Below are positions 1 to 33,840 of a DNA stretch of 33,840 bases, piece by piece. Position 1 is the first letter of the stretch; every line of letters starts with the position of its first letter. The notes below the pieces were generated by a model. The model saw only the letters and a program-made list of their open reading frames with translations. It did not search any database and was not told the DNA's origin. The DNA comes from a virus. The translations under genes and the position numbers were made by a program. The stretch lies in the IMG/VR virus record IMGVR_UViG_3300035703_000276, positions 1 through 33,840 of that record, one strand, 5' to 3'.

Positions 1-1574
1 CTAGTCCCCAGACCTAAGCGTCCCGAGCTGTCAATACGAAGTCGCTCAGTACTGTTGGTGGCGATAGCAACAGCGTTTGCAGCAGGCAGATAAGTACCGT
101 TTGTGGGCACCGAACTTCCGGTAGGAATCAGAGCAGCAGCACTGGAGGTTCCAGTGGTAACGACATTCTGACTGCCGAAGTTGGGGCTGATCTTGGTACC
201 ATCAATGGCCGCTGCCGCAGCAACCTTTGTATTGGTAACCGATCCATCGGTAGGAACACGTTGATCGCTCAAACGAGAATCAGTCGTGACTACAACAGCG
301 TTGCCGCCTTGGCTCAAAGATCCGGGAACAGCAACGGCACCAGCAGAATCAATCGTAACCCGAGCAGTACCACCGGTAATCAGGGCAAGCTCATCAGCAC
401 CAGGACGACCAACACCGGTATTCGGATCACCATCAAAGGCAAAGCCAGGAGTGGAAGCAGACGTGCTATCATCTCCAAGCAGCTGACCAGTAAGAGTACC
501 CCCCTGAAGCTTCAGATACCGCGTCTCCGAGTCGTTGGCAAAGTAGCCAAGGAAGGTAAAGATGCCAGGAGGGGCATCATACCGCAGACGGAAGGTCAGA
601 CCAGGGGCACCAACCAGACCAACGGTTACACCAGTGATCAGAGCCGAGGACTCCGCACCGGTAGAATCGGTCAGCTCAAAGTAGTCACCGTTTGTCGGGG
701 TGAGAGCTGCCAGAGCAGTCAGGTTAGCGACCGGAGTGTAGATCACAGCACTGGCCACAGCCGCAATCGCACTATTAGCAGTACTAATAGCAGTATTGGA
801 GTTGCTCAGAGCAGTGTTGGCAGTGCTAAGGGCCGTGTTTGCCGTTGTCGTGGCTGCGTTGGCCGTAGCAACAGCTGTGGTAGCATTGGAGGACGCTGTG
901 TTGGCAGTGGTAACGGCGTTGCTGGCATTCGTGGATGCCGTGTTGGCCGTACTGATTGCTGTGGTAGAGTTGCTGAGAGCCGTATTGGCTGTGCTGGTGG
1001 CAGCATTGGCCGTTGATACAGCCGTACTAGCAGCAGAGCTGGCAGCATTTGCCGTGGTTACCGCATTGCTGGCGTTTGTGCTGGCAGTGTTGGCCGTTGA
1101 AACAGCAGACGCAGCCGCCGAAGACGCAGCATTAGCCGTTGACACAGCAGAGTTGGCCGTGCTAACAGCAGTAGAAGAGTTGCTGAGCGCGGTGTTGGCG
1201 GTACCGATGGCCGTGTTGGCCGTGGTCAGTGCCGTGTTGGCGGTGCTTGTAGCAGAGTCAGCCTCAAAGTTACTTTCCTGGACCGCATAAAGGGTTTGGG
1301 TAAAGTTTTCGTTGAGATCGCTTGCCTTGATGGCCGATCCAGCAAAGATCGTGTTGGATGCCTCATCAATGTCGGTTTCCCGATAGATGATAATTGCAGC
1401 TCCGTTGGCTGGGGCCGTCAGAAACTGAATGGAAGAGGCAGTGGCAAAGATGTAGTTGGTGACAATAGTTCCATTAACAGAAACCTTGACATCCGTTTGA
1501 TCCAGATAAGGAAAAGACAGGGAATAGAGTACCGTTGACCCATTCCCTGTATAAGTGTTTTGAACGACAGCCAT
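1..1574 (-). CDS. Tail fibre protein, T7 gp17-like N-terminal part (partial)
   Basis: The frame is open from ATG at 1574 to the left edge (524 codons), so the C-terminal part is outside the window. Residues 1-95 match the T7 gp17 N-terminal virion-attachment domain as it occurs in cyanophages (start MAVVQNTYTGNG, then DVKVSVNG, IYRETD and DLNENFTQ). Residues about 96-276 are some two dozen degenerate heptads of the type STANTAL/SNSSTAV, nearly all Ala, Ser, Thr, Asn and Val, likely a trimeric coiled-coil shaft. After that come a beta-rich part (DGDPNTGVGRPGADEL) and TERLRIDSSGRLGLGT, a motif common in phage fibres just before the receptor-binding or chaperone end. The protein should attach to the tail hub and mediate host recognition. 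It starts 4 nt after the stop of the core protein gene upstream. Confidence 0.93.
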   Translation of the reverse strand, partial: MAVVQNTYTGNGSTVLYSLSFPYLDQTDVKVSVNGTIVTNYIFATASSIQFLTAPANGAAIIIYRETDIDEASNTIFAGSAIKASDLNENFTQTLYAVQESNFEADSATSTANTALTTANTAIGTANTALSNSSTAVSTANSAVSTANAASSAAASAVSTANTASTNASNAVTTANAASSAASTAVSTANAATSTANTALSNSTTAISTANTASTNASNAVTTANTASSNATTAVATANAATTTANTALSTANTALSNSNTAISTANSAIAAVASAVIYTPVANLTALAALTPTNGDYFELTDSTGAESSALITGVTVGLVGAPGLTFRLRYDAPPGIFTFLGYFANDSETRYLKLQGGTLTGQLLGDDSTSASTPGFAFDGDPNTGVGRPGADELALITGGTARVTIDSAGAVAVPGSLSQGGNAVVVTTDSRLSDQRVPTDGSVTNTKVAAAAAIDGTKISPNFGSQNVVTTGTSSAAALIPTGSSVPTNGTYLPAANAVAIATNSTERLRIDSSGRLGLGT

Positions 1575-1577
1575 GGC

Positions 1578-4500
1578 TTACTTAAAGTTCATAATGTCTT
1601 GGTAAACCTTGTTCATGCCTTCAACATCAGCATTGCTGAAGTCTTTTGGTTGGTCAAGGTTGTAATTGCCCTGCTCGGCTTGATACTGAGCAGCTCTGAT
1701 TTTGCGGTTCTGATCAGCAACAACGGTGTTCTCAAGTTCAAGCTTTTCAAAGGCACGCTTACGGGAATCCTGCCAGATGCGACTAACATCGTCGTAGACC
1801 CGTGGGGCATCCTTCACAAACTCACTCATGGCACCTGATTTGCGTTCCTTCCAGTTCTTAAGGTCCGTCTTAACCCAATCAAGTTTGCGTAGATTATCCA
1901 GTTCTCTGCGAAGACCGTTGCGGTACATTTCTTTGCGGATGAACTGCTTTTCCTCGGCTGTCAGTGGGCGGCCGTTAGGAGCTGTTTCCAGACTATCCTT
2001 CCAGCTAAACTCCACATCCATAAGGAACCGAGCAACCGGATCTTTGTTTTCAGGGCTAATTTCAAATGGAAGATTAGCATTCCACAAACCTCCAGTCGGT
2101 TTTAGCAGCGGTTTGCCGGTAAGAACACTGGGAACTTCAGGACGAGTTAAGCTGTATCCAGGAAGAGCTGTAAGAAGTTGACGTTCAAACTCGTTACTAT
2201 ACTCTCTCATGTAAGGATCCATGCTGTTTGCCATTGCCCTCCTTAATCCAGCAAGAACAATTTGGTTGTTAGCGGTACTAAGGACGCCCCTCATAACCAT
2301 ATCAGAGGTCCAGTTTTCTGGATTTAACACCTCACCAAACGCAGTCAAACCGGAGAAGTATGCTTTTTCGGTAAAACTAGCAGCAAAGGCAAGAATGAGT
2401 TGCCCCATCAACCGTTCACCAAGATCTGCACCTCCAACTTTACTAACTGCCACAATGTCAGCAACAGCAGCAATGATGTTGGAAAGAGGTTCTAAAGCAT
2501 TATACGAAATGTACTTTCCAGCAACCTTAAACGATCTATGTTGAATTCCCAAATTTTTCCATCTTTGCCGCTCTTTGGGGTCGATTGGAATATTGCCAGT
2601 GACCATATCGTTCCACGCAAATGGAACAATAGCAGCAGCAACCATGGCTCCAACAGCTTGACGGCCTTCGTATTCGGCAATCAGCAGTGGATCACCAGAA
2701 GCCATCGCGTCCTGATACTGCTTAGAGAACCTAGCAGTAAAGGGAAGGTGCTCCAATTGATAGGAGAAAATGTTGGCAGGAGTTCGAATAAAGGGAACCG
2801 CCAGACGACCAGCAGGACCGATGTACGGCAGATTGTCCAGAGCAGCAGAAAGGTGGTTCAAGCCAGCACCAGGATCGTTTTGGAAGGTGCCAATTTCGGC
2901 ATACTTTTGAAGGCCCTTGTCTTTGATTTGACCAGTGTTAGGATCGATGTATTGAGCGTATTCATCAATATACGCTTTGGTACGTTTGGCAACATCCAGA
3001 GGTCCTTCTTTAGAAGCCTTATAAGCTGCCATTTCGGCAATCCGCTGACGAGCAAGGATAGTCTTAAACGCATCGTCCATGCTGACCAACAGCTTGCTGG
3101 GAAAATCAAGAATTTCCGCAAAACGATAGTGAGCTTTCAGCATACTCACTGTTGTTTTTTCAGCATCGGTTTTAGCAACCTTGTCCATTGCTTCAAGCAT
3201 TGCCAGAGATTCGGCGTCTTGAACAACACGATAGGTTGTGGAGGATGCTGGAATACCAGTCTTAAAGGTGGTAGCAGCTACCCTAAGGGCTTCGTTTGTG
3301 CTCGTGGTGATGGCATGGAAGCCAGCCAAAGCAGCGTTGATGGTTGCCTTATCACCCTTCCAAGCGCCAGCAATTGCCATGCTTGTTGGAGCCTCTACCA
3401 GGCGATAGATACCAGAGAAGTTCCTGAATAGGGTCTTGACACCAGACAGGATGCTGTTGTAGAAGATGGACATTTGGCTCCTACCAAACATCTGCATCGC
3501 CGTCTTTGAAAAGGACACGGTTTTGCTAGGATCTCCTCCAGCAAGAACCATGGCACGCACCAGGGCACGCATCTTATCAACCGCTTCAGCATCGCCTTTG
3601 CGGTAGGCATCCTTAACCTCTTGTGCCCACTTCTTCAACCTACGAGGGGTGACAACATCATCCATTTCGAAGTCACGAGCAGCCATAGCGGCTTCCCCTG
3701 CTTCAACGTTCTTGGTGATGCTTTGCTTGAGGGAATTGAGTGATCCACCGAAGAACTGGGTGCCTTCCTTGTAGAACTCCAGAACGCCAACAAGACGATC
3801 AACCGCACGGTCAAAGGTATTGAACCCATAAACCTGTGAGGCATCATAGTCCTCAGCAACCTTAGCCAGGTCGTAGATTTGATTGGACAAATCAGCAACC
3901 ACAGCCTTCATGGCAATCAAGGTTTCACTTGAAGGAGTGGCCTTGCCGGTGGTGCTGGAAACTAGAATCTCACCTTTTTCGGAGAACAGACGCCGCACAA
4001 GAGCACCATCGCCTTCCTGAGCAATCAGATCATCGTATGGACTCAGAGAATCCATGAAGTCACGATAGATGCGGGCTGCGTTGTTTAGGACCTGATCAAC
4101 AGTCTTGCCGGAATCACGGGCAATCTGTTGGACATCAACGTCCTTTTCATACTTGCGAAGGATGTCCTCAGCACCTGTATCTTTGATGCCAATGCTGCGA
4201 ACTGCCGAATCGGTAAGGGTTTTACCAGATGCGCCATGGATACCAATCTTACCAACCTGAGGGAATCCATCCTCAAGCTGAACCTGATCAGCAGCAACCT
4301 TATTGATGTTGTCTGTCTTTACAGTGCCCTGGGTTTCCCAGTAATCGTACTTAGCATTGGGGTCGGCTGATTCAAGGATGGTGTTATCCAGATCCTTCTG
4401 TTTATCAAGTACCTGCTCAAGCTCCTTATTCAGGCCTTCAAGAATGTCTGTATCTTCAGGATCAGTTGCCTCGATCTTTTCACGAATGATGCGCTCGTCC

Positions 4501-5576
4501 TCAAGAGCCTTATTCAGCTCCTCCTCACGAACATCATTCCAGGCATTAGATTCCTGATTCTGAGCCTTTGTGGACTCTGCCTCAAGCTCATCCGACTTCT
4601 TAGCAGCGGCTTCAACACCCTCGGCAATGGCTTCATCATCTGATTTACCGGCCTTCTTGGCTGCCTGAGCAGCAAACCTACCGGCAACAAGAGCAGCAAC
4701 ACCATTGCCAACATAGTTGAGAGGTGCGCCTTCGAACAGGGACTTGACCCTATTCAGCATAGGGCTGCCGTATTTATCAGTAGCCAGACCAAAGGCCCAG
4801 CTGTCTCTCCAATCCTCCGGAACCATGCTTTGAATGGTTTCACTGAGGTTACCATCCTTGGCATTGGTGAGGAAGAAGTCGGCAACAGCGCCTGGAATTA
4901 GATCTTCGGTTGCCAGCTTCTTGGCTTGAGCTGCTCGCTTGCTGACGCCAGTGAGCTTTGGATCAATCGGTTTGGTTCCAAGTTTACCACCGGGAAGCTT
5001 ACGGCCAGCCCTAACAGCAACAATCATGCTAAGGATTTTGGAAGCCGCCTTACCAACGCCCGTCTCTGGACCTTCAATGCCAATGTCAGAAAGTGCCCGC
5101 TTGTAGCCGTCCTCGGTAGGCTTCTTGCCAAGGTTAACGGTAAGATCAAGCGCAGTCTGAGCAAGAACATCCACAGGCCCCTCAACGAGGTCCGCAGCGG
5201 CCTGACCAACAACACCACCCACCTCACGGGTAGCACGCCTGACAGGCTCAGGAATCAGAGTCTTCTTGCCTTCTTGATAGGTTTTCTGTGTCTCAGTTCC
5301 AAAAAGAGTATCAACAGCACCGGTAACAACTTCACCGGGGTCATTGATGAATTGACCGAGGGGCTTCTGAAGAAACTGAAGGGGGTTAACGTAGGACTCC
5401 TCAAGCTTCTTTTCTTTAGCAACCTTATCGGCAGCGGCTTTCTTCTGCTGTTCGGCAGCTTGCCGCTTTCTCTTCTCTTCTTCTTGTTTCTTTTTGGCCT
5501 CAGCCTGTGCGCGAGTTTGTTTAGCCCGTTCGACCATATTGATCGCCGGGACGCCTTCGAGATTGTATTCAGCCAT
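1578..5576 (-). CDS. Internal virion (core) protein, T7 gp16-like, 1332 aa
   Basis: This very large gene sits between the gp15-like gene and the tail fibre, the position of T7 gene 16, and its length (1332 versus 1318 aa) fits. T7 gp16 is ejected with gp14 and gp15 to form a conduit across the envelope and carries an N-terminal transglycosylase. Here the N-terminus is different: residues about 15-65 are a Lys/Glu/Gln/Ala-rich charged helix (AKKKQEEEKRKRQAAEQQKK), and I see no lysozyme-type catalytic motif. A second charged coiled-coil stretch lies around residues 300-420. The C-terminal half has scattered hydrophobic stretches (AVGAMVAAAIVPFAW) that could insert into membrane during ejection. 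The ATG at 5576 has no clear Shine-Dalgarno. The wall-degrading role seems to have moved to the gp15-like protein. Confidence 0.85.
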   Translation of the reverse strand: MAEYNLEGVPAINMVERAKQTRAQAEAKKKQEEEKRKRQAAEQQKKAAADKVAKEKKLEESYVNPLQFLQKPLGQFINDPGEVVTGAVDTLFGTETQKTYQEGKKTLIPEPVRRATREVGGVVGQAAADLVEGPVDVLAQTALDLTVNLGKKPTEDGYKRALSDIGIEGPETGVGKAASKILSMIVAVRAGRKLPGGKLGTKPIDPKLTGVSKRAAQAKKLATEDLIPGAVADFFLTNAKDGNLSETIQSMVPEDWRDSWAFGLATDKYGSPMLNRVKSLFEGAPLNYVGNGVAALVAGRFAAQAAKKAGKSDDEAIAEGVEAAAKKSDELEAESTKAQNQESNAWNDVREEELNKALEDERIIREKIEATDPEDTDILEGLNKELEQVLDKQKDLDNTILESADPNAKYDYWETQGTVKTDNINKVAADQVQLEDGFPQVGKIGIHGASGKTLTDSAVRSIGIKDTGAEDILRKYEKDVDVQQIARDSGKTVDQVLNNAARIYRDFMDSLSPYDDLIAQEGDGALVRRLFSEKGEILVSSTTGKATPSSETLIAMKAVVADLSNQIYDLAKVAEDYDASQVYGFNTFDRAVDRLVGVLEFYKEGTQFFGGSLNSLKQSITKNVEAGEAAMAARDFEMDDVVTPRRLKKWAQEVKDAYRKGDAEAVDKMRALVRAMVLAGGDPSKTVSFSKTAMQMFGRSQMSIFYNSILSGVKTLFRNFSGIYRLVEAPTSMAIAGAWKGDKATINAALAGFHAITTSTNEALRVAATTFKTGIPASSTTYRVVQDAESLAMLEAMDKVAKTDAEKTTVSMLKAHYRFAEILDFPSKLLVSMDDAFKTILARQRIAEMAAYKASKEGPLDVAKRTKAYIDEYAQYIDPNTGQIKDKGLQKYAEIGTFQNDPGAGLNHLSAALDNLPYIGPAGRLAVPFIRTPANIFSYQLEHLPFTARFSKQYQDAMASGDPLLIAEYEGRQAVGAMVAAAIVPFAWNDMVTGNIPIDPKERQRWKNLGIQHRSFKVAGKYISYNALEPLSNIIAAVADIVAVSKVGGADLGERLMGQLILAFAASFTEKAYFSGLTAFGEVLNPENWTSDMVMRGVLSTANNQIVLAGLRRAMANSMDPYMREYSNEFERQLLTALPGYSLTRPEVPSVLTGKPLLKPTGGLWNANLPFEISPENKDPVARFLMDVEFSWKDSLETAPNGRPLTAEEKQFIRKEMYRNGLRRELDNLRKLDWVKTDLKNWKERKSGAMSEFVKDAPRVYDDVSRIWQDSRKRAFEKLELENTVVADQNRKIRAAQYQAEQGNYNLDQPKDFSNADVEGMNKVYQDIMNFK

Positions 5577-5623
5577 TTGAGTATTGGAAAGATGGCCCCC
5601 ACAAGGGCAAAGGAATATAAAAG

Positions 5624-5656
5624 GCGGGAGGCCCTATTCCCCGCAAGGATAGGACC
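5624..5656 (-). terminator. Two mutually exclusive hairpins, weak terminator-like
   Basis: In the 80-nt gap between the gp15- and gp16-like genes the minus-strand RNA can pair GGTCCTAT (5656-5649) with ATAGGGCC (5637-5630). Alternatively it can pair GCGGG (5644-5640) with CCCGC (5628-5624), followed by CTTTTATATT. The second looks like a weak intrinsic terminator. The first would block it, since the 3' arm of one lies in the loop of the other. This is seen by eye only. It may be a partial terminator, an RNA processing site, or chance. Confidence 0.35.
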
Positions 5657-8600
5657 TTATTTCCCGAGTTGAGCAGCAATCCTTCTCCGCAGTCGATCAT
5701 AATTGCGATACGGAGTCATGCTGGTGCTGCCAGCCGGAGCTGGAGCAAAGAAGTCGATGCTGGCAATGGTTCCATCCGCAGATCGAACATTTCCAGTACC
5801 GCCTTGACGGCCAATGATTTGACCAGGAGCCACCCGTGCTCCAACCCTTAGACCTGGGCGGGAAGCGAGGTGAGCATAAAGTACATCAACGGGTTGACGA
5901 GTTTCTGGATCAATAGATTCCACAACAACGTAGTTTCCATAGCCAGGTTCAAAGTTAATATCCTTGACCCTGCCTGGAAGAACTGCTGGGAACTGCTTGT
6001 TTTCAAAGAACACATCAATGCCGGGTTGACCATCAGGCCGTTCGAACGTAACGGAACTCACCTGTTGTCGAAACGATTGGAGCCCGGCTCCGCTAAAATT
6101 TCCACCAGACATCTCCTGCCTGAGGCTTCTGAGGTAGCGTGGGGCGTCAATCTTACGACTGGCTTCCCACTCCATGTTGAGATCCTCAACGGCCCCACGG
6201 AGGTCATTACTCTGACCCCTAAGGTACGCATTCAGCCGCTTCCTCCACGGGAACCCTTCGGTGATCACCGCATCAAACAGTTGATCTTGGGTGGCCTTAT
6301 CAAACTTAGCCGTGTCTGGAATCCCAGCCAGCTTTTGAGCAGCCTCAAGAGTCTTCAGTTTGAACTGGTATTTACCGTTGTGAAGGTATCCACGCTGTTT
6401 GACTTGAGCGATGGTCATCTTTGGTAGCTGTGGGTCACGAAGATTCCCAGCAACACCATTGTTATAACCACCGTACCCTTCATCACCAGGACCACCTTCC
6501 AGGTCACCTAAAGCGGTTCTAAGGGAAGTGAGGGCTTTACCAGCACCACCTTGGAGTTGACTTTGGAAAGTTTCACCGGCCTTGGCTCGTTGTAGTCGAA
6601 GTCGATAGCGTTCTCTGGCACGACCCGTGATTCTTGGGTTGGCCAAAGCAGCAGCAGCGGCAGGATCGTAGCTATAGTTGTCTGAGTAGCGTTTAGCAGA
6701 AACATTTTGAGGGGTTACGTTGAACGGAATCCCTTGCAATGCCGCCTGTTGTTTAAGAAGTTCATTAACCGATAGGTTGCTGGCCTTGGCCATGACTTCT
6801 ATATCAGCAGACGGTTTGCCTCCATTATTAAGAACATCAAGGTTCAACTCAATGCGTTCCCTTGGGAAGAGAATGCTATTGCGTCCGGAGACAACGCGAG
6901 GGAGGCGGGCAGCAACCTGATTGGCAAGGTCCAGTCCAGATGGACCACTGACCCTACGAACCACAGGAGGCATTCCGCGCAGGCTACCAGGAGTAGGAAG
7001 AATCCAAGTCCCATTCTTATCCTGCCTTGGAGAGAAGTCTCCACCAGGACCCAGAGCAGCAATGATTTGCTGTTCCATAAAGGTTTGAGCCTGGAGCCTG
7101 TTAAGCTCTTTTGTTTGCATTTCTCGCAGCGTAGTAGCAGCTGCAATGTCAACAACAGAAGAAACAGTTGAGGCTACCCTATCAGCAAACTGACTGTCCG
7201 AAACACCTTGTGCCTTAAGAAGGCCACGAAGATGATTCCTAGCAAAGCTCCTCATCACGGATACGTCAGGAAGAGTCTTTTCGTTGTTGTCGCTGGGAAG
7301 AAGAGCCCGTGCTTTTTGAGCGGCATCGGAGCTGATGTGTCCGGTTGCTTCAAGGAGTCGAAGATCAGAGACACTCTTGATGACGCCTTTACCGACAGCA
7401 TCAATGACGTTCTGATCGTTCTTTGGATTGTAGTTCTTGCCGAAGGTGCGAAGCTTGACCAGGGCCTCAGTGGCTTCTGGATACAGCGTTTGCATCTCTT
7501 CCAGCTTCTTTTCTGTGGCAGAATAAAGCGATGGAGATGGAGCAGCTTGAAACTGATTGATCATCGAATCAATTTCTTCTTTGGCCGACTCCTTGGTTTC
7601 CTTAGCCTGTGCCTCAATCGTACCATCCAGCTTAGCCCTGACCTCAGCAATCTCAAGACCAAACCGTTCTCCAACCGTTCGCAGGCTAGGATCGTCTGGA
7701 TTGATCAGAGATGCCTCGTAGTTGTCAAGAGCAGTCTTTGCTTCCTCTGGGTTGGTAGAGCCCAGACGTTGGATCTGTGCAAGAATGGTTTCATTGGCCA
7801 GCTTATTGGCAGTCTGCCAGTTACCAGTCAGGTTGTACGCATCCTTGTAGGTGGTAGCTGTCAGGTTCTGTGAGAGAGCCGGATCTGCAAATCCGGAAAC
7901 CTTAGAACCAACATTAGCAATAAAACGTTCCTGATCAAGTCCTTTGCGGTTTTGGACAATCTCTTGCATCCGTTCCCCCAGAACCTTACCGCGAACACGC
8001 AGCATGGTAGGAGTAAGATGCTCAGCAATGATGATAGGATTTATATTACGAAGACCAGCGGTCTCCATAAAACGTTGAAGCCCCACCTGCCATACTGCCA
8101 TCAACTCAGGCTGTGTTTGAGCAGTAGCAGGAGTAATTATCCGTACCGAACCATCAGGCTGGGTCAGAGGAATTTGGGTATCTCGATCACGCACAAAAGT
8201 GGTAAAAACCGATTCTGCTTGAGAGGCAGCCATTTGAGCAATGCCGATCGCCTCACCATAACGCTGATACGCATTCAGTGTAAGGTTTTCCTGGCGATAG
8301 GTTTCCCCAAGTCCAGGATTAACAGCAGTCAATTGGTCAGCAGTTTGAATTTCTTGCTGTGCTGCGGTTTCGAACTGTTTCTTTTCTGTCTTGTACTTTT
8401 CAACGATGTCGGGTTTAACTGCAACATCACCATTAAGGACACGCGCAATCCCGAGTTTAATATCCTTTTCAATGCGGCCCTTGGTCTCCTCAATCATAAA
8501 TTTATTGAGGGTTTCGGAAAACCCAACCAGGCTTTCCAGATCCACCTTATTGTTGGTAAGGACTGTTTCAGCTACAGCATTTGCCTGAGAAATACGGCGG

Positions 8601-8719
8601 TCTGCTTCTCTGGTAAATTCAGCGCTTGGATCAAAGGCTTGAACAGGATTAAACCCTGCTCCTTGTTGCGGCCCAGTCAGTCTAATTTGACCAGGAGTCG
8701 ATTCATAAATTCTAGCCAT
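5657..8719 (-). CDS. Internal virion protein, T7 gp15-like, with lysozyme-like and M23-like C-terminal domains
   Basis: The position after the gp14-like gene and the size (1020 aa; T7 gp15 is 747) identify an internal core protein ejected into the host. Residues 1-700 are mainly Ala/Gln/Glu-rich helix. Residues about 745-830 hold GYGGYNNG followed by LHNGKYQFKLKTLEAA and a KATQDQLF segment. This is the pattern of lysozyme-like domains in phage tail and core proteins (GxYQF...TL...QD.L). Residues about 890-1000 resemble a peptidase M23/LytM barrel (PGIDVFF, then YAHLASRPGLRVG and APGQIIGRQGGTG). The usual M23 ligands H-x-G-x-D and H-x-H appear as Q-P-G-I-D (898-902) and S-I-D (987-989); only the YAH histidine (950) remains. 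The protein probably acts on peptidoglycan during DNA entry through the lysozyme-like part. AGGA lies 11 nt before the ATG. Confidence 0.88.
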   Translation of the reverse strand: MARIYESTPGQIRLTGPQQGAGFNPVQAFDPSAEFTREADRRISQANAVAETVLTNNKVDLESLVGFSETLNKFMIEETKGRIEKDIKLGIARVLNGDVAVKPDIVEKYKTEKKQFETAAQQEIQTADQLTAVNPGLGETYRQENLTLNAYQRYGEAIGIAQMAASQAESVFTTFVRDRDTQIPLTQPDGSVRIITPATAQTQPELMAVWQVGLQRFMETAGLRNINPIIIAEHLTPTMLRVRGKVLGERMQEIVQNRKGLDQERFIANVGSKVSGFADPALSQNLTATTYKDAYNLTGNWQTANKLANETILAQIQRLGSTNPEEAKTALDNYEASLINPDDPSLRTVGERFGLEIAEVRAKLDGTIEAQAKETKESAKEEIDSMINQFQAAPSPSLYSATEKKLEEMQTLYPEATEALVKLRTFGKNYNPKNDQNVIDAVGKGVIKSVSDLRLLEATGHISSDAAQKARALLPSDNNEKTLPDVSVMRSFARNHLRGLLKAQGVSDSQFADRVASTVSSVVDIAAATTLREMQTKELNRLQAQTFMEQQIIAALGPGGDFSPRQDKNGTWILPTPGSLRGMPPVVRRVSGPSGLDLANQVAARLPRVVSGRNSILFPRERIELNLDVLNNGGKPSADIEVMAKASNLSVNELLKQQAALQGIPFNVTPQNVSAKRYSDNYSYDPAAAAALANPRITGRARERYRLRLQRAKAGETFQSQLQGGAGKALTSLRTALGDLEGGPGDEGYGGYNNGVAGNLRDPQLPKMTIAQVKQRGYLHNGKYQFKLKTLEAAQKLAGIPDTAKFDKATQDQLFDAVITEGFPWRKRLNAYLRGQSNDLRGAVEDLNMEWEASRKIDAPRYLRSLRQEMSGGNFSGAGLQSFRQQVSSVTFERPDGQPGIDVFFENKQFPAVLPGRVKDINFEPGYGNYVVVESIDPETRQPVDVLYAHLASRPGLRVGARVAPGQIIGRQGGTGNVRSADGTIASIDFFAPAPAGSTSMTPYRNYDRLRRRIAAQLGK

Positions 8720-8726
8720 AATTTAT

Positions 8727-9353
8727 TTATCCTGGAGGTTTAAGTTGATTCCAAGTACTGACTCCACTGACTGCCGCCGAACCAAGTCCAGCAACCAATC
8801 CAATGCCACTTGGACCTGGAGTAGGAATAGGTGCAGACGGTTCTAATGTACGTTGAGAGGCGGCAACGTTGTTGGCAGACTCTTGCTGATTAAAGATGCT
8901 TTCTGCTCCAACCCAGTAGTCTTGGTTAGCATAGGCCAGGTTCTGACCCAGATAAGCCATGTCTCTGTCGGCTGTACGCTCTGCATCTGCCAGCAGCAGT
9001 CCAATCGATTGACCAGACCTACCACTTGCCATCACAAGCCCCTGCTGTTGAAGGCTCTGAATGGTCCGTTCTTGTGCTGCCTGAGCAGCCTTAGCGTATT
9101 CGCCTTGAAGCTTACGCTGTTCGGAAATGTAACCCCGATTGGCAGCCTCACTATTGAGACGAATCTGTTCAGCATACGCACGCTCTGATTGTTTGTAAGC
9201 AGTCAGCTGCGTTTGGTATTGTTGTTGAGCAACGGCATTTTGATATTGAGCCTGCTGTTGCTGCTGTTGATATGATGCGATCGAGCCGATAGCTCCAGTA
9301 GCAAAAGAGCCAATCGCAGATACAATTGCTAGTGTTGCGGGACCTATACACAT
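8727..9353 (-). CDS. Internal virion protein B, T7 gp14-like
   Basis: This 208-aa protein has a hydrophobic N-terminus with small residues (LAIVSAIGSFATGAIGSIAS, about 8-27) and a long Gln/Ala/Glu-rich helix (about 28-160) with a run of Gln (QQQQQQ). This is typical of T7 gp14 homologues (196 aa in T7). In T7, gp14 forms the part of the ejection conduit in the outer membrane. The gene overlaps the end of the gp13-like gene by 10 nt and ends 7 nt before the gp15-like gene. The order 13-14-15-16 is as in T7 and supports the call more than sequence identity does. Confidence 0.87.
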   Translation of the reverse strand: MCIGPATLAIVSAIGSFATGAIGSIASYQQQQQQAQYQNAVAQQQYQTQLTAYKQSERAYAEQIRLNSEAANRGYISEQRKLQGEYAKAAQAAQERTIQSLQQQGLVMASGRSGQSIGLLLADAERTADRDMAYLGQNLAYANQDYWVGAESIFNQQESANNVAASQRTLEPSAPIPTPGPSGIGLVAGLGSAAVSGVSTWNQLKPPG

Positions 9354-9814
9354 GGCATTAACTTAGCAAATTCGACATAGGTTAAACGAGTTGGACCAAC
9401 GCTAACATACGACAACCGCTTAAACCCAAGCAGGTGAAGCAGCTTCATGTGCATCACGTTTCTTGGATCAGCTATGTTGTGAAGCAGAAGGTAGGAGGTT
9501 TGTTGATCGACCCATTTTTTGGCCTCCTTAAAAAAGAGTTTTGGGTACTGGCGGACATACGGTGTTGTTAACATCCAGATGGCTCCGCTTTGGGCATCTG
9601 TTCTGGATACCCCAGCTACCCCGCAGATCATCCCATCTGGATTCCAAAAGCAGATAGGATTATCAGAATTGGCAACAGAAAGTCGAAGGCCCAGGCGCAT
9701 ATCAGTGAGCCCAAGGCCTTCAAGCTCTTGTTTGTCTTCTGGTTGTAAATTGTCGGCCACCCAATCAACGTCAAGCGGCCGAGCAATGTCAATGAGTTTG
9801 GTGCAAACGCCCAT
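9344..9814 (-). CDS. Internal virion protein A, T7 gp13-like, GNAT-like fold
   Basis: This 156-aa product sits between tail tube B and gp14, where T7 has gene 13 (138 aa). The sequence has the look of the DUF2833/GNAT-like gp13 family: CFWNPDGMICGVAGVS in the middle, IWMLTTPYVRQYPKLFFKEAKKWV, then a helix-strand end (HMKLLHLLGFKRLSYVSVG) recalling acetyltransferase cores. No catalytic activity can be asserted. In T7, gp13 is needed for correct assembly of the core proteins. I prefer ATG at 9814, which shares one base with the tail tube B stop (TGATG), over the in-frame GTG at 9817. Confidence 0.82.
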   Translation of the reverse strand: MGVCTKLIDIARPLDVDWVADNLQPEDKQELEGLGLTDMRLGLRLSVANSDNPICFWNPDGMICGVAGVSRTDAQSGAIWMLTTPYVRQYPKLFFKEAKKWVDQQTSYLLLHNIADPRNVMHMKLLHLLGFKRLSYVSVGPTRLTYVEFAKLMPCV

Positions 9815-12756
9815 CACTTAATGGCAATTCCTTTGTTATTGAAAGTACCCTCCCAAGTAATGGAGGTGAGGGCGGTCGGGAAGGGGCTATCCGCAATCAA
9901 TTCTATCTCAACCTGATCGCCCTTGGCAAGCACTGGAACGGTGTTCCTAGCGTTACGCAGGACGGGAATGGTGTTAGGAGGATAGAGGTTGCCGACAATC
10001 TGAGGAAGCACCATTGAATACTCATTCCTACCACTTGCCCGAATGTTAACCACATAGGGGCCAGAGTTGTAGCTGTCAATGGACATACGATTGACCATTG
10101 GAATGTTCAAGGTATCCTTGCGTCCTTCCGAGATGATGTAATAGAATGCGGGAAGGATAGCAGATGCTTCGTACTTGTATCCAAGGGCAAACTTTTTGGT
10201 GGTTTGATTTCCATCAATGGATACAAAGTAACGCTGACCAACGGGCTGAGCTAGATCGGTTTGAAGAGTCAGCTCTTGAACCACGCCAGGCTCCAGCGGA
10301 TCCAACGACACTAACACCGGTTGAAGGGTAGTGTCCTCAAATCCATCCTTAAAGCAGACATGAGTTTCATCCGTTCCAGCAAAGTAGACCTTTGTAGGAT
10401 TGTAATCAAACAAGTCCAAACGAAGATCAATGTACTTATCTTCAAAAAACACCGCACCACCAGGGGTATCGGTCAGAAGATTCACCTTGCTTAGGACATG
10501 GCTGCTGTTATGCTTGGTGACCAGATAGAGGGTGTCGTGGTCAAACTCCGTCATTACAACATTACCAGGAAGTTCCCACTTGAACCAGGAGAACATCAGC
10601 CGTTTTGTACCATCCTCAAAGAAACGGAAGAAGTACAAGTTCTTTGGTTCTCTGCTGCTGAACAGTGAGAAATTGGAAGCAGAACTGGTTGCCTTGAGAT
10701 CTTTGATGTCAGAGGGAATGTACGAGGGAATACCCCGCGTCAGTTCAACAACGGTAGGCTTTTCTCCAGACCCTCCGATGGTCATTTCAAACACACCAGT
10801 TGCTGTATCGCTTTGTTCAATAAAAACGATACTAGAGCCGGTGTCAACTGGAGAGATACGAGGCGACTGGCTAAAGCTGCTCAGAAGGTTAATTTCAGCA
10901 GTAGACGCAGAGAAGGCGTCGGTAGTAGTTTCCAGGATGTATTGAGCGTTGTCCGCAAACAAAGCCAATCCACGAGGAATCTGAACAGCATGACGCAGCT
11001 CAATTGGTTTTAGAGAACCACAGCTTAGATCAATCGGATCACTATCGACGATGGTAATGACCGTGCTGGCAAAGAAGTTGAAGTAGTCCCCAGCCTGTGA
11101 GCAGATGACATTTTCATTGGACATCAAGATCAATCGATTCTTGAAGAATGAAATACCATGAATCTTGGTACCAACAAATGTTGGCATCAGGTTGGTTTCA
11201 TTGTCACCAACAACTCTGGGCTTCCAAAACAGCTTAGCAACTCCATCAACGGATTGAGTAACGGAAGCCACCGTGTCAACCCGGAAGGTATCACCATCAG
11301 CATTACTGACTACATCCAAAGCGGTGTAGGCACGTCCTGCTCGGCTAATGGTTACCGCATCAATAACTCCAGTCGTAACGGTTGTGGCCCGCAATCCAGC
11401 CTGCTGCTGAAGAGCAACAGTAGGACCAGAAGGAGTCACATTGGTGTAACTGCCAAGCTTTGAGTAGGTGATGTTACCAATGGTAAAGCTGTCGTCCGTG
11501 CTCGTGACTCGGAACACGCTGCCATTGAGATACCACTTAACCTCTTGAGAGCCGCTTGTATAGACGATTCGCTCCACATAGTTGGTGCTGCTGACTGACC
11601 AAGTATAGTCAGTATTGACCGTGTCGGTCCGTGTGGCAGTCACCTTGAGGCGCAGGTTCAGACCAGTACCACCATAGACTGGAAAGCTTTGACCAACAGC
11701 ATAGCGGCCACTACCAGAGGTGAGAATGCTCACAGCCGAGGGGACACCAGTCACTGTGGCAGTGGAAGGCGTAGCAATCGCTGATGCTTCATCCAGCTTA
11801 CGGAAGGTGAAGGTACCATTGGCTTCACGAATAATAACGTGAGGCATGGTAGATTCGTTAAGGGTCTCAACGACTCCAGGACCAATCGTCTCTTCCCATA
11901 CACCAGTACCAGAAGCACCACCATCGCTGGTAACAAACTTCACATAATAATCATCTCCACGAGAGTCTTCAGATGACAATACCTTAATGACAAGTCCATT
12001 GAGGAATTGACGAGGAAGCTCACTAACCGTACTAACGGTACCCTTGTAGGCTTGGATTGCGTTGCCTGCTGTTCCCCCTTTGGCTTCAAGAGAGAAGTCT
12101 GCATTGTTGGCCCTACGCACATGAATTGTATTACCAACACCAGTTGCTACAAAGGCAGGGTTTCCATTGATGGAAGACACTAACGCATTGATGATGGTGT
12201 TGGCGTTTAGGGACGATCCAGAGGTTGTAGGAGAGTTGTAGGTAAACGACGTGCCAGCAATCTTGACCTCATAGGTGGTGTCATAGGCCACACTGTTGAG
12301 GGCAACAAAGCCATACGGAGTGATGGATGGGCTCACATCTCCAGCATTTTCCGTGACCGTAACCGTGCGATTCAGCACAAAGGTGTAGTCGTTGATTTGA
12401 AGAACGGCCAGGTCGGCTGAATCAATGTGAGTGGCGTATGTGGTTGCTGATGCTGCCGGAGCATTGACGGTCTGCTGGATACCGCTGTTGGCATCCCAAA
12501 TTCTCAGAACACCTTGTTTGGTGAACTGAACTAGATATTTCTCTTCTTCATCTCGAAAGATTGGAAACCATGTTCCATCAGACGCAGCATTGTCAAGCTT
12601 TCGGATGCCACGCAGGCCTGGCCTTTTAGCAAGACCAAAGGTTGGATCAGGATAATAGTTAGTACATTCTCGCAGCTGGTTTGGAGCCTTAAAGGCATCT
12701 GGTTGCTGCGACACCCCACCAATAAGGTTGGGAAGCTTTTGAGAAATAGCAGCCAT
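9814..12756 (-). CDS. Tail tubular protein B (nozzle), T7 gp12-like, 980 aa
   Basis: The start (SQKLPNLIGGVSQQPDAFKA) matches the conserved N-terminus of T7 gp12-type nozzle proteins, followed by PDPTFGLAKRPGLRGIRKL, also typical. T7 gp12 is 794 aa; the extra length here is in beta-rich, Thr/Ser/Val-rich middle parts. The protein forms the hexameric tail nozzle below the gp11 ring and carries the fibres. The ATG overlaps the gp11 stop by one base (TGATG), and the gene is followed the same way by the gp13-like gene, so the three are translationally coupled. Confidence is high from the N-terminal motif, size and order. Confidence 0.95.
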   Translation of the reverse strand: MAAISQKLPNLIGGVSQQPDAFKAPNQLRECTNYYPDPTFGLAKRPGLRGIRKLDNAASDGTWFPIFRDEEEKYLVQFTKQGVLRIWDANSGIQQTVNAPAASATTYATHIDSADLAVLQINDYTFVLNRTVTVTENAGDVSPSITPYGFVALNSVAYDTTYEVKIAGTSFTYNSPTTSGSSLNANTIINALVSSINGNPAFVATGVGNTIHVRRANNADFSLEAKGGTAGNAIQAYKGTVSTVSELPRQFLNGLVIKVLSSEDSRGDDYYVKFVTSDGGASGTGVWEETIGPGVVETLNESTMPHVIIREANGTFTFRKLDEASAIATPSTATVTGVPSAVSILTSGSGRYAVGQSFPVYGGTGLNLRLKVTATRTDTVNTDYTWSVSSTNYVERIVYTSGSQEVKWYLNGSVFRVTSTDDSFTIGNITYSKLGSYTNVTPSGPTVALQQQAGLRATTVTTGVIDAVTISRAGRAYTALDVVSNADGDTFRVDTVASVTQSVDGVAKLFWKPRVVGDNETNLMPTFVGTKIHGISFFKNRLILMSNENVICSQAGDYFNFFASTVITIVDSDPIDLSCGSLKPIELRHAVQIPRGLALFADNAQYILETTTDAFSASTAEINLLSSFSQSPRISPVDTGSSIVFIEQSDTATGVFEMTIGGSGEKPTVVELTRGIPSYIPSDIKDLKATSSASNFSLFSSREPKNLYFFRFFEDGTKRLMFSWFKWELPGNVVMTEFDHDTLYLVTKHNSSHVLSKVNLLTDTPGGAVFFEDKYIDLRLDLFDYNPTKVYFAGTDETHVCFKDGFEDTTLQPVLVSLDPLEPGVVQELTLQTDLAQPVGQRYFVSIDGNQTTKKFALGYKYEASAILPAFYYIISEGRKDTLNIPMVNRMSIDSYNSGPYVVNIRASGRNEYSMVLPQIVGNLYPPNTIPVLRNARNTVPVLAKGDQVEIELIADSPFPTALTSITWEGTFNNKGIAIK

Positions 12757-13355
12757 CAGCGAGCAATGGTACGGAACGGGGTATAAGACACATAGAAGTT
12801 CTGACCCGTTTCCAATCCAAAGATGTTAACCTCAGAGGTATTGGTATCGTAGGCCAGGCAGTTGGCACGGAGGATGGCTTCGTCCTGGGCGTTGAAGGTG
12901 ACCATTTCCTGCGAACCAAGAACTCTACCAGCAAACACTCTAGCAGATCGCTGCGTGATGTAGTCCTTAAAGACCTGGGGAAGATCCTCAAAGTCAAACA
13001 GCCATACCACGTCACACTTGATCGGATTGCCAGAAGGGAAGGTGTAGGTGTGACCAATCTTGTCGTACAACTTACCATTCCGAAGTACGGTCTGGTACTT
13101 TTGGACGTTGGAAGTTTTATTGTCAGAGATCGACAGGACGTTTTGAGGAATGGCAATGTCTCCATTCACGTCAGGAGTAAACGGGTAGTTCACTTCGGTA
13201 TTGAAGTGCCAGCCTTCTCCTTGAACCTCACGGTTGACAGCCTCCAGCACGTCAAGAGCAAGGGCAATTTCAGGGTTAGCAACATCAAGGCTGACCACTG
13301 GAGCCTGCCCGATGCCACTCAACATTTGGTTAATGGCTTGAAGTCTTGTTGTCAT
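12756..13355 (-). CDS. Tail tubular protein A (gatekeeper), T7 gp11-like
   Basis: This 199-aa protein begins TTRLQAINQMLSGIGQAPV and continues with a VNREVQGEGWHFNTE segment. This is the signature of T7 gp11 (196 aa) and its relatives. It forms the dodecameric adaptor between portal and nozzle. The segment VWLFDFEDLPQVFKDYITQRSARVF is also characteristic. AAGGA lies about 6 nt before the ATG, one of the clearest Shine-Dalgarno sites in the window. The gene follows the intrinsic terminator behind the capsid gene, so its expression depends on read-through. Confidence 0.95.
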   Translation of the reverse strand: MTTRLQAINQMLSGIGQAPVVSLDVANPEIALALDVLEAVNREVQGEGWHFNTEVNYPFTPDVNGDIAIPQNVLSISDNKTSNVQKYQTVLRNGKLYDKIGHTYTFPSGNPIKCDVVWLFDFEDLPQVFKDYITQRSARVFAGRVLGSQEMVTFNAQDEAILRANCLAYDTNTSEVNIFGLETGQNFYVSYTPFRTIAR

Positions 13356-13385
13356 TTCAATCCTTTAATACAGGCAGGACTTGTT

Positions 13386-13421
13386 AAAGAAAAAGGGGCT
13401 AACCTTTAACAGGCTAACCCC
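13386..13421 (-). terminator. Intrinsic terminator downstream of the capsid gene
   Basis: The minus-strand RNA forms GGGGUUAGCC, a 7-nt loop and GGUUAGCCCC, ten pairs including two G-U, followed by UUUUUCUUU. On the plus strand the two wobbles become C-A mismatches, so the hairpin is specific to the minus strand. It lies 38 nt after the capsid stop, like Tphi after T7 gene 10. A partial terminator here would make capsid mRNA more abundant than the tail genes downstream. Confidence 0.9.
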
Positions 13422-13459
13422 TCCTAATCTATTCCTAATAATCTCCAAATTAGGAGTTA

Positions 13460-14458
13460 TCAGACGTTGCGGAAAGCACCGGCACAGGACACACGCACAG
13501 GGCCAGCACCGTAAGCCAGACGGCCCACAATCACGTCGCCCTGGTAGATGACCTTGGTGTCAGCACCAGTGGTCTGAACGCTAGGACCAATCGCCTCGAC
13601 AACGCCAGCGGCGTCACGATGGAAGATCAGGCCACAGCTGTTGGTGAAGTTAGCAGCAACACCGTAGTTGTTATTCTCACCGGTCACGGCAGCCGCGTCG
13701 ATGTTGGTGCCAGCAGCCGAACCATACTTGCCCAGGAAGGGAATGTTGTTCGACTTGTAGATCTTGATACCAGCGATCTCATAGAGACCTTCGCCGCTGG
13801 TCAGGCTGCCGCTGGCATTGCCGTAGTCGCGGTTCAGGATGTTGGTATCGACCTGGCTGATCAGGGCGTAGTACTGGCGGGGGCTCAGCACGGCCACACG
13901 ACCATCCTTAGGAGCAGCGATCTCGTCCAGGCGGGCAGCGGCTTCAAAGAAACCGTCCACGAGGGCTTGAGCATCATACTCCTTGGAGGCACCCAGGTTG
14001 ATCTGGAAGCCACCGGGTTCGCCGGTCACAGCAGCGGTCAGGCCCGAAGCACGGTCCAGAACGCGGAAGATACGACGGTCATAGAACTCAGCCAGAGCCT
14101 GGCCGATCTGACGGGCGATGGGGCCACGGATGTCATACTGGGCCAGGGTCTCGTCGAGGTTATCAACGAACGCCGAGGCGACCAGCAGGTCATCCATTGC
14201 GATGGTGGTCTCAGCAGCCGGAGGGTTGCCGGAACCAAGGATAGCATTACCAGGGGTGTGGTAGCCAGCCTGAATACGACCGGTATGAATGAATTGAGCT
14301 TCCTTACCGCCACGCAGGGTGCGGTTCATCACCAGGCCCTTAGCGATGGTGGAGTTGCGGAAAGCTTCGTACACTTCGCCCGTAAAGAGCTTCAGATAAA
14401 GGGCTTTCTTGTCACCGGCCTTGTTAATTTGGCCGAGCTGGGTAACAGTTGCAGTCAT
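13460..14458 (-). CDS. Major capsid protein, T7 gp10-like
   Basis: The length (332 aa; T7 gp10A is 345) and the position between scaffold and gp11 fit. Diagnostic segments are ALYLKLFTGEVYEAFRNST near the N-terminus, FIHTGRIQAGYHTPG, IAMDDLLVASAFVDNLDE, and DGRVAVLSPRQYYALISQ, all typical of the HK97-fold capsid proteins of T7-like phages. GC content and C-ending codons look higher than in neighbouring genes, as expected of a very highly expressed gene. The gene stands alone between a 379-nt structured leader and an intrinsic terminator. The ATG at 14458 has no Shine-Dalgarno; the leader just upstream reads TTCTCTTTCCTTAAAACA. I saw no evidence for a T7-type frameshifted 10B form. Confidence 0.97.
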   Translation of the reverse strand: MTATVTQLGQINKAGDKKALYLKLFTGEVYEAFRNSTIAKGLVMNRTLRGGKEAQFIHTGRIQAGYHTPGNAILGSGNPPAAETTIAMDDLLVASAFVDNLDETLAQYDIRGPIARQIGQALAEFYDRRIFRVLDRASGLTAAVTGEPGGFQINLGASKEYDAQALVDGFFEAAARLDEIAAPKDGRVAVLSPRQYYALISQVDTNILNRDYGNASGSLTSGEGLYEIAGIKIYKSNNIPFLGKYGSAAGTNIDAAAVTGENNNYGVAANFTNSCGLIFHRDAAGVVEAIGPSVQTTGADTKVIYQGDVIVGRLAYGAGPVRVSCAGAFRNV

Positions 14459-14837
14459 TGTTTTAAGGAAAGAGAAGGTTTATCAGCTTTCCAAGCGCTT
14501 GGGTTTGTTAAGTATTTGGTTTTTTGTTAACACGTCCGTTGTATTGGGTGTCTGCCGCAGCAGGCCAATACTCCAGTTCGAACTGGGTTTTTAGAGAGGT
14601 TGTCCCATCCTCAAAGACGCCAGTGGGATTCGAACCCACATACTCACCAGTCAGTGAGATCTTACCTTTTAGATCATGGACGCCAGCGACCCCTCTGTTT
14701 GTGCTTCCAATGGATAGGCATGAGGGGTGTTTTATTTAGTTGTCCGCGCCGAAGGGCAGCGGGACGGCTCACCATCCACCGGGGAATCCAATCCGGTGTA
14801 CAATCGCCGTTTTAATGCCACGGACGCGGGCAGCCAA
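14459..14837 (-). promoter_or_regulatory. Structured 379-nt capsid leader
   Basis: This is the longest gene-free stretch inside the gene array. On the minus strand, in order, it holds: a nested structure closed by GTCCG/CGGAC (14825-14821 with 14746-14742) and enclosing ACGGC/GCCGT and CACCGG/CCGGTG; a hairpin ACCCCTC/GAGGGGT (14728-14722 with 14695-14689); a tRNA-like fold (14684-14616); the perfect palindrome CCAGTTCGAACTGG near 14573-14586; and TATTGG/CCAATA around CTGC-TGCG-GCAG. None ends in a U tract, so they are not intrinsic terminators. The place matches T7, where a class III promoter and an RNase III site precede gene 10. A phage promoter is expected here, but I could not identify its motif. 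A 75-codon open frame without ATG also crosses it (14508-14735). Confidence 0.6.
14616..14684 (-). other. tRNA-like fold (degenerate or mimic)
   Basis: The 69-nt stretch has a canonical T arm, GTGGG-TTCGAAT-CCCAC, and a D-arm-like hairpin (ATCT/AGAT with a GG-containing loop). Its ends, GGCGTCC and TGGCGTC, can pair at 6 of 7 acceptor positions with two G-U. The anticodon arm is abnormal: CTCAC/GTGAG encloses only 6 nt, and the stretch between D and T arms is 4-5 nt short. No CCA is encoded. It is therefore not a normal tRNA; it may be a relic, a tRNA mimic for RNA processing, or chance. Confidence 0.35.
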
Positions 14838-15686
14838 TCAGATCAGATCGCCGGAAGCAGCCAGCTTCGCCTCGATGTCAAGGCGATACGCAGGATCATT
14901 CCGATAGCGAGGGTCAGAAATGGCGCGAGCAAGTTCGGCTTGTGAACGGAAACCTTTGACGGTTTGTTTGACGGCCTTACCAGAAATGGTCTGACCTTCA
15001 AAGCCAACAGCATCTTTGTACCGCTGGTTAAGCGCCTGAACCGCAAAGAAGATAGCGTCCTTGTTACCGCTGTTGACAACGTTATCATAGGCAGCCACCT
15101 CTTCAGGCTTCAGGTTCTCAGCAGCCCAAGCCAGGGTCTGTTGATACGAATCTTCACCACCAACAGAACGTACAATATCCTGAGCATCCGCATCCGAGAG
15201 GGGCTTCGGCGCAACAGGCTGTGTGTTCTTTTGGAGTTCCAGATACGCTTCAATAAGCTTTTCGGAGGGAAGCTCCTTCAGCTTTTGAATGGTCTCAGGT
15301 TTGAGCTGGTTGTTGTTAGCATAGTACTCTTCCGAAGCCTTGAGTAGTGTTTCCTTTTCAGGACTCAACTCTTCAGGAGCTTCTGCTTCTTCAGAAGGGG
15401 ACTCATCACTTTCGGTTTCTTCATCCGAGGAAGCCTCATCTGTATCCTTCTGACCTAGCTTCTTTTGAAGTTCTAGGTATGCCTTTTCAAGGTCCTCTGC
15501 TGATTTGAATTTACCAGCATAGTTAAGTTCTGCTTCTGAATCCCTACGAGCTTTGTCATAGGTCTCATTGCGGATCTCTTCTTCCTCGTCTTGTAGTCTA
15601 CTGCCAAGCTCAAGAAGTCTCGCTTCTTCTGCTTCCCTAGCCTCCGTATCTGCTGGATCGGTGGGGTCAAAGGTGATTTCAGGCAT
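14838..15686 (-). CDS. Capsid assembly scaffolding protein, T7 gp9-like
   Basis: This 282-aa protein is strongly acidic in its N-terminal half (DEEEEIRNE, then EASSDEETESDESPSEEAEAPEEL), with predicted helices and a more basic C-terminal part (KAVKQTVKGFRSQAELARAI). This is the composition of T7 gp9 (307 aa), which guides procapsid assembly around the portal and then leaves. The gene directly precedes the capsid gene, as in all T7-like phages. FKSAEDLEKAYLELQKKLGQ is a phrase typical of scaffolds in marine podoviruses. The start ATG at 15686 lies 11 nt after the stop of a small gene. Confidence 0.93.
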   Translation of the reverse strand: MPEITFDPTDPADTEAREAEEARLLELGSRLQDEEEEIRNETYDKARRDSEAELNYAGKFKSAEDLEKAYLELQKKLGQKDTDEASSDEETESDESPSEEAEAPEELSPEKETLLKASEEYYANNNQLKPETIQKLKELPSEKLIEAYLELQKNTQPVAPKPLSDADAQDIVRSVGGEDSYQQTLAWAAENLKPEEVAAYDNVVNSGNKDAIFFAVQALNQRYKDAVGFEGQTISGKAVKQTVKGFRSQAELARAISDPRYRNDPAYRLDIEAKLAASGDLI

Positions 15687-15697
15687 GAGTTAAATAA

Positions 15698-15913
15698 TTA
15701 GTGAAGAACAATGGTGACTTTACCAAGACCAGGATAGGTAACCCTGTCGCCAGAACCACTTGCGTGAGGCGATGCCGTGTCCGAACGCACCAGAGGGGTG
15801 CCAGCAGACTTACGACGAGGATTCAGGGTTACCGCTTCCTCACTGCGGGGCTCCTGCTGGAGGGGCTCCTGGGGTTTGGCCTTGGCCGAGTTGGGAGAAG
15901 TTTGAGGCGACAT
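15698..15913 (-). CDS. Small protein between portal and scaffold, unrecognised
   Basis: This 71-aa frame begins inside the last 74 nt of the portal gene and ends 11 nt before the scaffold. It is rich in Pro, Ser, Lys and Arg in the first half and ends GSGDRVTYPGLGKVTIVLH, which looks like a short beta hairpin. T7-like cyanophages often have a small gene at this place, which favours a real gene, but I recognise no family. There is no clear Shine-Dalgarno at the ATG; translation could be coupled to the portal. It may be a minor virion or assembly factor. The alternative is that only the non-overlapping part is meaningful. Confidence 0.6.
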   Translation of the reverse strand: MSPQTSPNSAKAKPQEPLQQEPRSEEAVTLNPRRKSAGTPLVRSDTASPHASGSGDRVTYPGLGKVTIVLH

Positions 15914-17495
15914 TACTTAAGGATTCAAGTGCTTGAGGGTTCTTGGATGGATCCAACATAGGAGCCTTGGCCAAGTTACCTGCTTGGTTAATCAGCGAAG
16001 CCTGTGCGCTTTGAGCCATCATTTGCGATTTCTCAACGTTACGCTCTTCGGCTGTCTTAACCAGCTTAAGGGTATCAATGCCTTGGGCAGCAGCCAATCG
16101 TTTGATTGCTTCCTCAGGATTGATAAAGTTCATCAGCATCTCTGGACCCATAGACTGGCTGATGGTGGTTAGGAACATCATGAGAGATTCCCGATCCTGT
16201 CCACGGCCAACGCCTTCTAGGCCAGCGATAACTGTGGGGAACACAACGCCCTTTGGCAGCTTAGGCAGATCGCCAGATCGCTGAAGGACGAACAGTTTTC
16301 GTTGAAGGTAGGGTCGGAGAAGTTCGGAGGTGAGGTTACCGTAGATACCACCGAGCTGCTCGTTGAGTTCCTGCTGGGTAGCACGAATCTCTTCGGCGGT
16401 GGTACGTTCAGATTGACGCACACTCAGCACCAGGAAGGCCTCAGACAGCCGTTGAACCAGCTGTGTGATCATCTGGTAGGCGGTAGAGAAATCAGCCTGT
16501 TTCTGGACCTGTACGGCTGTTACGTCGTCGGCCCGTCCTTGGATGATCGCCCCGTTCCCGGCCTTTGCCAGAGTAGAAGGCTTAACGGTAGCAGAAGGAG
16601 ATACCAGAAAGACCACCTTAGCAGCAGCAGCGGAACCTTCCACCATTGCTTGCATGAGCCCCTCAAGGGACTTAAGGTCTCCAAGGTATTCTTCAATGCG
16701 TCCACGCCCATAGTCTTCACCATCAACAACATTGAAGCGAAGTGGCAGCCAAGGAGTAGTGGTCTTTGGAGCCTTTCCTTCTGAACCAGGAACGACCTCT
16801 CCATCAACCTCTTGTCTCCAGCGCCATTGACCATCGACAAGCTTAGCCCAAGTATAAACTGCGGCTTCGCCATCACCCACAGTCACATCCACATCAGGGG
16901 TAACAGTGTTGTCCCCGGTATGATTGACGGTGGTCTTTGCTAGTTGAAACTGTTCTGGAAGGAACTGTCGGTCGATTGATTCAACCGTAACGATCTCTGT
17001 GGGCTGACCCTCTCCATCACGGACGACCACAAAGCGGTCAAGAGGATACAGCTTCACACCCTTCGAACCCATGTATACCAGGACATTCCCGGTTACAATC
17101 AGATGCTTCATTGCCTGGTGGAGGATCACTCGATCCTGTGATTCAGCAATGTGTTGCATGACAACCCGCTCCATTTTGGAGAGGCTCAAGTCGATCTCTG
17201 ATTTGATCGTAGCATCTAGATTCGGATCCGAGGCCAGCTTTCCGTCGTTGATCTGAAGCTTAAAGAACGTAGCCGTCACAGGGAACAGGCTAAGCATAAG
17301 CTTCGAGGCCATGACGTTAACGCCTTTGGCACCGATAGATTGCCAGGGGGTAGGCAGCTTCTGTCCATTCACCACACCAGTAGGTGTCAGCAAATACGGA
17401 AGACTGAGAGCTGCACAGTCCCTGGCGGTATCGAGGAAGATCGTCCGGTCGCTTGCAAGTTTTGAGTACCGAGAAGCGGCAGACGAAGATTCCAT
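15840..17495 (-). CDS. Portal (head-tail connector) protein, T7 gp8-like
   Basis: The 551-aa product matches T7 gp8 (536 aa) in its opening: RYSKLASDRTIFLDTARDCA, TPWQSIGAKGVNVMASKLML, then SLFP. Further T7 gp8-like segments are RTTAEEIRATQQELNEQLGG and LTSELLRPYLQRKLFVLQR. It forms the dodecameric channel for DNA packaging and ejection. ATG at 17495 (MESSSAAS) is preferred over the in-frame GTG two codons upstream; it begins 2 nt after the stop of the proline-rich gene. The C-terminus is rich in Gly, Pro and Ala (GQGQTPGAPPAGAPQ) and overlaps the next small gene. Confidence 0.96.
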   Translation of the reverse strand: MESSSAASRYSKLASDRTIFLDTARDCAALSLPYLLTPTGVVNGQKLPTPWQSIGAKGVNVMASKLMLSLFPVTATFFKLQINDGKLASDPNLDATIKSEIDLSLSKMERVVMQHIAESQDRVILHQAMKHLIVTGNVLVYMGSKGVKLYPLDRFVVVRDGEGQPTEIVTVESIDRQFLPEQFQLAKTTVNHTGDNTVTPDVDVTVGDGEAAVYTWAKLVDGQWRWRQEVDGEVVPGSEGKAPKTTTPWLPLRFNVVDGEDYGRGRIEEYLGDLKSLEGLMQAMVEGSAAAAKVVFLVSPSATVKPSTLAKAGNGAIIQGRADDVTAVQVQKQADFSTAYQMITQLVQRLSEAFLVLSVRQSERTTAEEIRATQQELNEQLGGIYGNLTSELLRPYLQRKLFVLQRSGDLPKLPKGVVFPTVIAGLEGVGRGQDRESLMMFLTTISQSMGPEMLMNFINPEEAIKRLAAAQGIDTLKLVKTAEERNVEKSQMMAQSAQASLINQAGNLAKAPMLDPSKNPQALESLSNVASNFSQLGQGQTPGAPPAGAPQ

Positions 17496-17497
17496 GA

Positions 17498-17803
17498 TCA
17501 CTTACCAATGTTGAGGTTAATGCTGCTGCCAGAAGCACCACTAGGAGCGGAGCTGGCTGCTGCTCCAGCCGAAGCCGAAGAAGCGGTAGGAATGCGAAGA
17601 CTACCAGGACCACGACGAGCAGCACGCTGGCTAGAAGCTCGCTGGCTGACCGCAGGACGGACAACGGTAGGAGTCACTTGACCACCTGAACCACCGGCAG
17701 CAGGGCCAGTCACAGGGGTCGGAGGCGGGGGTGGAGCCGCAGGGGGTTCCGGCATCGGCGGTGGAGCCGGAGGCGGCGGCGGGGAAGGAGCACCAAAGCA
17801 CAT
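17498..17803 (-). CDS. Proline/alanine-rich small protein upstream of portal
   Basis: This 101-aa protein starts MCFGAPSPPPPPAPPP and is nearly half Pro/Ala in residues 5-45. A linker rich in Ser, Ala and Arg follows, and it ends SSINLNIGK. A short Cys-containing start plus a polyproline tract and the element GSLRIP is a recurring layout for a gene just ahead of the portal in marine T7-like phages; its function is unknown to me. The tract should form an extended polyproline II helix. The gene fits tightly between the small gene at 17806 and the portal, with gaps of 2 nt on both sides, so it belongs to the same operon. Confidence 0.75.
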   Translation of the reverse strand: MCFGAPSPPPPPAPPPMPEPPAAPPPPPTPVTGPAAGGSGGQVTPTVVRPAVSQRASSQRAARRGPGSLRIPTASSASAGAAASSAPSGASGSSINLNIGK

Positions 17804-17805
17804 GA

Positions 17806-18003
17806 TTAAATCTTTCCTTTGAGGTAACGAATCACAGCAACAGCCCCCGCTTGGAAGGCCATTTGCCGTTCGGAAATAGTGTATTCCGGATAGGCATCTG
17901 GATACATCTTATCGAGTTCTTCAATAAGCTTAACCAGATCTACCTTTCCCCCTATCACTCTGGATAGAGGGAGTTCTTCGGTTTCAAGGTAGTCATTAGC
18001 CAT
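17806..18003 (-). CDS. Small hypothetical protein after nrdB
   Basis: The 65-aa frame begins MANDYLETEELPLSRVIGGK and continues with KLIEELDKMYPDAYPEYTIS and ERQMAFQAGAVAVIRYLKGK. It is probably alpha-helical and acidic at first, basic at the end. I chose ATG at 18003, which overlaps the nrdB stop by 8 nt, rather than longer in-frame starts inside nrdB. The same 8-nt overlap recurs at other junctions in this genome, which supports the choice. No family recognised. The place between nucleotide metabolism and the virion module gives no strong hint of role. Confidence 0.75.
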   Translation of the reverse strand: MANDYLETEELPLSRVIGGKVDLVKLIEELDKMYPDAYPEYTISERQMAFQAGAVAVIRYLKGKI

Positions 18004-18724
18004 ATTGAGGCAGGTCAGTGTTGGCAGCCTCAAAGAACGCAGGCATCCGAGCACGCTGGGTATCGGACAGGCCAGGAGCCTTACCGCGTTCGTAGAGGGA
18101 ATCGGATTGCTTCAGCCAGAAGTCCTTGTCTAGATACTTGTTCTCAGACGAGGACAGGCCATCCACTACCCATCCCACAGTCGCTCTGCGTAGTCGATTG
18201 AGGCTTGGTGTGGACTTGAGGCCAAGCTCGGAACAGACCATCGAGTGGACGGCGACGTGGGTCTGCTCGTCTCTGCTGATGTCGGCTGCTGTGGTGCGGA
18301 TGCCGATGTCTCCGTTGAATCGGAAGAAGGGAAGGATGACGAAGAAGACACTGCGTTCAAGGATCGCTGCCTTTAGTATAGGGTGTTCTGGAGCATCAAG
18401 CCAAGCCTTAAGGATATGTTTGGCTTCGGCTTCGGCCTTGTTGTCGGTACCGTGAGCAGCCACCACATAGTTGAGGGCTTGGTCGTGGCGCTCTTCATCC
18501 AGTTGATTACTCTTGAGGGCCTCCACAACACCGGCAGTCGCTGGCAGTTCCTTTTCCAGACCTTGCTGGAGGAACTCGCGGACCGGTAGCTCCAGGTGGC
18601 GAAGGCCAAGGGCACGACGAATCGCATCCTCGGAACCCTCAACCAGCTTACCAGCTTGAACAGCTACTGGGGTCCACTTACGTTTACGGGCAATGACTTG
18701 GGCATAGGGGGACAGGGTATTCAT
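17996..18724 (-). CDS. nrdB: Ribonucleotide reductase class I beta subunit, short cyanophage type
   Basis: The 242-aa protein directly follows the alpha subunit gene (ATGA overlap). It has ferritin-like metal-ligand motifs: E77-x-x-H80 (EERH), E123 (LERS) and E153-x-x-H156 (EQTH), with E45 or E50 as likely first carboxylate. These are the two E-x-x-H pairs and the extra Glu of class I beta subunits, which hold a dimetal site and make the radical for the alpha subunit. It is shorter than usual (about 320-375 aa). At the position of the radical tyrosine (H+4) it has Leu84; the nearest tyrosine is Tyr86. The penultimate residue is Tyr241, which could serve radical transfer near the C-terminus. 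Cyanopodovirus reductases of the P-SSP7 type were reclassified from class II to class I after such a short beta gene was recognised. Confidence 0.85.
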   Translation of the reverse strand: MNTLSPYAQVIARKRKWTPVAVQAGKLVEGSEDAIRRALGLRHLELPVREFLQQGLEKELPATAGVVEALKSNQLDEERHDQALNYVVAAHGTDNKAEAEAKHILKAWLDAPEHPILKAAILERSVFFVILPFFRFNGDIGIRTTAADISRDEQTHVAVHSMVCSELGLKSTPSLNRLRRATVGWVVDGLSSSENKYLDKDFWLKQSDSLYERGKAPGLSDTQRARMPAFFEAANTDLPQYG

Positions 18725-20157
18725 TCTCCGCAGGGGATACAGGGCTCATCAATTGGTTTAACTTTAGGACAACCACAATCAGGATCCACATCCTCCTCAA
18801 AGGAGAAGAGTTCCTTGTAGTCATCATCCAGGGCAGCCAGGGCATCATCCTTGGCTTGGGTATCAGGCATCACCTGAAGGGCGTAATAAAGGGAAGTCTG
18901 TGGCGAGGTCAGCCAATTATCAATGAACAGTTCGTCGTAGGTAACGACATCACTCCAACTGTTAAACGAGTATCCATGAAACAGGCGGGTATTATGAAAG
19001 AGGCGAACAATGCCATCCGCCACACGTTTGTAATCGTCCCAGCCTACTTCCGCAGCAATCTCACAATCCGGCGGGTAATCATACGACTGAACCCCAAACG
19101 TTCCCGAGTCACGATCAATGTGACGGCTAATAGGAGGAGCCAGCTCTGGAGTGGTAGTATACCCCCGAAGATCGATATTGCTGTAACTACAAGAAGCGGT
19201 AGGGGCAATAGCAAACGCCCGATCCATTTTAGCTTGGCGAGCAAGCTGGGCCGCTGTATCAATAGCATTGGCCAGCTCACTAACAAGGACTTCGGCTTTA
19301 TTGCCGGTGAGACGACGTGTGAAGTAAGCATCTAGGGCTTTACCAAACTCTTTGTAGGTTACCTTATAATAGGCCAAGAAGTTTGCGAGCCCCAAGATAC
19401 CAAGGCCAACTTGCCGGTCTACTTCAGGGGCAAGGTATTCCCCTGTCTCTCCAACGCCCGTTTGGCCGTGAAGAGAAATCAATGAACTCATTCCTTCCAC
19501 AAATGCTGGCACTAGGTCATCGACCGTACAAGCACCGAGATTGACGTGCTGAAGAAGACAAGTGCCACGGCTAGGAAGATAAACCTCAAGGCAGACATTT
19601 CCATAAATACGATTTCCGTTCGTGTCGTAACGGATTTTATTGAGCCAGATGTCTCCCTTCTTGATGCCATCAATGGTTGCGGCAATCAGTTCTGGATCAG
19701 CACCAAGGAACCCATTGTCCACGTTGAGGCATCGCTTCACCCACGCAAGATCTGAACGACTGGCACGGATGAAATCAATAGCATCGGGATGAGTATAGTC
19801 AAGATGACAAACAACAGCTCCGTTTTTGTAGACTCCACCGCGCCTGAGGGTTTCATTAAGAGCAGAGTAGATGCGAGCAAAAGAAACAGGGCCAGACGCA
19901 GTAAGACCGCGACCGTTATCATCGCCCTGTGGACGGAGTTTAGAGAGGTGTACAGCAACGCCAGCACCATTACGGAGGGCATGAGAAACGAAGCGCCAGG
20001 AGGCTTCAATACCCTCCGGTCCTTCCATGCTGTCCTCAACGACGAACACGGTACAACTGACGGGAAGGCGTGATTCCGGATTGTCGATCCACGATTGAAC
20101 GCGACCGGTCCGGGCGATAGTGTTGGGGAGGTCTCCCAGGTCAGCATAGCTGGTCAT
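18721..20157 (-). CDS. nrdA: Ribonucleotide reductase class I alpha subunit, short form
   Basis: This 478-aa protein should reduce ribonucleotides to deoxyribonucleotides for phage DNA synthesis. Visible motifs: Cys35 (PVSCTV) and Cys210 (NLGACT) as the redox pair; the active-site triad N187-x-C189-x-E191 (NVCLE); the GAGVAVHLSKLR glycine-rich segment; and APTASCSY, the phosphate-binding loop equivalent. A Tyr-Tyr pair at 424-425 (SLYYAL) matches Y730/Y731 of E. coli NrdA, the radical relay used only by class I enzymes. The C-terminal tail has Cys residues (CGCP, then CIPCGE) for regeneration by thioredoxin. No ATP cone is present and the protein is much shorter than cellular NrdA, so allosteric activity control is likely absent. 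It overlaps the MazG-like gene and nrdB by ATGA. Confidence 0.92.
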   Translation of the reverse strand: MTSYADLGDLPNTIARTGRVQSWIDNPESRLPVSCTVFVVEDSMEGPEGIEASWRFVSHALRNGAGVAVHLSKLRPQGDDNGRGLTASGPVSFARIYSALNETLRRGGVYKNGAVVCHLDYTHPDAIDFIRASRSDLAWVKRCLNVDNGFLGADPELIAATIDGIKKGDIWLNKIRYDTNGNRIYGNVCLEVYLPSRGTCLLQHVNLGACTVDDLVPAFVEGMSSLISLHGQTGVGETGEYLAPEVDRQVGLGILGLANFLAYYKVTYKEFGKALDAYFTRRLTGNKAEVLVSELANAIDTAAQLARQAKMDRAFAIAPTASCSYSNIDLRGYTTTPELAPPISRHIDRDSGTFGVQSYDYPPDCEIAAEVGWDDYKRVADGIVRLFHNTRLFHGYSFNSWSDVVTYDELFIDNWLTSPQTSLYYALQVMPDTQAKDDALAALDDDYKELFSFEEDVDPDCGCPKVKPIDEPCIPCGE

Positions 20158-20525
20158 ACTAGGTCGTCAAGAATAGGTGGTTGATAGTTAGGCCCCTTCA
20201 TCACTTTACCATCTGCTCGACGTAGGGGCTTCCCATCGACCAGTTTGCTCATGTTTGATTCGAACACCCGTCGCATTGCGGTGTCCAGGTCCCAGCCACG
20301 AGCAGCTGCGTATTGGTAGCAGACGAACACGAGGTCTGCCAGCTCCTTTAATTGATCAACCTTTGAGCCACTTAACTCATCTTCATACTCAACCCGAAGC
20401 TCGTTGTACTCTTCGATGATGAGTCCAAATTGAAGTTCGTGGACATTCTCATCTGGTGTGTTGAGCGGCTGATCCATCGCCTCGCGGAAGGTGATGGCCT
20501 GCTGGAGCAGCGACGGACTGATCAT
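20154..20525 (-). CDS. MazG-like nucleotide pyrophosphohydrolase
   Basis: The 123-aa protein carries the all-alpha NTP pyrophosphatase motifs: E38-E39-x-x-E42 (IIEEYNEL) and E61-x-x-D64 (KELADLVFV), which bind magnesium. The tail ESNMSKLVDGKP plus RRADGKVMKGPNY is typical of the phage MazG/PRA-PH-like family. Such enzymes hydrolyse NTPs, dNTPs or (p)ppGpp-like substrates to monophosphates. Next to ribonucleotide reductase it most likely feeds or cleans nucleotide pools. ATGA overlaps on both sides tie it to the DUF3310 gene and nrdA. Substrate is not predictable from sequence. Confidence 0.88.
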   Translation of the reverse strand: MISPSLLQQAITFREAMDQPLNTPDENVHELQFGLIIEEYNELRVEYEDELSGSKVDQLKELADLVFVCYQYAAARGWDLDTAMRRVFESNMSKLVDGKPLRRADGKVMKGPNYQPPILDDLV

Positions 20526-20737
20526 CGATTGCGACCCTCAGAGACTTGAGCGATCTTCTTTTCGATGTAGGCCTTGGCCTTCAGCAGATCATCCAACTCG
20601 GACTCATAATCCTTGAGCCCAGCTCGACACACATACTTGACAACGTTGCCAGTAAGGAAGTCAAGGTTCTGGTCACTGATGAAGTCCCAGACTTGAATCT
20701 TGCCACGCTGATAGTGGGAGGGTGAATACTTACTCAC
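20522..20737 (-). CDS. DUF3310 protein, related to T7 gp1.7 nucleotide kinase
   Basis: With the GTG start at 20737 the product is 71 aa: MSKYSPSHYQRGKIQVWDFI, then LTGNVVKYVCRAGLKD and a DLLKAKAYIEKKI helix. This is the DUF3310 pattern (HYxxG...W..I.....F..GN..KY..R). T7 gp1.7, which has nucleotide kinase activity, belongs to this group. The frame stays open upstream to 20962, but that part overlaps a credible membrane-protein gene and has Ser/Thr/Pro-rich shadow-like sequence. The GTG overlaps the preceding stop by 8 nt. A longer start at 20926 (ATG) cannot be excluded. The stop overlaps the MazG-like start by ATGA. Confidence 0.85.
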   Translation of the reverse strand: MSKYSPSHYQRGKIQVWDFISDQNLDFLTGNVVKYVCRAGLKDYESELDDLLKAKAYIEKKIAQVSEGRNR

Positions 20738-21011
20738 GTCCTTCGAAGAATTCTTTGTAGGCTGGGTTGGTTCGGATTTTCCAGAGGCTGTAGGCGTTCC
20801 AGATTCGGCCCACGGGTCCCCTACGGTTGAGGGCTTGTCGGTCGAGCCACAGTCGGACTCCAAGAACTCGCTTATGGATTTGTAAAGCGACTCTGGTGCG
20901 GAGAGTTTGTAGGAGTAGGTCCACATAATGGAAAAGGTTTCGATCCAATAAGTAGAGAACAACGAGGGCCAGACTTATCTCTAGCCCTATTGTGAGGCGG
21001 GTGGGGTCCAT
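20730..21011 (-). CDS. Small membrane-associated protein, unrecognised
   Basis: The 93-aa protein begins MDPTRLTIGLEISLALVVLY and has one probable membrane helix (about residues 6-23). A basic, Arg/Leu-rich body follows (LQTLRTRVALQIHKRVLGVR) with a Lys/Glu end (NPAYKEFFEGRE). The N-in or N-out topology cannot be settled; positive charges after the helix favour a cytoplasmic C-terminus. ATG at 21011 overlaps the exonuclease end by 25 nt, and the stop overlaps the GTG of the DUF3310 gene. In-frame codons further upstream lie in the exonuclease and look like shadow. No family recognised. Confidence 0.65.
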   Translation of the reverse strand: MDPTRLTIGLEISLALVVLYLLDRNLFHYVDLLLQTLRTRVALQIHKRVLGVRLWLDRQALNRRGPVGRIWNAYSLWKIRTNPAYKEFFEGRE

Positions 21012-21829
21012 AGGATGGGTTCCTTCGTGGTTGAATTGTATTCGCCCGGACGAAGGATCCGTGCCAAGCGAGCGTTGAGTAGGGCGTCCTCCTCGGCAAG
21101 GCCTGCCTTTTCGTAGGCAGCTACGATAGCTTCCCACGGATCGGTGGCCTTGTCAAGGATCTTCTTAGCCCCTACGGAGCCAACGCCCGGAACGCCCTTG
21201 TAGCCATCAACGGGGTCGCCTGTTAAGCATTGGGTCCAGAACCAGTGATCGGCCTCTTCTGGGGTCACGTTGACCTCATCCTCGCCGTTAAAGAGACGGC
21301 AGGAAATTTGCTTCATGTCTTTGTCCGGACTGACCAAAACAAAGTCAGAAGGATCAAGGTGACACTCCAGGCCAAGAGCATCGTCGGCTTCCAGATTAGG
21401 GTAACGAACAGTTTTGTAATGCTTAGCACACCACTCCAGCAGGCGTTTGTAGCCAACTGGTTTGCGCTTGGTTCTTTTACCCTTGTAGTCCGCAGAGATG
21501 GTCTTACGGAAGTTCTTGGTGTCAGAAAAGTAGAGGGTGATGTGGTCGCTGTCGAATCTTTTTCTGAGATTCTTTAGCTCACCCTCAAAGATCTCCAGCA
21601 CGATCTGGAAGTTGCTGGCAATGGTGATGAGGTCATCGCCCCAGTCCAACTCTATCTCTGCTGATTGACAGGCTCGGTAGGCAAAGAAGTCAGCATCAAC
21701 CCGAAGGTGGGTATCAGTGACATTCTGCCCACGAAGCTCCTTCTTTTGCTTCTGACGCGAGGGGAACTCTGAGGTTGTAGTATTCCCCCGCCTGGACGAT
21801 CGACCATTCGAGTTGGAACTTGGCATCAT
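20987..21829 (-). CDS. 5'-3' exonuclease, T7 gp6-like (FEN family)
   Basis: From about residue 42 the protein matches the FEN/T7 gp6 exonuclease family: HLRVDADFFAYRA (first Asp), SDTKNFRKTISADYKGKR, LEADDALGLE (metal-binding acidic cluster), VLVSPDKDMKQI, and the helix-three-turn TGDPVDGYKGVPGVGSVGAK. It degrades host DNA and removes RNA primers. The start is odd. The homologous part begins near the DNA polymerase stop, but no ATG, GTG or TTG lies in frame there. The only in-frame starts are the paired ATGs at 21829/21826, giving a basic, Ser-rich 40-residue extension and a 116-nt overlap with the polymerase gene. A rare start codon or an unnoticed frameshift remains possible. Confidence 0.9.
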   Translation of the reverse strand: MMPSSNSNGRSSRRGNTTTSEFPSRQKQKKELRGQNVTDTHLRVDADFFAYRACQSAEIELDWGDDLITIASNFQIVLEIFEGELKNLRKRFDSDHITLYFSDTKNFRKTISADYKGKRTKRKPVGYKRLLEWCAKHYKTVRYPNLEADDALGLECHLDPSDFVLVSPDKDMKQISCRLFNGEDEVNVTPEEADHWFWTQCLTGDPVDGYKGVPGVGSVGAKKILDKATDPWEAIVAAYEKAGLAEEDALLNARLARILRPGEYNSTTKEPILWTPPASQ

Positions 21830-23498
21830 TAACTAGGTGTGGTTGAACAGCGAGCTGTATTTCATCGTGGATCCATCCGAGCCATTGGAAGTCAATGTCC
21901 CATTTGTAGCCAAGTTGATGTACCATTTGTTGGTAAGCAATGGCATTCCACCGCTTACAAACGATGGCCCCCGCTGATTGAAGTAGGTAGTTGAGGGCTG
22001 CGTGTTTCTTTCCTTGAAGGCGGATGGGACGACCATCTAACCCCCTGAGAACATCGGACTCTGCTCGGTTGCTGACGGCCTTGAGAAGCTGATCAAGACC
22101 AGGAATGGCCTCAAGGAACTTCTTGCGTATGTCCTTACCAAGCAGAGCAGCCTTCTTTTCATCAAGAGACTTGTCTAAGGATACCCCGATCTTCCGATCA
22201 GATGCTCCGTAGATAAAGGCATAGGTCAGCGTCTTGACGTCCTTTCTGGAGCAACCAACCCGATCAGCATTCTGTTGATGAATGTCTCCATTAACAACAA
22301 CATCTGCGAAGGCACCCCCGTCATAAAAAGCAAGGTAGTGGCCAAGCATACGCAGCTCAAGTCCAGAAGCATCAGCACCAACCTGACGCATACCTTTGCC
22401 AGGGCCAAACAGCTCGCGGCAACGAGGATCAGAGGAAGTTTGGCCAAGGTTAGGACGACTGTGGGCATTCCGTCCTGTGTTCGTGGCCAGTTGGCAGGTA
22501 TGGTGTATGCGACCATCCTTGGTAACCATCTTAAGCCACGCATTGGCTCCGTCACTGAGTTGACCCAGAGCTTTTTGAAGTTCCAAGATCCGTCCAAATG
22601 TATCGGCCTCCATTGTTCCGATGGATTGTAGAATGCCTTCATCGATTTTGGGTCGTCCGGTGTCGGTAAATACCTCAGGCTTCCAACCCCTCCAGGTCAT
22701 GAAGGCCCAGCCGATGTGATCTCTGCTGGTTGGGTTGAACTCCTTCAGCTTTGTAAATGGTGCGTCTTTGATGTACCCCCGTGTTGAGTTGGGACGCTTA
22801 GGAGTCATCTGCCCGCCATCCACATAAGGGAAGGTGGCACGCATCTGATCGGCCAGCTGGTCCATTTCTGTTCTGAGAACGGACTCAAGTTGCTGTGCCT
22901 TCTTTACATCAAAGGGCCATCCAGAGGACTCCTGTTTGGCCATGATCGCGGCAACATCATGCTCAAGTTGAATGGAATCGTTGAACTTGTTCAGCTTATC
23001 CGAGAACAGCTGAAACAAAGTCATGCAAACGTGGACATCCTGTTCGCAGTAGTCTTCCATCTCCTTTGACCAATCTGACCAGTCGGTTGTCTTTGCAAAC
23101 TGGCCTTTGTAGTCACCAAGACGGTAGCCCCACGCCTCCAGGGAATGTCTGCCAAACAACTTGCTTGGCATTCCGATCGGCTTCTTGCGGAAGTCTCTGG
23201 AAAGGATGTCTGGAAAGAACATCCGGCTCATGATCAGGGTATCTCGAATAACTCCAGTCGGTTCAAAGAATGGATAGAGACTTTGAATCACCGGAATATC
23301 GAACCCCACAATGTTATGGCCGACAAGTTCGTCCGCGCATTCTAGGATAGTGACCCCGGCAGTTATGGATTCTGCCGATCCAGTGTCGTTGTACCGGAAG
23401 ACCTGTCCACTGTCCAGATCCTTGGCAACAATACAGTGAATCTGATCTAAACCCTGCCGTGGTAGCCCATTGGTTTCAATGTCAAAAAGGAGTCTCAT
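21714..23498 (-). CDS. Family A DNA polymerase with 3'-5' exonuclease, T7 gp5-like
   Basis: The N-terminus has the proofreading motif DIETNG (D6, E8). Polymerase motifs follow: A around D376 (GADASGLELR), B with R418, K422 and Y426 (RKDVKTLTYAFIYGA), and C with H544-D545-E546 (IHDEIQ). Tyr426 stands where T7 has Tyr526, the residue that lets T7 polymerase accept dideoxynucleotides; Phe is found there in E. coli Pol I. The protein has 594 aa, against 704 in T7. Much of the difference falls in the thumb, where the T7 thioredoxin-binding insertion sits: here only a short stretch separates YVDGGQMTPKRP from FNPTSRDHIG. It may therefore not use thioredoxin as T7 does. The start overlaps the preceding gene by 17 nt. 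Confidence 0.97.
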   Translation of the reverse strand: MRLLFDIETNGLPRQGLDQIHCIVAKDLDSGQVFRYNDTGSAESITAGVTILECADELVGHNIVGFDIPVIQSLYPFFEPTGVIRDTLIMSRMFFPDILSRDFRKKPIGMPSKLFGRHSLEAWGYRLGDYKGQFAKTTDWSDWSKEMEDYCEQDVHVCMTLFQLFSDKLNKFNDSIQLEHDVAAIMAKQESSGWPFDVKKAQQLESVLRTEMDQLADQMRATFPYVDGGQMTPKRPNSTRGYIKDAPFTKLKEFNPTSRDHIGWAFMTWRGWKPEVFTDTGRPKIDEGILQSIGTMEADTFGRILELQKALGQLSDGANAWLKMVTKDGRIHHTCQLATNTGRNAHSRPNLGQTSSDPRCRELFGPGKGMRQVGADASGLELRMLGHYLAFYDGGAFADVVVNGDIHQQNADRVGCSRKDVKTLTYAFIYGASDRKIGVSLDKSLDEKKAALLGKDIRKKFLEAIPGLDQLLKAVSNRAESDVLRGLDGRPIRLQGKKHAALNYLLQSAGAIVCKRWNAIAYQQMVHQLGYKWDIDFQWLGWIHDEIQLAVQPHLVNDAKFQLEWSIVQAGEYYNLRVPLASEAKEGASWAECH

Positions 23499-23790
23499 CT
23501 ACTGGATTCTCTTGCGGTGGTGCAAATTCATCAAGTTCAAATTTGTTGTAGATTGCTTGCATGTCCTTGTTATCACGGAACTCGTGAAAGGCAAGGGCAG
23601 CAGCTCCTTCCATGATACACCGGTCAATGAAGCCTACCTGTTTAAGAACCTTTTCAAAGGCCCTGAACCATTGGGTTACATTGAAGTCGGCGGCATCAAA
23701 AGTGATTGAAAATTGACAATCCGGATACTCATCCAAATTGTTCCTTTCATCAACGGTAATAGTAACTTTGGTTGCGTAATCCCTGTTCAT
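23482..23790 (-). CDS. Hypothetical protein between primase-helicase and polymerase
   Basis: This 102-aa acidic protein (MNRDYATKVTITVDERNNLD, ending PPQENPVDETPF) has a likely beta strand start and a central helix (TQWFRAFEKVLKQVGF). I recognise no family. I chose ATG at 23790, which overlaps the zinc-ribbon stop by ATGA, over the in-frame GTG two codons earlier. The stop lies inside the first codons of DNA polymerase. The location in the replisome operon suggests an accessory replication role, which is inference only. The acidic C-terminus ending in Phe recalls the tails of T7 gp2.5 and gp4 that dock on the polymerase. Confidence 0.8.
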   Translation of the reverse strand: MNRDYATKVTITVDERNNLDEYPDCQFSITFDAADFNVTQWFRAFEKVLKQVGFIDRCIMEGAAALAFHEFRDNKDMQAIYNKFELDEFAPPQENPVDETPF

Positions 23791-23945
23791 GACCACTGTC
23801 CTGGCTGTTCGGCATCAAGGGCTGTTTGGGTGTGAGCATCTGGCCTTCCGCACTCGGTACAGAAGTAGCCTTGCGGATATTCCTCAGAGTAGAAAAAGGA
23901 TTCAGAGCCGCAGGGACAAAGATCATTAGAAGTCAGTGTAGTCAT
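23787..23945 (-). CDS. 52-aa zinc-ribbon protein
   Basis: A short frame fills the gap between primase-helicase and the next gene. It starts with ATG at 23945 within the last 20 nt of the helicase gene and stops by ATGA overlap with the following gene. The product reads MTTLTSNDLCPCGSESFFYS and continues EEYPQGYFCTECGRPD. Cys10-x-Cys12 and Cys29-x-x-Cys32 form a treble-clef or zinc-ribbon-like four-cysteine site, with aromatic residues between the knuckles as in many small DNA- or RNA-binding ribbons. The remaining 18 residues are acidic or neutral and unstructured. No homologous family is claimed. The perfect fit at both ends and the paired cysteines make it a real gene in my view. Confidence 0.8.
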   Translation of the reverse strand: MTTLTSNDLCPCGSESFFYSEEYPQGYFCTECGRPDAHTQTALDAEQPGQWS

Positions 23946-25548
23946 CGGGAACGTTGGATTTGGACTTGGTCAGTTCAACAACATCGGATTCAACCATTCT
24001 ACCAGTGTTACCATCAAAGCTGACGGCTCCAGCTGGACCGGTCTTGCCATTGAATCGATTCTTCAGCACACGAATGTTGGAAGTACTATCGCCTGCTGAT
24101 AGGTTTCGCTCAAGAGCAATGACCATGTCAGAAAGTTGCACGATGCTATGTGATCCACGAAGGTGACCGAGGCTAACCTGTGCCCCGTCCTCGTGGCCCT
24201 TGTCGTTCTGTGGTCGCTTGAGGTGGCTGATCAGAATCATGCCAATGCCAGTCTCCTCCACAAAGGAACGGAGCTTGGTCATTGTCAGGTCAATCAGCTT
24301 TCTTTCATCATGCGACTCATTGCCACTCATCAAGATTGAGAGGTGATCGAGGATGATCCACCCAACCTCCTTGGCGAGTGCCATGAATCGACAGTCGGAA
24401 AGAATTGCATCAGGGTCCACAGAACCAAAACCATCTCGCAGATAAACCCTACCGGTACCGAGCGAGGCTTCGAATGCCGCCTTGAGATCATCTGTTGGAA
24501 GTTCATTGTTGAGGTGAAGTGGTCGGTTGGCCTTGACGGACATCAAGCGAAGAGCAGTCCGTTGCAGACTCTCCTCAAGGGCAATATAGCCCACACTTTG
24601 GTCCTGGTCAACCAACTTCTGAGCTACTTCTCCACAAAATGTGGATTTACCAACACCCGATCCGGCGGTAACGGTAACCAGCTCGCCTCTGCGAAGTCCT
24701 CCGGTGATGGAGTTGAGAGCAGAGAAAGGCCAGTCAGCGTCTCGACCATGAAGGGGACGAGTGGCCAGATCGAAAAGTTCACGCCCATCAATGACGGTCT
24801 TTGGTGAGTAGGGTTTCTTGTTCCACAGCGCCTGTCTGATTGCGTCGTTGTCCTTGGCAATCAACGCCTCGTTGGCATCCTTGTAGGGGCTGGTTCTGGC
24901 AATGAAGAGCCGATCGTGTGGAAAGAGACTCGCACAGTCTTGTGCTGCTTGGATTCCAGCGTCGTCATTGTCAAAGAGGAGGATGATCTCCTCAAACCCC
25001 AGAAGCCACTTCAGCTGATGCTGGAGGGCACGCTTGGCGCCTTGGGCTCCATTGGGAACGGAAACCACAGGCCAGCTGTTGCGTACCTGAAACACGCTCA
25101 GGCAGTCAAACTCGCCCTCCGTGATAACGATGGACTTGCCTTGACCCCATAATTGTTGTCCAAAGAGCGTGTGGTCTTCGTTCTTTCCTACCCACCGAAA
25201 ATCCTTCTCAACATCACGAGCTTTATACGCGATGAGTTGTCCAGATTGTGAGTAGTAGGGAAACTGAATAACCTTCGAATCCCGATCAAGGCGAACATTG
25301 AATTTGCGACAGGTTTCTTCAAGGATGTTTCTGGTCCGAAGGGGAACAACGTCCCCGGTTAGTTCCATGATACGACGATGCGGCTTGTGAACAGGGGTGA
25401 TGTCGGAGTCAGAGCCAGCGTCCCAGTGACCGCAGGAGAAGCAATACGAATGGCCATCAGTGTAGATACCATTTGCATCGCTACTCCCACAGACTGGACA
25501 GGGCTCATGCCTCACGAACTCTGATTCGGAGTCATGCTGTCGAACCAT
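23926..25548 (-). CDS. Primase-helicase, T7 gp4-like
   Basis: The 540-aa protein makes RNA primers and unwinds DNA at the fork. Its zinc site, C17/C20 and C36/C39, sits at the same residue numbers as in T7 gp4. The Toprim primase part shows E144 (ITEGEFD) and D193/D195 (FDNDDAG). The helicase shows Walker A AGSGVGKS (K301), an acidic E325-E326, Walker B D401 (IILDH), H442 (ISHLKRP) and R498 (VLKNRFNG) near the arginine finger. The C-terminus DDYTDF keeps the acidic tail and terminal Phe that contact DNA polymerase in T7. It is slightly shorter than T7 gp4A (566). The start overlaps the endonuclease gene by 37 nt, without a clear Shine-Dalgarno. Confidence 0.97.
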   Translation of the reverse strand: MVRQHDSESEFVRHEPCPVCGSSDANGIYTDGHSYCFSCGHWDAGSDSDITPVHKPHRRIMELTGDVVPLRTRNILEETCRKFNVRLDRDSKVIQFPYYSQSGQLIAYKARDVEKDFRWVGKNEDHTLFGQQLWGQGKSIVITEGEFDCLSVFQVRNSWPVVSVPNGAQGAKRALQHQLKWLLGFEEIILLFDNDDAGIQAAQDCASLFPHDRLFIARTSPYKDANEALIAKDNDAIRQALWNKKPYSPKTVIDGRELFDLATRPLHGRDADWPFSALNSITGGLRRGELVTVTAGSGVGKSTFCGEVAQKLVDQDQSVGYIALEESLQRTALRLMSVKANRPLHLNNELPTDDLKAAFEASLGTGRVYLRDGFGSVDPDAILSDCRFMALAKEVGWIILDHLSILMSGNESHDERKLIDLTMTKLRSFVEETGIGMILISHLKRPQNDKGHEDGAQVSLGHLRGSHSIVQLSDMVIALERNLSAGDSTSNIRVLKNRFNGKTGPAGAVSFDGNTGRMVESDVVELTKSKSNVPDDYTDF

Positions 25549-25892
25549 TCGAGGGGAATGTCATGAGAGGGTGCCCACAGAAAGCCATGCTTCTCCGCCC
25601 ACATAGCGTAGGTGGTCTTGCTGTCCTTCGTGAGCGTATTGTAAGGTGCTTGAAACACCAGACGGATGTCTCGCTCTGGGTGCTGCTTTTTGACGGCAAG
25701 CATCTTCCTTCGATCCTCAGGCTTGAAGTAGCCCTTGGCTTCCAGGATGACCCCATTGGGCAAGATAAAGTCTGGTGTGTATACAGCTGAAACGGTGTAG
25801 TTAAGACGCAGTGTCTCGTACTCAAACGGTTGTCCGTTGAGTTCAAACCACCGGGCCAGCTTTTCTTCAAGTCGGCTCCGGTACTTTCTCAT
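25512..25892 (-). CDS. Endonuclease I (Holliday junction resolvase), T7 gp3-like
   Basis: The 126-aa protein closely follows T7 endonuclease I: YRSRLEEKLARWFELNG, then YTPDFILPNGVILEAKG and RLVFQAPYNTLTK. The PD-(D/E)XK catalytic residues are E9, D41, E51 and K53, matching T7 E20, D55, E65 and K67. It cleaves branched DNA and helps break the host chromosome and resolve replication intermediates. It is shorter than T7 gp3 (149 aa) at both ends. Its ATG overlaps the stop of the SSB gene by one base (TGATG), and the primase-helicase starts inside it. Confidence 0.97.
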   Translation of the reverse strand: MRKYRSRLEEKLARWFELNGQPFEYETLRLNYTVSAVYTPDFILPNGVILEAKGYFKPEDRRKMLAVKKQHPERDIRLVFQAPYNTLTKDSKTTYAMWAEKHGFLWAPSHDIPLEWFDSMTPNQSS

Positions 25893-26470
25893 CAGAACGG
25901 AAGATCGTCGTCTTCGTAGTTAGCAGGGCCGGGACCGGGGTCTTCGGAGGGTTCAAAAGAAGGGCTATCAGCCTTGAATCCATCCGCTTTGCCAAAGAGA
26001 GCTGCCACTTCAGTTTCATCCAGCCCGCCGCTGTCAGAACCTCCAGAGCTAACCAACTTGAGAATTTGAGCCCCTCGTACCTTGAGGGAACAGCCAACCT
26101 TGGTGGCATAAACATAGGGACGAAGATCAATGATCAGTTTGACAACAGTACCTTTCCAGATCTGAGTGTCAAGATCAATGGGCACGCCATCTGTATCCAC
26201 CCAGGGGAACATGGGGGAAGAAGAATCTCCACCATAGGAGTACTTCACCAACCCCTCGTCGTCCCACTTAGGAAGCTCTTCGGTGTGGCGCTTGCCTGCC
26301 ATCCTGTTCTTGGCTACGGCAATGGCCTTGTCATAGGCTGCGTCAAACGTTGCGAGCTGGTCCTGGGGGATGCGGAAGCTGATCGAGCAGTTGTTGAACT
26401 TACCCGAGGGCTTGAGGGCGTTGATGTAGCCTTCCAGGGTGGTGGTGATGATGAAACGTCCTTCGGACAT
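25892..26470 (-). CDS. Single-stranded DNA-binding protein, T7 gp2.5-like
   Basis: With ATG at 26470 the product is 192 aa, beginning MSEGRFIITTTLEGYINALK. It has an OB-fold pattern of strands (VVKLIIDLRPYVYATKVGCS, then LKVRGAQILKLV) and an acidic C-terminal tail ending YEDDDLPF. The tail with a terminal Phe is the part of T7 gp2.5 that contacts DNA polymerase and helicase. The protein coats single-stranded DNA and promotes annealing. The frame is open to 26662 upstream, but that extension lies inside another gene and looks like shadow. The leader before the ATG is C/A-rich without a Shine-Dalgarno (26471-26507). Confidence 0.92.
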   Translation of the reverse strand: MSEGRFIITTTLEGYINALKPSGKFNNCSISFRIPQDQLATFDAAYDKAIAVAKNRMAGKRHTEELPKWDDEGLVKYSYGGDSSSPMFPWVDTDGVPIDLDTQIWKGTVVKLIIDLRPYVYATKVGCSLKVRGAQILKLVSSGGSDSGGLDETEVAALFGKADGFKADSPSFEPSEDPGPGPANYEDDDLPF

Positions 26471-26507
26471 AAGTAGGTAGCGGTGGTTTGTTGATGGATG
26501 TGGATGA

Positions 26508-26834
26508 TCAGTCTTCATCTTCCGTTGAAGGAAGACCAGCAAGCTCAATGCTGTCGATGATTTCCTCCAGATCCTCGGTGGCAAAGCCTTCGTTGACGAT
26601 GTCGTAGCCAACCTCATAGGCAGCCAGACAGCCGTCAACACTGAAGCCTTTCGATGCAGCAATCACAAAGGCGGCATCACCAAGAAACTCGCCAAGATAC
26701 TCAAAGAAGGTTTGACCAGGGCAAGACTTGTTCTCTTCGAACTCATCGTAGAGAAAAGAAACGACATGTGGATTGAATCCAGTCAGGTCGATTGCCAGAT
26801 CAATGATCTCTTGAGCCGGTGCGGGCGTGGTCAT
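26508..26834 (-). CDS. Acidic hypothetical protein between RNA polymerase and SSB
   Basis: The 108-aa protein starts MTTPAPAQEIIDLAIDLTGF and ends SIELAGLPSTEDED. It is strongly acidic and helical (FATEDLEEIIDSIE), with a conserved-looking middle FFEYLGEFLGDAAFVIAASK. No family recognised. ATG at 26834 lies 2 nt after the RNA polymerase stop; an upstream TTG at 26843 would overlap it. Small acidic proteins in this place may regulate host or phage polymerase, as T7 gp2 does, but nothing in the sequence shows that here. Confidence 0.8.
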   Translation of the reverse strand: MTTPAPAQEIIDLAIDLTGFNPHVVSFLYDEFEENKSCPGQTFFEYLGEFLGDAAFVIAASKGFSVDGCLAAYEVGYDIVNEGFATEDLEEIIDSIELAGLPSTEDED

Positions 26835-26836
26835 GT

Positions 26837-29185
26837 TTAACAAAAGAAGTAAGCAGAGGATTGAACATCATTGATGTCCAACGTGTTTTGCATCACGGAC
26901 TCATCAAACTCTACCCCAAGAGATTCCGACCACTGTTTAAGGATCGGCTGGGAATAGATCTCAACGAACTTGTCCCGTATTGCAAAGGCCATCTCGTCCA
27001 TGTCGCAGGACCTGCCAAGCACACAATCATGAATGACGGTGAATGGCTTGGTCCACTCAGCAAAGACCAGATGAAGTAGAGCAGCATCCAAGCTATGAAT
27101 CAGGTTCGGGCTGGCAGCAGTCTTGGATCGATTAAGATCCACCTGTCTGTCTTCCCATTCCTTGTTGAGCCAGGTCTGCATCCGTTGACCAAGAAGCTTT
27201 GTTTGAACAGGCTTGAGTTCAATCTTTCGATATTCCTGGATGACGTGAAATCCAGAAGGGGTGGTCCACTCAATGGTGGCATTGCCCTCCTTGATCTTCT
27301 GTCCAGCAACCCGTTGAATGAACGTCATGGACGCACACGGACCAGCAAAGACCTGCCTCACTGCGTACCGATAGACGGCCTTGACGATTGCCTGTAGCTC
27401 TCCCTTCTCCAGCTCCACCCCCTTGAGTTCCTGCCTGATGTAGTCCCGTGCGCTGCCCTCAGTGACCCCATAGGGTGTGGTCATGACGGTGCGTTTGGTC
27501 ACCTTGCGGTTCATCAGGTGGTGGAGATGCTTTGGAAGCACATCCTTGGCCTTCTCAGCAACGATGGCGTACCCGTCAGATGGCTTATCAGTGGGAACCA
27601 CGTTGACCATCTGAGCAGCAGTCTTATCAAGCGCAAGAGCCGATAGATGTTGAAGACCAGAGCAGGTGGCATCAACGGACACAGGAAGACCAGAGGTTTT
27701 CTTTTCCTTTGTGATGACACATTGATGATACTCAATGGCAGCAGCCAAGAAGCACCAGGGCTCCTCAAACTTTGACCACTCAGGAATTGTTCCCTCTGGA
27801 TCCTCAGCAATCCTGCTGATCAACTCATGGTTAGACCGAGTCCATTGGATTCGATCCTCCATCGTTGCTTTGTCCAGTCCATAGGTAGTAGCAACCTGAA
27901 AGGCTAACCACCACTCATTAACAGGACCCTCCTCGTTGAAGTAGATGAGGCTCTTGTCGAAGTCAGTTCCCTGGGGGCTGAGGCTTGTGGGAATTGGATA
28001 GCAACGGCCCCGAAAGTCGAATGACCAGGGAATCCAGAAGACATCGTCCTTGTACTTGTTCGCCACAAAGACTGCCTCTGTGGTTCTGTAGTTCTTCTGC
28101 GCCAGTCCTGCGTTCCTATCTTCGATCTCTGTTCGAGTCCGTCGATAGTACAGCTTCTCCTCTTCGGAGGCTGATTCCCAGGGGTCTGGCTTTGGCGGTG
28201 GAGGCGATGGCTCCTCAGCTCGGAACTTACCCACAGTGATGCGGCGTTCCATACAGAAGTTGGCTACGTCAAGGACGCGGCTGTTGATCCGGTAAGGGAC
28301 CTTCTGGAGACGGTTCAGCATGGCTAGTGCCCTGCTTCCGTATAGAAGCAAGTGCCTTTTCTTGAAATGGGTCCCTCGGACCAGGGTCGTGAGGCGTCTC
28401 AGCTCGTTGGTGAGGTACCCACCAGAGCTGGCGTTGTTGTCCCCGGCCCAGTCGTTTGGCTCACACAGCATGGGCCACATACATGCCGCGAAGGCCTCAG
28501 CCTGCTCCATGAGCGCCTCCTTGGCCTTGAGGAACTCTGGCTGATACACCAGGATGTTCTGGGTCTTCTGGGCGGACGTGCGCTGGCAGCTGATGCCGAG
28601 CCAGCCGGTGGCCTCACAGAGTCGATCAAGCAGCCATCCACCAACAAGCACCTTGACGGCCGTTGGCCAGCGTGGAGCCTGGATGCTGTGCTTGCGCATC
28701 ACGGCCCGATAGCGTTGGACCCGATACGAATAGCCCTTGTTGTGGTGGAGGTGCTTCTTTGCCTGCTCGAAGAGGTCCTTGTGCTTGGCGTGGAAGTCAT
28801 CCAGAAGAATCTGGTCATAGACCAAGGTTCCAATGCGATAAGTAACCGCAGCGTAGGTTGGTTTGTCTACCTTGCGATTGCCAAGCACATCAAGCACAGC
28901 CTTTGCCGTGATCAGAGCAAGGACACACGGATCGCAGTCCTTGATCACCATGGCTGCTGCTGCCTTGTCGGAGGCCCAACCACGGGTGATGTGGCTGAGC
29001 TTTGCCTCGATGCTCTCTGTGATCTTTTGGAGGCCGCTGTTGATGAACGCAGAGCCATAGACCGTGGAGCTGGCATAGGACCGCTCTTCAGCCACTCGTG
29101 TGCGTTCCCGAAGCCGCTTGATGGCTTCCCTGCGTGCCTCCAGTTCTCGATGAAACTGACGATCGAGTTGTTGTGGGGTAGCCAT
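26837..29185 (-). CDS. Single-subunit DNA-dependent RNA polymerase, T7 gp1-like
   Basis: All key residues of the T7 family are visible in this 782-aa protein. Motif A has D505 (VDATCSGLQH; T7 D537). Motif B has R560, K564 and Y572 (RKVTKRTVMTTPYG; T7 R627, K631, Y639). Motif C has H719-D720 (VIHDCV; T7 H811-D812). The C-terminus YFFC recalls the FAFA end of T7 polymerase that sits near the active site. It is about 100 residues shorter than the T7 enzyme, mostly in the N-terminal domain. It should transcribe the replication and structural genes from phage promoters I could not identify. It follows the preceding gene by 3 nt, and the last codons of that gene form a C/A-rich leader. Confidence 0.97.
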   Translation of the reverse strand: MATPQQLDRQFHRELEARREAIKRLRERTRVAEERSYASSTVYGSAFINSGLQKITESIEAKLSHITRGWASDKAAAAMVIKDCDPCVLALITAKAVLDVLGNRKVDKPTYAAVTYRIGTLVYDQILLDDFHAKHKDLFEQAKKHLHHNKGYSYRVQRYRAVMRKHSIQAPRWPTAVKVLVGGWLLDRLCEATGWLGISCQRTSAQKTQNILVYQPEFLKAKEALMEQAEAFAACMWPMLCEPNDWAGDNNASSGGYLTNELRRLTTLVRGTHFKKRHLLLYGSRALAMLNRLQKVPYRINSRVLDVANFCMERRITVGKFRAEEPSPPPPKPDPWESASEEEKLYYRRTRTEIEDRNAGLAQKNYRTTEAVFVANKYKDDVFWIPWSFDFRGRCYPIPTSLSPQGTDFDKSLIYFNEEGPVNEWWLAFQVATTYGLDKATMEDRIQWTRSNHELISRIAEDPEGTIPEWSKFEEPWCFLAAAIEYHQCVITKEKKTSGLPVSVDATCSGLQHLSALALDKTAAQMVNVVPTDKPSDGYAIVAEKAKDVLPKHLHHLMNRKVTKRTVMTTPYGVTEGSARDYIRQELKGVELEKGELQAIVKAVYRYAVRQVFAGPCASMTFIQRVAGQKIKEGNATIEWTTPSGFHVIQEYRKIELKPVQTKLLGQRMQTWLNKEWEDRQVDLNRSKTAASPNLIHSLDAALLHLVFAEWTKPFTVIHDCVLGRSCDMDEMAFAIRDKFVEIYSQPILKQWSESLGVEFDESVMQNTLDINDVQSSAYFFC

Positions 29186-29188
29186 GTA

Positions 29189-29509
29189 TCAGTTGTGGTT
29201 GTGTGTCTCCAAGATCAGTTGCCTCATCCGTCTGGTAATCAGGATGTGGGAAAGGTTCTTGATCAGCTCCTGTGTTGTGTTGATCTCCTCCTCAGCTCCT
29301 TCAATACCAAGTTGGGCGTGAAGAAGTCGTTCCGGATGAACATCCGGCAGCTCTTCCATGTTGCCATCATCGTCTACGTCATGGGTAGAAAGAATGTCGG
29401 AGTGCAGATTGAGTTTAGCACCAATGTCAATCAGTTGATCCAAAGCCAGGTGCATCAAGCTGTGAATTGTTTCTTCATACAGCTGTTGATTGGGGACTGA
29501 GTAGGCCAT
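29189..29509 (-). CDS. Early hypothetical protein directly upstream of RNA polymerase
   Basis: The 106-aa protein begins MAYSVPNQQLYEETIHSLMH and ends RRMRQLILETHNHN. It is helical, with His- and Leu-rich stretches (HLALDQLIDIGAKLNLHS), an acidic loop (THDVDDDGNMEE) and a basic C-terminal helix. I recognise no family. It overlaps the previous gene by 35 nt and ends 3 nt before the RNA polymerase ATG, so the two are likely co-translated. Its last codons (ACA CAC AAC CAC AAC) double as the C/A-rich RNA polymerase leader. Confidence 0.75.
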   Translation of the reverse strand: MAYSVPNQQLYEETIHSLMHLALDQLIDIGAKLNLHSDILSTHDVDDDGNMEELPDVHPERLLHAQLGIEGAEEEINTTQELIKNLSHILITRRMRQLILETHNHN

Positions 29510-29726
29510 TTATTTGCGGGTGTCGTGATGCTCTATTGAACGCTTGATAGGCCAGCATAATAGCCAGCCCCTTCTTATTCAGATAGCTGTATTGATGGAT
29601 GTTGTTTCGCTTTGCCAGCTGCCGCAGCTGCCTCCACGTCAAGACATCCTTGAGGTGATCGGCTAACTCCTCCGGGTTGGGGAGGTGTTGGCGGCTTGTG
29701 AGTCGCAGAGCGGATTGGAAGTCCAT
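29475..29726 (-). CDS. Small early protein with SAP/Rho-N-like helical motif
   Basis: Residues about 27-60 of this 83-aa protein (LTWRQLRQLAKRNNIHQYSY, then LNKKGLAIMLAYQ) follow the helix-extended loop-helix pattern L-x-x-L-R-x-L-A-K-x-x-x-I-x-x-Y-S-x-L-x-K-x-x-L of SAP, HeH and Rho-N domains, which bind nucleic acid. The start is the only Met; it overlaps the upstream gene by 64 nt and has no Shine-Dalgarno. The rest is polar and probably disordered. A role in binding host or phage DNA or RNA early in infection is plausible, but the domain call rests on pattern recall. Confidence 0.65.
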   Translation of the reverse strand: MDFQSALRLTSRQHLPNPEELADHLKDVLTWRQLRQLAKRNNIHQYSYLNKKGLAIMLAYQAFNRASRHPQINGLLSPQSTAV

Positions 29727-29872
29727 TCGGGTTCGAGGAAGATGTTCACAGTCAGAATATTCTGTTGTGGATTTAACTCCGTTATCGAAAGGATTGCGTG
29801 TGCCTTATTGTGAGCAAGGACACAACCCTTTGTTCCGTCTGGATAGTGGTAGGACCATGCTCGGAGGGTCAT
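29663..29872 (-). CDS. Early hypothetical protein
   Basis: The 69-aa frame starts MTLRAWSYHYPDGTKGCVLA. The first 45 residues look like a small beta-rich domain (AHAILSITELNPQQNILTVN) and the last 20 are polar (SQAANTSPTRRS). The C-terminal third overlaps the next gene in another frame. No family recognised. It is 22 nt after the preceding gene and has no clear Shine-Dalgarno, like most early genes here. The Arg-rich end in the overlap could be the less constrained part. Confidence 0.6.
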   Translation of the reverse strand: MTLRAWSYHYPDGTKGCVLAHNKAHAILSITELNPQQNILTVNIFLEPEWTSNPLCDSQAANTSPTRRS

Positions 29873-29894
29873 TGGCTGTTTTTAGGGAAGGTGA

Positions 29895-30107
29895 CTACTG
29901 TGGATTGGCGTAGTTGTTTAGCTCCTCAGCTAGTTTGCGCAAGTGGTCCCTGCACTCAAAGCCGTGCCAATCGCGGTAAAGCAACTCAGAAGCGGCGTTA
30001 AGAATGTGAGCAGCAAATTCAGCATTAAAAGATTTACCACCTTCGCCAAATAAATCTGCGGTAATAAAAACTCTTTGTGCCTCTGGAGAAAGCTGTTGAT
30101 GTGTCAT
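29895..30107 (-). CDS. Early hypothetical protein of cyanobacterial-phage type
   Basis: The 70-aa protein starts MTHQQLSPEAQRVFITADLF and ends LRKLAEELNNYANPQ. The opening LSPEAQ and a helix near the end are of a kind I associate with small proteins in Synechococcus phages, but no function is known to me. It is probably all alpha-helical. The leader CCATTCCCACTAAACAACC before the ATG is C/A-rich without a Shine-Dalgarno. Confidence 0.7.
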   Translation of the reverse strand: MTHQQLSPEAQRVFITADLFGEGGKSFNAEFAAHILNAASELLYRDWHGFECRDHLRKLAEELNNYANPQ

Positions 30108-30126
30108 GGTTGTTTAGTGGGAATGG

Positions 30127-30453
30127 CTAGGAGAACTGGCGGCGGTAGTCTGCAATCCATTCTTCGCCCATCAGTTTCACAAGATCTGCATGGGTAAGAT
30201 TGCGGATCTGTTCAAGGCAAGCTTTCAAGCGGCGCTCGTTTTCCTCTGACGCAATTTCTTCGGGCTGGTGGGTGTTCTGCCTTAGAAACTCCACCATCAA
30301 GCGGTGGGCTTCACCAGCGTCAGCAATGAACTGACCCCGGTAGTGGAAGCCTTCTTTGTCGAGGCGGATGACTTCTTCCGTTGGCGGAGAACATAACTTA
30401 ATGCAGTGGGCGGGCTCTAGTTTCACGAAATTGGTGGGGAAATCGTCAGTCAT
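30127..30453 (-). CDS. Early hypothetical protein, 108 aa
   Basis: Starting at ATG 30453 the protein reads MTDDFPTNFVKLEPAHCIKL and later VIRLDKEGFHYRGQFIADAG, then a helical C-terminal part (RRLKACLEQIRNLTHADLVK). GGAG lies 7 nt before this ATG, and it overlaps the upstream stop by 8 nt. Both favour it over the longer frame to 30486. The middle part, a strand pair followed by a helix (EAHRLMVEFLRQ), resembles short beta-alpha proteins of cyanophages. Function unknown. Confidence 0.75.
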   Translation of the reverse strand: MTDDFPTNFVKLEPAHCIKLCSPPTEEVIRLDKEGFHYRGQFIADAGEAHRLMVEFLRQNTHQPEEIASEENERRLKACLEQIRNLTHADLVKLMGEEWIADYRRQFS

Positions 30454-30790
30454 CGAGTTGCTCCAGGGCGCGGCGGATGGTGTCAAGTGAGTTCAAGGTT
30501 TCTTGACTGAACTCTGTCGTGTCCCAAAGCATGTCCACTTTTTCAAGCTCGGCAAGCGCCTGCTCCTTCAAGCTTGGCGGCTCGGGGCGGCGGGCGGCGC
30601 GGAGTTGCCGAGATTCACCGGACCAGCCTTCTCGATTAAGCCACTCACAGCACGTTTCCAGCTCCTGGTCGGCGCCCCATTGGGCGGCCTCGTTGGCGAT
30701 GCGGAACCACAGCGCTTCGGGGTCTGTGTCGCCTTGAAACCGCGACCAGTGGCGCACCAGCTCCGGCGGTGGGGTGATGGGATGTGTCAC
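30446..30790 (-). CDS. Early protein of the ITPPPELV type, common in Synechococcus phages
   Basis: The start is the GTG at 30790, which overlaps the preceding stop (GTGA) and has GGAGG 9 nt upstream. This gives a 114-aa product MTHPITPPPELVRHW that goes on with ALWFRIANEAAQWGADQELE and QLRAARRPEPPSLKEQALAE. This wording, including the opening, QWGADQELE.CCEWL and LRAARRPEPPSL, recurs from memory in small proteins of Synechococcus cyanophages and is a good host marker. It is helical, with Trp-rich faces; function is not known to me. GC content here is higher than in the genes to its right, so it may have been acquired separately. Confidence 0.82.
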   Translation of the reverse strand: MTHPITPPPELVRHWSRFQGDTDPEALWFRIANEAAQWGADQELETCCEWLNREGWSGESRQLRAARRPEPPSLKEQALAELEKVDMLWDTTEFSQETLNSLDTIRRALEQLDD

Positions 30791-31026
30791 TTTGTCAACC
30801 TCCAACAATAAGAAAGGTGTGCTCGTTGAATGTCCTCCTTGATGGCAATCAAGTGCTTCTGACCAGTCATTGCTGCTGCTCGGAAGATCTCTACCACCAT
30901 CATTCTTTCAGTCGGTGTGAGGCTATCGCTGCCCCGTCTCTTGATCTTTTCAATGATGCGACCAATCTCGGGTGGGTGATTGTTTCTATCGGGTCTCTCC
31001 TTTGTTGCGGGCATGTTGTTAATCAT
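30787..31026 (-). CDS. Small early hypothetical protein
   Basis: With ATG at 31026 (8-nt overlap with the preceding stop) the product has 79 aa: MINNMPATKERPDRNNHPPE, a basic helix (IGRIIEKIKRRGSDSLTPTE), then RMMVVEIFRAAAMTGQ. A second ATG at 31014 would remove four residues. The composition, strongly basic in the centre and helical, could suit nucleic-acid binding, but no family is recognised. It ends with GTGA overlap to the next gene. Confidence 0.7.
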   Translation of the reverse strand: MINNMPATKERPDRNNHPPEIGRIIEKIKRRGSDSLTPTERMMVVEIFRAAAMTGQKHLIAIKEDIQRAHLSYCWRLTK

Positions 31027-31360
31027 GAAGAACAAGGCTAGGAAAGCTGGACAGTGAGTTGATAAAGACTGCCTCTTGATCGAACTGTTCGCAGTACTCC
31101 TTGGCTATTTTGTGAACATCAATAGCATCAAAGTACTGCTCACTCGTAACCGTCACGATACTAACATCCTCAGGATCACCATTCCAATAACCAACACCTT
31201 GACTAATCGAAAATGATTTGAATCGGGGAACAATGTTCTGCTTGACAAACTTGTTGAAGAGCTTGTCGGTGACTCGTCTTGTTTCTTCATGACCAAGCTG
31301 TGGTGTGGGTACATTCCTACCAAGGTAGATCTGATAGGTTGTTGCGGTTGATGGGACCAT
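31019..31360 (-). CDS. Early protein, possibly DUF3574-like
   Basis: The 113-aa protein has the layout YQIYLGRNVPTP, then VTDKLFNKFVKQNIVPRFKS, FSISQGVGYWNGDPEDVSIV, and EYCEQFDQEAVFINS. This recalls DUF3574-like proteins (a FxGR strand, a helix, GxWxG with E, and YxxxFxQEAV near the end). The match is from memory and is tentative. ATG at 31360 is chosen over GTG at 31363. The 48-nt gap upstream (31361-31408) holds the palindromic TTGTTTATAACAA just before the ATG; no convincing promoter was found in it. Confidence 0.7.
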   Translation of the reverse strand: MVPSTATTYQIYLGRNVPTPQLGHEETRRVTDKLFNKFVKQNIVPRFKSFSISQGVGYWNGDPEDVSIVTVTSEQYFDAIDVHKIAKEYCEQFDQEAVFINSLSSFPSLVLHD

Positions 31361-31408
31361 CACTTGTTATAAACAAATGGAAGATAGTAAGGGCGATCGG
31401 CTCTGTTT

Positions 31409-31819
31409 CTAATTTTTGGTCGGATGACTGATGGCGATAAGTCTCTTGAGTCCTTTGATATAGGCTTTGGAGTAGCCGACTTTGTAGGAAGCGGTGAGCG
31501 AGTCATCGTTGAGGCAGTCAAGAGTCTTGTTACAATAATCCATCATCATACGCTTAAGCCATGAGTCAGCATCCTCATCGACATGATTCTGCGATGGCCA
31601 CACATAAGCGGCTGCGTCAACATCTGGATAGACAGTAGCAGGTGAGATGTTCATCTGTGGTGGAAAGGCTTGGGCGTTGGTGCGTCCCTTGCCTTTCTTA
31701 AACCTAAGATAGATCGGATGGTCTGAGCTGTCAACACCAAATCCCATCAGTAAAACTAATTGATGTGGCAGAGTCTCAGCGACGAGGCTTGTGAATAATG
31801 GTACGGGTGTACTACTCAT
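31409..31819 (-). CDS. Early hypothetical protein after the early terminator
   Basis: From ATG 31819 the product is 136 aa: MSSTPVPLFTSLVAETLPHQ, then VDSSDHPIYLRFKKGKGRTN and a helical end (ASYKVGYSKAYIKGLKRLIA). No family recognised. The frame is also open to an ATG at 31897 that abuts the preceding stop. That longer version would translate straight through the terminator hairpin and reads as unlikely protein (HHHRRYRPGFLNRAPAFF). I prefer 31819, though it has no Shine-Dalgarno. If the longer start is used, translation could melt the hairpin and control read-through. Confidence 0.72.
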   Translation of the reverse strand: MSSTPVPLFTSLVAETLPHQLVLLMGFGVDSSDHPIYLRFKKGKGRTNAQAFPPQMNISPATVYPDVDAAAYVWPSQNHVDEDADSWLKRMMMDYCNKTLDCLNDDSLTASYKVGYSKAYIKGLKRLIAISHPTKN

Positions 31820-31828
31820 TGGACAAAT

Positions 31829-31861
31829 AAAAAAAGCCGGGGCCCGATTAAGGAACCCCGG
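31829..31861 (-). terminator. Intrinsic terminator inside the early gene block
   Basis: The minus-strand RNA has CCGGGG (31861-31856), a 13-nt loop and CCCCGG (31842-31837), then C and seven U (31835-31829). A GC-only 6-bp stem with an uninterrupted U tract is a good intrinsic terminator. It lies 37 nt after the stop of the 177-aa gene and about 2.6 kb upstream of the RNA polymerase gene. T7 has its early terminator after, not before, gene 1. Confidence 0.88.
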
Positions 31862-31897
31862 TCTGTATCGCCGGTGATGATGGATAGGATTAACCAT

Positions 31898-32431
31898 TCA
31901 CAATAGCTTAGCTAGTTTCTGCTGTGGGAAACTACCGGTGCTGATAGTTACTGCTGCTTGACAGGCTACCTCAGACCATAGAATCCAATGAATAGATTCT
32001 GGCGCAGACTTGATATGTTCAAGGGTTACTGATAGTTCACCCTCAAAGGTAGCATCTGCCCCTATTTTATGGTGGATCCAGTCATGAACAGCCCTGAACA
32101 TAAGGTTCTGTTGTGTTGACATAAGATCAGGGTTTGGCTCATTGTTAAGCCTACTGATTGGCAGCCATCGTGTCTCACCCGGCAAAGTTACCTTGCTGAG
32201 TGATGACATAGCCTCATCAATGCTGACCTCTCGCGTCACGAATAAGGGTTCGATACGCTCTGCTCTCATCTTAGTGAACTGATCAATGAGCCACAGTCTG
32301 AATGCCGTACGCTCTGCCAATGTTGGGACGGTGTTAGGAGCAGCCATCCATTCACTAGCTAAAGTCTCAGCATTAATCCTCCCATGGCAGCCAGAGGGGC
32401 TCATCATCGGGGTCATTGTTGTCTGTCTCAT
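31898..32431 (-). CDS. Early hypothetical protein, 177 aa
   Basis: GGAGG lies 9 nt before the ATG at 32431, one of the best Shine-Dalgarno sites among the early genes, which fixes the start. The N-terminal half contains INAETLASEWMAAPNTVPTL and a helix. The C-terminal half reads NLMFRAVHDWIHHKIGADAT, then FEGELSVTLEHIKSAPESIH and a Trp/Ala helix (WSEVACQAAVTIS). The VHDxxHH...F.GE...H pattern recalls a family of phage proteins with conserved His, Asp and Glu that could bind metal, but no name or activity is known to me. It is the last gene before the early terminator. Confidence 0.8.
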   Translation of the reverse strand: MRQTTMTPMMSPSGCHGRINAETLASEWMAAPNTVPTLAERTAFRLWLIDQFTKMRAERIEPLFVTREVSIDEAMSSLSKVTLPGETRWLPISRLNNEPNPDLMSTQQNLMFRAVHDWIHHKIGADATFEGELSVTLEHIKSAPESIHWILWSEVACQAAVTISTGSFPQQKLAKLL

Positions 32432-32492
32432 TGTCGGGGACCTCCCACAAATAGTAGAACAATTTATCAGTGATAGAATCTAGTTCATACAT
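32373..32492 (-). CDS. Possible 39-aa acidic small protein
   Basis: A short frame starts at ATG 32492, overlapping the stop of the HhH-like gene by 8 nt, and runs 59 nt into the next gene. It reads MYELDSITDKLFYYLWEVPD and continues NETDNNDPDDEPLWLPWED. The composition (Asp/Glu plus Trp) is unusual and not shadow-like, since shadows of this region are basic. The Shine-Dalgarno is weak (GGAG 11 nt upstream). Small acidic early proteins in T7-like phages often bind host proteins or mimic DNA. The evidence is limited to the overlap pattern and composition. Confidence 0.4.
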   Translation of the reverse strand: MYELDSITDKLFYYLWEVPDNETDNNDPDDEPLWLPWED

Positions 32493-33120
32493 CTTTTAGT
32501 AGTCTCCGATATGTAACCCAGGTAACAGCCTGAACCTGAGTCGGTGTTAGCTTGTGGCCGCATATTTCAAACGACCTATCAGCCACTAAGCAATAGGCCC
32601 GTTGAATTGTTTCATAAAGGGACGCACTAATTGACGGTGTCTTAGTTGTTGGGATGCGCTGCCCAATAAAGACAGAGTATGCGTGGCCATCAACACAGAC
32701 TGCGTTAGGATCGCCCATGATTGACCGATAAAAAGCGGTGATCTTTCTACCATTCAGTATTGACACAATAGCCTCACTGTCTAGTGATTCTGTGTCCAAT
32801 TCTAGAATCCTGATAGCCTTTTCCTTGTTGCCGTTATAGGTGCAAACCTTAGTGAGGCTTAGATCATGGCCGCTGAGATACGCTTCGATTAACCTATCAG
32901 CGTCAGCGCAGTTACGTTCCCATTTATTGTTCGGTGATAGTGCTGCGATCACACCGACAGCCTGACCCATTGTTATGTCATAGGCTGCGATCAATTGAAC
33001 ACCGAACCTATGGGCTCTGGCGTACCATTCTTTACCCTTAAAGATATCCGCCTCAGTTGCGAGACTGAGAATGCCAGAGATGTTGCGCGTGTTTGCGCGG
33101 TGCTTAACCCGGTTTGCCAT
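32485..33120 (-). CDS. Early protein with HhH-GPD DNA glycosylase-like signature
   Basis: The 211-aa protein contains a block starting at G124 (GRKITAF) and ending in VCVDGHAYSV. It aligns without gaps to the catalytic block of E. coli endonuclease III (GRKTANV to AVDTHIFRV), as I recall that sequence. Lys126 and Asp144 are 18 residues apart, the same as K120 and D138 of that enzyme. The preceding ILNGRK may be a degenerate helix-hairpin-helix. The helix AVGVIAALSPNNKWERNCAD could match the LLSxQ helix. No FeS cysteine cluster is seen at the C-terminus. Possible roles are base excision, AP-site cleavage, or processing of modified bases, since HhH-GPD relatives also occur in phage thymine hypermodification. 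The leader before the ATG is C/A-rich (33121-33154). Homologues in other phages are to my knowledge unnamed. Confidence 0.75.
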   Translation of the reverse strand: MANRVKHRANTRNISGILSLATEADIFKGKEWYARAHRFGVQLIAAYDITMGQAVGVIAALSPNNKWERNCADADRLIEAYLSGHDLSLTKVCTYNGNKEKAIRILELDTESLDSEAIVSILNGRKITAFYRSIMGDPNAVCVDGHAYSVFIGQRIPTTKTPSISASLYETIQRAYCLVADRSFEICGHKLTPTQVQAVTWVTYRRLLKDV

Positions 33121-33154
33121 TGGTTTGGTTGCGTGGTTTGATGGTGGTTTGTGA

Positions 33155-33325
33155 TCAGTAGTCGCAAATAAGATAGACTGACTCTATGTCAATTGTTGGA
33201 TGAAGCTTAGCGCAAGTGGCGTAGGCCTCAGCCTTTGTTTCCTTGACATAGGACAGGACCTGATACCGGTCTTGCTTAGTGTCCCATTCCCGGACACCCC
33301 AGACAAACAATTTAGGTTCGATCAT
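33155..33325 (-). CDS. Small early protein, 56 aa
   Basis: The frame starts at ATG 33325 and reads MIEPKLFVWGVREWDTKQDR, then YQVLSYVKETKAEAYATCAK and LHPTIDIESVYLICDY. It fills the space between the CA-repeat leader and the HhH-like gene. A beta-alpha-beta order is likely: a WGVREWD strand, an ETKAEAYATC helix and an IESVYLI strand. This matches the general form of the 65-aa protein upstream (GGWEAIHTG, then DCYAAALAV), so the two may be paralogues. Function unknown. There is no Shine-Dalgarno; ACAACCACA directly precedes the ATG. Confidence 0.7.
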   Translation of the reverse strand: MIEPKLFVWGVREWDTKQDRYQVLSYVKETKAEAYATCAKLHPTIDIESVYLICDY

Positions 33326-33327
33326 TG

Positions 33328-33357
33328 TGGTTGTGTGTGTGTGTGTGTGTTTGTGTG
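33328..33357. repeat. (CA)n/(GT)n dinucleotide repeat in the leader of a small early gene
   Basis: Positions 33332-33350 are an uninterrupted TG run of 19 nt, extended on both sides by imperfect copies. On the transcribed strand it is CACACA leading into ACAACCACA and ATG at 33325. Positions 33325-33338 (TTGTGGTTGTGTGT on plus) recur exactly at 29193-29206 just upstream of RNA polymerase. Confidence 0.9.
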
Positions 33358-33388
33358 GGTAGCTTTTTAGACGGCTGCCCGTGCTTAT

Positions 33389-33586
33389 TCAGGCGTTGGG
33401 ATTGAAATGCTCTGGTTGAATTGTGAGCTCCCCTTCCTGATCTACGGCCAGTGCTGCGGCATAGCAATCGCCATAGGGGCCCGTATGGATCGCCTCCCAG
33501 CCACCATCGGCAGGACACACCCACAGGCAATAAATGGGCACATTCCGGCCATTGGAGCTGGCTTCGCCCTTGGGTTGGCTGTTCAT
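33389..33586 (-). CDS. First early gene, 65-aa hypothetical protein
   Basis: This is the first frame after the early promoter; the ATG lies roughly 20 nt after the predicted transcript start, so the leader is very short. The product begins MNSQPKGEASSNGRNVPIYC, then LWVCPADGGWEAIHTGPYGD and CYAAALAVDQEGELTIQPEH. It looks like a single beta-alpha-beta unit, with a helix DCYAAALAV after GPYGD. No family recognised. Being first to be expressed, it may act on the host, but that is inference. Confidence 0.75.
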   Translation of the reverse strand: MNSQPKGEASSNGRNVPIYCLWVCPADGGWEAIHTGPYGDCYAAALAVDQEGELTIQPEHFNPNA

Positions 33587-33610
33587 TGATTCATTGATTG
33601 AACTGATCCA

Positions 33611-33639
33611 ACAATACAGGGTCTGTCAACCAGTGTCAA
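33611..33639 (-). promoter_or_regulatory. Early sigma-70-type promoter
   Basis: On the minus strand a perfect -35 box TTGACA (33639-33634) is followed after exactly 17 nt by TATTGT (33616-33611), 4 of 6 matches to TATAAT. Transcription should start about 33604, just upstream of the first early gene. A second TTGACA lies within the spacer. Host polymerase with a group 1 or 2 sigma factor is the expected user. Confidence 0.8.
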
Positions 33640-33724
33640 GCCAATCAAGCAAAGTAGTACAACTGTATTGCCGGAGGCTTGTGAATAGTACAAACGTACT
33701 GATCGGGTACAGATTTTTTGATAA

Positions 33725-33756
33725 AATACGAATCCGTATCAATACGAATCCATATC
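33725..33756. repeat. 16-bp tandem repeat, two copies
   Basis: AATACGAATCCGTATC (33725-33740) is followed directly by AATACGAATCCATATC (33741-33756), 15 of 16 identical. The copies sit about 100 bp upstream of the early promoter. They could be operator or activator sites, or part of a terminal repeat or origin region. Confidence 0.85.
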
Positions 33757-33840
33757 AACAATACAATAATATAACACTACCGTTATATCTACCCTTAAAT
33801 GGTACACTTGAACCACCGAACCACTCCTGTAGTGCGCCAG

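Follow-up and report, generated by a model that had tools for sequence, protein, structure and literature searches.

A predicted OGG-like DNA glycosylase, DUF7178, at the genome-entry edge of phages and plasmids

Several families of 8-oxoguanine (8-oxoG) glycosylases are the closest described relatives of the phage protein considered here. Ogg2 enzymes (PF22175; MjOgg 3knt, SsOgg 3fhg and TmOgg 3n0u) are all-helical proteins of about 205 aa. Their Asp194 corresponds to hOGG1 Gln315, a residue that forms a bond to N1 of 8-oxoG, while base stacking is provided by Trp198 in Ogg2 or Phe319 in hOGG1 and the phosphate contact of OGG enzymes is either His or Trp (PMC3397491). The C-terminal lysine of Ogg2 senses N7-H of 8-oxoG, and its loss abolishes 8-oxoG cleavage but spares lyase activity (PMC3397491). 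DNA glycosylases can also take part in phage-host conflict, as exemplified by the defence enzymes Brig1 and Brig3; these are host-side and directed at the phage, and Brig1 has been described with the uracil-DNA glycosylase superfamily (PMC11078745, PMC13160076).

The window, by which we mean the whole stretch of 33,840 nucleotides that was analysed, derives from a T7-like cyanophage, whose hosts are photosynthetic bacteria. Three of its genes concern us here:

32485 to 33120, minus strand: DUF7178 protein of 211 aa, a predicted OGG-like HhH-GPD DNA glycosylase/AP lyase (family profile, models, conservation, profile alignment)
33155 to 33325, minus strand: early-region open reading frame of 56 aa just upstream of the DUF7178 gene, without a family match (ORF list and profile scan)
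26837 to 29185, minus strand: T7-like single-subunit RNA polymerase, about 3.3 kb downstream of the DUF7178 gene (profile scan)

The first of these encodes a full-length member of Pfam DUF7178 (PF23802; residues 3-205, E 1.5e-45, 156 bits against a cut-off of 27) and of PHROG 3842 (full length, E 1.1e-55), and both entries leave its function unassigned. A preliminary description had spoken of an unnamed phage family, which does not wholly hold. Some actinophage and cyanophage records even carry the labels 'glycosylase', 'DNA glycosylase' or 'N-glycosylase/DNA lyase', which shows that the class of enzyme had already been guessed by annotators; this analysis adds the pocket of OGG type, the pattern of positions at the entry edge and the restriction to mobile elements. 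Relatives of the 211-aa protein were confirmed 338 times on viral contigs, and 137 phage records contain a match at E below 1e-5. Comparison of the gene with seven close relatives gave a dN of 0.04-0.07 and a dS of 0.5-1.2, for a dN/dS of about 0.05-0.08. Given this strong purifying selection and the 338 relatives, the open reading frame is a real gene.

Other routes to a family assignment returned nothing. The protein has no match in NCBIfam, four diverse members matched no PADLOC model, and DUF7178 was the sole Pfam family reported at E up to 1. PF00730 is thus not matched, but MjOgg itself also falls below the PF00730 cut-off. PF22175 (Ogg2) finds neither this protein nor anything else in the whole record, and OGG_N, the N-terminal A-domain of OGG1, is likewise unmatched in a 211-aa protein that is too short to hold it. 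Sequence searches of the PDB, with the single protein and then with a 24-row profile, gave no meaningful homologue, and a literature search found no paper describing DUF7178 or the phage family of the window. Streptomyces phage Sf3 gp35, called HhH-GPD in PMC5336643, was considered and set aside as a different protein of 280 aa that is matched by pfam00730. Two labels in public records seem to be in error: Tunturiibacter phage Tunturi_3 gp111 (L138, 3953-4549) is called 'portal protein', yet it is a 198-aa DUF7178 member (E 1e-39) and likely misannotated, and the DUF7178 gene of Rhodococcus phage Jflix2 (gene 104) is called 'glycosyltransferase', probably a slip for glycosylase.

The fold was read from two independent models and from the agreement among their structural matches, not from one strong score. 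An AlphaFold2 model of the window protein, built on a 24-row alignment, is all helical (pLDDT 93.6, pTM 0.88). When it was compared with the PDB by Foldseek, Ogg2 chains took ranks 1-3 (prob 1.00, 0.99 and 0.99; TM 0.50-0.55), AGOG, the archaeal 8-oxoG glycosylase, came at rank 5 (prob 0.72), and endonuclease III reached a prob of about 0.2. The second model, of a Streptomyces member 29% identical to the window protein (pLDDT 89.1), returned 8-oxoguanine glycosylases (Ogg2, OGG1 or AGOG) at all of its top 21 positions, with OGG1 at up to prob 0.90. The corresponding E-values are weak, the best being 0.11 and 0.14 for the two models and none under 0.001. With TM of only about 0.5 and E above 0.1, the kinship is remote. 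The predicted structures nonetheless place DUF7178 in the HhH-GPD fold, as had been proposed, with OGG enzymes (Ogg2, then OGG1/AGOG) as nearest kin. The earlier label of endonuclease III-like is therefore sound for the superfamily and not for the closest relative.

Conservation was followed in two sets, one of 81 sequences taken from the window and viral contigs and another of 41 diverse members from cyanophages, roseophages, actinophages, a Salinibacter virus, Bacteroidota and Nostoc loci, Streptomyces plasmids and polyvalent proteins. The features of interest are, in the coordinates of the window:

33022 to 33027, minus strand: W32-Y33 of the N-terminal helix, invariant (41/41)
32911 to 32937, minus strand: SPNNKWERN motif, residues 62-70, in which S62, W67 and N70 are invariant (41/41)
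32680 to 32763, minus strand: catalytic block, residues 120-147 (SILNGRKITAFYRSIMGDPNAVCVDGHA), with the shortened hairpin, K126, F130, D144 and H146 (conservation and profile alignment)
32743 to 32745, minus strand: K126, the predicted catalytic lysine, aligned with MjOgg K129 and E. coli Nth K120 (hhalign)
32689 to 32691, minus strand: D144, the predicted catalytic aspartate, aligned with MjOgg D147 and E. coli Nth D138 (hhalign)
32518 to 32532, minus strand: Q197 to W201, the predicted base-reading Gln and base-stacking Trp, aligned with MjOgg D194 and W198 (hhalign and review)

K126 (in GRKITAF) and D144 (in VCVDGHA) are kept in every sequence of both sets (81/81 and 41/41). The two outcomes named beforehand as fatal to the earlier proposal, a different fold and a variable K126 or D144, were thus both looked for and neither was seen. 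Eleven positions are invariant across the 41 diverse members, namely W32, Y33, A36, S62, W67, N70, K126, F130, D144, Q197 and W201. The position of H146 is His in 36 of these and Trp in the other 5. Because the catalytic pair is separated by 17-21 residues in 39 of the 41, the 18-residue spacing of the window protein, which is also that of endonuclease III, is not a family constant. Most members have LxGxK, two residues shorter, in place of the LPGVGxK hairpin, the [4Fe-4S] cysteine motif (C-x6-C-x2-C-x5-C) is absent from all 41, and the C-termini vary freely, so that the C-terminal lysine of Ogg2 has no conserved counterpart. The SPNNKWERN motif is possibly the DNA-wedge loop of HhH-GPD enzymes. 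An equivalence to the orphan-cytosine contacts of hOGG1 (N149, R154) was dropped: N64, N65 and R69 vary in distant members, and profile alignments leave the region unpaired.

Profile alignment by hhalign ties these residues to known enzymes. The match to Ogg2 exceeds chance: the diverse alignment scored 27.9 against three Ogg2 sequences, whereas none of 20 column shuffles rose above 16.0 and the reversed alignment reached 11.4; the reported probability is low (17%), yet above all controls. It pairs K126, D144, H146, Q197 and W201 with K129, D147, H149, D194 and W198 of MjOgg, whose sequence was checked against the PDB. Against an Nth alignment led by the E. coli enzyme, K126, D144 and H146 pair with K120, D138 and H140. 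The preliminary description had put K126 and D144 on the catalytic pair of endonuclease III, called the hairpin degenerate and seen no FeS cluster, and each of these readings is borne out. When close relatives made up most of the alignment, OGG1 gave the best match and Ogg2 a weak one. The diverse alignment reversed this order, so sequence by itself is no secure guide as to which of the two is the closer kin.

The putative pocket combines features of several enzymes. In common with Ogg2 it has the catalytic Lys and Asp, the phosphate His and the stacking Trp; unlike Ogg2, it has Gln in place of Asp194, a shortened hairpin and no C-terminal Lys sensor, and it is carried by mobile elements. With OGG1 (human and mouse) it shares the Lys/Asp pair, Gln at the Q315 position and the alternation of His and Trp at the phosphate contact, but it has Trp instead of Phe319, lacks the A-domain with its Gly42 and is much smaller. 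AGOG resembles it in its stacking Trp, non-standard hairpin and fold (prob 0.66-0.72 over the two models) and differs in having Asp218 where DUF7178 has Gln and a longer catalytic spacing (K140-D172). Endonuclease III aligns at the catalytic pair, but it has the FeS cluster and the LPGVGxK hairpin that are missing here, and its fold match is weaker. DUF7178 thus appears to have an OGG-type pocket in a new combination (Q197, W201 and F130). The protein stands outside formal Ogg2, OGG1 and endonuclease III, having the fold and catalytic residues of HhH-GPD enzymes and not their canonical hairpin.

From the invariant residues we infer a catalytic chemistry as follows. The protein would bend DNA and flip a base into the pocket, where it would be held between F130 and W201 while Q197 reads its edge and H146 (Trp in some members) contacts the phosphate. 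D144 would drive cleavage of the glycosidic bond; K126 would attack C1' to make a Schiff base and could then nick the strand through beta-elimination. Among possible substrates, a purine that has been oxidised or modified in some other way is the likeliest, and most probably one derived from guanine. 8-oxoG itself is only a candidate, because the C-terminal lysine of Ogg2 is not conserved and the A-domain of OGG1 is absent. The uracil and hydroxymethyl substrates suggested earlier find no support in a pocket that resembles those of guanine-lesion enzymes. SprT-like protease genes lie within about 1.5 kb of DUF7178 in Mycobacterium phage DroogsArmy (L092, 3350-3820) and Microbacterium phage Cece (L082, 3679-4140). 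SprT-type proteases clear DNA-protein crosslinks, and such crosslinks could arise from a Schiff-base lyase.

A pocket of this kind brings lesion repair to mind, and it is a plausible purpose, if held tentatively. An OGG-type enzyme could remove 8-oxoguanine or FapyG from phage DNA before replication, which would be useful under photosynthetic reactive oxygen. The closest folds are those of 8-oxoG glycosylases, the pocket residues are of OGG type, and cyanophage S-CRES3 has a pyrimidine dimer glycosylase in addition to its DUF7178 gene. Yet the residue by which Ogg2 senses 8-oxoG is not conserved. Mycobacterium, Streptomyces and Gordonia phages moreover carry DUF7178 no less often, and it is therefore not tied to photosynthesis.

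Where the gene sits in genomes offers a second line of evidence. Its position upstream of the RNA polymerase gene is kept in dozens of relatives. In one relative assembled across the genome ends (L002), the terminase large subunit, thymidylate synthase, small open reading frames, DUF7178 and a stretch matching the RNA polymerase gene of the window follow one another, which makes DUF7178 the first sizeable gene of the early region and supports the earlier view of a very early gene. Across the early region, sites resembling promoters or terminators do not exceed their frequency in shuffles, so early expression is read from gene order only. Other open reading frames of the window deserve mention. 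A 114-aa early one (31019-31363, minus strand) matches DUF3574 (E 7e-9). It also matches, below threshold (E 0.035), the S-adenosylmethionine lyase family, and an anti-restriction SAM-degrading enzyme like that of T3 would be compatible with this. An early one of 82 aa (30787-31035, minus strand) has a near-threshold DUF6576 match (26.5 bits, cut-off 27.3). Further along, a ribonucleotide reductase-like frame (18721-20157, minus strand) matches part of the barrel-domain profile only, and a MazG-like one (20154-20525) lies just upstream in the same direction.

Beyond this phage, DUF7178 lies within 5% of a record end in 26 of 43 records, with the proviso that record ends are not always physical ends and that a binomial P for this location is inflated by the inclusion of related phages among the 43. 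Microbacterium phage Cece and Rhodococcus phage Dorin have the same DUF7178 gene block at both record ends, as expected of a long terminal repeat. Among Streptomyces plasmids the gene is within 2.5 kb of the record end in 7 of 10, and two of these seven, SLP2 and pSglau1, were checked as linear. The domain is also built into larger proteins: a 634-aa protein of cluster C mycobacteriophages, a protein of 1158 aa encoded two genes from the major capsid gene, and one of some 2,040 aa in which a complete DUF7178 domain and a second, split one accompany inorganic pyrophosphatase and 2H phosphoesterase domains. Matches in the BFVD structure set include proteins named polyvalent, a kind thought to be injected along with phage DNA (PMC5512222, PMC7824862). 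In the Streptomyces plasmid pRLB1-9.1 (L137, 1330-4806) the 1158-aa protein joins an apparent prohead-type N-terminus, a ParB-like segment and DUF7178, and its gene sits shortly before the major capsid gene. Cellular genomes rarely exceed the DUF7178 cut-off: 1 of 194 in the Nostoc phylum, 11 of 199 in the genus of the Streptomyces locus and 0 of 14 controls. With few exceptions the family belongs to phages and plasmids, where it occupies the genome-entry edge. Since many phages unrelated to one another carry it at their entry end, and Streptomyces plasmids carry it close to their tips, a role within minutes of the start of invasion is indicated.

We consider it likely, from folds, residues and positions together, that DUF7178 is a compact (about 200 aa) OGG-type glycosylase, probably also an AP lyase, that does its work on DNA as it enters or immediately afterwards. 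It would be produced within minutes of infection or perhaps, in other phages, travel in the virion as part of large polyvalent proteins, and it would rid incoming DNA of lesions or of modifications made by defences. What the computations show is the class of fold, the invariance of the Lys, Asp, Gln and Trp, the near confinement to mobile elements, the position at the entry edge and the purifying selection; the enzymatic activity, the purine substrate, the timing of expression and the purpose are what we infer.

Lesions gathered in the virion do not explain a position near plasmid tips, and counter-defence is a possible purpose that we rate about equal to repair. The enzyme may excise a defence-modified base on incoming DNA or reverse a defence mark, in a niche like that of Ocr or Ard. 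The entry-edge site in phages and linear plasmids would suit such a role, as would the copies that lie close to both ends of phages whose ends are repeated, the fusion into polyvalent proteins of the injected kind (PMC5512222, PMC7824862), the near absence from cellular genomes and, in phage Andris, an Ocr-like gene about 2 kb from the DUF7178 gene. No defence partner or target was found, however, nor any PADLOC match, and many unrelated early genes share the same location. The position at plasmid tips, the fusions of virion type and the breadth of hosts speak rather for conflict, and the fold kinship to 8-oxoG enzymes speaks rather for repair.

Less likely than either is an attack on the host, in which DUF7178 would excise a base present in the host chromosome and not in new phage DNA, a methylated one for example, thereby breaking host DNA and freeing nucleotides. 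An early position and predicted lyase chemistry are compatible with this, and the endonuclease I and ribonucleotide reductase-like genes of this phage would suit the use of host DNA. But the linear plasmids that carry DUF7178 do not kill their host, and the pocket is like that of damaged-guanine enzymes; we regard such an attack as unlikely. An inactive or re-purposed HhH-GPD fold, acting as a DNA-binding or base-modifying protein and not as a glycosylase, would suit the shortened hairpin, but it is improbable given that catalytic and pocket residues are invariant in all 41 diverse members and that no base-hypermodification genes were recognised among the scanned replication-module and early genes of the window. 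With regard to the thymidine hypermodification enzymes of glycosylase fold in phages, the protein has no Pfam match beyond DUF7178, and the scanned half of the window holds no partner hydroxymethylase or kinase gene.

The enzyme class proposed here gives a testable identity to a family without an assigned function that is known from hundreds of viral contigs and from well over a hundred records of phages, and whose carriers infect hosts of several bacterial phyla. It singles out K126, D144, Q197 and W201 for mutation, and oxidised and modified guanine as first candidate substrates. Should the role at the entry edge prove true, base excision would join nucleases, methylases and DNA mimics as an entry tool of invaders, and polyvalent proteins with a DUF7178 domain would gain a predicted activity. 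A bolder and rather doubtful extension is that DUF7178 is a mobile-element-specific branch of the OGG fold, a general entry factor for stripping DNA of a guanine modification that host defence either places or requires. If so, lytic phages, temperate phages, virion polyvalent proteins and linear plasmids would have an entry factor in common, and DUF7178 would be the invader's counterpart of the Brig-type defence glycosylases of the host.
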